DNA of 64,000 nucleotides from positions 1-64,000 of the forward strand of contig NW_026516765.1 of NCBI RefSeq assembly GCF_025766255.1. The letters run 5' to 3'. The notes beneath the pieces were generated by a model. That model searched no databases and had not been told where the DNA came from. It saw nothing but the letters and a program-made list of their open reading frames with translations. The stretch comes from Zychaea mexicana. Lineage: Eukaryota; Mucoromycota; Mucoromycetes; Mucorales; Lichtheimiaceae. Made by a program: the position numbers and the translations under genes. Position 1 is the first letter of the stretch. Each line of letters begins with the position of its first letter. Of this stretch, positions 1 to 64,000 are shown piece after piece.

Positions 1-926
1 GACATGAAAAGGTGCAGGAGAACTGCATTGATCTTGTGGGTCGTATCGCCGATCGTGGTGCCGAATACGTCTCTGCACGTGAATGGATGCGTGTTTGTTT
101 TGAGTTGCTGGATTTGCTCAAGGCACACAAGAAGGGTATTCGACGAGCTTCTGTCAACACTTTTGGCTACATTGCCAAGGCTATTGGTCCCCAGGATGTG
201 TTGGCTACGCTCCTCAATAACTTGAAGGTGCAGGAACGTCAAAACCGTGTGTGTACAACCGTTGCTATTGCTATTGTTGCCGAAACGTGTGCACCATTTA
301 CCGTGTTGCCAGCAGTAATGAACGAATACCGAGTACCAGAACTGAACGTGCAGAACGGTGTTCTCAAGTCGCTCGCATTTATCTTTGAATACGTTGGTGA
401 AATGGGCAAGGATTATATTATGGCTGTTACGCCGCTTTTAGAGGATGCATTGATGGATCGCGATCTGGTGCATAGACAGACCGCATGTACCACGATCAAG
501 AACATGGCCCTTGGTGTTGTTGGCTTGGGTTGTGAAGAACCATTACGGCATCTTTTGAACTACATCTGGCCAAATATCTTTGAAACTAGGTACGTGCAAC
601 ATTTCGTTGGATCTAGTAGCAGCAGTAGTAGTATTAGTAGTAACGAATCACTCACACTACCTCTTATTTCTGAATATAGTCCTCACGTAATCAACGCAGT
701 AATGGAGGCCATTGAAGGCATGCGTGTTGCGCTTGGTCCTACGACGATCTTGCAATATACCGTGCAAGGACTTTTCCATCCTGCTCGAAAGGTGCGCGAA
801 GTGTATTGGAAGATTTACAACACTCTGTATATTGGCAGCCAAGACGCATTGGTTCCGGTTTATCCCCGCATTGATGATGATGAGCGCAATCATTATCAGC
901 GATACGAACTTGACTATCTCATTTAA
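1..926 (+). CDS. SF3B1: Splicing factor 3B subunit 1 (SF3b155), C-terminal part, 5' truncated by window edge
   Basis: This is the C-terminal HEAT-repeat superhelix of the U2 snRNP subunit SF3b155, which clamps the branch-site duplex in the spliceosome. Reading starts mid-gene (first full codon at 3). The translation matches the very conserved SF3B1 tail almost residue for residue, for example [40 protein letters not shown] and the terminal RYELDYLI. Exons are 3-589 and 680-926. The 90-nt intron 590-679 (gtacgt...atag) is a multiple of three and has no stop, so it can be read through as a serine-rich insert. Splicing it out restores the conserved ETSPHVI junction. Family identity is certain; the intron is inferred from that junction. 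Confidence 0.96.
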
Positions 927-1298
927 AAGAAGCACCTTCACATCTCTTCTTTTCTTTCTCATTCTCCCTTGTTCATATATTCTGTTTCCTATATCATATA
1001 ATAAAAAGCTCCTCGTTATTGATGATAATATCGTAAAATTGAATGCATGGTTTTCATCTTTCTCAGGGGTGTCTATAGCCAACATGAGTGATAAAGTATA
1101 TAGCGACTCATTCATTTGGTGTGTTAATAATATTCTTTATTCTGTAATATATAATAGGGTTGAAGAGGGAGTGTGCTTGTGTCAGAGTAAAGAATCACGA
1201 GCAAAATTAACGTCGGACTTCAAAACATTTTCACTGATTGATAAAGAGAGTTCCAACTCTTTTCTTTTTTTCCAACTTGACCTACAGACTTTAGCAAC
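927..1298. other. Intergenic spacer between SF3B1 and the UBC6-like gene
   Basis: This AT-rich spacer should hold the SF3B1 3' UTR, where AATAAA-like runs such as ataataaaaag occur near 998-1008, and the promoter of the downstream E2 gene. No open frame on either strand resembles a known protein. No RNA gene was recognised. Confidence 0.6.
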
Positions 1299-2428
1299 AT
1301 GGCGACGAAATCTGCGTACAGGCGATTGACTAAAGAGTACATGGAGATTCAGAAAAAGTAAAGTATCGACCCCGATCGTGTTTTCGAAAGAAAATTGACA
1401 GATTACTAATCTGTTTATCATTGTTTGTTAGTCCACCGCCTTTTATCATCGCCAAACCGGTGGAAAGTAACATTCTAGAGTGGTAAGGGCTCAGTAAAAT
1501 TTAAAGAATTCTTGTGGAAGCATCTTGATTGAAATCGAAACCTCACATTGTAGGCATTATGTGATTCGCGGACCGCCAGAAACACCTTTTGAAGGAGGAG
1601 AATACTACGGACGACTTACGTTCCCGTCTGAGTATCCTTTCAAACCTCCAGCCATTCGAATGACAACGCCCTCGGGACGATTCCAGCCAGACACACGGCT
1701 TTGTTTGACCATGAGCGACTTTCATCCCAGTCTTTGGAATCCGAGCTGGTCTGTGCCGACAATATTGAATGGACTCTTGAGTTTTATGGTAAACAGGAGG
1801 GACAAACGCTTTTTATATAACAAACATATCTGGATGGTTCCTATTGATACACCGCATATGGGAGAGGGAGAGAGGCAGTTACTAATGTTTGCTTTTTTTT
1901 TTTAAAAAAAAATAGACGACCGATGAAACAACTACTGGCAGTATTAAAACAACGGATGCAGAAAAGCGTGTATATGCAGCACGATCACACAAAATGAACT
2001 TGAAAAATGTGAAATTTAGAGGTAAAGAAGAGGACAGGCGTCTGTGTACGAGTAGTGCTACAGAAGAAGAAGAAGAAGGGTGACTGATACAGGCAAAAAC
2101 TATATTAGATGTCTTCCCTGAACTATGTACGTTGGATTTGGCACCTTTGGCAAATGCACCTGTGAATTCGGATATGCGGCGGAGAGTGGCAACAACGACA
2201 GTGAAAAAGTCAACGCAGCGCGCACCTCACTCGAATGAACAAGTAGCACCAGGTCAACAGGGTCAGCACCAGCACCAGCAGCAACAGCCACAACAACAGA
2301 CCGCTTTGGCTAGGACCGTCAGTCAGTGGAGACGATGGGCATTGATTCTTTTGGTGTTCGTCTATCTCGTGCTCTCAAAGCTGGCAGCTCGCTCGACCAC
2401 GGCTGCTGAAAGTGATGCATCGTCGTAA
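1299..2428 (+). CDS. UBC6: Ubc6/UBE2J-type ER tail-anchored ubiquitin-conjugating enzyme E2
   Basis: E2 of ER-associated degradation: it carries ubiquitin as a thioester on the cytosolic face of the ER for membrane E3 ligases. Proposed exons are 1299-1357, 1432-1482, 1554-1788, 1916-2021 and 2109-2428, giving 256 aa; all junctions keep phase and several introns carry a CTAAT branch site. Visible are the start [14 protein letters not shown], the UBC core [19 protein letters not shown], the active-site Cys in [12 protein letters not shown] (the HPN motif of canonical E2s is absent, as in this family), a Q-rich linker, and a hydrophobic C-terminal anchor ([13 protein letters not shown]). The C-terminal anchor and the TRLCL site separate it from soluble E2s. 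Confidence 0.93.
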
Positions 2429-2846
2429 TGATCAAGATGTGCTTTTTTCTACTACTTTTCCCGTATACCTCTTTAACGACTGCTTCTTTTTCTTTCTTTC
2501 TCTCTTCTCTACCTGTTTGTGATGCATATTCCCTCTCTTCTCCACACCTCAAACTCATTGATCACCGCGCTTGACCTCCTTCTCTCACCCTCCAGTTTTC
2601 CCGTCATTCTTCTTTGAACATTTAGCCTATGAAATTTGTACATAAACAGTCTCTCTTCTTTTCTTCGCTCCCAGTTTAGTTTTCTTTTTGCTGATCTGAC
2701 ACCCAGCGACACCCAACAAGGGTGTCAAGGCAGAAAAGGTGAAACCCTCATTGGAGAGCACACTATATAAGTTTCAAATTTCTGTGTGTGTGTGTGTGTG
2801 TGCTCTGTCTCTAATTTAATGAAATCCAAACAAACACAACCTTGCC
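2429..2846. promoter_or_regulatory. Intergenic region with LCB2 promoter: TATA box 2764-2771 and GT repeat
   Basis: The pyrimidine-rich stretch after the UBC6 stop looks like 3' UTR. A clear TATATAAG lies at 2764-2771, about 75 bp before the proposed LCB2 start, followed by a (GT)n tract at 2783-2802. No other gene is seen. Confidence 0.5.
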
Positions 2847-4821
2847 ATGGGGAAAGGGAAACGAGCACACACTATAAGCAGCGCGCCTGCAATCACTTCA
2901 CTCGTCTCCATACCACGCCGCGCCTCTGGCGATCTCGTCTTCAGCTTGACGCCCTCTAGTTTCTTGACCCGACCATCATCACAGCAACAGCCACCGCCGC
3001 TGCCACCACCAAAGACACCTCGCACGTTACGATGGACGCCGCAATTGCAGCCAAAACATACCTACGTCGAACTTGAACACAAGATGGAGAACGCGCCGCT
3101 TATTATACTGATGCAGACCTATCTCAACTGGTTCGTTCTCATCCTACTTGGCCATTTGCGTGATATCCTTGGCAAAACATTCAAGAAATCCGAGTATCGC
3201 TACTTGCAAATGAACGAGGTATAGCTTATGCGTTTCTCTCTCCGTAACTCCCTTGACGCATTACTGAAAATGGATATGGATATCACAACCAGGGATATGC
3301 GCCATTGGTATCGGACTTTGACTCTTTTTATACGCGGCGACTTTACATGCGCGTCCGCGACTGTTGGAATCGACCCGTTACTGGTGTAGCCTCCCGCACC
3401 GTTCAACTCTTGGATCGCACGACGAAAGACTACAACAGAACCTTCCAGCTGACCGGCAAGATATCCGAGTGTCTCAATTTCGCGTCGTACAACTATCTTG
3501 GATTTTCGCAGAAAACGGGACCGTGCGCCGATGCTGTGCAACAAGCAGCGCTTGAACGCGGTCTTGTTTCCACCACTCCCCGTGCTGAAGGTGGTACCAG
3601 TGATATGCATGCCCACCTTGAACGCCTTGTAGCTGAATTTGTTGGCAAAGAAGCCGCCATGGTGGTCAGCATGGGTTTTGCTACCAATTCGACAACGATC
3701 CCTGCGCTTGTGGGCAAGGGCTGTCTGATCATTTCCGACGAGCTGAACCATTCCTCGATCGTGTTTGGCGCCCGTTTATCAGAAGCTTCGGTGCGGGTCT
3801 TTAAGCACAACAGTATGCAGGATTTGCATGATGTATTACGAGAAGCTATTTCCCAGGGCCAGCCAAGAACCCATCGTCCATGGAAGAAAATCTTGGTCGT
3901 CGTTGAGGGTCTTTATTCCATGGAGGGTACGATTGCCAATTTACCTGAGCTTCTCAGGCTCAAGGACCAGTTCAAGTTCTACCTGTACGTGGATGAAGCC
4001 CACTCAATTGGTGCGCTGGGCGAGCATGGTGGTGGCATCTGCGACCTATATGCCGTGGATCCTGCACGCGTGGACATCCTGATGGGAACATTTACAAAGT
4101 CTTTTGGAGCTGCTGGTGGATATATTGCCGCAAGCAAGAATGTAATTGATCATTTAAAGTTACGAAATCATGCCTACGTTTATGCAGAGCCAATGCCGGT
4201 GCCTGTTATTCAGCAAGTGCTCACAAGTATGTCTATTATCTGGTACGTACCATATTCTCCTCGTTTGTCTTTACACTTTCACTAATAGCAAATGTGAATT
4301 AAGTAGTGGTGAAGAAGAAGGACGATGGCGCATTCAGCAACTGTCAGACAACTCCCACTACTTTGCATCCCAGTTAAGAAAAATGGGGTTTATTGTTTAT
4401 GGTGACCGTGGCAGTCCGGTGATTCCACTGTTATTGTTCAATCCTGGAAAGATAGCGTAAGAATCGAAAAAAGTCAATTAAAGTAAGATGAAGGTAGCTA
4501 ACCTATAATTATTGTACAGAGCGTTTTCACGTGAACTTTTAAAGTGTGGCATTGCCGTCTGCGTCGTAGGATACCCCGCTACATCGATCATTTCTTCACG
4601 CGCACGATTTTGCTTGTCTGCATCACATACAAGAGAAGATATCGGTGAGTGTTATTTTCTCTTCTCTAAATTCTCCATGCACCTATTCCTCTTACTGATT
4701 TTGGTATCTATCTCCTTTAGATCGAGCATTAAAAATCATCAATAGTGTAGGTGATGTCCTGATGCTAAAATTCTTTGCTCCCAATAGAGATGAGCAAAAT
4801 AAACCGGCTGTGTGTAGCTAA
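2847..4821 (+). CDS. LCB2: Serine palmitoyltransferase catalytic subunit 2 (Lcb2)
   Basis: PLP-dependent alpha-oxoamine synthase that condenses serine with palmitoyl-CoA, the first step of sphingolipid synthesis, at the ER with Lcb1. Proposed exons are 2847-3218, 3293-4242, 4304-4456, 4520-4644 and 4721-4821. The N-terminus has a Pro-rich segment and a membrane segment ([12 protein letters not shown]), then [16 protein letters not shown], the substrate-site [15 protein letters not shown], the PLP-lysine motif [13 protein letters not shown], and the C-terminal [21 protein letters not shown]. The start at 2847 follows a TATA box; an in-frame ATG at 3084 would remove the Pro-rich leader. The exon 3 acceptor is ambiguous: AG at 4288 or 4303, 15 nt apart and both in frame. 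The later one sits at a better distance from the cactaat branch site. Confidence 0.94.
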
Positions 4822-5560
4822 AATATCAACCATATAAAATCTGTAACCGGTTTAGCTCCATAGAACTAATTCTATGAAGCAAAGCATTGCTTCATTGTCA
4901 AGATTGAGAACTATGATTATGGGTCCTTGTTTTTGCGCTATACAATACCTGTCAACAAAGTTAGTAGAACGGTATATGTTAAGCTTGCATCAGAGGGTGT
5001 AATCGTATGGAAGAGCATAATTTTTGTGTCAAAAAAGGAACCAGCGCACAACTTTTGCCGTAGACGACATTACTTATGAGTCATATAGTGATACCTACAC
5101 TCGGTCCAATCTCTTTCTTTTTATCTTATCATAATTTATTGATGTAAAAGTAAAGTTTTTACGAGCTCTAAATTCACTGTAATTACTATTTGGAAACCAG
5201 GCACTTTGGTCGGTTATAGCAAATGGATTTTCGAATTTCAATATTTTGTATCAATGAAGATCAGTTCATTTAGAACTCTTAGCTAACAATCTATTACGTG
5301 TATATCTTTGTACTTCCCCTTTGCTTTTGAGCTTCAATAATCTCGAGGTTTTTGAGCAAATAACAATGGGGGAAGTTGGCCAAAGGTAATAGCACAGTTT
5401 TCAGAGCAAGTACTTGGTAAAAAGAAGTACGATGCCTATGATACGGCAAAGCGAGCGCCATAATCGGTATTTAAGCTGTGACTTCCGAAAGGTGATAAAG
5501 GATAAGAGGGGAGGCAAGATTCTCCAAGCTGCAAAAAAGAAGGGACAAAACACGTACACT
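4822..5560. other. Spacer after LCB2
   Basis: AT-rich sequence with no recognisable coding capacity. It separates the LCB2 stop from the MFS-like fragment that starts near 5561. Confidence 0.5.
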
Positions 5561-5773
5561 ATGTGCATAGTTATCTGCAAAATCCCAGTCGCTGTTTCTA
5601 TCAGTATGCTCACGTACATCATCTTTATCCCAGGGCCACTCCTTGCCTGTATTCTTGAGTCCAACAACACGCAGCAGCGCTTCCTTTACTGTAAAATCAT
5701 TACTCGATTAGGATACAGGGTCTGTACTCTGCTCTCTGTATCTTTCAAGTTTGAATCAAATCGAAACTTCTAG
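5561..5773 (+). pseudogene. MFS (monocarboxylate-type) transporter C-terminal fragment
   Basis: About 70 codons, open to a stop at 5773, match the last exon of the two transporter genes at 54.9-59.9 kb. The shared pattern is VAVSISML, then GPLLA.ILESNNTQ..FLYCKII.RLGY..C.LLS, ending in KF...RNF. The second copy (minus strand, ending 57650) has AAVSISML...GPLIASVVEANNTQ..FLYCKIIAGVGY. Nothing upstream of 5561 encodes the other eleven membrane helices, so this is a relic. It lies directly after LCB2, mirroring the LCB2 fragment found next to the transporter at 60.5 kb. Confidence 0.75.
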
Positions 5774-8607
5774 GCAAAAGTCTCTCTTTTTTTTGGCTAT
5801 ACCTGTGATAATATTATTTTAAAGATGATAATACGCCATCATTATATGTTCCATCAATGGTTTCATATTATGCCCGGCCGGGTATATACGGTTGTGTAGA
5901 TGCGGGTTTAATCATTGCGCAATGTTTAGTTCTTTGAGCGCTCGTAGTTTTAGCTAAGCTTATATCATAACGGAGCGAGTGCCTGGAAACTACGCGACGC
6001 AAAACGGCAGCACTTTACCACTATCATGAGTGCAGAAACAAAAATCTGTCAAGGTAGCGATTCCACGCCGATAAGTTCTGGGAGTTTTGGTTGCAGGTAG
6101 TAGTGTTTTTTTAATTGTTAAATATGCCAGTAGCAGTAATAATAGTACAGTAGTGAGTAGCCTATAGTTTTAGTCGTTGAAGAATAAACATCAGAAATGA
6201 GCTCCGTCTTGATGTTTTTGAAGTGCTAGTATATATGTCGTTTCAAGAATGTGCTTGTTGGTAATACCTAATGCCTCGGATATCCATGTGTTTTCAAGGG
6301 AACAGTGGGCGCTTGTTATCATGGCTGTTCTAAATTGGTCGACATTAGCAGTAACATCGCGTTGGCAGCTGCAGTAGTACTGGCAATAGTGGCACAAGCA
6401 GTAATAATCTTTTAGGGTAGCATTATCGTCATGATATAGCTTTTAAACATAGTGTCTAAATGTTATCTGTTTTACTAAATATCCAAGCTGAAAAAAGTTT
6501 GCTAAAATTTTAATCAAAACGATGCCTTCTCCCTATTAGCTTGGAGTCTTAGCTAGATGCTATCATAGATAATGTGGGCCGATGAAAACCAAAAAGAAAA
6601 GAGCTGAAAGTGCCAGCATTGACGGTTACAAAGAAAAAGCCAAATAAGCGGAGAAAAGAGCGGGTATCTACTTCACCGCCGGGGACGCAATCCGCTTGTA
6701 TACATCAGAAGCGCATCTGAAGTACGCTTAATGAAAACTGTTCAAGAGTTACGAATACACTCACTAAGACTCGATCAGCTCCTTTGATGTATTGCAATTG
6801 TGGTCTGTAACAGATACTGCGAAGAAGAGCCAAAGTATCACAGCCATTACAGCATCACCTGTTTTGTGATTTATCCACTTGCATCTCGGTGACCATTTTT
6901 ACCCAGTCTCGATTAAACCCAGGGGAAAAAACGTATCGTCATGAAGCCAAGAGATTTTTCAATGTAATTAATAGCGAAATGCTGTTTCGAAAAGAAATGA
7001 TTACATAATAGACATGGTCGAAAGAGCAAGGTAAAAAAAAAGAAAAACCAGAAGCTAGTAGGACTATCGTCGGGCCTATCCGTTCTTTCTCGATTCTGAG
7101 TGAATTCTGCTGAGGCGGGAGGACAGAGAGAGAGAGAGAGTGTGTGTGTGTGTGATCCTTTTCAAATGACCCGCTTTTACCGTTTTACTTCTCGGTATTC
7201 CAATGCACGTTGGATGTTAGAAAGCACTCATCAAGAGTTCCAGTTAGCGCTTAGCTCACAAATTGTTGCTGCTGTATTAGAGAACGCTGTGTGTCAAAAC
7301 GTGGTATACGATCGATCTGCTTTTTTAACATGACACCACCAACGCACCTTGTGTGATACCTGCTACACCAGTAACACCTGGCATCAGATAGTACAAGATT
7401 GAGCTTATAGTCACAACACAGCGGGAAAGAAAGAATCTTCTTTAGTGTATATAAACATCGCTGTTCTTTGTGTGCTAGTCAGCAAAAAGCGCGCGCGGAT
7501 TATAACGATTAAAGCGTGAGATTGGACTTGCAGGAGACGTCCGTTGTTTTGTAATGGGGATGTTATGTATGATAGCTTCGTCTTCGATTAGTAAGCTGAG
7601 CATTCTATGAGCTTTTTTTTTTTTGGTTTGCGTACGTGCAATGTAAGAAAAGACACGTCATTCAATTGACTTTTATAGACATTTTTTTAACAAAGCACGA
7701 TGTCAATCCATACAACTTTTTTTGATCTACGGCATTGGAGTTGATTGGGGGTTGGGCGGGGGGGGGTACTGACTGAGAAAGCTGCAGATAAAAAGTGTCG
7801 TACGTAAAACATGAGAAGAAGCTTCTCTTTTTCTTCGAAAACCGAACAAAAAAAGTCGCTATTTGGTGAATGATCTTTTCACTGTTATCGGATCAGGAAA
7901 AAATAAAGGGGATCCGCTGCGCAAACAGGTTTCGTTCGATGGAAATGTTAGGCGGGGCACTCTGGTCGAGAATGATTTCTATTGATTTAAGGTTACAGTA
8001 ATGAGATCATCATGAGGACTGTAACGTTTGCTACTACTGCAGGAGGAAAAAACGTGGTATATTTGGTTTATATTTTCCCGGTCCGGCCAACTACTGTTGG
8101 TTGTCGCTAATGCAAACAGACGGAGAGGTGGGGGAAGGAACGGAGGAAGGCTACGTTGCTCTAACCGATCCCCTTTACCCTCCAACATAGCGTCATTGAG
8201 AGCGAGAGGTCCCCCCGGCCTTTTACTCTAGCGTCTTTTTCGATCACTACTTGCAGTGAATATGTTACAGCGAAATCTGTTCATCTACGGTTGTTTCAGG
8301 TAATGTGGAGCTTCTAGATTATATGCACTTATTAGTATGGTTTCAAATGACGTTTGTGTCAGCCGCCATGGCCTTTTCCCCAATTTAACGATACAATTAC
8401 CTCTCATCTGCCTTCATTACTAATCCAAAAGACAACATACACTATGCAGTACTGACGGTCTGATCTGCTGCCTGCTATTATACTCCCCTGATGTCCTTTT
8501 TGGAAACTTACCCGCTCTTAGTAATCATTCATTCACAAAGCACAACGGTCATCACACCCTCATTTTGTGTATATCCGATGACGCATAAATTGTCCCTTTA
8601 TCCAACC

Positions 8608-8635
8608 TCATCATCATCATCATCATCATCATCAT
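8608..8635. repeat. (TCA)n trinucleotide repeat
   Basis: Nine perfect copies in the gene-poor region. No coding use is apparent. Confidence 0.9.
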
Positions 8636-9135
8636 TGAATAGCGAAACATTTATATCACGGAATTCATATTACAAAAGTGATCTGCTTGTCCAAGGAAAT
8701 CCTCATTTTTCTTCCGCCATTGATATGCATTGTTCAAAAAGCTGTTATTAATTACAGACAGCGAGCGAGCGAGAGAATAAGCGTTTCAGGTAAAAAAAAA
8801 ACGCGAAATGATCAAGTCAATTGATCCAGATCGAAAAACATTCAACGCGAAACTGGGTGGGGGGCGCGCACGGGTGTTGTAAATTTTAACCCGAAAATTT
8901 GCAAGGCGGTAGTTGAATCCTTACCATCGGTGAAACTTAGGACCGAAAAATCTGACTTGTCGGCGCAAATGCCGATCAAGCAAAGGGGAGGGAAGAGGAG
9001 ACAGAAACCACAGAAAAGAGCAACCGCTGCTAACACACACACACACACAGAGAGAGAGAAGGGAAAGTAATAATAGGACAATCGAGGAGAGATAAATATG
9101 GCCAAGTGGAGCCTGAAGTTGCAGGAGAGACTGGC

Positions 9136-9139
<4 letters not shown>

Positions 9140-9166
<27 letters not shown>
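9140..9166. repeat. (GA)n dinucleotide repeat
   Basis: About 13 perfect copies. Together with the (AC)n/(AG)n tract at 9033-9058 it marks a repeat-rich part of the sparse region. Confidence 0.9.
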
Positions 9167-9171
<5 letters not shown>

Positions 9172-11516
9172 CAAATACGCCGGTCGGCACAGGCGGCGGT
9201 CAACGGTTATTTTTGTTGCGGATCAAAGTTCCCCTTTTCTTCCGTAGTATTCTTTTAACTTAATAATGCTGTCAACTCTGCTTGTCGGTGCATGGTGCCG
9301 GACCCCCCGAATTATTATATGCATTGGGCTGGAATCTCATACTTATTTCGATAACCGCAAAGCAGTAGAGGATCCTCCGATCAGACCACAAAAAATAAAT
9401 GATTACGTAGCCAACCTAGTAGTTAGTAGCGTGGCAGTATGTAGCTAGCCAAGGGAAAAAGAATACAACTACATACTGCTACTATAAGATACTCGATAAT
9501 ACTATGCTCCCGGACTATTGAATCTAGCACCTTTGCATGGGTTTAAAAAAGGTGTGGTTTGTCGTGGCGGAAGCGGCACAAGCAAAAGTATACAATTCTA
9601 TCTGTTTGTGTCTTTATTTTTCTCATGCACGATGCTATAGTAGCAAACAAGTGAAACGTTTTCTTTGAGTTCCAGTGGTACAGAAAGATAACCTTACATC
9701 ACCCAGACTGGTGTACTTCCTGCGGGTCCATGTGCTATATACCGTTCAGAAAACGTGGATCAGATAAAAATAACATGGCTGGATCAAACGATTCCACGTC
9801 GACTGATAGAAAAATAAGAAAACCTCACGCGACCCTGTCCACACACACAGGCTTAGCAAATTCTGTTTTTCTTTCTCTGTAAAGTCTAAATAAAGTATCT
9901 CCTATGCCAAGCCTTTTCAAAAGTGATGAGAGTGTATGTATCATGGGAGGGGAATTCCTTATTACTTCGGATGAACTTTAGGGGAAAATGATGGTATTCT
10001 ATTTCTTTGGTTAGCTGGATCAATGTTCAACCCTTACGTGGTATTCCACCATGAAGCCGGTGACATGGAAGATGATTTTAGCGATTTGCATGCACATCAA
10101 GAACCCAAATCGATTTTACCCGTTTGTCGTTGCTTTACATGTACGTAATATATTAAAGGGGGTGTTATCTTCTTTTGCATGAGTCCCCAGATAGAATGAC
10201 ATATGTGCTTCAAGCATACATCTCTTTGAGTGCATCTAATCTTTTTGAGTAACCCGCTGCCTTTCTATTTTTTTCTTGATCTGACCCTGGATATAGGGTT
10301 GACATGTGTGTTATCATAGCTGTTGGTGGTATCTAGCTTAAAATTTTACTATTCCGGGAAAATATTTATGTTCATCGATCATAGTTGAAATGATGGAAAT
10401 TTCATTCTCATTTCTTTCTAACTGGGGGTTTCTTCTAAGGTTTAAACCGTGCTTTGATATATACAAGTCAAGATCGTCGCCTTTTTTCTTCAAGCAATCT
10501 AGGGACTTGTTGGGTATACTGAGGTAGTAGTGCCAGATTACCCAGCAACGTGGCAATTGTTTGTTGTTGTTGTGCGATGTGCGTAGCATGGCTAAACTGC
10601 CGGTCCATTGATAACCGGTACGGAAATTATGTCTTCCGGCCAATCACAAATCAAGGAATGTCCGGGCGCCGACAACGTGACAGAAATAAGGGTGCTTCTT
10701 TGATCTGGATAATACAGGGTTTTCTGGTTATTTGGAGGGAAATAGCATGAAAGAAACTGATTAACTACACTTTACGTAGTAGCCGCACCCAGAAGAGGGA
10801 GGAAAGAGAGTGAAAAAGAGGGAGGGGGGGTATACAGGGTGCAGTATGTACTGGTAAAGAGAGCTTATATAAATATCCTGAAAAGCGGTAATCAAGTGCA
10901 AGTTGGGTGGTGGACATGTGCTTCGCATAGAATGATGCTATTAGGACGAGTTAGGCAGAGCAGTTAGTGGCCAGTAAAAAGAGCAAAGAGGACCAACAGC
11001 AGCGCAGGTAAAGTAAATGATTTGCCGTGCGCTGTTCTGGATTTATCCGACTTTTGGGGGTGCTGTTCAAATCGAGACTGTCGTGTTCCTCATTCTTTTG
11101 CTCATTGCCTGGCCTTTGTTGCTTATTCGATCCAACGGGGTGCTTTGTAACGGATGGTGTGTGATCGAAGAGCCATGGAAGCATTGAGAAGAACGTAGCG
11201 ATGATATAATCGAATCACACACACCAAAAAAAAAAAAAGAAGCGAAATGTGGTTTGCAGTGCCGGGCCATGCTCCGATTGTCGAAGGCTGAGAAAGGGCG
11301 ACAAGGGAGATGTTTAGCCGTAAGTGTAACCCGGCAAGTCAGACGCCCCGATATACCGCCTTTTCCGTGTTGAAAGCGCTCTCACTTTCGATCTTTCTGT
11401 CTCCCCCCCCCCCTTCTCTCTTACTAACCCAGCCTACACACACACAACCACCCACACACACATGAAATAATCTTGATCTGCTAAAAAAAAAAAAAAAAAT
11501 CAGGCGCTACCAACAA

Positions 11517-11526
11517 TATATAAAAG
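11517..11526 (+). promoter_or_regulatory. TATA box of the GATA-like regulator gene
   Basis: TATATAAAAG lies in a purine/pyrimidine-rich promoter 385 bp before the ATG at 11911. The distance suggests a long leader. A possible leader intron runs from gtgagt near 11588 to ttaag near 11820. Confidence 0.45.
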
Positions 11527-11910
11527 GGTGGCGTGTGTCGGATTCCTTATTTAACTTTTCTCCCCTTCCAACATTTGATGCTTTACTGTGAGTATTCTTT
11601 CTCTTCTTCTTCTTCTTCTTCTTCATCAGCGTCATCAGAACCCACCTCTCCCACTTGGCAATTGCGCTGATTCACTTTACTTATAAAAACTCTAAGAAAC
11701 GTGTGTGAAGATGAGTGGGAAGAAGTGATGTGAATGGCTGAGTGTCCCTGCGCCTTGCATATTGTATTTTTTGATCATCATTTGATTGACATCTTTGATT
11801 TTTTTTTTGTTATATTTAAGAGACCCACATAAAGATTTTGTGATTTGCCTTTTTTTCCCCTTCCAACAACAACACCCATCATTCATCAATCAGCTTCGAC
11901 AAGAAAGAAA

Positions 11911-13555
11911 ATGAATTTCGCTTCAACGCTCAACGCTACTACAGCAACACCTCCGTACGAACAACAACAGCAGCAGCACCATCATCATCCTCATCATCCT
12001 CATCAACATCAAGCACGCACTCAGCATGATTACAAATCAACACATCCAAGCGCCTTTCATCCCGTCTCAATGCCTTCACCGCCCGAGCTCTTGCACGACA
12101 GCGATGAGGACGAAGAAGACTCCATGGGATCGGCCACGCCTTCCTTGGCACACTTGGCGGATCTGCCACTACCCATGCCAAGAAAGAGCATTCCCCATCG
12201 CTCCCCGCCAGCTGTCAAGGATGCCATCCAAGCAAGTGCGCTCGATAAGAGTGTAGTGTTCCAACTCGATGTCAGATCACATCCGTTCTTTCCTGCAGCG
12301 CCTCAACAACAACAACAACAAGTAGTGCAGCAGTCGCATGATCACACGCCGGCAAAATGCCCCGAATGCAATCTCACAAATTGCTGTGGCATGGCATGCA
12401 CTTCACGAGTCATATGCGGTGAATCTTTATTGACGGCTTTGCGCAAGCGCGTGGTCCAGGCACGTTCGTCAAATCAACACAACCATCATCATCATCTGCA
12501 CCGACGTCGTCGGATGCCAATGCAACGTTCTCGAACAACCATAAGAAAGACAACGCACATCAACATACCCAAGCCAGCCGGATCACGGTTACTTTATCGT
12601 AGTGCTGCAGATCAAGATGAAGATGATATGAGCTATAATGACGATGACGGAGAAGAATTCGATGAAGAAGAAGATCATGATGATCAGCATCACCCAATAC
12701 AAGAACCAGAACAAGTACCATTACAACACACTGTTCAACAAGAGCAATCTGTTCGACAGATTCGACATCATCGACCTTGGATCGAAGACGAAGAAGAAGA
12801 AGAACGCCAAGTAGTACATCATCATCAGCAACAACAAGAAGACAGCAGTAAATCTATGCCTTCTCAACAACCACCTCGTAAGCGATCAAGACATGAAACG
12901 CCGTCATCGTCAACAACAGCTGCGGCTGCACAGCATCAAAAACAACAACAACAGCAGCAACAGCAGCAGCACCCGACGCAACAAACACATCACCACGCAT
13001 CCTCAGGTCGTCCATCACGCGTCAAGGGCCCCTGCCAGGCCTGCCAGGAGTCTTCTGACGGGTGTATGCGCAAGGCATTCAATTGGCCCTTCCCAACCAG
13101 TTCGATTTACAATGACAAGGGTAAAAAGTTTGTTTACCTCTGCAACAAGTGTGGTCTAAGGTAACAACATTGTCCCCAAGACAGAAAGAGAAACAACAAC
13201 AACAACAACAAATAAGCAGGGCGTTTCAAACTAACAACACTCACTCCTTTTTAGATATAACAAGAGTGGTGGATGTGTCTGTCGCCATTGTCGATGGGTG
13301 TTCTGCAAAGAGGAGAAACGCAAGGCGATGCAGCATATCGAGCAGATGATCCGTTCACGTCCTGACGGCAAGGTCGATCCAGACGAAGACATTGAGAACT
13401 TTGTATGCACACCCAAATACTGGACCTGCGGTCGACCGTGGAAGGTAGGTTGGGTCTTGCAAAACATCGGCTCGACGATGCCTGCAGACGAAGACGATGA
13501 CGATATGCACACTGCATCATCACCGTCCCTATCTTCCTCGCCCTCGATGGACTAA
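11911..13555 (+). CDS. Putative transcriptional regulator with extended GATA-like zinc finger
   Basis: Two exons, 11911-13160 and 13255-13555, give 516 aa. The ATG at 11911 follows an A-rich leader; the frame is open further upstream but without another ATG. The first 370 residues are low-complexity (Q, H, acidic, S/T), with an early Cys cluster CPECNLTNCCGMAC. The C-terminal part has C-X2-C-X32-C-X2-C ending CNKCGLRYNKSGG, very like the second half of a GATA finger (CNACGLRYKKSG) but with a loop far longer than the usual 17-20. It is followed by CVCRHCRWVFCKEEKRK and a conserved-looking WTCGRPWKVGWVLQNI segment. The intron splits the finger at GLR/Y. DNA binding is inferred; I do not recognise a named orthologue. 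Confidence 0.8.
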
Positions 13556-16274
13556 GCCCTCGATCTGTCTCTCTCTCTCTCTCTCTCTTTCTCTTCTCTG
13601 GGTCCTCTCCTTTCCTCTACGCTACACATCAACAACACGACTCATACACATACGCAACATCATCATTTTATTATTCTACTCATCATCTCTCTCCCCTTTT
13701 TGCATTTATGCCAAACTCTTGCTGCTTGTATTTCCACCTTCTTATGGTTTCCTTTCTACTGTTCTCCCTGCTTTTTTTCTCTCTCTCTTCTTTGTGTGTC
13801 CATATATGAAACAATCTCACCCCGTCTCGATTTCTTTCTTTTACTCTATATAAAAAAAGAAAAACAATGTACATAATTCTTATTAAACGAAAAAAACAAA
13901 ATAACGCTGCCTTGTTGTTGTTGTTGGATGATATCTTCTCGCATCCGGGGGAGACTTGATCCCACGTACTGTTCTACCAGTCTGTCGGATAAAAAAAAAC
14001 CAATGAGCACGAACCATGTGCCTTCTTTGATTTGTCACAATCAAGTTCGTTCGTCTTGAGAGAGTTCCCTCTTTTGTGTGGCTCTTCTAAATCATGAATC
14101 GTCTTCAAGTAAAAATTCCGGCCCGGCTCGGCCCGCGCCCTTTATTTCTTTATTCGCTGGTTACTGCCTCCCCCCACAAAATCACTGTGCTACCAATTAT
14201 CACTTGCCAAGAAATCAAAATTCTCCCCGTCTTCTTTACTTGGCTTTCTCAGATCAGAAAGAAAAACGTAATACACACGCACACACCACTACAGCACTGC
14301 AACAACAGCTATTATTATAGTCGGCTCTCATGCATCGATATCTATTTTTCTGTTGCTACTGTTGTTGTTATGGTAGCACTGCTTCTCGTTTGTTCTCATG
14401 ACGTTTTCCGAACAAACCTCGCTTTCGGCGTCAACCACCGATCATCATTCCATACCGGCTACGACTGTTATCCCCAAAACACAACACTTGCTTGTTGTTA
14501 CCATAGAGAACAAACACATCCTTGTTTCTAATAAAGACAAAAAGAATGTCGAGAAACTTGATTTGTTGTTTAGGAGAAACGGTAACGTGCTTAGCAATTC
14601 CTTGACCATGTTAACCTCGTATGATCCGCCCGGCGCCCTGACCGTGATTCACTTTTGGATTATATTTTGGCGTGACACCGCAATATGTTTGCTCAACGTT
14701 AGTATTACTGTTGTTGTTGGTTGTAGTTCTTATTGATTTCGGGGCTATCGCCGCCGCTATTTACCGCCGGAGGCCGTGACAGTAATAAATGCGTCTTTCT
14801 TTAGATCAAACACCTCTCTCAGCTTGATACTTGATTGCCTTTACTCACAACATACCTATGATTTGACACTTTTGCATATTGCTCCCAACCTGTTTATCTG
14901 GCGCACAAAGGTACTTATTTTAGATCATGATTCAAACATGAGAGACCGAGAGGGGCCCGGGGGGGGGGAATGAGCCGCTTTTTTTTTTAGCTCCACATGA
15001 TTGATATATATTAATATGTCACCGATAAGCCAGCTTTTTGTCGAAATATGCACAGCCGGGTAGTAGGCATGCACGTCGCCCCGAGAACACAGCCCTTGAC
15101 AGGACGGTATTTTGGTTTAGCGTGCACAGATGGCATGGTTACATAAAGCTCGTTCTCGCCAAGGCATACTGAACGACTGAAAAATTGCGGGGAACTATAA
15201 ATAACAAAATGCATGATTAAATTGGTATGTTATTAGTAGCACACTATATATGTCTATGCTTTCTTGATACAAGTCTTCTATTGCTGATTCCCAAGGAATT
15301 GTATTTCGCTCACTACAAGACACAAACGCACAAGTGCTTCACGCTCATTGTAAATCGTTTTCTCCTCAGCCAATATGTGATGTATAGTCTATCAACAGTA
15401 CTATTATCACGTAAGAAATCATAATAATGTTTCACCTTCCGGATCAAAAGATAAAAAAAACCATCCATATTAACTTACAAGCGACTGTGAACAACCTTAC
15501 ATGTAAAAGGATACGCTTGGAAAGTTAATCTCCGCGCATGCATACCGTATCCATTGTCTTTGTATTCATTTGTTGCTAACAAAATTTTGACGTCTTGCAT
15601 TTCACCAGTGTGGATCCACTGTGATGATGAGTTAATGTAAGTTTACGGACACGATATGCTGCTCAACGACGGGTCAAAGCTCTTTCCGACAAAGGACGTT
15701 TCTGTCGTCGTTGCTGTTGTTGATTTTGTTCCTGAAGGTACTGCTGTTGCTGCTGTCATTGTACTCAATAAGTAAAGATGGTATGAAAATCGAGATAAGA
15801 ACTAATACTGGTACTACCAGAACAAGTAGAAAAGTCGTACGAAATGTCCGTTTTTGTGATACTCGGGGGATCTTTCATCGAGAGGCAATTAATACGGCTC
15901 TTGTCCTTCCAATGCCAAATTATAATTATTGGTGCATCCCCTTTTGTCCCCATTCAGCAAAGAGCCAATTTGATGCTCATGGTGAGAATGAGCTCATACA
16001 ATTACTCTATCATTTTTCCACGCACCGCCATTACAACACAGAGCACGTCGTACGTGTAGTAAAATAGAACATCATCATTTACAAAATTCATAAAGTTGAA
16101 TTTATTCACATAAAATTATGGAGAAGACTAAATTTTACAACAACAAATTTAAACCTGCGTGGTGTGGGGGGGGGGGGAAGAAGGATGCGCGAGGATGTGT
16201 GAGAGTGTATATTTATATGTAAGAAAGATGGTGGGGTGTGTTGGGGATGAGAAGAAGGGAAAAAAAAGACGTGA
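13556..16274. other. Intergenic region, 2.7 kb, no recognised gene
   Basis: It begins with the CT-rich 3' UTR of the zinc-finger gene ((CT)n near 13567-13589). Several frames stay open for 60-145 codons but none resembles a protein family, and composition is of simple-repeat type (poly-G 14960-14968, poly-G 16167-16178). The end overlaps the 3' UTR of the START-domain gene on the minus strand. Confidence 0.4.
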
Positions 16275-17580
16275 TTAAGCCTTGTTGATCTTGACAGTGA
16301 CAAGACCCTGGAGACCGCTGACAACAACGTACTTTCTGCCAGGAGCGTCAGCATCCACGATTTCGTGGGAAGCAGTGCCATCAAGAGTCACCTTGACACC
16401 GTTAGGGAACATTTGACCCGAGATGAGCCACTTGACCTGGTTATCACCTTCCTTGCCTTCGACCTGAGCGACGAATTCGCGCTTGGCATGGTCAAAGGAC
16501 TCTTTCTTGTAAGTGACGTTGTCGGCAGTCAAGGTAGCTGGAGGGAATCCATAGCTCGAGACATAGTTGGCGACCTTACCAGCACACAAGGGAACCTGCA
16601 ATTGAATGCTTTTCAAGAAAGACGAGGGAATGGAACCAGCCATGTCGACCTAGTAGGAATTACCAAGCAACAAAACAGTCGTCAGCAGTTGATTATAGGT
16701 GGAACAATGTCTATTTTTCATGTGAAGTTTAATTACCTGAGTGATGTAAGTGATACCAATGCCGCCATCGGTCTTGAAAACCTTCCAGCCCTATAAGATT
16801 ACAAAGTTAGCTGGTATTCTTACACAGGTACTACATACTATTAAATAGTACATTGAGAAGCACATGAGCTAAATCTAATTACCGAAATGATAAGGTTACC
16901 CCGGACACAGCCAGAGACTGGAGGAACGGCAGGGTCCTCAACCGAGGACATGGATACGTAGCATTCGTCGTCATCGAAATCACGCAAAGCAACACCAGTA
17001 AAATCGCGAGGGCTAAAAGGAAGAAAGGTTCGGTTACCTTAGTTACGAATTAACCAGCCTTCCCTAGTAACAACACCATTTACTTACCTGACGGGCCAGG
17101 GTGCCTTAAGCTTTACCCAGAAGATAGATTCCAAATGGGTAAACATTTCCTTGACTTCACTCGAATCGAACTTTTCGTCCCCTAAGAGAGAGAGAGAATT
17201 GACAGATGTGCCATACGTTACAAAAGTTAGGGAGACATGTTTTTTGACGACACTTCAATAAACATCCATTGGGGTAAAGTGGAAATAGAAACAAAAGCAA
17301 AACAAACAAAACGAACAAATAACTGCTTACAGATTTTACGGCAACCAGGCTGTGTGGCAACAGTAGCCACTTCGCGAGGAGTGTACTTGTCGCCGGTCTT
17401 GAGGACAGTGTCGCCACGCACAATGCTAATGGGACCACCCGTGCTCTTGGTGTAAAGCTTGACACCTTCCTTTTCTTGCGAGAAGTTCCAGCCATCCAAA
17501 TTGGCAGCCAATTCCTTAAAGGAGGCAAGGGCCTTGCGGGAAGCTTCAGCATGACGGTTGGATGATTCAATGACGACCAT
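16275..17580 (-). CDS. START-domain lipid-binding/transfer protein
   Basis: Minus-strand gene of 300 aa. Exons in transcript order are 17580-17331, 17181-17088, 17012-16883, 16790-16737 and 16649-16275, all in phase. The N-terminal half reads as a START domain: DGWNFSQEKEGVKLYTKS, then KIWDEKFDSSEVKEM, WPVSPRDFTGVALRDFDDD, CVRGNLIIS, and GWKVFKTDGGIGITYITQ before the C-terminal helix. That is the StAR-related order that forms a closed hydrophobic pocket for a sterol or phospholipid. A second, Ig-like C-terminal part (about 16280-16530) follows. No signal peptide or membrane helix is seen, so a cytosolic lipid carrier is inferred. The ligand cannot be read from sequence. A TATATAAG lies about 70 bp upstream. 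Confidence 0.85.
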
Positions 17581-17646
17581 GTTTGTTTGTTGAGAAGAAG
17601 GAGAAGAGTGTGGGGACAACATTGACACAGGCTCAAAGGCACCTGA

Positions 17647-17654
17647 CTTATATA
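17647..17654 (-). promoter_or_regulatory. TATA box of START-domain gene
   Basis: On the minus strand TATATAAG is found 67-74 bp before the ATG at 17580, a typical position for a short leader. Confidence 0.5.
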
Positions 17655-18269
17655 GAGAGTTCAAATGTTTAAAAAATACGTGTGTAACCACAGCTGTCTT
17701 GTGAAACACCCATGTGAAAGACCTTATTTCATCTACCGCTTATTCACCATCATATGACGCAGATACCACCTTCCTTGAAAACCACTTTGCTCAGCTCTCG
17801 AAAAATTGTCTCGAGTGATATGAGCGAGTCACTGAGTGGTACTGGCCTACCGGATTGTTATATCGTTGTAATTTATTCTGCATTTACAGCATATCTCCAT
17901 TTCTTGCACTGTAAGTCTCATCCGACACTTCAAAATTACATTCTATGTCACTTGTATGCGTCTGGTTCTTCAACGTATGTACTTACATGAATTTTCCTTG
18001 ACGACCTATGCCATGCACTTGAACACGTTGTGTCGCCATGGAAACTGCACATTAGTTAATTTTCTTTTATCGCTATAGAAGACATAGCGAAACGACCCTT
18101 TCACCACCGGCTTTCAGCTCCAGCCCACCTGGTGTCGAATGGCCAGATGAGAAGCGTCAAAAAGATTTAATTTATTTTGTCGCTTTAAAGTGATCTGCGG
18201 AAATAAAGGTTCACATGTATATGGCTTTATATACCCTGCATGCTACGTTTAAGAACAAAACGACTCTAT

Positions 18270-18830
18270 CTACGTTCTGATAGTGTCATACATAGGATAG
18301 GGAAAAACGGCAAAAATGTGTATTGTCCAAAAAGCATCTACATCAATGCAAGTTCGCCCATTATTAATTCCATCAATTCGTCTATATGGTCTTGATCTCT
18401 TTTCTACTTTCTGCTGATGGCTATTATACATTCTTTTGAGATTCGCTAAAACCGAATCCGATCCAGCAGTATCATCCTTCTTGTCGCGTGGGGCTGCTGC
18501 AATACCAGGATTGTAAGAGCCTTGAGATGATGTCGATGGTTCTTGTTGTGCTTCATCCATTGTATCTTTTTTGGATGTCTGTTTGAAAATATCATGCAAC
18601 CAAAATGATCCTTTCTTTGTATCGATCAAAGATTTTTCGTTCAAGCTAGAATAAAGCTCCAACTGGGTGGTCGGTGCTGCGAAATGACTGGCTTTATGCT
18701 TTTGTGCCTTGTGTTTTTTGACGCTAGACCTGCGCTTCCTGCCATCAATGTTGTCCCGTCGGTTATAGTATATGTGCTGGCGTCTTGGCTTTGGCTCATC
18801 TATCGGTTCAAAGATATATTATTAAGAAGA
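18270..18830 (-). CDS. Hypothetical protein, 3' part (unknown)
   Basis: A minus-strand frame stays open from about 18800 to the stop at 18270. It starts just after a plausible acceptor (gatag) and reads DEPKPRRQHIYYNRRDN, then a Lys/Arg/His-rich stretch, FWLHDIFKQTSKKD, a Ser/Asp-rich linker and LKRMYNSHQQKVEKRSRPYRRIDG. An upstream exon ending in ggtaagt near 18932 is possible. I do not recognise a family. The position at the edge of the mobile-element island and the lack of an obvious start make a transposon-derived or decayed gene plausible. Confidence 0.3.
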
Positions 18831-20044
18831 AACATATTAACATGAATGATCATTGAAAACGAAAATTACTGGCTCAGTTGTCTCCATCATCTGATAGCAT
18901 TCCAGACCCTTGCAAAAACTAGACTTACCACCCGTGCTCTGCCTTTTTTTTGGAAGCACAAAAAATCGTGATATTTACTGCAACAACGCGTCCGTCGGAA
19001 ACTCCATAACTCAAAGAATTAGTATCATGCGTTCATTGTTACAACCGGCGATAAATGATAGTTAAAGCACTGCCACGCCGTGATATGGTATTCATCACGC
19101 CGCATGAGTGATGTTTGTCACGGGTGTCCCCAGTTGATAAATGCCACACACGCAGAGTAAGTGGGATAACTGTTTTATCGTACGCGTTGTCACTATGAAT
19201 CCTCACGCATCTTACAGTCTTTCTACTATATCAGTAACCAAACAACAGTTGTTTCTGATGTTGTTGCTGCATTATCAAACCAAAATATGAATGCTACATA
19301 CTGTTGATTTATATGTATTTAATTGAAGAAAAGCTATTGCAACTCTTGCTTCTTGCCCAACCTAGGCTGATAATTAATTTATTGCCACTCATTTTACTTA
19401 AGAAAACTCCTCTTCGCGTACGATAAATCAGTTCGACACTTGCTGTGTACATAGTCAGGCTCGGTCGGTTCACGATTCCGAAACATGTATGCTATGACTG
19501 TTATCTAGCAGCCGATGTATGGTCGCGAGAAGAAACGGCAAGGTGCAATATATCAAATCAATTTACACCACATGGCTGATCTACGAGGCACACCCACGGA
19601 CTGATAAATTCTTGTCATAGCATGTATTAATGAAGTCACAAGCGTTGCATAATCTCGTTCATACTTTTACGCACAACGCTCTCATCATTTGTCTCTTTCT
19701 TTTTCTTACGCAAACATCATCATTATGGGACTTCTGGTACGGTGACGTTAATAACTCAACTCTTAGCAAACGTTTGTGTATCTAACACATCGTAATATGA
19801 ATCATACTTAGGGCTTCCATCCGCTCGCTAAGCGGCTTGATTGTTTCCAAACAGTCGATGATGCTTTTAATCTCCTTATCGAAAAGGGGATAACGCGAGT
19901 TTTTATCGACTTTGCATGCGTCTTTTTTCGAAGACTTGCGACAACATGCGCCCGATATTTTGCACATTTTGCACTTAAAAAGTATGTTTTTACGGGTGTT
20001 ATACAATGTATATTGTAGTTTTCTTACCACTTCAAATCACTGTA

Positions 20045-22024
20045 GACCATCCCACAGAAGAAGAAACAAATGACATGTTTATTCGTATTACTCTTGGCAT
20101 CATTGAAAAGGCGAGTAAATTGGCAAACAATCAAATCCAAGTAGTATTTGTCATGGACGGCGACACCTTTCCACTGTAAGCGAGAACGCATGCCCAGCGC
20201 GATGAATATAGCAAGAGCCTTTTCGAAAAGCGAAGGAAGCATTTATCCGTCCTTCTGAGGGTGTCTACAGCAGCAAGTACAGGAGAGCTGCGAGAGAATG
20301 GGTTCGCTTTTCTGCCGATATTAAACAAGGAATCATATGTGTAAGTATCAAGTATTAACCAGAGTAAAAATCATAGATTTAAGTAGCTTACCTTTTTTTA
20401 ATTTATCAAACAGGTTCTCCAGATGGCTGGTGCAGAAGAGTATAGTCGAAACAGCACACGATTGTTTATATACCATCAAGCAATGTATGAAGCCAACGGC
20501 GCAGTTGTCGCACTTGCCAATGCCTTTTCCCGCAAATCAAGTTGCGATATTCTCACCTGACAGTGATCTCTTTGCTTATAGCGGTTGCCTTGATACATTG
20601 CACATCATGAAGATTGACTGGGGAACACTCAGGGTAGAAAAAATGGCAACTAAGACGCATGTACTAGGGATCCGTATCAGAACCGTAGAACCGGAACCGA
20701 ACCGAACCGTAGAACCGGAACCGAACCGAACCGAAACCGAGAAAATACGGTTCGGTTCCTATCAAGAACCGAACTGGAACCGAACCGGTTCTGTATACTT
20801 AGAACCGAAGAACCGAGAGGCAGAAGATTGCAATCAGCGATTTTGGTAATTAGTATAAAGTAGGCTATAATGGAAGTTACGAACAATGTTATTCCGAAAA
20901 GACCACGAAGTAATGTATTTGCAAGCCATACTTTATTGAAAAACTTAACAAAACCTGCAAAAGCAGAAGGGAGGGAAAAATAGTAAAGAAGAGAAGGGAA
21001 AAAACACTTCTTCTGATGGCAGCTTGCTTTCTACGCCCATGACGCACATCATTACTTGTTCCTCTACTTTGCTACCCACAATGCATTTTCCTCCATGACG
21101 TACTACTTTACTAGATTTATCATGGCTTCTCGATCAGTTTTATCAAGTTTGTGCATTCCGTTTGAGATTGCGCATTCTGGGGCTCATAACAGAACTATCT
21201 TACCCATTCACCCTTTGCCTTTTATGAGACACTATACACTATACACATGTAGAGACACAGCAGCTGTATGTACTGCCGGTTGTGGTTCAATTCCTCCAAT
21301 GTTACGATAACATATTGTACTAGTAATACTAAGTCGCTCTAAGTAAGTACTATAAGCTCCACTTTTTTCGTAAAAACTGTGCTTTAATCTTTTAACCATG
21401 CAATGACCCACATCGTATAAGAATGTTTACATTCTGTTTCTCTTATTTATTTTGAGATCGCTGTTCAATGTACAATAATAAACTATTCTTTTTTACTGCA
21501 GTATTCAAGTATACCGCGACATTTGAACACACACATCAGCTTTTATGTAAAGATACCGAATCTTGCCTTTTTTATATACATAATGGGTTTGGTTCTTCGG
21601 TTCTATGGTTCTCGTCGGTTCTAGTCAGTTCGGTTCTTGCTTTAGACGGCTCAGTTCGGTTCCCTTCAAGAACCGAACTGAACCGAACTATGTGGATCCG
21701 TAGCATGTACTACAAAACCTACAACTCTGTAATGAAGATGAAGATAATATGGATATATTGGAGCGCCATCTTGATGTGTTGGCTGCCTTAGGAGGCAATG
21801 ATTACTTCATGCATCTGAGTGGTATATGCTTTGGTGTTATGCATTCTACTTTGATCAGAATTATCGATGACAAAGGACCAAATTCTCTCAGAACGAGGCC
21901 AGATAAGATGTTTGAGAATCTGCTTGATCTGTTTACTGTACCTTTCTTCATTAGACAAGAAATGTGTCTTGCCCTAAAAAACCTACCAATAAGGTTGAAT
22001 TATACTTTACTATACATATTTTAA
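20045..22024 (+). pseudogene. XPG/FEN1-like nuclease relic, interrupted by a hAT-type element
   Basis: The plus strand carries the landmarks of the FEN1/XPG nuclease fold in order. An XPG-N strand with metal-binding Asp residues (VVFVMDGDTFPL) lies at about 20140-20175. A Lys/Arg-rich segment follows. The XPG-I site PDSDLFAYSGC lies at about 20557-20590, and a helix-hairpin-type segment VLAALGGNDYFMHL at about 21776-21815. A TAA follows FPL in frame, and the part between the two active-site blocks needs several frame changes, so it is decayed. A 1,038-bp insertion (20665-21702) splits the gene. After removing it and one copy of the 8-bp duplication, the frame continues from DWGTLRVEKMATKTHV into the downstream half without shift. 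PIN/XPG genes of this kind are known in fungi; the exact subfamily is uncertain. Confidence 0.6.
20665..21702. mobile_element. Non-autonomous hAT-type DNA transposon (MITE-like), 1,038 bp
   Basis: The ends are short inverted repeats: TAGGGATCC at the left, and TACGGATCC when the right end is read on the other strand. The 8-bp GCATGTAC is present immediately before (20657-20664) and after (21703-21710). Eight-base target duplication and TAG-type ends are hallmarks of hAT elements. Both subterminal regions are packed with GAACCGAACC/GGTTCGGTTC repeats in opposite orientation (20684-20815 and 21592-21690), as in known hAT subterminal transposase-binding arrays. The interior has no transposase-like frame, so it would depend on a transposase supplied elsewhere. 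Confidence 0.85.
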
Positions 22025-23790
22025 AATCCAAAAAAATAAATTAAAAAAAGTTTATTTAAGTTTATTTATTATATACTCAAATTTTAAAAATTGAAATATA
22101 AATTAAATAATAAAGATGTCAAATAGAGAGTATATAAAGAACTCACCTGTTGAAAGAAAAAAAAAGAAAATATTCAAAAATAAACATAAAATAGATATAA
22201 ATGAAAATATTAATGAAAATAATAATAAAAATAAAATATGAAAGTATTGATGAAAATCATAAAATCAATAATAAAGATATGATAGATTATAAAGAAGAAT
22301 ATTTTAAAGTAAAAGCATAAAATTTAAAAGAATATTTATAAAATATTTATTTACGAAAATAAAAAAATTTAAATATATGAATAAACAAGATCATCTTTTA
22401 ATAAAATATAGAAAATTAGAAAATAAAATAATAAAAATAAAAATAAAAAACAAGAAGTAAAGATGATTTGATAGAAACATTTGATGAAAATCTTAAAAAT
22501 ATAAAGATAAAATCTTCTTTTTATTCTTATCCTTTTAAAAGGTTTTTACATAAAATATTGAATATTGATGAACTTGATAATATAACAAAATTGTTATCTT
22601 CAAATAATAATTAAAAAAACATATGATTTTTAAACTTAGGTTATTTGCACCCTATATGTATCATAAACTATAATTTAACCACCAATTCTGCTCCCAGAAC
22701 AACATACAGGACCAAAACCAAATCAGTTGGAATTTGAAGAACGTATAGGAGAATAAACAATATATATAAATTTTACAGTAAACTGTAAATTTATAATATT
22801 TTATTATTTGTCTAAATCTCATTATCTAGCCCCACACGTTTCGAAAGCAAGTTTCTCAACCACCCCTATTTTATATTTATGAAATCTTTATGTTCATAAA
22901 GATTACAAAAATATTTGATGATTACAAATTACAATAAGGGTTGAGAATCTTATAGTGTTTGAGAAATTAATTTTTTTTTAAAAATTAATTTCATCACTTA
23001 TTATAATTACTTTAAAGTTATATTACCTATAGTTTTTTATATATTTATAATTTCACTAAAAGCATAATACTAAGAGTTACCCTCCATACCAGAAAATAGT
23101 GCTCTTTTTGTCCCCTACAGCCAGCAGCACCTCCTCGTAACCCCTATGTACCCTAGGGACAACCTCCATTTCTTAGCAGTCTTTATACCTTCATTCCAAA
23201 CATGCGTTGCATGATATCAGATCAAACTAACCTGAAAAAACTGATAACCTTCCCAAACGCCCCAAAAAAATGAAGCCTAAATTAAGAAGAATCATAATGC
23301 GAAGAACGGGCAGCAGCTAGGGCAAGGCGTTCGAGGTAGTGGACAATTTAGCAGCATCAGTGACAAACCTGTAAACACATGAAGAGCAAACTGCATATCA
23401 GAAAAGCCACACAGTCACCACTTGGTCGATGGGTCTGTATTCATCACTGTTATCGGGGGTTAATCCTTAAGCGTAATTCTTTAAAAGGTTTTATTAATTA
23501 AAGAAATATCATTATTTAAACATGTTTAGAAAAAATAAAAAATTCGATTATAATTTTTTTATTTTTGAAACTTTTAACTTTTTTTTTTTAATCTTTAAAA
23601 GGTTTAGGTTTTGTATAAACCTTTTTAAACCTTTAAAAGTGTTATATCTTTTTATAATTAATTTAAAACAGGCTAGGAGGTACGACGATGCCCAGTATAC
23701 TTAAAAATCAACGAAGTTAGATTTTTATTTGAATGCTTGACAGTATAAAGAATAATAAATAAATTTGTAATTTACTACATAATTCATTAT
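22025..23790. other. AT-rich island with decayed frames
   Basis: Extremely AT-rich DNA, mainly 22020-22640, 22740-23080 and 23460-23780, contrasts with the balanced composition of flanking genes. In 22110-22620 short frames rich in Lys, Asn, Ile and Glu follow one another with single-frame breaks, ending in a segment like SSFYSYPFKRFLHKILNIDEL. This looks like a decayed AT-rich gene. CCTTTTAAAAGG-like palindromes recur. A more GC-balanced stretch near 23090-23450 has no recognised gene. Origin is unknown. Confidence 0.45.
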
Positions 23791-23794
23791 TATG

Positions 23795-23970
23795 ATTTAA
23801 TACTCATCTGCTGCCATTCGTCGCAAGCAAGGAGAGCCAAGAGAACCAGTCCAGTTGCAACGTCAAGCAGAAATGGAAGCAAGGCTCATGGGTGCCCAAG
23901 ATGTGCGGAACCAAGTGCGGTCCTGGCTAGTGCAGCAGCGAAAGAACCTTTGCAAGAATCCTGTTGACAC
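23795..23970 (+). pseudogene. Possible coding fragment next to the GGTAATA element
   Basis: A GC-balanced segment in an AT-rich setting stays open in one plus frame as a Gln/Arg/Glu-rich, helix-like stretch (RRKQGEPREPVQLQRQAEM...). It ends where the left terminal repeat of the next element begins. It may be an exon cut by that insertion. Family unknown. Confidence 0.2.
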
Positions 23971-26263
23971 TGCAAAAAGAAATATGTATTACCTGGGGAG
24001 TTTTGGGGTAAAATGAGGGGAATATGAGTTGATATTACCCATATATTACCCTGATATTCCTGAGGTAGTATGTCTAGATATTCCCCTGATATTAACGAAT
24101 ATTCCCCCAGGAACACGCTTCCATAATCCCGCGTATTCCCCTTAGGTAATACCAAGGTAGTATCTGCACATATTCCCCTCATATTTCCCACATATTACCA
24201 TGTATTCCCCCAATACTCCGTTGACATTGTCCAACGTTATTCTTGATTTTATCTTCAGACTTGGTTTGTTCTCACGAATCATAGACGCTTTTGAAAGTAC
24301 TCCATCCAATCTACTACATTTATACAATATCAATTCCATGTAGATGTTATAAAGAAAAATTTGTATTGGTTCAACTTTTTGAGTTATGTACTGTATCCTA
24401 TCATCTATAAACAAAACCCTCCAAGCTTCCACTAGTATACCACCACAGTACAACATAACATGAGTCCTTCTATATGTTTGCCATCCAGCCTTTGTCTACA
24501 TGATGTCATATTGAAAGGTCTACATGCGTTGAAAACACCTACAGAGAAACCTGTGCCTGACTTTGAGGAATACTATGTAAAGATAAGTTTTTAAGTCAGT
24601 AAAATATTCGAGAGTCCCAATCTTACACAGCATGGCCTTTTGAACAAAAAACAAACACTGTAGATATGCAGGATACTTACCATTTAGTGATGAGAAAACG
24701 TTAGATTTAGACGCAGACATGTTGAATAGAACGTATGAATAAGCAGACACTTACTGTATAAGAAATGCACTGAATGTCACGAAACGGAAAGATCTAAAAA
24801 ACATGGAATAAAAAAAATGTAGTCATAAGAAAAAGTGAGTGTTAAAAAACAACAAAGTACCAATCATCGTTATTTATGACCATGATATAACTTACATAGT
24901 GAGCACTAGCTAGCTGGTTGTAGTAAGCAGAGGTGTTTTTCTCTACTATTTTACTTACAAGTTCAAAGCAACCTCCTTCCGGTTTTAGCAGCGCGGCCTA
25001 TATATTTGTTGACAGAATGGATGGCTTTAATGTCTGGAAGTGTTGAAACATGAGACATCACCGGATTACCTTGATTACCTCGAATACTGGTTTATTGATC
25101 TTCCTCCTACTATTAAAAACAGGATTGACAACGACTTGGTAACCAAGCAAGCAAATATAGTACTGCTACTACTGAACTTGTAGATCCACCCCTTAATTGA
25201 GAAATGTGTAGCCTGAATGATTTGGAATGGGAAAGATCTCGGTGGTGTCACTGTTAGATTGTTTAAAGAAAAAAGCAAGAAAAGCATGTAAATAAGTGAA
25301 ATTGTTCCTTTAAAGCCATACAGATGCTGTCCCGTCATCTCAGCTCAGAGTGTATTAAACTTTGATTGTCAGTTGCATAGTTCCTGTATTGTTACATATG
25401 AATAAACATTATATTCAGTTGGTATCGGTATTTTCATCCAGTTCTTTTGACCGCTGTCGCTTCTGTCTGAGACATAGCGCTTTCTTCATTTGACGCTCTT
25501 GCTCACGTCGCCTGCAAAAAAAAAAAACCGGCTATTCAGTACAGACAATTCATTGAGGTCACATAAACAGATCCATACTTATAACAGCGCAAGTCTTCTT
25601 CAAGCTCTGGGTCATCTTGAAATACTCCTTCCTATAGCATCCTCCAGAGATCCAGAGTCACGACACCCAAAAGCGGCTTAATGATTGTGTCCGTCCTAAT
25701 AAATGCATAAGTATAACGTAGTATTAAAAATGTGGAGTTACATACAGACGGCGTCTATCCCACCGTAGCCTCAATCGTCTCTTGATGCGTCTCCTTGTTG
25801 CCACATGACCCATTACTGCTCCTAACTTGGGGACATTGCTCGACATTGCACAAATGTTTGGGCATGATTCGTTTGTTAATGTTATGATTGCAAACTGAAT
25901 CTGTTTGAGTTTTACAGTTGGTGGAAATGTCACAAATAAAGAATACACTTTTTCAACAAAAAGTTCAAACACAATTTTTTTATTAGCATCCACATTAGAG
26001 TGGTGAAAATGCGGTAATACTAGGTAATATTAGAGGAATATGTGAAAAGGGTAATATCAGGGTAATACCAGGGTAAAACATCAGGATATTACCTAGGGGA
26101 ATATCCAGGGAATACATGTCGATTGTAACGGCGCTTGGGAAAACGCGGTAATACTGGTAATATTAGAGGAATATGTGAAAAGGGTAATATCAGGGTAATA
26201 TCAGGGTAAAACGTCAGGATATTACCTAGGGGAATATCCAGGGAATACATGTCAGTTTTTGCA
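23971..26263. mobile_element. Putative 2.3-kb DNA transposon with GGTAATA-rich inverted ends
   Basis: The left end (TGCAAAAAGAAATATGTATT, then ACCTGG) and the right end read in reverse (TGCAAAAACTGACATGTATT, then CCCTGG) form imperfect terminal inverted repeats. Inside both ends are dense arrays of GGTAATA/GGGGAATA motifs: 23985-24215 in one orientation, 26011-26255 in the other. The right array is a tandem duplication with a period near 134 bp (GCGGTAATAC at 26011, GCGGTAATAC at 26145). No target duplication was found, so the borders are tentative. The interior carries minus-strand exon-like frames of unknown family. Confidence 0.5.
25410..25993 (-). CDS. Exon-like frames inside the GGTAATA element (unknown protein)
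   Basis: On the minus strand three coding-like pieces can be seen. One is 25993 to about 25744, containing a basic run (ATRRRIKRRLRLRWDRRR) before a gtatgt donor. Another runs from an acceptor near 25636 (DDPELEEDLRCYK) to a gtatgg donor near 25580. The last starts after a cag acceptor near 25513 (RREQERQMKKALCLRQKRQRSKELDE) and ends at a stop near 25417. The last two join in phase; the first does not join cleanly. Further frames at 24142-24456 and 24520-24750 could be 3' exons of another gene. No family was recognised; a transposon-encoded protein is the likeliest reading. Confidence 0.3.
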
Positions 26264-27249
26264 ATATGAGCTCAACGACGAGTGAATCGACTTGCTCCTC
26301 AAGAGAGCAGCAACAGTACCAGCTACAATAAAAGGGATTATTTATGAAAAAAGGGATGTAAATTTTTCTGTTCTATAAGATGATTATAATCTAACTTATC
26401 AAAATAAAAATGAATTTTAAAGTTTTTATATTTTTAAGAAATTATTTATATCTGTTGTATTCAACATGATCAATAACACATATTCTTTAATCGGTCATTA
26501 ATGATTGCTGTTATTTCCCTCATAACCTCACTTGTGCAGATATTTCTTTATTTATACACATCTTGGTAAAACACCGATCAGCTATGCTCAGGAAGAAGTT
26601 GTTACTATTGGGATCACGTAATTCACATTAGCTACTATCTGAGGCATTTACCTGGATGTACCTTTTACTCACGCATCATACATTACTTAATCCTATATGA
26701 TTGATTTATAACATCAATTCATTTGTTCAATGCACACGCTGTGGTAGTTGCCAAGGATAAGCCATTTCTTATAAATAGTGAGAACTTTTGTTATCATAAT
26801 AAACCAGTTTAAATTCCTTTCGGGTCTCGTTGACTTATTCTGTCTCTTTTGGTTTATTGGATATTACAATATCTTGGATTTTTTGGATTTTTTAATTAAA
26901 AAAAAATTATTTCATATAATAATATATTATAATGATTCAATATTTGATTAATATACAAATAAAATTAAAGATAAATAAATAATTTTGTATAGATTAATAA
27001 AAAGAAGAAGAAATGAATTAGGGATAATTGAGAAATTTATTTTTGAAACATAAAGGAGCTAAATATTGAAATAAAAGGTATGCGTTGATGGCATTGATTA
27101 AATTCATACAATATATCAAATATGTTAAAAACCTTCTATTTTATATATAATAATAGATTTATAATTAATGATTATTCTTCATACATGAAGATCTCCCAGA
27201 GTATATCTACTCTCATATTTGGCACATACCACTAAGAAGCAATGAAAAT
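26264..27249. other. AT-rich spacer before the Fanzor-like relic
   Basis: AT-rich sequence with no recognised gene. Composition returns to balanced values just before the open frame at 27250. Confidence 0.4.
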
Positions 27250-29599
27250 ATGGAGTCTGTAATCAATTTGTCAAAATGTTTCAAGGTTGCCGAATCACTC
27301 GCACAAGAAGCCACGGAAGAAAATCGACAAGCTTTGGAGAGGTTTATTACTCAGGAACTCCTGTTTTACCAAGAAGTGATAGGTCGCCTAATTGGAGTTC
27401 GGCTAGCTGACCAAGATCAAGATCAAAGTCCTCTAGACATATTTGACTGCTTGGTGATCAAGCATCCTCGTGATGATCGATCTCAAGTCGTTGCTGCTAG
27501 TCAACAGGATCAACCTCCTTCGTCGCCACTGCAAGCTGGACCATCACACCCTGCCCCTCCAGTGACGAGCTCTGCGTCGAAAAAGGCTGGTGGTCTCAAG
27601 CGTACCATCGAAAAAATCCAGCGTGATATTGCACTTGATAATGCAGTTGAAACTGATGACGACAGCGATGAAGAAGATCCGAGTGGCGGTAGCAATCGTG
27701 GTAACAACGGCGACAGCAGCAACGGCGACGACGATGACCCAGTACCCGTTGTGGCTTCAAGTAGCCAAACTCATCATCTTCTTTCGATGCAAATTGCCAT
27801 GCTCGAGCGTTTACCCGACACTTTATCATGCGCTGCGTGCCCTTCTGCTGCAAGCAAGACAATCCCCGTACAACTTCCATCAACGTCTATTCGTAACATA
27901 TTTGACCACCTTGAATATTTTGTTGCGCCGATATACATGAATCTGCATGCGCTTTTATGGAAGCAGAAACAAACATTGACAACAGGGCTCGACTGCAAGC
28001 TGGTATGTTGGGGTGATTTTGGTGAAATGTGAGCAAAATTATAAAACTTTTTACTGACGAATTTTGACTTTTACAAAATGTTACGTAGCGAGAGACAGTG
28101 TGAATGATGCTCGTGCACGATTGCAAGAGGGATATCGCAGATATTTTAATTTACAAGAAGAAGAACGGATACAATATGCAAGAGACCGCCATGGCCAGCA
28201 GAATCGTCGGGCTGTCCGTTCCAATGACCCATATTCTTTCCTTGTTGATTTGGCGCATGGTACTACCAAGTTGCAAGACGGTGCTTTAAGGACAAAAACA
28301 GCGTGGATACGAAAAGTTTATCAATGAGACCTTCGAGGGTGCCGTAGAACCTGGTACACCGCGGTTTACGTTGCGTATGATCAGAACAGACGACGTGCAA
28401 CTGTTTGCGAGCATGACCGACTGGTCCAAACCTGGCTCAAGAGGCGGTTCTGGAACTACTACTTTGCGTTACCTGCCAGAAATCAGGAACATGCTTGCAC
28501 GTGTTGAAGCAAATGGTAGGTAGTCGTAACATAGGAGAAATGCCATATCGACATGAAGTTAATCAGTAAAATAATTTTTAAACGTATTAGCTCCAGAAGG
28601 TGAACGAGGAGTAGGAGAATATGACGGTGCCATTGGCCTTGACCTAGGTAAAACGTTTGCCGCAGGTGCATTTTTTTTTGCCCAGCGAGCACCATGTCCA
28701 TGACACCGGTGTTCAGTATACTGTGAAAAAGAATGAGATATAGGGTCGACAAGGATTGAATGGTAGATGGCTACACGACAGAAAGCTCGCTGCTGGCATG
28801 GATGTACTGGAAGCGCGACTTATGGCTGGTAGCAAGAAATCGAACCTTGCTAAGTTCATGCTATACGTGCGTGCATGACAGACTGACAATGTGGGCATCA
28901 ATCAGCCTCTGGCAGTTCTATTCTCAGTGTTCGGTTCGGCGCAAAGCTTGGGACACCCGCATTTCCATGGATTCCGCATTAAACAAGGCCACGGACACAC
29001 TTCTGAATATGATCAAAGGTCCACCACCACAGCAATTTCCAAGCGACCATTATGCAAACACGGCCGATGACAAGAGAATCCGTCGAAAACGTAGGAGACG
29101 AAAGGAGGTGTGAATGGAACAAGGAACAGTGGGAATCCGAACGGCCCCGTTCTGCTCGGTTTTGGTGCGGACGCACTCACTACTGACGATCATCGAAGAG
29201 GCTCACGGCCCGCTTTGGATGCTAAGCTAGCCACAAGGTTACTCATTCGAGCGAAAAGCAAAAAAGGGACGTCGTTTTGTACCCGTCCGCATTGACGAAT
29301 ACGGTACATCAAAGTTCTGCCTGCGCTGTGCCATGTTTGGACGTGTAACTGAGTTACGGTTTACTCCGGCGGCCACCTCCTCTTCGCCATGCCCTCAATA
29401 TGGACCCACTCAACGATCTTGGGAAGACAAAGTCATCCGCATCAAGGTTTGTCCACAATGCCAGCAAGAAGGCCGTGGTGTGTTTCATCGAGACGGTGCC
29501 TCAGGTCACTGTCAGTCAACAATTGCAATGGCAATGCTCGAACACGGCCAACGTCCAGGCCAGTTCATTCGTCCATCGCACCAGATCCCAAACAATTAG
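27250..29599 (+). pseudogene. Fanzor/TnpB-like RNA-guided nuclease relic (RuvC plus zinc ribbon)
   Basis: The order of motifs is that of eukaryotic TnpB homologues (Fanzor). A poorly conserved, Ser/Asp-rich N-terminal part (27250-28021) is joined through an intron to 28089 onward. RuvC-I GLDLGKTFAAGA has its Asp codon at 28641. A helical segment LWQFYSQCSVRRKAWDT lies near 28910-28955, then a GNPNGPVLLGFGADAL block near 29131-29180. Next come DEYGTSKFCLRC (Cys codons 29318 and 29327), a second Cys pair KVCPQC (29450, 29459), and RuvC-III FHRDGASGH with its Asp at 29492. Frame changes near 28287, at a T-run near 28668 and near 28880, a stop near 28739 and an A-run near 29257 break it. The homopolymer sites could be assembly errors, but the neighbouring host genes are clean, so decay is more likely. 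Confidence 0.72.
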
Positions 29600-29762
29600 A
29601 CCGTCTTCGTCAGGACGGTCGGGTTTGCACCCGTGGCTTGCTCGTGGTAAGTAATAAAACTATTGTATGCATAAATGTGGCGCGCATTTTCATGGTCCGG
29701 GTTGCTAATTATGGAACCTCCAGACATAGTCACACAGCCCCCATCATATGTACGCTTTCATA

Positions 29763-29826
29763 GGAGCCGCTAAAAATTCGCGATGAGAAATTTCGGGTAA
29801 ATATGTTACCCGACTGAAAACGCGAA
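29763..29826 (+). repeat. Left terminal inverted repeat of the MULE
   Basis: This is the inverted partner of 33650-33713, with only a few mismatches over about 60 bases. The block GGGTAAATATGTTACCC is itself a small palindrome. Confidence 0.85.
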
Positions 29827-30137
29827 CACCCATTATCAAAGCGGGATAAATATTCAACCGGATACATCCACCTATGTATACCTACAAACATCACTTTTTT
29901 CATACTATTATATGGTCCTATAGGAATAGAAATTTAGCTGACAAAAAGTATGAGATAACATTAAGATAATGTGTACAGTAAAAGAAAAGTAGTTGCTCTA
30001 GAACCATCATTAGATGGTTAACAAACGCGAAAGAGCGTATGGAGTCTGAATTTTTTTGACCCTGGAAAGAAGGGGCTTAGGTGTTTTCTTCCTCTTCCCT
30101 GCTCTTTCTCCAACTCTTTTTTTTTATTAATTGCAGA

Positions 30138-33088
30138 ATGAACTCTGGACATCGTAACCAACCGAACTCTACTTTACCAACTGTTACTGAAGCACTTAGT
30201 GCTGGTAATTTTGACTACAACAACAACTATCTTTGCAAGAGATGCCGCAGTGAGAAGCCTGGAATGGATTTCAGCGGTAATACTAGACCGTATAGAACCT
30301 GTGTGGCCTGCCGAACCAGAGACACTCCACCCGAGATTGTTCCGTTGGATGACATGGTGATGTTGGACTCTTTAAATGATCATTATCCTGCTGCAGATGA
30401 TACGGTAAGTACATACATGTATTTTGAATTTTTTTCACTAAATTCTTGATCATTTACTACATGGTATGCAGAACGATCTTTTCTATTGTTATGTAATGGT
30501 TGAACCGTACATGGAATCGATATCGAATAATCAATTGATCGAGCGAATTTTGGATGAGGTGACCAGTTGCGATGGGCATCGATATATGCTGAAGAACGAG
30601 GGGGCCCCTGAGCAAGCATTCAAGGTATCATTCACTGCCTACTGCTCGCGCTCCCAAGTCTATCAGAACACCGTTCTCGCCGCGCAACGCCAGAGGATCA
30701 CTGTACGAATGCCAACGTTTGATTGCGGCGGACGCGTAAAAGGAACGATCGTTAGGCAGCAAGGCTATGTCGAACTTGCAATCCGGCATCAAGACCATGT
30801 GCCTGTTGATAGCAATGATGGCAGTATACGTCGACGAGAGCACAATTTGGTTCCTGACGAAGTAAAGCAGTACATCGCTCGGGAAGCTGCAGAAACAGGT
30901 GCCAACGAATTGTACCGGCGCGTTATCCGACGTTTTCCTGAATCCAACGTTACGCCTATGCAGGTGTATTACTGGTGGGCAGAATCGTTCAAGAACCTGT
31001 ATCGTCTGCATGATGATCAGTTACTGTCAGTGCGACTACTCCTACAACGGTATAATGTACAAGGCTTTTATGAGGTAGGTGATTATATTAATAGATACTG
31101 ACCTTGACCTAGTCTTTTCTCTGGAAGCTAGCGGTAGGTAGTAATAGATTACAAATAGAAGTAGAATCTGAATTAGTTGAAATAAACGCTAGGTGTTTTG
31201 GAGCAGAGATGCATCTGTATGTGCTGCCTTGGGATTTGTCACTCCGTTTTTAGGTTTGTTGGTCAGAAGTGAGCTGATCGAAGAGTACTGCATTGATTCG
31301 ACCTGGAAGACAAATCGTGCTGGCTCAGAGTTGTACGGCATTATTGCCAATGTGAATGGCGTAGGATTCCCTATCGCCTATCTTCTTTATACGGCATTTG
31401 ATGATGCCCCACCCAATACCAAAACCAACACTTTGATTTCCTTTTTCCGTGTATTGAGGGAGCGTGGGTTCAATCCGATGTTTATGTTTTCGGACAAGGA
31501 TCAGGCACAAATGAATGGCATAGAGACAGTGTTTGGTCTGTCGCGATTGCGTCTCTGTCTTTGGCATTTGAAAAGATCTGTTGATCGCAAATTAAGCGAG
31601 ACAAAAAGCCGCCGCCCGCCACCATATAATAATGTACAAGCAAACACTGATTTTCCTTTCGTCGACGTAACCTGGACGCCATCCATCGGTGGTCGCACAG
31701 GTGTTATCTGCCCGGAAGAACAACGGAAAGAAATAATTGACAAAATGACAGATCATTATCATATGCATCCACTGATTCCCGATGGTAAACGCGTTTCATA
31801 GAGTTGATTTATGCAACATATCAGCAACAGTCCTTGTCGGTCATATTCTACTGGTATTGATACTAATATTACCTTTTCACGTAGGCACACACCGACGCAC
31901 AGCCCTTGAAATCCACCAATATGCGGCCAGGGAAATTTATAATTATTGTCACGAGAATGGATATATCGACGCATGGGTCTACCTATACACATTTTGGTAC
32001 AAACCTACAGCTTGGAACCAGTGGGCACGATCTGCTATTCCTGACCGTATCCCAGGAGGCAAAACCACAATGTTGATTGAAGCCCACTGGAAGGTTTTAA
32101 AGCGCAACCACCTATACAGGTTTAACCGTGCTCGTTTGGACTTGCTCGTTTTCGTGATTATTGAAAAACATTTTCCTGATTTGCGAGTGAAGTATAATCG
32201 CGACACCGTCCAGTTCCGGCAAGCTACAAGATGGCAACAAGCCTTTGTCAACCACTGGAACAAGGCTTATCGTCTGCCAGAAAACAGCAATGCAAATGCG
32301 CTGTATCAGCCAACAGTAGATACATGGACTTGTGGCTGCAAAGCCTATCTTACTAGCCGATTCCTCATTTGCAAGCATCTTGTAAAACGCTCTGGTCATG
32401 GTGAAATACCAGCTTCCGGTGTTCTTGTTCATCGACAATCGACCCAGCCATTCATTCGGATCAGACCAGTAAGTGAAGAACCAGTCTGCAATATGGAACT
32501 AAAGTCACTTAATGAACACTGGGTATACTGAAGTATTTTTCATACAAACAGTGGTATGAAAATGTTTTTTCCAATATGCGATTGCTGAGCGGACACGTTC
32601 CTGCTCCCGCTTCCATCACTTTCGCCACTACAACTGCCACCTCTGCTATAACTCCCACTATATCTACTACTACAACATCGAGCATAATCGAAATAAGCGA
32701 TAATGCCAGCGTCGGCGATGTGGACAGTTTCCACGATCAACATGAAGACGACGACTCTGTATCGCCAACAACAACTTCAAATAACGAGAATGCCAGCAGT
32801 GTTATTGTCGATAGAGAAGCCGATCTTTTACGACGAGAGCTACAGATGCAGAGAAACCGACAGCAGCGTCGTGAGCTGGCCCTCCGCATGCAGCAGTTAG
32901 ACGACGAGTATGAAGACGAAACAAATATGTATCGCTATCTCATTCCTGCGAATCTGAATGAACAATTTGAAGTAGCTGAAACAAACAACACCGTCGACAC
33001 CTATCTGACGCGTGTTATTAGAGAACGTCGCAGACGCACGATTCCAACGACATATTCTGAAACAGATCGATACACACGCCATGTATAA
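30138..33088 (+). CDS. MULE-family transposase (MULE DDE domain, SWIM zinc finger)
   Basis: Proposed exons 30138-30404, 30472-31074, 31193-31784, 31885-32468 and 32552-33088 give 860 aa, all in phase with consensus splice sites. The N-terminus has a CxxC...CxxC ribbon (LCKRCRSEKP, CVACRTR). The MULE core follows: first Asp in EEYCIDSTWKTN, second in MFSDKDQAQMNGI, then RLCLWHLKRSVDRKL, and a likely catalytic Glu in MLIEAHWKVLKRNHL. A SWIM-type finger follows (WTCGCKAYLTSRFLICKHLV: C-x-C...C-x-H). The last exon encodes an acidic, then coiled-coil-like Q/R-rich tail. It would cut and rejoin DNA at the flanking repeats. No stop or frameshift is seen. Confidence 0.88.
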
Positions 33089-33649
33089 GCTTTTGTAAGT
33101 TACGAGTTACATGTGTTGATCCATTACGTACTTATTTATACAAACCATTGTTATTAGGTTTCTATACCTTCTCTCTCTATCTTTTTCTCTTTAGTTTTTT
33201 TCCATTAGATCTCTCTTTACTTTTTTTCTCCCTTCTTGTTTTACCAAATTTCTTTAATGTTTATTCCACCATTTCTTCATCATTTTTCAAACTATAATAT
33301 ATTATCCGATCATCAACTTCATGCAACCTTAATAATAACGGTAAGGTGAGTGCATATTATTTGCAGATAGTGGGGATCATTTTTATGTTTCCGTATTCCG
33401 TAGCATGCTGTGTATGATCACATATCGATCTAAAAGCTAGATAAGAACTGACAGTCATAAAGTAATAGTAATAGCTGTTAGTATACGTTGGTGCAAATGA
33501 TATAATATAGCTACTAGCTGCTTTATTTATTTTTTTATTGGTTTTCATATATTCATAAACAATGGCATATACTGATACTACGAAAAAAATGATGCTTGTT
33601 GATATGCATATGTACGGATGAACATTGTCCCAAAGCTGACTAGAAAATA

Positions 33650-33713
33650 TTCGCGTTTTCAGTCGGGTAAACTATTTACCCGAAATTTCTCAACGCGAAT
33701 TTTCGGCGGCCCC
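33650..33713 (-). repeat. Right terminal inverted repeat of the MULE
   Basis: Read on the minus strand this copies the left repeat at 29763-29826, including the CCCGACTGAAAACGCGAA inner block and the CCGC...AAAATTCGCG outer block. Confidence 0.85.
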
Positions 33714-34136
33714 AAGAGCACATTCATATGTAATAAGTGGATGTGTCTGTGTTTTCTTTTGCCGTAGTAGTATATTAGCTGTATACTATTACTATAGCAT
33801 ATAAAGCATGATCAATAAAAGTAGCACGAACCCCGGATTTCCATTGCAGATTGCGGCATGTGATGATGGCGTGTGGAGTTCTTTACCGAGAGAGAGAGAG
33901 AAATTTATTCAATATCAATGAGATTTGTATGAGCAGGTTTTTAACAACGGAGAGAGAGAGAGAGAGAGGTAATGGGTGAGTGGGATGAAGATGATGATGA
34001 TAGTAGAAAGAAAGGATCTGTTTTATTTGGAAGATAAAAGAAATAATAAATAGATAGCCAAGGGGAGGGTGAGAAGCACACACACAGAGAGAGATAGCAT
34101 GGAAGAAGAGAAAGGTTCGAGATGGGGTATTTTTCC

Positions 34137-37100
34137 CTAAATCTGTTGCTTGACAACGACCGAATTCCTTGCACCGCCATTATTAGCCGTTACCCCTGCG
34201 GGTGCTGCAGGTCCCAAAGAATTCCACAAACGTGCATACATGCTTGACCGCTTGTAGTTGTTGTTAGAAGTAGTAGTCATGCCAGCACTGTTTGGCGCAC
34301 TGCCCAAAGACGTGGCCGAGGTCACTGAAGATGCGTAGCTTTCAGCCGAGTCCCGTCTGTTTGGGTCTGTGATCGAGGTAGGTGACGTAACTCTGCTGGC
34401 CAACATGGACAGCGATGCGGTCGACGTGCGCTTCATGTGGACCGAAGACCGTTGAAGCGAAGCTCGCGGTGACAAGGGCATCGTGGAAGCTTCGTATTCC
34501 GCCAGCTTGACCTTGGCTTCAGCCAAGAGTTTCTCGAGCTCACGGCATCGCAAATCACTTTCAACGTATTTGGATTGGAATTCTTCGTTGTTTGCAGTAG
34601 TAGTAGTGGTAGTAGTGGTGGTGGTCAATTGTAAGGTATGTCGACGCGTCAACGAGGATGCTTGTTGTTGTTGCTGTAGTTCTTTTTCTTTTTTGTGATT
34701 GTCAAAGAGAATACGATGAGCGGCAAACACTTCTTCGGTAAATGTGCCGCGCGGCATAAAGTATTCCTGTTTTTCTTTTTCCAACGTCTGCAGTCGTTTC
34801 TCCAGTTTCTCCATTTCCTTGGTCATGGCCATCTTTTCAAACTGAAGCTCCGCAGAGGTCCGCTTAGCCGCCATGTTCTTGTCCATCAACTCCTCGTTCT
34901 CCTTGGCCAAGTCCTCGTGCTCCTGCAGAATCTGCTCCTTCTCTGTCTGCATGGCGTCCATGGTCGCTTGCAATTCAGACACTTGTTGTGACAACTCCTT
35001 CTGTTCGTGCTGCGAGGTCGCGAGTTGCTTTTCGACTTGGTTGTATTTGTGGCACAGTTGTTCGTACTTTTGTCCCATCTCGAAACTGGCAAGTTTGACA
35101 GCAACGAGTTCGGATGTCACTTGATGCAATGCTTCTTCACCTTCGCTGCTTTTGTTGCTGTTATCGCCCTTTTTGCTATCATTCGTAGGCATGGAGACGG
35201 ATAAGTCTTCAACTGCCGTCGCAACAGTGTCGTTTTCGCTGTCGTTCTGGCTATTGCTGTTGTTGCTGCTACTGCTGCTCATGCTGCTTTGGCTATTGCG
35301 ATACGATGATGTGACCGAAGAACGTTTGGACACGGATCGTTTGCTTGACTTGTTGCTGCTGGCGCTCTTCTTGTCACTGCTATGATCGGCGGCATCTGTT
35401 GAAAGTGCACCGGCAATCAGGGCACCAAAGTCACCGCTCATGCGCAGCGAGTCGACAAACGACTTGAACTCCGTGTCCTTTTCGAGTCTTTCGAGCTGAC
35501 TTTGTTGAGGCGATGCTGCTGCTGGAGGGGGTAAGCCGTTGTTGTTGTTGTTGCTGTTGGATGACGGTGATGCATTAGCAAGCTTGGTCTTGTACTTTTT
35601 CAACCGCTTCTCTAGGGTGGCATTGCGCTTGCTCAACTTGCTGCGTTCGGATTCATAGTCGAGTTCGCGCATCTTCATGGCAGTGACGTTTTCGTTCAGT
35701 TGTGAGTGTTCCTTTTGCAAGTGGGACATGGCGGTGACCAAATCCTCGATCTGCTGATGCAACGTCGATACGTTACGACGATGATCCAAGGATACCTTGC
35801 CGGAGCTGGCAGTAGGTGAAAGCGGCGAGGTGGGAGGTGATACTGAATCGTTCAAATGACTGTTGTTGTTGTGAGCAGGTGTGGCAGCACTGTTTCCCCA
35901 CGAGAACCACGATTCTCGCTTGTTGGCACGTCGAGTAGTCATGCCATTGAATCGAATGGCGAGCAGCTGTTGAGCTCGATCTTTTTCTTGCTGGGCTTCG
36001 ATGTGATAAGCCTCGGCAATACTATCGAGCTTGGCCACGGTGATGGTTGATGTCAAATCAAGCACAGCGGCGACGAGCTCCTCCGGGTCTTCGTGTAAGG
36101 TGCCGCTTGTCAAATAGGTCATGAGCTGCTCGAACTGGCAGATATTCAGGAGCCGGTCCTGGTGCTTTTGCATTACTGCTATCGCCACGCGCATCATAGT
36201 CGGAACTGCGCCCTGAGCAAACACGAGGTCGTACATTCGCAGGGCAACGGCGGTCGGCAGCGACGAGGCAAACAATGTCAAGAACCACTGGGACGCATAC
36301 ATTGGCGCATGGATGGTGTTGCTCGAGAGATGCTGGAATAGACGAGGACATTGTTGTGAAAGCAGCGTTTGGAATTGATGCAGTCGTAGATGCAGGCCTT
36401 CCATATTTAGCATAAACAGGGCGCGCATTTCGTGAGCTTCCATCAGTCTATTTATTTCATTTTTAGGGAGGCCGGTTAGTCAAATTAAGGGATGAAGTTA
36501 CGAAAGACTACAGCAAAAACCCGCCCCTCCCCCTCCCCCCTCCCTCCTTTTCTTCTTCTTCTTCTTCATGCAATCCACATCATCGCCCAAACGAACGATG
36601 GATGGGCGGCCGGGGTGTGTGTGTTGAGGATGGGGGGCAGAGACGAGCGGCAACATAAACATAGATGGAAAAGTGTTCACGAAACTCTGAGATGGGTATG
36701 ATCTATTTACCTGACGAAGCTACAGAATGCGTGTCGTTCGTTCATCTAATAGTTACGGGCGAAATTTCAAGAAAGAGAAGGAACCTTTGTTATTCTTATG
36801 CATTCTTGAGCTTAACCTTCTTTTTTTCTTTATTTTTTTGCCCCCAAACAAACAAAGAAAAAAGTTTACCTCCATCAATAATGGTCGTGCAAGCATGGCG
36901 AGACCCTGACAATAGCCGACGTGAGCGTCGTACACGCTATATGCCTTCAGCATACGGCCGGTTGCCTCACGATGGTGGTCGGTCATTCGGGCAACGTCCC
37001 GATCGATCACTCGCTCGTACGAGGACATGCCCATGTCGCCCTGAACGAGTTTGTCATACATGGACGCCAGATGGGTATCCGAAGATTGTGCCATGGCTTG

Positions 37101-38117
37101 CCAAACGACGCCACGCCAAGGAGCAGCGATCCCTTGCCGGCGCAAACGGCTGATCAACAGTCGAGCGAAGCGAGGTGCCGCTGTCGTGTAGTTTTGGGCA
37201 ACGTGCTTCCAAAATCCATCGTCATCTTTACTCGTCGTCGTCGTTGTTGTTCTGTTGTCGTTGTCATTGTCATTGTTGTTTAACTGGTCTAATAGTACGC
37301 TTGCATCGATGCACGAGGACTTGGGATCTGCGGCAAGCAAGCTCTGCTGTCGTTCGAGATGTGTCAGCAGATCAAGATCTGCATCCTGTAAAATTTTTCG
37401 AGGTCGTAGTTAAATGATGATCGTGTGAGTGATATGCAAAATTTGTAAAGTGCGTTCTAATTTGTTGGAATATGGGTCCGAAAAAGACTTTACCTCGGGT
37501 GGCAACTCATCATTTTCTTGTTCGTATCGGTCGAGTAAACTTTCAGTGTTGTTACTTGTTTGCTGTTGGTGTGGTAGTTCTGTATTTGCTGCTGCTACTG
37601 TTGCTTCTGGTGCTGCTGCTGTTGATACTACGAATGGTTCTTCTGTCTGCTGCGATGACGGGTCCGGATGAGCCATTTGGGCATACAGACGTAGCTTTTC
37701 CGTCGAGGCAGGAATACGTCGTCGCTCGGCCAAGGTCATTGAGGCTGACTTTGTAGGAATAACTACATCGTTTGCTGCTGATGCAGATTCAGGGGACAGT
37801 CGATTGTCAGCTGATTTGGAGGGTTTGGGTTGATTGACAGCGAGATGACTGAGATTGGCTGCTTGCAGAATTTCGTCAATCGAAACAGGCCGGTTCGCAT
37901 CTTGGAGTTGTTGCAATCTTTCAACAACTTCAGGTGAAAGCTTCATTCCAGCAGCAACAGCAGCAGCGGCGGCAGTGTTGTCGTTGTCGTCGTTGCTGTT
38001 TATGCTTGTGGTTGTGGTGGTGGTAGCGGTGTTGTCATTAGGTAAGGACGGTGTCGTTGTTGTTTCCTCTTCTTCTCGTCGAAGCGAGGTGGTACTTTTG
38101 TCTAGAGCGACTGACAT
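34137..38117 (-). CDS. TBC-domain Rab GTPase-activating protein with C-terminal coiled coil (Gyp5-like)
   Basis: Minus-strand gene, exons 38117-37494, 37385-36870, 36745-36711 and 36447-34137, 1,161 aa, all junctions in phase (the third exon is 35 nt). A low-complexity N-terminal third precedes the TBC domain. That domain carries the arginine-finger motif IxxDxxR (VIDRDVARM) and the glutamine-finger motif YCQG (GYCQGLAMLARPLLM), then LMEAHEMRALFMLNMEGLHLRLHQF and the YDLVFAQG segment. A long coiled coil follows (AELQFEKMAMTKEMEKLEKRL region), ending in a Ser/Thr-rich tail. The arrangement resembles yeast Gyp5 and animal EVI5, which stimulate GTP hydrolysis by exocytic and endosomal Rabs. The particular Rab cannot be read. 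Confidence 0.92.
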
Positions 38118-39508
38118 ATGTTATATTAAATAGAGCGAGGCAGAGAGTATAGACACACAACAACAAGAAAGAAAAAAGGAAGGAAAAGAAGAGAGATAAG
38201 AAGAAGAAGAAAAGAGGGAGGAATAAAAGGGTTATTAGTAGCAGTAGTAGCTGTAGTGATAGTAGTAGTAGTAGTAGTAGTAGCAGTAGTAGTAGCAGCA
38301 GTAGCTGTGGTATATAATATTATTATTATTGATTATTATTGATTATGGGTGCGGTGGGTGGGGTCCTAATGGAAAATGAAAGGATCAGTTCACGTTTTCG
38401 TGCAACGTTGGTGTCACCATAGACCCATTAACCTCCCAACCCCCTCCAGCTGTTCTTCTACCACCACCACTGCTAGTATTACAAGTACTATGACTGCTAC
38501 CACCACTACTACCACCACCACCACAACAAGACCAACAACAACAACAACAACGATACATACCCTTTTTTTGATTTGCCAAAGAAATAAAAAAAAAGTAAGA
38601 AGAGTGTGGTCGAGAAGGAGGGAGGGAGGCGGACCGGGGGCGGAGAGAAAGGGGGGAGAACAGTAAAATCAAAAGTAAGAAATCAAGAACAAGAGAGATC
38701 AAGAAAGAAGAAAGAAAAAAGAGTAGAGCCAGTGTGCATATTATATATAAAGATCCAGATGACATATATACACATACACACACACACACACTCTATCTCT
38801 CTCTCTCTCTCTCTCTAATTCTGCGCCCCTTTACGTGTCAGGGGCGAGGGCGATAACTCTTCTTCAAGCAAGTGTTAACAAATTCAGCCTAAGATCTCGC
38901 TTGGTGGAGAGGACGGTATATCATTCCTTTTTTATTTTCACCTTCAGTTGCATAAGCTGAGTATACACGCTTATTTAGGGAGTGCCCTGGAGCTAATATA
39001 CTTTTATTTCTTTTTTTCTTTTCTAAAAGACCTGTGGGGTTAAGTCTTTTGGGGGGGGAACACCCCCGAGAGAGTGGTTAGTAGTAGACATATATATATG
39101 TATATACTGTTATGAATATTATTGAGATGTAAAGATGCTTGGAACAAAATGGTCGAGAAGAGGTGTGCTTCTCTTTGTGTGTGTGTGTGAGTGTATTGCG
39201 TGCTGAATGAGTTAAGAACAAAAAACTACTGGTGTATGTGATGGGATGTTGGATGTGATGTGATGCGAGTGCGTTCCATTTTGAGTTTTCGTGGTATACT
39301 ATATATACAAGTTTTAGAGAGTGAAGAAAGCGCAAGAGAACGATAAGCCGTGAGAAGTGGAACAAGCAACAAAGATAAAGGAAAATAGAAAATGCGATCG
39401 GCAATAGCATTGAATGGTAATCTAGGGAGTGCAAGGTCGTCGCGTGGGAGAGTGGAGTAGGTCCTTTAAGTATACATAGAGACCACGCACACTGCGCGAG
39501 TGTCATCG
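38118..39508. other. Intergenic region between the TBC and velvet genes, repeat-rich
   Basis: Upstream of the TBC gene (minus strand) and downstream of the velvet gene. It holds purine tracts, a GTA/GCA trinucleotide stretch (about 38235-38310), an ACC/ACA stretch (38459-38551), (AC)n and (CT)n near 38771-38817, and poly-G near 39051-39058. No gene recognised. Confidence 0.45.
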
Positions 39509-41250
39509 TCATTGCCATGGATACTGTTGTGGCCATGCCGAGCGCGTGTCGTTGTCATCGTCATCATCATCAGACGCCAGCACCGATGATATATGGATCC
39601 TTCTATATTGCGTTGTTGTTGTAGTTGTAGTTGTTGCATGACCCTCTGTCGCCGTCGTTGCTGTTGTTGTTGTTGTAGCGGCAGGAGCAGCCGATGTATC
39701 GGAAGAAGAAGAAGAAGAAGAAGAAGCTGCCCTACCTCCTCCAGCAGGATGCTGCCCCACCCGTGTCGTCGATGTTGATGCCGCTGCTATCACTTCCTGA
39801 CACCGGGATTGAGTAGCAGTAGTAGTAGTAGTAGTAGTAGCAGTAGTTGCTGTTTCCTTTAACTCCGTATGACTGTGATTGCTGCGGGTGCCTCCTGATA
39901 CTCCTTCTTTGCCGCTCGTTCTTTGTGTCCCTGAAGACACAAACGTTGCTAATGCAGTAACGCTTTTCTGGTGATGACTATCAACAACTAATAATCTTTG
40001 CTGCTGCTGCTGCTGTTGTTGTTGTTGTTGTTGAATGACATCTTGTGCAACTTTTGCTGTTGCAGCAGATACTGCTTTAACCGTAGCTGTTGATGATGAG
40101 GATGTTGTCACTGATGCTGATGACGAAGACGCTTCTGCTGCTGCTACTGATGATGATGATGATACCCCATGCAGTTCAGTGGACGATCGCTTTGATCCCG
40201 GACTCTTCCGGACAGATATTTTAATTCCTTGCTTTGAAAAACAGAGCGACAATGGTGTGGTACCTGTACATACAGCAAGTTTATTATTACGTGTAATGCG
40301 TACAGTCTTCCATCTATTCCATACTACCTGTCATGCCAGGGAAATTCTTGGCCGAATAGACCGAGAACGGATCAGAAAACACTTCATGCAGCACCTGAGT
40401 GCTCATCGTCAATGGTTCTCTATACAAAGGAAACGTGTTAATGCTGACAGTGCATTGTCGTAAGCTACCAATAGGTTACCCAGCAGTCAAGTCAATGAAC
40501 CGAAAGCGGAGACAAAAGGCGCCCTCTGTTCGGACCGAGATGTCGTGGAATATGAAAAAGATCCCCAAGCGATCTTGCAGATCGGTCAATTGATGAGCAT
40601 TGGAGACCAACGTGCCTAGAAAGTTGCGCATTGGCTTTGGATCTTGAAAGGACATCACAGCGGCATTGCTGTTTGGGTAGGCTGGGTTGATCGAGGCTGG
40701 GTTATAGACGACGTTTCGGTTATCCTTCCGGTCGGCAGAAAATAAATCACATTGGACGATCAGGTGTGAAACATTATCTGTCTCGCTGTCATTTTGGTAA
40801 CATCATCAGAGATACTTTCTATTTTTTCTAAAGTAGTACTATTGGGCGGAAGGGGGAGGGGGGGGCGGAGGGGGTTACTGTTTCCCGGATACTGGGAACT
40901 TTTTGTTTTTATATCACACACACAAAGAAAAGAGATTTGAGAAAAAGGATGATGTAATGCTTGCCTGACAGGTGTCAATAAGCCGTCCGAATTGGTGACA
41001 TGGAGCTGGAGGATTGGTGGCGGATTGATGGGCCGTTTGTCCTTTTCGCCAAAACCACAGCAGCGTGCGCGTGTGGGATGCTGAATGACAACTATACAAA
41101 ATTTGTAGGATTATTGAGATATTACGATTCGTTTCATCTAATCTATAATGTCCCTGGCCTGGCTCAAAGGATCTTTTTACCTAGACGATACTGGATGCTC
41201 TTCCTGCTGGGTCGTCCAAGGCCTAATGGCGGCGGTACCACAGTACTCAT
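39509..41250 (-). CDS. Velvet-domain regulator (VelB/VosA-type)
   Basis: Minus strand, exons 41250-41181, 41091-40965, 40785-40480, 40419-40328 and 40263-39509, 449 aa. The velvet domain is complete: IQYRLVVIQHPTRARCCGFG, EKDKRPINPPPILQL, VQCDLFSADRKDNRNVVYNP, MRNFLGTLVSNAHQL, DRLGIFFIFHDISVRTEGAF, DPFSVYSAKNFPGMT and the closing FSKQGIKISVRK. In this family the domain binds DNA and dimerises to couple development, sporulation and secondary metabolism. The last exon adds about 220 residues of Q/S/T/D runs. The second intron (40964-40786) begins GC rather than GT (CAG/GCAAGC), unless the weaker donor 8 bases upstream is used with another acceptor. The 60-nt intron 40479-40420 has a cattaac branch site. 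Confidence 0.9.
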
Positions 41251-41280
41251 AGTTTCCCTCCTCTATACAAGGTGTGTGTA

Positions 41281-41290
41281 TTATATATAG
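41281..41290 (-). promoter_or_regulatory. TATA-like box of the velvet gene
   Basis: CTATATATAA on the minus strand lies 31-40 bp before the ATG at 41250, which implies a very short leader if it is used. Confidence 0.35.
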
Positions 41291-42374
41291 AGAGAGAAAA
41301 GAGAGGGGCGGATGATCTTCGTCGTCGTCGTCGTATTTTGTAGTATACAAATGTTATGGAATAGGGGTTCTATACAAACGGAAACACTTTTTCTTTCGAA
41401 AAGAGAAGGGAGATAGTTTCCGAAAAGAGAGAGAGAGAGAGAAAGGAAAAGAAGCACAAAAGACGAGGAATGGAGTTTGTGTCAACGATTGAAATGCCGT
41501 AAAGAACAGGGAATGAGGGAAAACGAAAAAGAGAATGTTCGGTTTTGTGTAGAAAAAGGGAAAGGGTTAGAGCGAGCGAAATGAGTGAATAAGCGGACAC
41601 TCGCGGAATGGAGCGTTAACAGGTAGGTTTTCGTTGTGCCCAAAAACCAAGGGAAAGGGAGAAAAAGAGACAAGACATAAAGTAAAGAACTTTTTAAGAA
41701 GAAGAAAAAATATTCTGTGCCGTGCTTAGTTCTTATTATTCCAGTAGTCCAATCAGTCAGTCAGTCAGTCAGTCAGTCCATGATAGGGTTTTTTGATCAG
41801 CCAGTCAGCCATCGTTATCCCAGCCAGGCCAGAGAGCACTACAAACCCGGTCAACCCAGCCAACTGGCCCTACACAATCAGTTAGCAGCAGCAGCAACCA
41901 AGGCAAAACAGGGCAGTCCCCACCCACGCCCCCCCCAACCCCTTCCACCCCAATTCTGTAAAGTAAATGTTCCGTTACCAGTTTTTCGGGTCAAGCTCCG
42001 CTTGTGCCTAGCTTGGTGCTGTAACTATGTGTGTAATTAGAGTAGTAGTCATAACAGATAATTCTCGGTCGTCGTCATGGTTATTGCCACAATGCAGATA
42101 ATACAAGAGAGTGGGGTGGGGGGGGGGAGAGAGGGAGGGAGGGAAATTGTAACCAGTCTAAAGCTATTACATCTTTGTTTCTTTCTTGTCTTAAAAAAAC
42201 ACCGTGTTAGTTAGTTTTTCCTGTCCGACGCTTTTGCTTTGCAGATCAGTAACAAGCTCCGGCCGCTTTTTGTTGATTTGTTGTTGCCAAAAGAGATGGC
42301 CGGTCTTTGTCTTACACTTTGCATTGATTTGCTGCTATGACTGCACCGATGCACGGGCGGAGAAAGAGACAAGT

Positions 42375-42399
42375 TGTGTGTGTGTGTGTGTGTGTGTGT
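42375..42399. repeat. (TG)n dinucleotide repeat
   Basis: About 12 copies in the long region upstream of the velvet gene. Confidence 0.9.
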
Positions 42400-43721
42400 A
42401 CCACTACTACTTACTACTACCACTAGTGCTTGCACTCTGTTCGGATGACCCCATTGGATCAACCTTGGGGGGTGGGGTGCCGAGGGTTAGGGAACGGGGG
42501 GTGTAAAACGGCTTTTTTCTTTGTGTCCCACTTTTTTCTCTTGAACGACTATTAGCCGACGCGTGTGTCATTATCAGTCTTTATTTGCCCTACAGCTTCT
42601 TCCACACTCGATAGATCACTACTGCTGCTGCTGTCGTGTACACCCCTCTTAGAAACATATGTACTCTCATTCATGCCAGCGTTACGGAATTTCCACCAAT
42701 GACCCGAAGCGGACAAGTGTACATGAGGCAGATTCCGATATGGTTTAGCTCAGAAACTCAAAATAGTTGTCTGCTGAGGAACAACCGGCTTCGATAACCT
42801 TCGAGAACGCTGAAATGCTGCTTTAATCCAGCAAACGTTATTGTCGTCACCTATTCTTCTTCATATGCCACTGTCGATGAAATCGTCTTTCCCCCCTTCC
42901 CCTGACCCCCACCCCTTCCTCTAGAAGCGACATCACACTTTCAACCAACCACACACCAAAAAAAAAAAGAAAAAAAACTTTACAGTCCGCCCTGAAATTT
43001 CTCATTGTAAACAAAGCCTATCTCGATAACAGCAGCAGTTGACATGGAAAAAAACCTTTTATTTCCCCGGTGTTCGAGTTTCCCTTTTTCTTTGTATTCT
43101 AGCACCGCAGCAATAATCATTGAGACAAGTATGTAGCGGCTGTGTGCTGTTGCTTCAAAGAGCTCACAGACAGCTAACACTTCTTTGATGTCGACCCGGT
43201 GTGTATGTGTAGATCCAAAAAAAAAAAACAGAAACGGAGCATGTATTACCCGTAACCAGATTCCGTCTTTGTCACACACTCGGTGTGTAACATATCTGGC
43301 GCCACCTATCATAGCCCCTCCCCCACAGCTTCTTCAGGCGTTTGTTAATAGATGCCTTGTGTCTTGTTGCCCTCGTTTCATCAATGAAAAGAACAACAGA
43401 CTGTCGTCCTTGGTACCACAGTGAATACCTTTTGTTTGTGTATTACATAGTGTTGAGAATAAAGTAGATATGTGTCACATACGAAACGCGTCGAAAAATG
43501 TTTTTTTTTATTTCGGACATCACATCGATCTAAGGATAAACTACCTTGTAAATAAACTATTCATGGGATCACAACAATGCTATGTCTCTCTCTCTCTCTC
43601 TCTCTTTCTTTTTATTTCGTGTATATGTTCCCAAGGAACGGAATAAGGACGGTCTTTTATTCTTTATGATGTTGGTGTTCTCCTGCTTATACGAGTGCAT
43701 GCACTTACTGCTACTTGAATC

Positions 43722-43724
<3 letters not shown>

Positions 43725-43762
<38 letters not shown>
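43725..43762. repeat. (AT)n dinucleotide repeat
   Basis: An uninterrupted alternating A/T run of about 38 bases can fold into a hairpin and is likely polymorphic in length. Confidence 0.9.
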
Positions 43763-43763
<1 letters not shown>

Positions 43764-43764
<1 letters not shown>

Positions 43765-44331
43765 AAGGCACTCGCGCTCAAGTATATGGAAACCATAGAT
43801 ACCAATTACCGCAACAGTGGGATACTCTGCAAAATCAGAGAGGCTAGAGGCGATCTTGAGCTTGTTTCAATTAGGACGCGAGTATGTGACCACTTACTGT
43901 TTGTATTACCTTGCGGTCACGTTTTTCATGCACATCAAATCTTGATATACGTGAGTTTGTATTTTTGTTTCAAGCTTCATTGATACCACCAGTCCAGAAT
44001 TTCACTGGGCTTATCATCTGAGGCTGAGGCCATTGTCAAGTAAAAACAATAAGAGAAACAACACTGTTCAAGTAACCGACTGATTTAGTGGCATACATTC
44101 ATGCCGTGGTGGCTATACAGCACTATTAAAGTACTTGGCGAGCTACATTGTTCATCCCTCACCAGCACCACACCGTTGACTTTTTACTGTATCAGCTAGC
44201 GATCTATTATGAATTAAACGTTTTTATATTTTCCAACAGACCCGATGGTGGCCTGATGATGCAGCAAGCCAAATTAAAGGCATTCTTGAATTCTGGCCCG
44301 CCATATTACCACAACTTTTTTTGCAATTGAT
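43764..44331 (+). pseudogene. Possible transposase C-terminal fragment (unsure)
   Basis: A coding-like stretch (KYMETIDTNYRNSGILCKIREARGDLELVSIRTRVCDHLLFVLPCGHVFHAHQ) ends at a gtgagt donor near 43951. After an acceptor near 44240 a second piece reads RWWPDDAASQIKGILEFWPAILPQL. The pattern CDHLLFVLPCGHVFHA...RWW resembles the Cys/His end of some MULE-like transposases. Nothing upstream of the (AT)n run encodes the rest, so it would be a relic. A host RING-like exon is an alternative. Confidence 0.3.
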
Positions 44332-44809
44332 GTAGTAAACAACATAATGCACCAAACGTGTTATTGCTAGTTACAGTTGTACCTAAACTGTAAGGAGTAA
44401 TTGAGGGGAAAATGTATGACATTTATATTTCCTTTGAGCCACAGCCCATTGAAGCTTTTGTTGGGATGCAATGTTGGTTCGGTGGCGTGTTATTGTGTGT
44501 CCAGGGCAACGCTTTTCTGTCCCGAACAACGAGAAAGAATAAAGAGACGGTTTCAAAAAAAAAAAACGAGGAACATTTTTTTTTTCTGTCTTTAAATCGG
44601 CATCATCGGGCCGAAGCAAAGCAGCTGGGATAAATGTAATTTCCTTGGTAACGCAGGCAGAAAAAAAAAATTCTTGGCGTTGGAAAGGACAAAAACCACA
44701 CACAAAGATACATGGCAGTACCCTTTTATTATTATCCGTCGGACCCGCCACGAGCCTCTCATTTTCCGCTATGCCCGAGCGTTGTTTGGTTGCGACGAGT
44801 CGCTCTTTG

Positions 44810-44818
44810 TATATATAG
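44810..44818 (+). promoter_or_regulatory. TATA box of the CYSTM gene
   Basis: TATATATAG lies about 90 bp before the ATG at 44907 and is followed by a T-rich leader. Confidence 0.5.
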
Positions 44819-44906
44819 CCATCTCAAATATCCACCCTTCTCTGTTTTTTTGTTTGTTTGTTCGTTCCTGGTTGTAGTCGTAAAGCTTTGAGCAAATTAT
44901 AAAACG

Positions 44907-45352
44907 ATGTCTGCGCCACAATACTCATATCCACCACCACCTCAAAATGCTGCCTATGCACCTCCACCTGCTGCACAGCAAGGCTATTATGCTCCTCAAC
45001 AGCCACTGCAACAATATTATCAGCCAAAGTAAGTCGTCTTGTTTTCTAATCTTTTCCGAAAATTGATAATCCAATTGACTTTTGACACTATCCTCTCTGT
45101 ATACTTTGGTGCGCAGTCCTCCTCCACAAACTGTCATTGTTCAACAACAAGGTCAGCAAAATGACGCAGCCGAAGATTGTTGTTGCGCTTGGTAAATATC
45201 TTCTTCTTCTTTATTATTACAATGGATTCCCAAAGAGAGCGCTCGTGGTGATTGGCAATGGTGTGCTAATTGGAGCTCTGCTGCTCTGTAGTATTCAAAC
45301 CATCATGTGCTGCTTTATCTGGCAAGCATGCTGTTCGATGATGTCCGAATAA
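44907..45352 (+). CDS. CYSTM-type small cysteine-rich membrane protein
   Basis: Exons 44907-45028, 45117-45191 and 45292-45352 give 85 aa. The Pro/Tyr/Gln-rich head (SAPQYSYPPPPQNAAYAPPP, QQTVIVQQQ-like segment) and the C-terminal DCCCACIQTIMCCFIWQACC helix are the pattern of the CYSTM module, a short tail-anchored Cys-rich helix found in eukaryotic stress-tolerance proteins. A role in membrane-level metal or redox stress is known for some family members and only inferred here. The last intron ends at ctgtag with the Cys-rich helix split across exons. The frame is clean and a TATA box precedes it. Confidence 0.85.
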
Positions 45353-45984
45353 TAAGGCCCGGCCATCTTAAGTTCCTGCTCCTTCCTCGTTCATACACAT
45401 CAACATACAATTACCTGTACATTGCATTATAATCTATAAAGTTAGCCGTACTGCGCAACAAGCATATTTATTTTTTTACTACCTAAAATTATTCGACCGT
45501 CCAAGAAAAAGTGGAGGGCACAATGGCCAATTATTTTTATCGTGCTGTCACGCTAACGATTCTAAGCTTTTTTGTTGTTGCGGTGACAACAGTAGCTAGG
45601 GGATGTTGCTAGGAAATGAAATTGAAAAGGTACGGCTGGCAAAGTGTGACACATAAAGTTTACCAGTACAACGGTTTTGTTCCATAGAATACGCTGTCAT
45701 TATCAAGTGAACATGAGCGCACTGGTTTTTATTTTTGCATACCGTGCGTGCTGAAACCTGAACCCAAACAAAAGGTCATTTTTGTATTTGGTGCCACCTC
45801 GAATCCATTTTTGCAGCCGGAGCGGTCACACACACGCACGCATATTACAAGCGCACATCCTCTCCGAAGGTAGGCAGTAATAGCAGCGACACAGATCAAG
45901 GAGAGCAGACACTATTAGCGGGGGTTACTTCTTTTTTTCTATTTTCTATAAAAAAAAATCCCAACATTAGTTAAAACAAAAGAG
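45353..45984. other. Intergenic region, promoter of the fucosyltransferase-like gene
   Basis: About 630 bp. The first part is the CYSTM 3' UTR. A TATA-like tctataaaaaaaa lies near 45946-45958. No gene recognised. Confidence 0.45.
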
Positions 45985-47265
45985 ATGATGAAGTCAAAGG
46001 GATGGGCTCTGGCCATCATCTTTTGCGTTTTCCTCTACTTTTGCTTCTCATCCCTCAATGCCATTGCACAGTCGAAAAGCACACAGCGATCCGCCGACAT
46101 TGTTATCCAACGGAACAACCCCTATCGACGGTCCAACAGTACACTTTTGACATCAGTCCTGGCACACATTAAAAGCGGCTACGTAGCGAACCGTACACCG
46201 ACATTCGACACGCCACCATTGCTCGTTTTATTCAGCTGTCGACAACCCAATGCGTGTGGATCGTTTGAAGAACGATTAATGAGTCTCACCACCGCCTACG
46301 TGTTTGCTCTTGTCTGGGATGGTGCTGCCTTTGGTATTGACATGGACGCCCCTGTCAAGTTTGACTGGTACTTTGAAATGACGTTGGGTTCCATGAGCAT
46401 GAACGAGGGCCAAATCGAATTTTATCTTGACAATGACGCTATCGCCGACCAATCGACCCTTTTGGATATTGACTCCATGTCGACCGAAGAACTGCAATCA
46501 ACCGATTTTATGGCCAAGTACCGTCAAGAGAATGTCAAGATCTTGCGATGCGGTAAATGGGATACTTGGACAGCATTACTCGACAATCCATCCGTCTGGC
46601 GTCACCGTGACAAGTACCAGTTACAAAAGTTGAACCCGTCCGAAGTGTTTTGGGTCGTGCACCAGATCCTGTTCCGGAAACCCAGCAGTTGGCTCGAAGG
46701 TCATTTGGCGTCGTACCGTGATTTGATGGGCGGCAGCATGTACACAGATCCGATTCAAAAACCACCTGTTCCGGATGACAGTGTGCAGCATCGATGGATG
46801 CGCGTGGGCATCCATTTGAAGACCAGCATTCAGGAGGACATTGATTGCGTTGCGGCCAGGGCAGCATTTGTCTGTCGTGGTGCTCAGGTCATGGGCAAGG
46901 AATGCCATGTCTTTTTGTCCGCACCGTCCCAGGATATCATCCAGGCTCTTCAAAAGGCAATCCAAAAACGCAGCCAAAAGGATCGTCGTACAATCATTCA
47001 TGCTGTGTCCGAATCCTATGAGTTTATCCCAGCAGCGTCCATGATCCAGTCACCTTCGGTCCAGTTGTCGGAAGAACAACGCGTCAAGCTCATGTATGCT
47101 CGACCTATCATGGACTGGACTATCTTGTCACGCATGGATTATCTTATCGGTGGTCATGGTGACTTGTTCCTCAAAACAGCAGCAGCGGCTGCCCAAGTCG
47201 AAACTGGTCTTTATCAGGTTGGTTCTGATGAAGAATGTAAAATCGAGCCCATGACAAGCTGGTAA
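45985..47265 (+). CDS. Type II membrane glycosyltransferase, fucosyltransferase-superfamily-like
   Basis: Single exon, 426 aa. A short cytosolic tail (MMKSKG) and one signal-anchor helix (WALAIIFCVFLYFCFSSL) predict a Golgi type II enzyme. The catalytic part has the general pattern of the GT37/GT65-like fucosyltransferase fold. An early G-S-x-E-E-R-L-x-S-L-x-x-A-Y-x-x-A-L segment (CGSFEERLMSLTTAYVFAL) is followed by IDMDAPVKFDWYF, then RVGIHLKTS where donor-binding enzymes have an H-I-R-x-G-like motif. The late segment MDWTILSRMDYLIGGHGDLFLKTAAAA resembles the DW-LL--D--v--S-sF--tA motif. Mucoralean cell walls contain fucose polymers, which fits but does not prove the assignment. Acceptor unknown. 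Confidence 0.65.
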   Translation: MMKSKGWALAIIFCVFLYFCFSSLNAIAQSKSTQRSADIVIQRNNPYRRSNSTLLTSVLAHIKSGYVANRTPTFDTPPLLVLFSCRQPNACGSFEERLMSLTTAYVFALVWDGAAFGIDMDAPVKFDWYFEMTLGSMSMNEGQIEFYLDNDAIADQSTLLDIDSMSTEELQSTDFMAKYRQENVKILRCGKWDTWTALLDNPSVWRHRDKYQLQKLNPSEVFWVVHQILFRKPSSWLEGHLASYRDLMGGSMYTDPIQKPPVPDDSVQHRWMRVGIHLKTSIQEDIDCVAARAAFVCRGAQVMGKECHVFLSAPSQDIIQALQKAIQKRSQKDRRTIIHAVSESYEFIPAASMIQSPSVQLSEEQRVKLMYARPIMDWTILSRMDYLIGGHGDLFLKTAAAAAQVETGLYQVGSDEECKIEPMTSW

Positions 47266-48904
47266 AATCCCCCCCCAATTAGAGAAAGAGAGAGAAAGCA
47301 AAAGAGTATCTCAATTAATATATCAACCACATACACACCGATAACAAAACTATATACTTGCACACAGTCATACGCGCTTCTTTTGTATAATAACATCCCT
47401 TTTCCCTCCCAAGTCTCTGCGAGAATTATACATCTTCATATATTTTTATCGATAACTACTACATCGCTTTTTTTTTTGTCTTTTACACTCGTAACTTCCC
47501 GTCTTCTTGTTATTGTTTTTTTCTTCATTATCTTGAAAAAATGTTACCTACTACGATTAATACAACACTTTTATATGTTTACATCCATATTATCTTACTA
47601 TTGCAGTCGGTGCTGTTATAGTGTTGTTGCTGTCATGTTTCAAAAAATAATGACATGGTGTGCAGTTCTACACACATGTCAAGGTTATTTCTCTCTTTGG
47701 AGAGACAACAGCATTAATGAAGGTGTTGATACACTTGGTGTTGTGTATTATTACCAAGGATTTTTTTTAGCAAATATACTGGGCTTTCATATCATTACAG
47801 CCTGCTTTTGTTTTCCTGTGACACAAACAGATCGGCGTATCTCGTGTGGAGATCGACGACACGCAGTAATGAACCGTGGTAATTATGTTGGATATTGATT
47901 ATTCCAAATGATAGAACCTTAGAAATGGTACTTTATCCGATTATTTTGGTGATTTAGGCGTGACAATACGCTTAATAGCAAAGAGAATACGACATACAAA
48001 ACAATAGATGCATCAATACTGTAATCAAAAATGCCATTTCCGGAATCATGCAGCAAGCCGTTTGGGCCATTTCTGAGCCTCTGTTCTTGTGTCCCGAAAA
48101 TCGCCCAATCCTAATACACAGAGATAGTACTGTGGTCTCTCTTTCACTTACCGATAAGAGAAGAGAATTTGCTTAGCTTGTATGAATATTGACATGAGTG
48201 CCGGTCCACGAGCGAATTGATAGGTCGATCGATGGTAAAAAAAAAAGCTGCTTGGTGGCCCTCCTCCTCCCTCTCATCTTATCTTTTACTTGTTTTGAGC
48301 TCTTTTAGGTTCTCCTTCTTGTTAGGTTGGTCATTACCAAAATAGCTGGATGTTGGGGCTCCCCAACTAAAATAAAACGGTACTGCCCTAATCGATGATG
48401 ATGTTTGCGTGTTCACGAACTTTTATATGTACGTGCCGCTGCTGCTGCAATTGATTTCTTTTTTTTGCCTGCGTCTCCGCTCGCTTGCTCACACACTGGG
48501 CCGGAATCCTGTATCCGTCATGTGTGCACACTATACACAAGTCCACTAGTTCCTCATTGATAGACAATGCGTACTATCAAGATTACTAGTGATTATTTGC
48601 ACACCACACGCAATGATAGAATAATTTGGGGGAAATTCTGTGCACAATACAATGCGTACACATAGATAACAGCAATTTATAATTATAAAATTACGAAAAC
48701 ACGGGGCTGATGATGGTTGCGATACCGTATACACTTCATTAATAAATTTACTGCTATTGAGTTTTTGGCACTTTCCCTCTCTTTCTGTTTCTTATTTCTT
48801 TCCTTGTTTTGTTTTCGTTCCGTCACTCGAACCCAACACTCTCTTGCTATAGTTGCGCACGCTGCTCACGCATAAAAACATCCACTATAAACTTTACTAC
48901 TACC
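47266..48904. other. Intergenic region, 1.6 kb
   Basis: T-rich 3' UTR sequence, then mixed sequence. A frame at 47634-47898 is open for about 88 codons but resembles nothing I know. No RNA gene recognised. Confidence 0.4.
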
Positions 48905-49708
48905 ATGGCCGAAAGATTTGTTAAAGGACAAGATGGTACTGCCGTCTGCTGGATGTTCAATGAATCCAACACGAGAAACAATCATTGGGATCCTCAACAT
49001 CAGCAAGAGCAAGCTACTGCCGCCTTTGCTTCCACTACTCTTGATGAGAGCAGGAGCAAGAACGAGTGCGATAATGATGGCGATGATGAATACTTTGCGT
49101 GTAAATGGCGATCATCCTCATCGACCTTGGCTTTTCCAAGCTCAAAGTACACCAGTAACAAGCGACCATTGAACGGCAATAGCAACAACAGGAGTGAGGG
49201 CAGCAGAAGAAGTAGCCCTTCATTTTGCTTGACCCATCACCAAAGCATGAAAAATTTTTACATAAATGATGAAGATGACGACGGCGATGATGATAAAAAT
49301 ACCTCCAACGACAACGAATATGGCTCGGTTTCGGATTCATCCGAAGACTTTTACCTGGAGGACAGTACCAGCAGTAGCGACGAGGATTATTTTTTCGATC
49401 CGTTACCCACGCCGACAGTTACCACCACCATGACAACTACGACAAGTCCTGCACCAACATATGCATCGCCAACAGCGGCACCGAAAGGGTTGTCGCCAAT
49501 GACGGGATTCTTTCCAGTTTCAATTGTCACTCCATCAGCAACAACGAGAAAAAACAGCAAAACGACAACGTCTACCAAAAGCACATCACCGCCTTCATCA
49601 ACAACCGCACCCACCCTCAAGGATCGACGACAATTACTTTTACGCCGTTGTGACACCAAATGCTCTTCCGGGCTTAATGAATGGTTTGCAGCCAACTTGC
49701 ATCATTAA
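48905..49708 (+). CDS. Hypothetical acidic Ser/Thr-rich protein
   Basis: Single exon, 267 aa, starting at the ATG in taccATGG (48905), the best context; the frame is open upstream but without an ATG. The N-terminus MAERFVKGQDGTAVCWMFN is followed by acidic/serine runs (NDEDDDGDDDKN, SSEDFYLEDSTSSSDEDYFFDP), a Thr/Ser/Pro-rich stretch, and a basic C-terminal motif (LKDRRQLLLRRCDTKCSSGLNEWF) that could be a functional tail. No known domain is recognised. A nuclear or regulatory protein is possible but unsupported. Confidence 0.6.
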   Translation: MAERFVKGQDGTAVCWMFNESNTRNNHWDPQHQQEQATAAFASTTLDESRSKNECDNDGDDEYFACKWRSSSSTLAFPSSKYTSNKRPLNGNSNNRSEGSRRSSPSFCLTHHQSMKNFYINDEDDDGDDDKNTSNDNEYGSVSDSSEDFYLEDSTSSSDEDYFFDPLPTPTVTTTMTTTTSPAPTYASPTAAPKGLSPMTGFFPVSIVTPSATTRKNSKTTTSTKSTSPPSSTTAPTLKDRRQLLLRRCDTKCSSGLNEWFAANLHH

Positions 49709-50045
49709 ACAAACAAAACTCTTTCCACATTTGTCAAGGAAATAGGGGATGGTCTTTTTAGTAGTAAAGTACATATATATAACAGCACATTTACTATTGC
49801 TATCTCTGTTCTCAGACTATTGTATATGTAGCTTATGTCCTCAGATTTGTCATTTCTGAATTTGTAGTAAAAATAAGTACACGCTATTCATGTTTTTGAG
49901 ATAAAGAAAAACCAGTGAAAAGTGGTGTCATTACAAACACGTATATGCAGATTTAATAATTATTTACAAGTATTGACGAGTACATGTAGATGGAGTGGAT
50001 GAAGTATATGCAGACATAGTACCTGCTTCTTGTTATGTATTTTGA

Positions 50046-51706
50046 TTATCTACGAGTAGCCTTCATATTCGCTTCTCGTAACAGCAGGTGGAACTCTGGA
50101 GCAAACCGGTTACAAATACTTCTCGCAACATGAGGATATTTTGGATGAGCATCTGCCATGACCGTGATGTTGACCTTATCGCAATGCGAAACTAGACCAA
50201 TGGCAATTCCGCCTTTGCCGTTCTGCGGTGGAAGTACGTACACGTCGCTGATGGTTTTCCCACCAAATTCAACAGGGTCGGTAGGACCAGGAAGATTTGT
50301 AAAGACGCCATGGGGAATATTAGCAGCACGATTGACCATCGGCAGCATACCGGTTAATAACCCGGGAAAGTTGTCAAGTATTCCTTGGACAAATATACTG
50401 TACATCAAGGATGGGATCCGTGATACCTTGACTGCTTGCATTTCTGCTCGTACTTGAGCCAGTAGCTCCTTTGTATCGAGGTCTTTCATGGAAAACCAGC
50501 CCCATATCCCACTGACCACATTTTGGAAGCTATCGACAAACAGGTTAGAAATGACTTTTTTTTTCTCTGGAGGTAGTCGAGAGAGATATATTTTTACCTT
50601 TGATCGTCCATATCACGCTGTGAAATTGGAACAAAGAGTCGTACAAAATCGTCATGCCGCACACCATTTTCTTCCAGATAGCCCTTGATACAACGCGTCA
50701 CGACCAACACCATTACATCGTTGACAGTGCCGCCCAATACACGACGCACAGCACGTATGTCTTTAAGCCGTATGGTGTCCGACCAAGCGACTTGTTTCTT
50801 GTAGGATTGCAGGCCGGTATAGAATAGATCGCGGTGGTGTGACAACCTTGCTGGCAAAATACATAGCAAAATCACCCACAAATCATGCAATAATGTAATC
50901 CACACAAGATATACGCGGTTCATCCAAATGCAACACCAAGTGGTTAGCCATTGCAGCCATGCTGGGAACAAAAAATAGATTTGGTCCGGGATATCGTTGA
51001 GCAATGGTGCTGTTCGCAGTAGTTGCTTCTTTTTCTTGTAGTTTGCATTTCGTCTTTGCTGTTGCTTTTGCCTGTTGTTGCTCTTTTTGTATGTACCGTC
51101 GTCCAATGATGCTTTGTTGTTCTGTCTAGACGGTTCGTGGCTGGTAATCTCCAACAAACTATCAATAAACCCAAGTCCATCGCAGAGACAATGATGTGCC
51201 TTCCAGAAAAATGCGCATTTTTCATCGTGTAGGCCCGAGATTGCGTGAAGTTCCCATAATGGTTTAGAATAATCGAACGGGCGCGATTGCTAGTAGGTTT
51301 TCCAAAGAAAGAAAAGGTCGTAGAATGTTTTGTTTATATAGAGATCCTTTCATAGACGAATTGCTTGTTTGTTGATATGTATCGTGGGCATATACTTTAC
51401 CATATCGGAAATGTATTCTTGCAAAGACTGTTCGCTTGGAGCTTTCAGTCTATGATATTCTATGTTCATATGCGGTTGCCATCCGATCGGGTTACTCCAT
51501 ACGGGCGTATATAACGCAGATCCGTGTGCTGGCACTGAAGCGTATCGAGGGAATTCATCGCATAACTGTTCGACGGATTGGTAAACAATACGGGAATCAA
51601 GTCGACCGTCAAACACCCACAGACTGCTGACAGTCATCAATCGTCGCGGATGTTCGATTTGCAGGAATAAATTATCCATTCCGGAGAGCTTTTCTTCCTC
51701 TAGCAT
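50046..51706 (-). CDS. Wax ester synthase/diacylglycerol acyltransferase-like (WS/DGAT) acyltransferase
   Basis: Minus strand, exons 51706-51401, 51289-50598 and 50529-50046, 493 aa. The frame is also open to an upstream ATG at 51757, which would add 17 residues. Family landmarks are LSGMDNLFLQIEHPRRLMTVSSLWVFDG at the start, the catalytic HHxxxDG motif as AHHCLCDGLGFI, GGTVNDVMVLVVTR, VPISQRD, and the late FTNLPGPTDPVEFGGK. These enzymes esterify acyl-CoA to diacylglycerol or fatty alcohols. A hydrophobic middle segment (VYLVWITLLHDLWVILLCIL) suggests membrane association. Substrate is not determinable. It is convergent with the hypothetical gene ending at 49708. Confidence 0.88.
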
Positions 51707-51757
51707 GTTTGTTCTTGGTGACAAGTCCAAATAATGCAGTAAAGAAAAGATTAACAA

Positions 51758-52349
51758 AATTGAAATCCGCGAAAAGGTTATTCTTTTCTTTTAAACTGTT
51801 TCAAATATCGGAACAGCAGTTGTTGCTTGGTAATACAGCAGTAATTATTTAGTACGGTCTCGGGCAGTTATTCCATTGCACGCTTTTTTCCTTCTCAGTT
51901 TGAAATCCTTGTTGGAGAAAGCGATATGATATAATGATGACTTGAGGTCGCCCTCTTAATAAAAACATACAATAGCACTCTTACTACCTTTTATTCAGAC
52001 GGTAGCATAAAGTTAGATGTGAAAACACGAAATACTACAGTTACAGGCATTTCACGTACGGTGATTGCAGTTATGGTCCATAACTTGAGCGTGACAGCTG
52101 TCAAGTGGATGGATGATCAGGCCCAATAGCGGCTCTGTGAGTGAGATTTCGCAATGTAGCACAAGTTTACTGGGGAACACATGAATGCTTTGCTGCGCGT
52201 AGATGCGAGTAGATGCGAACAATGAGAGAGAGAGTGTGTGTGTGCAGCAGCAGAGCAGTCACCGTCCAATTTTTACTGGACGATAGCTCATTTGTAAACC
52301 CGAAAGGTGATACCACCAACCACTTCCCTTTCGAAACTTTTGCATAGAC
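51758..52349. promoter_or_regulatory. Divergent promoter region between WS/DGAT and HAP3
   Basis: About 590 bp shared by two genes that point away from each other. A CCAAT box occurs at 52265-52269 on the plus strand, interesting because HAP3 is itself a CCAAT-binding subunit. A (GA)n/(GT)n tract lies near 52224-52243. Confidence 0.4.
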
Positions 52350-53258
52350 ATGTCAGCAAGCGGAAATCAGTCAGGCGATGAAGGCGATTTGGATCTCAAG
52401 GAGCAGGATCGTTACCTTCCCATTGCAAAGTAAAGAAAAAAATATATACAAAGCATATAGACGCGTGTTGTTTTCTGCACATTATGAGTGTCGTCACTAG
52501 GGCTACTGCAGTACTACCTACCACCTTGATACTAAATGGATAAAAACGTATTGTTGTATTTTTCAGTGTTGCACGCATTATGAAAAAGTCATTACCGGAA
52601 AACGCGAAAATTGCCAAAGAAGCCAAAGAATGCGTTCAAGAATGCGTCTCAGAATTCATTTCTTTCATCACTAGCGAATATCCTTTTTTTTATACGCCAA
52701 GTTTTAGTGGGGAAGGAGGAGAATCAAGATAAAGTAGAGGCAGGAGGAAGGGGGCGTGATTGCTTTTTTACAAGAGCCTGCGTAGTGCAGTCAACAGAGT
52801 ATTAAGAATACCATCCTTAACCCAAAACGTGTGCCCGTCATTACAGCAAGCGATCGTTGTTTACAAGAAAAGCGCAAGACCATCAACGGAGAAGATATTT
52901 TGTGGGCAATGCAATCATTGGGCTTTGAAAATTATGCAGAAGCACTCAAAATATACCTGGGCAAATATCGAGAGGTAACGAAGCGCATGCGCGAGAGCAA
53001 CAGTGGTTTTTTTTCTTCTTAAAACCAATAAGACGGATAATTGACTAAAATGTGAAAAACCAGACGACCAAGTTGGAACGAGCCACTTCATCCACAAAAG
53101 ACAAAGAAGACGATGCTTCGCCTGATTCAAAGCAATCACAGCAACAAGATCAGCAGCAACCATCACCACAACAGCTCTACATGCAGCAACAGCAGCCAAC
53201 GTCTCAGCCAGGCCAACCACCAGCTGGCATGTCTGGCAACTTTTACAACGGTCAATAA
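52350..53258 (+). CDS. HAP3: CCAAT-binding factor subunit B (NF-YB/HAP3)
   Basis: Exons 52350-52429, 52567-52677, 52845-52974 and 53064-53258, 171 aa. The histone-fold core is nearly identical to [83 protein letters not shown]. It pairs with HAP5/NF-YC and recruits HAP2 to CCAAT boxes. The C-terminus is Q-rich. The second intron (52678-52844) has no GT-AG ends: it begins ATATCCTTT, contains ATCCTTAAC, and ends AC. That is the U12 AT-AC signature, and it is the only split that keeps the conserved SE-ASDRC sequence in frame. Confidence 0.94.
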
Positions 53259-53500
53259 CACATTCAATTAAAGAAATCAATATCAAAACGTATACTGTGC
53301 TCGGGACTACTATTGTTCGTCTACATTCATTTGCTACAAGAGGGAAATTAAGGATCTACGCTTGGAAGGATCGTCATTCGTACTCTATCTTTTTGGAGCT
53401 AGTCGAGAATCAGTATATAGGATGCATGTGTTTTCTTACAAAGGGAAAAGGAGGATTCATTACAAAAATGCGAGAACATGTATATAAGAGGATGATTGAG

Positions 53501-54154
53501 TTATTGCTTGATGCCGTACTGGGCCTTGTACTCGCGCATAAGAGTCAATTGCTCGCCATAAGTACCCTTCTCCTCCATAAACTCCATAATGTGATCCATG
53601 GTGATGATAGCGCGGACGGGGACACCGTTCTTTTCCTGGACAGCCTGGATGGCCGACTTGCCAGAGCCATCGGGTGCGACTTCAGCACGGTCCACGGCCA
53701 CAAGAACGCCGGCCAACTCGGCGTTGTTTGCCTTAATGATACCGATCGATTCGTTGATCGCAGTGCCAGCTGTGATCACGTCATCTACCACGACAATTTT
53801 ACCGCTCAAAGGTGTACCGACAATATCGCCACCTTCACCGTGATACTTCTTTTCCTTGCGGTTGAAAGCGAAAGGTGCTTCTTGCTTATGTTCGTTCGTC
53901 AACGCGAGAGCAGTGGCGCACACCAAAGGAATGCCCTTGTATGCAGGGCCGAAAAGAACATCGTATGTGAAGCCGGCATCAACCAAAGCAGCAGCGTAGA
54001 AGCGACCAATCGCACCAAGAGTCTTGCCACTGTTGAACAAACCGGCATTGAAAAAGTAGGGTGAGACACGACCGGATTTCAAAGTGAATTGACCGAATTT
54101 GAGCACATTGTTCTGTAAGGCAAACTCAATGAATTCACGTTGGTATTCTTTCAT
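53501..54154 (-). CDS. URA5: Orotate phosphoribosyltransferase
   Basis: Single exon, 217 aa, from the ATG at 54154. It converts orotate and PRPP to orotidine 5'-monophosphate in pyrimidine synthesis, in the cytosol. The fungal OPRTase pattern is complete: YQREFIEFALQNNVLKFGQF, LKSGRVSPYFFNAG, FGPAYKGIPLV, FNRKEKKYHGEGG and the PRPP-binding loop IVVVDDVITAGTAI. The length is typical. It is convergent with HAP3, the two stops being about 240 bp apart. The analogous gene in Mucor is used as an auxotrophic marker (named pyrF there). Confidence 0.97.
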   Translation of the reverse strand: MKEYQREFIEFALQNNVLKFGQFTLKSGRVSPYFFNAGLFNSGKTLGAIGRFYAAALVDAGFTYDVLFGPAYKGIPLVCATALALTNEHKQEAPFAFNRKEKKYHGEGGDIVGTPLSGKIVVVDDVITAGTAINESIGIIKANNAELAGVLVAVDRAEVAPDGSGKSAIQAVQEKNGVPVRAIITMDHIMEFMEEKGTYGEQLTLMREYKAQYGIKQ

Positions 54155-54426
54155 TGTTATAAATTTTTTTTCTTGTTCAGCAAAGAAGAAAAAACTCAAA
54201 AAATAAAGCTTAAAGGTCGGTAATGTCGGAATGTAGCGGACAGTCACCCGGCTTCACGCCAGTACTATGTGCTACATACCAAAACGAGGAACTAACAGAT
54301 CCACAAGGTTAATTATGTTGGACGCTAAGGATACTTTGCCATGTTTGTGAAAACTACTATGTTATATGGAAGTCTGAATCTGTTGCGTGTTTAGATAAAC
54401 GTCAATGTGGCTGAAGACTTGAACCA

Positions 54427-54693
54427 TTAGTCGATGGCCACCCTGTCAATACGTACGTAACGTACATACTGCAGTCCAGAATGGTAAAATCTACATACTC
54501 GCTGCAAGACACGTCGTGCGTGTCGGGAGACCAGTATATTACATGATGGCGTATATGCAAGCTGTGGGTCATCCCTATTTAACACATCCCTGCGAGAGTT
54601 TCTGGAGACAATCCATTCTTCTTTTCTTTTTGCGTCATTGATAGCCTCAAACGATACGATACAACTGAGGAGCAACGTGCCAAACAAACACAT
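54427..54693 (-). CDS. Possible small secreted protein (unknown)
   Basis: An 88-codon minus-strand frame starts with a signal-peptide-like hydrophobic run (MCLFGTLLLSCIVSFEAIND), then a basic, Arg-rich body with three Cys. A TATA-like sequence lies about 40 bp upstream (54723-54733). No family recognised, and chance openness cannot be excluded. Confidence 0.28.
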   Translation of the reverse strand: MCLFGTLLLSCIVSFEAINDAKRKEEWIVSRNSRRDVLNRDDPQLAYTPSCNILVSRHARRVLQRVCRFYHSGLQYVRYVRIDRVAID

Positions 54694-54915
54694 AAATTTC
54701 TTGTTTCAAAAAAGAAGCTAGTACATATATACTATCTATCATTCGAGAGAACAAGAATACAAAAGGCGGGTAAGTTACAGTACTTTTCACTCTGGAATCT
54801 CTTTCTTTTATACTCCTTTGTCAGTAAAATACACGATATATAAATGATAAAACGAACAAGAAAAAACCATTACTTGGCTACTGTTACGCATGGTATAAAA
54901 TTGTAGTGATTTCTC

Positions 54916-57194
54916 ATGTTTAAAGAAAAAGGGAAAGGTAATCATATCAGTGGCGAACCAGATGACTCCATCAAGGCTTCCGAAGAAAATGAACAAGCAA
55001 AAATCACAGTAAGTACTTTAAAAAGCATTTTTAAACAGATATCTGATATCTAAGAATAACACAACACGTTATTGCTCTGCCCAGGATGGCAAAAGACACA
55101 TTGGATCTTTAGTAACGAGGAGGGAAATGGTCGAAAATCACGATGAAGACGGAACGTATCATCAACGCCACAATCATGACGAAGATTTAAACAACAAGAC
55201 AGAGGAGGGCGGTGAAGGCTCGACAATCGTTGTCGATTGCGGCTATGCGTGGTTTGTTGCAGCTGGAGCAACAGCAGCATGCTTTTTTGCATCTTTTTAC
55301 CCTGTCTGGTAAAATACACTTTTTTGAACGCGTTTATAATTACGATCGACAGCGATGGCGATAATTCTAATTGAACGCATATTTTATGTAATTTTTCATA
55401 CATTCATACAGGGGTAAGGTTTGCCTCTGACTTTTACGCCGCCATAGCAGATATAGCATTGCTCCTAAATACTCACCTATCGCTACGCAAACTTATTTTT
55501 GCTGGTTACTTACTATTGTAGGTGTCATCCAAGATATGTACATACGAGATCATATCTTTTCTGGTCCAAATCTTACGACACAAATGACATTGGTCGGCAG
55601 CATATCTCAAGGAATTGTAAACTTTGGCGTTCTTATCAGCAGCCTACTATTAGACCGCTTAGGGGGCACTAGGAATTTGTGTATACTCGGATCGTGCTTC
55701 ATTTTTGGTGGATTTATGCTGACATCAATATCGACTTCGGTAAGAGCAGATAACCACCCGCCACAAACAGGAAAAAATGGTGACAGCGATTGATGACGTA
55801 TGTAGTGATGGAAAGGATATGTATAAGTGTTAACAAAATGTATTATTTTGACGTAGGCAGATATGGCAAATATATCTGTCATTGAGCATTGGTGCAAGTT
55901 TTGGCGCAGCGCTTCTATTTGGGGTTAGTGAAAAAGAAGCCTTTTTATTATCTCTTGTTGCTTATGGTATTATGCATTACTCCTTGCCCGTACATATTGA
56001 TTTAATTTCGATTAAAATAATTGAAAAAAAACAGACAGCCACCCTTTGTATTCCACATTGGTTTGAAAAGAAACGTGCAACAGCTTTCGGGATACAATCG
56101 AGTGCCACCCAATTTTCTAGTCTAGTACTTCCTTTCATTGTCACGCGTGTGTATGACACTCTCGGTCATCAATGGTATGAGAGAAACCGTTGGATGATAA
56201 TACTGTTGTATGATGGGTCGCTAAAAGAAGACATTGTAATCCTTTCAGGGTATTCCGCGTTCTCGCTTTCATATCTGTAGCTATCAACGCCATAGCTATC
56301 GCCTTTATGAAAGATCAACCTACCAGAATGGAGAACAGTAGCGGAGAGCAAATATCCGGCAGCAACAAGAACAAGACAATGAGTTTTGATCTGAGTATCT
56401 TTAAGATTACTGACATGCTAATTTGGTTACCAACTTATCCAATGTCAATGAGTTCGCGATTTATCGTGCTTATGTTCTTACCGAACTATGGAACATACAT
56501 TGGCCTTTCCGGAACTAAAGTAGCTGCAGTTACTGCAATTGCATCGGCAATGAGTCTATTTGGTCGAATATCTCTTGGGTAATCCACCAAAAGATACATA
56601 TGCACAGTACATGTATTACAAAACATTGAATTTACAAGACGGAAATTAAATAACCTTACGTCGTGTATTCTGTAGTATAATGGCAGATCGCTTTGGTTAT
56701 TTGAACATATACACTCTGAGTAATGCAATGACTACGTTGACCATTCTCACCATGTGGATGTTTGCGAATAATTTTGCAAGTCTCATCGGGTTTTCTGTGG
56801 TATATGGATTCTTTTGTGCAACTCAAGCTACAGTTCGTACGTTATCTAACTGTGATTTTTGTTTTCAATTACATGCATGGTGGGGAGGAAAAAGAATTTT
56901 TTTATCGCTCACGTTCTCTCTGTCTTATTATTATTTTTGTATATAGATCCAGCGGTAACTGCCCGTATAGTTGGTATGGAGAGGTATCCAGCCGCTATGA
57001 GCTTTAGTATGGTCCTGAGCATTCTAGTTATCCCACTTTCGCTTATTGCCAACAGCTTGTCCGCTGGTATTGGAACTGCCAAGGATCCATTTTTAATTTA
57101 CAAGCTTAGTGGTGGAGCACTCAGTGGTCTCTGTACAATACTAGGGCTGGTCACGAAGTTTCGATTGGATCGGAATTTGTTTGCAAACGTGTAG
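54916..57194 (+). CDS. MFS transporter, monocarboxylate porter-like (copy 1)
   Basis: Exons 54916-55008, 55085-55308, 55412-55413 (2 nt), 55522-55739, 55861-55923, 56035-56174, 56249-56578, 56676-56836 and 56947-57194 give 492 aa, all in phase. A hydrophilic, acidic N-terminus leads to VVDCGYAWFVAAGA, the DGGYGWxV signature region of fungal monocarboxylate-type MFS proteins. Twelve membrane segments follow, including SQGIVNFGVLISSLLLDRLGG, IWQIYLSLSIGASFGAALLFG and ARIVGMERYPAAMSF. The conserved W-G-V-I-Q-D after helix 1 can only be built with the 2-nt exon. The substrate is unknown; many relatives are plasma-membrane transporters. It is convergent with its paralog. Confidence 0.9.
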
Positions 57195-57649
57195 TGCCAT
57201 ATAGAAGTAAAACGGTATGCCTTTTGGCGCTGGTCAATCCAGCCTTCAATAAAATAAAACCGGTATTTAAACTATATAAAGTGGTGGCAATTGTATTAAG
57301 TACAGAAGGAAGCACATGAGTAACACGTTAAACGCTGTACACAAGGACACACATGCATCTAGATGAAATCCAAATACATAAAACTGCTAATGTATGTTTT
57401 GTCGGTAGCTTCTGTCACTCAGCTGCTATTTAGAGCCTATTGTCAGTGCGCGCTATATGATGACGCTGATGCTTTGAGCCCTTCTAAAATTGAGTGCACA
57501 GATGTGATAGGCTTTTTTATATTTTTTGTGGATATTCTTTTAAACACAATGCAAAAACAAACTGCAATAATGATATAGCTAGGGTAGTTACATGCAATTA
57601 AAATGACGTTTGTAGTAACTATTTATTACAGAAGACAACAGAGAAAAAA
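57195..57649. other. Intergenic region between the convergent transporter genes
   Basis: Shared 3' flank of the two convergent paralogs. A frame at 57363-57578 is open but unrecognised. Confidence 0.4.
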
Positions 57650-59919
57650 TTAAATATTTGCTAAAAAGTTACGTTTTAACCGAAACTTAAGAAATAGAGA
57701 GAGGAGAGCGCAGGCCGCGTATCCTACTCCAGCAATAATCTTACAGTAAAGAAAGGGATGTTGAGTATTGTTGGCCTCAACAACACTTGCAATGAGTGGA
57801 CCTAGTACAAAGAATATGAATGCAAGCATACTGATAGAAACAGCGGCAGGATATTTCTCCATTGAGCCGAGGATGTTGATGACCACAGGTGCAGCTAATC
57901 ATTCACATGTAACAGTTGGGTGAGTTTCCATATGTAAAAAATGGCTTGGATATACAACACAGAAAACCTGCTCCAATTTACTTTGTCACAAAATAACACC
58001 GTTTTTTACAGGGGCTGTAAACCTTACCTAGTGTAAAATAACTTCCATATACCAGACCATTGACAACAGCGAATAGCAATAACACCCCAAAGTTGTTGGC
58101 AAACATCCAAATAGCAAAGATCGAAATTATGCAGATAAACATGCACATAATATACGTATTTAGATGCCCCAGTTTATCGCCACATATACTAATATATTCA
58201 ACAAAAGCACATTTTATATGAATAATGGTGAGTATTGAACTGAAATACATAATTTCCGTATTCTCTCATTTCCTCACTTACCCAGCTGCAATTCTGCCAA
58301 CAATGCCAGCTGCCGACAAGACTGATATGGTAGCTGCACCTTGTGTTTCAGTCAGTCCAATGAATGTCGCATAAGCTACAAGGGCAGATTAACTGACTTA
58401 GTGATTGATTGCTACTGACTATGAGCATTGGTTCTTCTATATGTGCACTACCGTGTTCTGAAAGTACTTGAATAAAAGAGAGCCATTTGACTCAAGTATA
58501 CTTACAAGGAATAAATACAAAGACAGTATAAGAAGCGTACATTTGAATTGGACCCACGACCACCCAAATCATCATGTTCAGATCTTTCAGTATAGGAACA
58601 AGACTGACAAATTGCTTTTTTACGCTTACTGGCGGTGACTGGACCCTTTCTCTAATAAGCACAACACTTGAGAGGATCAAAGCAAACGATATAAATCCAA
58701 GTACACGGTATGTCCTTGTTCACACAGAATAGTCACCAAAGATTTAAATTTAGTACCTTCCATCATCGACGACGGCTAAATTAATTTTCTGCGTCTACTT
58801 TTGATACATACCAAGGTGCGCCGAGCGCATTGTTTATGGCAACCATGATATGCGGCACAATAAGAGCAAAAATTGCAAAGGTCGATGCTTGTACACCAAA
58901 GGCAGTTGCCCGGTACTTGACAAACCATTGTGGTAAAATCCTCAATCCAACCTATGTAGTGGTTATAGAACAGTCAGCACCCAACATGTTGTAGTGCTCT
59001 AGGATCTTTAGTTAAAGTAAATGTGACGACTTACAGTACTGAAACACGCGATTCCGAGTCCTGTACACACGCTTACTGACAAATAAAGTTGCCAAATCTA
59101 CAAACACATTTGGGACACATGAATTAATCGTTTTTTTCCACTCTATATAGCAACGACATGCTGATGAGGTACAACTTACAGAAGTAGCTAAGCTAGCCAA
59201 CATCAAGCCCGCAGTTGTCAGTATGAGCCCAGTATAAAGCACAGGCCTGAAACCGACACGGGAATAGATTAAGTTTATGAAAAACACGCATGATAGTACC
59301 ATTGCTTGGAAGAGAGCGCCGACAAATGTCAGTTTGATATTAACGTCCGTGTCCGATGCAAATGTACTACTTCGCTTATAATGGTCTTGCATAATGCCTA
59401 AAATACGAATTAAAGTTTCAGTTTAATCAGTTCTTTTTTTGGAACACTGAACCATCTGTTGCTGCTGCTCGTGTTCGAAAATGCCAGACAAAGAAAATAC
59501 GTCTCTCTCTTGTACGTGCACGTACCCCTTTTGGTAAATAAACGTGTTGGTACAATCCAGTGTTGATTACACTACTTTTGACTACCATCATCAGAGTAAA
59601 AAAGCAACACTACGTACCAGCAATTTGGTAAGCCGCAAAGCAATGATATAAGAAAACTTCCTATTCCAACTGTCCAGGCCTGCTTTCCGTCAGTTGGCAA
59701 CTCTTGTTTTTTGGGCTGGCCACCATCGTTAATATTTGATTCTTCCATGTGTGCATCGTAAGGCCCATCTCTTTTCTCGTCCGATTGGTCGCAGAGCGCT
59801 GGCATTGGTTTTTCATTTGACTCTTGACGACCCGACGGACAAGTAGCAGGAAGATATCCTTCGTCTACTGAGGCCTTTGCCGTTTCATTGTTGCTCTTTT
59901 GATAGTTGGATTTCAGCAT
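57650..59919 (-). CDS. MFS transporter, monocarboxylate porter-like (copy 2)
   Basis: Minus strand, exons 59919-59618, 59527-59526 (2 nt), 59397-59180, 59097-59035, 58951-58812, 58714-58506, 58375-58282, 58188-58028 and 57894-57650, 477 aa. Exon lengths repeat those of copy 1 (218, 63, 140, then 161 nt), apart from one extra intron dividing copy 1's 330-nt exon. Sequence shows AWTVGIGSFLISLLCGLPNCW, then GIMQDHYKRSS, IWQLYLSVSVCTG, TYRVLGFISFALILSSVVLI, TFIGLTETQGAATISVLSAAGIVGRI and MEKYPAAVSISML. It has lost the full DGGYGW signature (PTDGKQAWTVG here). The acceptor before the 2-nt exon (accaaaag) is weaker than in copy 1. Function as for copy 1. Confidence 0.9.
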
Positions 59920-60436
59920 ATCTGGCCAAATAGTACCACGTCTGTCGTACTGAAAATGTAGAAGGTAGTGGCAAAAATGTAAGAAAGAAATCTGAATATT
60001 AAATAAGTAGAGGGAAAGGCGAAAAAGCGAGCGTGACTTTCCGCCCGCTATAACTAGAGTGAGCTTAGTCAAATAATGCTGGCTATGCATATCAACTTTC
60101 ATAGCGCCGTTATTCAGAAGTATACGGCGCGTTTAAACGCAAAGAAATAAAGCCACAAAACCTTCTTCCACATACATATGCAGCTCTAATATGTAGGCTC
60201 TGTATAAATACAGCTTAGAGGCACTTTGGGCGTAAAGCGAACAAAATAGTCTGTGCTTCGTCAAATTTGTTCTCCAGCTATCACGCCATACGCCAAATGA
60301 GCACATTAAACCCTTATCTCATTTCAAGAAAACACGGTGTTTTCCACTAAGATAGAGCTATGGGCTAGACGCTACCGAGTAATTCTTGGTGAAAGTGATT
60401 GACGTCAATCAAAAAACTTTGGCAGCAGAATGTCAA
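59920..60436. promoter_or_regulatory. Upstream region of transporter copy 2
   Basis: Promoter and leader of the minus-strand transporter. The frame is open upstream of the chosen start but includes unrelated residues, so the start at 59919 (MLKSNYQKSNN) is a choice. No other gene seen. Confidence 0.35.
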
Positions 60437-60598
60437 CTACACTACTGAGAAAATTGTTTTCAACGCTAAATCATCTAGTGAAGATAATCTAACGGGAGAA
60501 GACACATAAAGAGTCCGAAGGAGAAAAATAAACAAATACTCGAAGATGCGATCACTTGCATGAGATGCAAACAAGCAAAATCGTGTGCATGAAGAGAT
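60437..60598 (-). pseudogene. LCB2 3'-end fragment (relic)
   Basis: A minus-strand segment reads ISSCTRFCLFASHASDRI, then after a diverged intron-length stretch ending ttag, DDLALKTIFSVV. This copies the end of the LCB2 gene at 3-4.8 kb ([19 protein letters not shown], then [14 protein letters not shown]), including the intron position (4645-4720). The nucleotide resemblance extends into the intron. Nothing else of LCB2 is present. On the minus strand it lies directly upstream of transporter copy 2, the same order as LCB2 and the MFS relic at 4.8-5.8 kb. Confidence 0.7.
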
Positions 60599-61915
60599 AC
60601 ATGATTGCTTTGCTGTAACAATATATAAACATGAAAAGTTATGGCTTCGAGTCAGTCTGGAGCATATGCATTTGCTACACTTCGTTTCCGATCCAAGCAA
60701 CAGCAGTAAAAACTTTTTTAAAAATGAGTCAGTTTTGGCATCACCAGCATGTTAGAGCCTACTTTAGCAGAAGCCAAGTCGTGCAAGGTACGAAGAAGCG
60801 AGACATTCATTTTATGCAGTAATGTTAGAGGAGCATGCGGTTTTTGAAAAGCGCTCTAATAGGCAAACCAACCCCTTGTTGTCGATCTCCGTTTCATCCC
60901 GCGTATCGTAGCAACGGCAATTAATCCCCCGACACATTACACGCATTCTGCATATTGTTGCCCCTGTTTTACGACTTATATCAATTGTCTACTTCTCATG
61001 TTTTATACATTGACCCACTATTATTTTAAACAATACAGTCCCCTATATTGTATTTCTCAATTATTATCTGTATCCAACACATAAAGCAGTACAAAAGCCC
61101 CCATAAACGAATAATATTAGCTCAGAAGAGCACAAAATGTACTCCTTGCATAAATCGTCTGACGCAGCCGCTCAAACACACCAACACGAAGTCCGACGCC
61201 GCTACCAACAACACCAATCCTCACAAGCCAATTGGGCCCGAAAAACGCCCAGAAATGCAATGAGATACGTAGCATAGAATATAGATACAGATAGAATTTA
61301 GTTTAAAGCTTATATTCATCTGAAGGTTAATGACGATACGCTTATAGCATTCTTGTCGCTTCCTTGCGGTGCGGTGATTGAAAAGAAGAAAATAATACAT
61401 AGTAGGAGGTGGTGCTTTAAGTGAAACAACCCTTCTAAAGAGGAAAAAAGTCAAGCCGAATTACGATGTTTGGTGAGGAGAGGTAACGAAGTACATATAA
61501 ATGAAAATGTAAGAGTGGGAAGGGAAGAGCTGCTTATGTAGGTTATGAGTGTAGTGAGGGATGTGGAGATGATGATGATGCCACGTTGTCCAGGTCTAGC
61601 GCTTCTTCGGGTGCCGGTTCATTGGTGCCGTAGTCAGTGTCCGAGTGGCTTAACTTGTCCCTTTCCTTCAGCACGCGAAGTAATGCCAGCCAGATCGTTA
61701 TCCATTTGCCGCGAGACAGTTCTATATCGAAACGTGATAGTTTGTTAATGTTAGGGTCGATGGTATGCAGCTCGTTGTCTTGATTGGTTGGTAGTGTCGG
61801 AGGAGGCCATGTACAACTGCTGGAGTAGTGGTGTCAGCGATGGGCAGCTGGCGTCGCGCTCCCGTTTCGCGCGTGGTGCTCCGCAACGACAATCCTTAAG
61901 TGGATAGGATGGTAG
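60599..61915. other. Intergenic region, 1.3 kb
   Basis: No recognised gene on either strand. Sequence is AT-rich and changes to GC-balanced near 61545, where the retrotransposon relic begins. Confidence 0.35.
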
Positions 61916-63400
61916 CTAGTGCATCCTCCATCTGATGAGGCGACGACGGTCTCTGGGAAAAGCGGCCAGATAGAGTATGGAGCAAAGTATCCTGGATGGC
62001 AGGAGACATCGTATGGTTTTGAATGAGCTGCGTCGACGGGTAAGTTCTTCATCCCGCTTTTGGGCGATCACTAATTCCAATGCGTCATTCAGCGGATTGT
62101 TATTGGTATTGTGCTTCTGGTATCGTTGGTGTAGAGGATGGGTGGTAAACATTTTCCTCCAATAGTCGTCGCCTTGCTTACTCCAAGGCAGCGAGATTTC
62201 AATTACTCTAGCCATGCTGGATACAGGCAGAGACCGTAGACCGGTGACAAATTTTAACTGGAGGGTTCGGATGCGAGGTAGCATAGGTGGTAGATCGGCC
62301 AGCACCAGAAGTACGATCGTAGGAAATGAAGTGGTGGTATTGCGATTGAAAGTCATTCTGACGCAGCTTTTTTGTGCTTGATGTATCTTTTTGAGTTGGG
62401 ATAAGGCGGTTATTGCAAGGCTGAATTCAAGAACTGGGCGGATGAAAGCTCGATATGTTTGTAACGCGGGCCAAAGTCCCATGTCATATTGGTGAACACC
62501 GAGTCTCCGCAGGAGAGCCACTCCTTCAGTTGCTTCAGTGCTGTGTTGGCTGATAAGTTGTTGAGCGCCAATATCCTGACAGGTGAATGGAATACCAAAA
62601 TACTGGAGTAATTCGATGGTGCGTAGTGGTTACGGAATGTGAAATGTGGTTGATTGACTGATGAGGATTGGTCGATAATAGGGGTGCCAAGAGTAGCCTA
62701 AGTCTCGCGAATGTTTCTCGGCGATTTGTAGGAGTTGTATCATATTCTATGGTGATCCTAGAAGTACGACACCATCAGCATATAGAAATGATGAAAGAAG
62801 GAGCTGGTGGGTGTCTGGCCTATCCTTCTTCGGACGTCCATTCTTGCCACCGCTGTAGAGTTGTGTCTGAACTGCCGCTACAGATACACCTATTAGAGAT
62901 GGAATGCGAAGCTGAACTGGGTGATGGTTTTAAATGTACATAGAAATCTGGAGACGGCGCGGCAGCGTGTCGATAAAGACAGCGTAAAGAAGTGGACTCA
63001 GGATGGCACCAAAACCACGTGCCGAGTGGATGTAGCGGGATTGATAGTTATGGAGGATGACTGCGATACGGACATCGTCAAACATGTGGCGAACGAGATG
63101 GAACAGAGGGCTCAGCAGGTTGCCCTGCAACTTTGATCAAATGTCGTCGCGTGATGCTGGGTCGAATGCTTGCTTGACATCATAAAAGCATAGGATTGGT
63201 GGCTCGTCATATTGGCGTTGATACTCGCGGATTAGCATGTTTAGTGCGAATGCTTGGTCGAGTGCTCCCAGTTTGAGGCAGAAACCATCTTGGGCAGTAT
63301 TTTGTGCAGGCATTGCGCTTAGTAGTTTGGCTAGCAGGCGGCGCTCAACTACTTTGAGTAGCTCACTGGTTAGACCAGATAAAATTTAGAATAGAAAACG
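61916..63400 (-). pseudogene. Non-LTR retrotransposon relic (reverse transcriptase part)
   Basis: Read on the minus strand from 63400 downward the frame fragments show reverse transcriptase blocks in order. These are AMPAQNTAQDGFCLKLGALDQAFALN, then the palm block ILCFYDVKQAFDPASRDD (about 63165-63205), GAILSPLLYAVFIDTLPRRL (about 62945-63010) and LYADGVVLLGSP in place of YxDD (about 62751-62785). The segment TYRAFIRPVLEFSLAI...LKKIHQAQKSCVRMTFN of the region following RT lies near 62310-62460. Stops and frame changes break it. The first part of RT and any endonuclease domain are missing, consistent with 5' truncation at insertion. It is not functional. Confidence 0.68.
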
Positions 63401-64000
63401 ATATTGAACAATCACCTCTTTCACTTAGAAAAACTTTCATGTTATAGGCTGGGCGAAGTTCCCTATTTGTGCGCCTTTATTTATTGTTCTTTCACTCTAG
63501 GCCGCTAAACGGCTTGTTTCATCCATAGTACCTTACAGCAAAGATTGAGGTCCTTTCCTTTTTTGTTCCCAAACACCAGGAATCATATTCATTTGTCATC
63601 GAGTACAACAACAGCCGATGCTATATTTGACAGAAACCAGACAGAGGTCTATTAAAAAGGATAAATTTCCTATTTCTTATTTCTTAGTTCCTTTGGCTTA
63701 CAGAACAGCCAAGAAAATGTTGCATCAAACGATGTTATTCCTCGTGCTCAATAGAGAATACATTTCAGTTGCAAGCTTAGCTAAGGCCCAAATCCGAAAA
63801 CCACGAAAACAATATGATGGCCTTTTTTTCGCGCGGGTATAAAATTTCCTAGGCGGCTCGAAGTAGGCGCTTCCGATCTTGTGAAAACCATTATCCTTCA
63901 CGAAACGATGACAGCTTATCTTAAAAATAACGTTTTAAACGTGTATATACTACTTTATGAGTTTTGGTTTTTGGCCAAAGAAGCGTCACTACAATCTAAA
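63401..64000. other. Window end, no recognised gene
   Basis: AT-rich 600 bp. A frame at 63618-63842 is open for 74 codons (basic, no known family). It may be part of a gene that continues outside the window. Confidence 0.3.

Follow-up and report, generated by a model that had tools for sequence, protein, structure and literature searches.

A candidate two-nucleotide exon in a monocarboxylate-transporter-like gene family of Zychaea mexicana

We found that, in a window of 64,000 nucleotides from Zychaea mexicana (Mucorales, Lichtheimiaceae), the dinucleotide GG at positions 55412-55413 is best explained by the joint evidence as a two-nucleotide exon, probably constitutive, of a monocarboxylate-transporter-like gene that we call copy 1, a reading to which we assign a probability of about 0.93 from genomic sequence and public proteins. 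GG would finish a Trp codon (TG|G) and open a Gly codon (G|GT), with an intron on either side. This exon is very probably real and old and not a chance match.

Gene structure and best joining of copy 1

In the hand model of copy 1, on the plus strand, exon 1 lies at 54916..55008, and no part of the model is less certain than its start codon at 54916; spliced alignments with the public proteins P0002 and P0003 place the exon 1 region differently. Exon 2 (55085..55308) ends in phase 2 (..GTC TG), and both alignments give its end at 55308, with different starts (55199 and 55113). Intron A (55309..55411, 103 nt, gtaaaa..atacag) sits at position +2 relative to the Trp codon, and intron B (55414..55521, 108 nt, gtaagg..ttgtag) at position +4, as against a median of 87 nt for the 107 other modelled introns of genes with such a microexon. 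Exon 4 (55522..55739) begins GT GTC ATC CAA GAT and is given by the spliced alignment with P0002 and by P0001, the public protein of copy 1. Spliced alignment and P0001 likewise yield exons 5 and 6 (55861-55927 and 56039-56174) and exons 7 to 9 (56249-56578, 56676-56836 and 56947-57194, the last including the stop). An exon 5 end at TTTGGG|gttagt, in the 55924-56038 region, would also keep the frame open, but P0001 and the unaided spliced alignment choose otherwise and place the exon 5/6 junction at TTTGGGGTTA|gtgaaa and acagacag|CC. The complete model is one open protein of 492 aa with canonical introns.

The copy 1 product is a predicted major facilitator superfamily, monocarboxylate-transporter-like (MCT-like) protein. 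Its model matches Pfam MFS_1 (E 6.8e-22) and, in PDB, MCT10 (1.7e-14), MCT8 (4.5e-11) and MCT2 (9.3e-11), among others; both searches used a model with the earlier exon 5/6 boundary. From the family alignment and what we take to be the MCT topology, we place the Trp-Gly pair close to where the first membrane helix ends.

An earlier note on this DNA had argued that exactly two bases are required at this place to encode the conserved W-G-V-I-Q-D, and the frame agrees. With GG it runs TGG GGT GTC ATC CAA GAT; joining 55308 directly to 55522 shifts it and leads to a stop, and retention of intron A stops it at once (TGG TAA). It is therefore very improbable that 55309-55521 is one 213-nt intron from which GG is discarded, whether it is excised in one piece or through recursive (zero-length) or stwintron-type splicing. 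The outer donor and acceptor of this stretch are both canonical, and AG|GG|GT does look like a ratchet site whose acceptor and donor stand two nucleotides apart. Against this, besides the shifted frame, a frame gap of exactly 2 nt is common to 19 modelled genes in which the exons on either side are conserved, and the public proteins P0015 and P0075 contain Trp-Gly, contrary to a loss of GG. The recursive splicing that the earlier note had offered as an alternative mechanism fails, then, if nothing is kept, but as a stepwise removal of two introns around AG|GG|GT it is possible and would come close to the mechanism proposed below.

We wrote a spliced aligner without a minimum exon length and used P0002 (Fennellomyces sp. 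T-0311) and P0003 (Circinella umbellata) as queries. With P0002 the aligner returned exon 55412-55413 exactly, followed by 55522. With P0003, which is without the next protein stretch, GG was again chosen, but it was joined to 55612. Forbidding the GG acceptor lowered the score from 971 to 946 for P0002 and from 933 to 922 for P0003. We also enumerated the in-frame, stop-free paths that can be built with one or two introns, each 45 nt or longer and with a GT or GC donor and an AG acceptor. Among the 220 paths obtained for the copy 1 region, nine of which have one intron, the GG path ranks top, so that the exon proposed in the earlier note stands at its exact coordinates. On P0002 alone it scored 247 against 234 for the next best path, and on P0002 together with the model of L011, another gene of the family, it scored 335 against 309 and 306; only the P0002 score is independent of the GG reading, because the L011 model already contains Trp-Gly.

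The second and third of these paths, in frame and free of stops, represent a longer exon between the introns, of which GG would be just the beginning or no part at all, for example 55412-55422 (11 nt, with a GC donor) or the 8-nt 55448-55455. We regard such an exon as more improbable still than the discarding of GG. These paths insert or replace residues at a conserved place, they score 13 and 22 points lower on P0002 and 26 and 29 points lower on both queries, the first needs a GC donor, and longer exons are not seen in the other 18 genes with the microexon.

GG is the sole AG-NN-GT with at least 45-nt spacing in the 213-nt stretch of copy 1, and AG-GG-GT at least 45 nt from both ends arose in 0.4% of dinucleotide shuffles of that stretch. 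Across the 19 microexon genes the frequency per gene was 0 to 2.8% (mean 0.8%), figures that are not to be multiplied because the genes form one family and are not independent. Decayed-looking copies of the family do exist in the genome (L046, L084 and L090), but decay of copy 1, with GG a chance AG-NN-GT in a broken region, has hardly any probability, given this shuffle frequency and given that the rest of the gene encodes an open protein of 492 aa, has canonical introns and is matched over 386 aa by a public protein.

The Trp-Gly junction in the Zychaea family

Genome searches led to 38 modelled places, of which we kept 32 genes after leaving out L028, L034 and L037, where no Trp-Gly region was recovered, and the decayed-looking L046, L084 and L090. 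The family may be larger, because the searches score best candidates only and three C90 places lie outside the models. Both introns with GG between them are found in 19 of the 32 kept genes (copy 1, L003-L011, L017, L026, L031, L033, L036, L045, L051, L059 and L081), the presence of GG being part of the definition of this class. All 19 have complete GT and AG sites on either side of GG, and all 19 models contain Trp-Gly. An intron at +2 only occurs in five genes (L012, L013, L014, L016 and L047), an intron at +4 only in one (L029), an intron at -1 in three (L015, L020 and L024), and four genes (L018, L021, L025 and L062) have no intron at this place. The same aligner placed a 2-nt exon at the Trp-Gly place in none of the 13 other kept genes; since it placed none in genes that do not need one, it does not force such exons. 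In the N terminus, where conservation is poor, it did propose some very small and doubtful exons, of 0 nt in L031 and L037 and of 4 nt in L021. The GG microexon has three features of an ultra-short coding microexon (at most 15 nt), as it is bounded by splice sites, is required for frame and motif and is conserved in relatives; the public proteins P0015 and P0075 indirectly suggest that it would also be included in mature mRNA.

A second microexon gene, copy 2 (model L007), lies in the window on the minus strand. The end part of the exon before its microexon is at 59618..59700 (..TGC TG|gtacgt), with an uncertain 5' extent. Intron A (59617-59528, 90 nt), the microexon GG (59526..59527, caaaag|GG|gtacgt) and intron B (59525-59398, 128 nt) follow, and the next exon (59180..59397) begins GC ATT ATG CAA GAC. 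Copy 2 (59180-59407, minus) has a close duplicate, L008, just past the end of the window (C5:66984-67211). The two are 7,804 bp apart on the same strand and their microexon-flanking introns are identical; when the 3.2-kb loci are aligned end to end, 384 of 3124 aligned bases differ, plus gaps.

We compared eight retrieved public Zychaea proteins at the junction. P0015, assigned to the L011 locus by the length of its contig, is identical to the L011 query over all 418 of its residues, including Trp-Gly (SSWGVMQN). The L011 genomic sequence reads CTG|gtaggc..161 nt..caatag|GG|gtatgt..93 nt..ttgtag|GTGTC, and because of this sequence the public model must use a 2-nt exon. The microexon reading of the earlier note is accordingly backed by this complete public protein and by 18 further modelled genes, beyond copy 1 itself. 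P0075, assigned in the same way to the L051 locus, is also continuous through the junction (AWGVMQD), and in P0057, from L045, the junction residues are absent. P0001 is 100% identical to the copy 1 model over 386 aa, but it begins LTIV|GVIQD, reading from inside intron B into exon 4; the expectation in the earlier note that gene predictors would truncate or shift the gene was borne out here, and the missed two-letter exon is the likely reason for the truncation.

Among the public proteins of microexon genes, two of four are therefore broken (P0001 and P0057) and two are whole (P0015 and P0075). The proteins of single-intron genes are broken in three of four cases (P0079 of L013, P0043 of L014 and P0106 of L029), with P0020 of L016 whole. 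We had considered that every broken public protein marks a microexon, and we dropped this idea because the retrieved single-intron siblings break at the same place; for the same reason, a broken annotation alone does not show a microexon.

Splicing, intron turnover and known ultra-short exons

Two nucleotides leave no room for U1 on donor B together with the 3'-splice-site factors on acceptor A, and we infer from this that introns A and B would be removed one after the other, by intron definition. If intron A left first, ..TGGG|gtaagg would serve as the donor of intron B; the reverse order would be equally allowed. An exon of this size is not recognisable across the exon and must rely on the ordered removal of its introns. 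Skipping of GG or retention of intron A would lead to a premature stop, so that the product would be all or nothing, and since a product without GG is frame-shifted, inclusion is probably constitutive. A regulatory use of GG inclusion is possible.

Introns A and B look like ordinary U2-type GT-AG introns. GTRAG donors occur in 4 of 19 introns at A and 4 of 19 at B, against 49 of the 107 other introns of microexon genes, and because this motif is rarer there the donors at A and B look weaker. A pyrimidine precedes the acceptor AG in 16 of 19 introns A, 17 of 19 introns B and 92 of 107 other introns, and branch-point-like CTRAY motifs are found in 8 of 19, 8 of 19 and 39 of 107, respectively. 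When the 38 flanking introns were compared by blastn (word 7, E 1e-3), the only matches were the L007/L008 pairs and one 28-nt stretch shared by L045 and L051. As the flanking introns otherwise cannot be aligned between genes, AG|GG|GT has been retained while the sequence around it turned over.

In a tree of the 32 proteins, the 19 microexon genes, four genes with the +2 intron only and L029 fall in one clade of 24 (support 100/99), no member of which lacks both introns. L029, with the +4 intron only, is nested among the +2-only genes L014, L016 and L013 (supports 91/81 to 97/93). The arrangement would be older than much of the family expansion, with one or the other intron possibly lost again in some copies. 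The +2 intron is also present in L012, which belongs to another subfamily, a distribution suggesting that it predates the +4 intron. Three groupings were not rejected by AU tests: a clade of the three +2-only genes that leaves out L029 (p 0.15), a single clade of all 19 microexon genes (p 0.10), and a clade uniting the +2-only genes, L047 included, with L029 (p 0.075). The +2-only set with L047 but not L029 was rejected as a clade (p 0.01). We tentatively consider, at somewhat less than even odds, that the GG state is an intermediate of apparent intron sliding, in which the +2 intron came first, the +4 intron was gained with GG kept between them, and either was later lost. GG would be kept in such a course because the Trp-Gly codons (TGG GGT) supply it. 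If this is true, an apparent 2-nt move of an intron would be a gain and a loss by way of an ultra-short exon.

In the other subfamily an intron lies at +2 (L012) or at -1 (L015, L020 and L024) of the same Trp codon, and putative exons of 14-28 nt are modelled nearby in these four genes. Introns appear to cluster at the Trp-Gly codon pair, as at a hot spot. The decayed-looking copies, with broken frames or stops, lie at C24:290416 (L046), C23:84394 (L084) and C263:169752 (L090).

Ultra-short exons as such are already known. In Fusarium CYP621A, 18 SRA reads and a relative without introns support a 1-nt exon; the authors call it the first of a fungal gene, and for Arabidopsis, Drosophila and humans they cite exons of 2-5 bp (PMC12940212). 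As described there, the Fusarium exon resembles the Zychaea one in being fungal and too small to be recognised by exon definition (AG|G|GT in Fusarium, AG|GG|GT in Zychaea), in being needed for the frame and a conserved motif, and in having been found through a failed gene assembly; it is conserved among the orthologues of one gene, whereas the Zychaea exon has 2 nt and is shared by 19 paralogues of one genome (PMC12940212). The Fusarium exon has read support, the candidate Zychaea exon has that of genomic sequence and homologous proteins, and the single-intron siblings present in the Zychaea family have no counterpart in what we could consult of the description of CYP621A (PMC12940212).

In plants, APC11 and VPS55 carry conserved 1-nt exons supported by RT-PCR and RNA-seq (PMC8831610). 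According to that account, they share with the Zychaea case an old ultra-short coding exon that is missing from annotation and alters the predicted N terminus when missed, as well as copies without flanking introns; the plant copies are intronless or have the 1 nt inside a larger exon, whereas 0 of 24 members of the Zychaea clade are without both introns (PMC8831610).

Stwintrons of Pezizomycotina, as outlined in PMC6616335, are fungal as well and likewise consist of two GT-AG introns that leave in a set order, and excision of the first makes the donor context of the second complete. They differ in that the inner intron interrupts a splice signal of the outer one, with no nucleotide retained between the two (PMC6616335). 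In the Zychaea arrangement neither intron lacks any of its GT or AG ends, and two nucleotides would stay between them. By donor and acceptor the Zychaea arrangement is not a stwintron, as introns A and B each have their own GT and AG, and it is not zero-length-exon recursive splicing, as the copy 1 frame needs GG and the 2-nt gap recurs in 18 models. The family resembles intron sliding, in the sense discussed in PMC7730772, in that homologous genes have introns 2 nt apart (+2 in L013, L014, L016 and L047; +4 in L029). Unlike in true sliding, Zychaea siblings carry both introns at once, which would point to gain and loss by way of the microexon state, and the mammalian study in question itself doubts intron sliding (PMC7730772).

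Title and abstract searches of the literature on 2-nt or 2-bp exons and on fungal or Mucoromycota microexons did not find the present case, which is no proof of novelty. What is unusual is the number of family members that share a 2-nt exon in one genome, together with siblings that have either intron alone. With nineteen natural versions and the single-intron siblings as controls, the order of splicing and its sequence needs become testable, and the siblings with introns at +2, at +4 and at both places bear on whether introns slide.

The junction in proteins of other Mucorales

In the first protein search, one of four proteins from other Lichtheimiaceae relatives was whole at the junction (P0002), and the other three (P0003, P0004 and P0005) were broken or started later. 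A protein search with a 129-aa piece gave no matches. With the L011 query 299 proteins matched, and we studied the best 120 of these 299, among which P0015 is the query's own protein. Trp-Gly with the conserved next residues is found in 30 of the 120, Trp-Cys in 2 and neither in 88. An automatic "full" label given to 37 of the 120 proved too loose, since 7 of these 37 are without an intact junction, and we used 30 of 120. Among these best 120 of 299, 23 of the 88 proteins without an intact junction start exactly at the Met that follows it; the Met-start rule itself counts 24, from which P0097 was removed as a false match.

Leaving out P0015 from the best 120 of 299, we found an alignment break or a start at most 4 residues from the Trp-Gly junction in 80 of 119 proteins. 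For the six exon junctions further downstream in L011 the corresponding counts are 3, 5, 0, 5, 0 and 1, a comparison confounded by the fact that the Trp-Gly junction is the most N-terminal of those compared and is often followed by Met. The sole higher peak of breaks (up to 109) lies at about residues 263-280, off the L011 exon junctions, and we take it to be a variable central loop. Among Mucorales, the public proteins of this family are often cut or shifted at the Trp-Gly junction.

A class of 29 proteins has the upstream part with no Trp in its last four residues, and here the residue before the next exon is Gly in 15, Ser in 11, Arg in 2 and Cys in 1. This pattern is expected of a downstream exon that starts with GT or GC after one borrowed base (NGT/NGC); the Gly cases are uninformative, because the native protein has Gly there too. 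The class, defined by a coarse text rule, includes P0090 and P0091, which have Trp-Gly followed by extra residues, as well as P0108, P0097 and P0117; the upstream part of P0097 and P0117 is apparently in the wrong frame. In three proteins Trp-Gly is followed by what appears to be a translated intron B donor: CWG-KVLLF in P0091 of Apophysomyces, SWG-NFLFL in P0090 of Sporodiniella and SWG-KRINQ in P0017 of Circinella. The apparent readthrough is compatible with GG|GTAAG or GG|GTAAY, and P0046 of Fennellomyces (WG-TR) is ambiguous in this respect. Together, these observations suggest, with fair though not decisive strength, that the GG microexon occurs across Mucorales.

P0039 and P0045, from a source labelled lgn, have an intact junction. 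They are 462 and 476 residues long, their contigs measure no more than 1,556 and 1,632 bases, and these may be cDNA-like. Five other proteins from a source with this label (P0058, P0076, P0078, P0098 and P0121) start exactly at the Met after the junction. The longest contig is 1,442 bases for P0076 and 2,022 bases for P0098, and contigs of this type, if they are transcripts, may carry mis-spliced forms.
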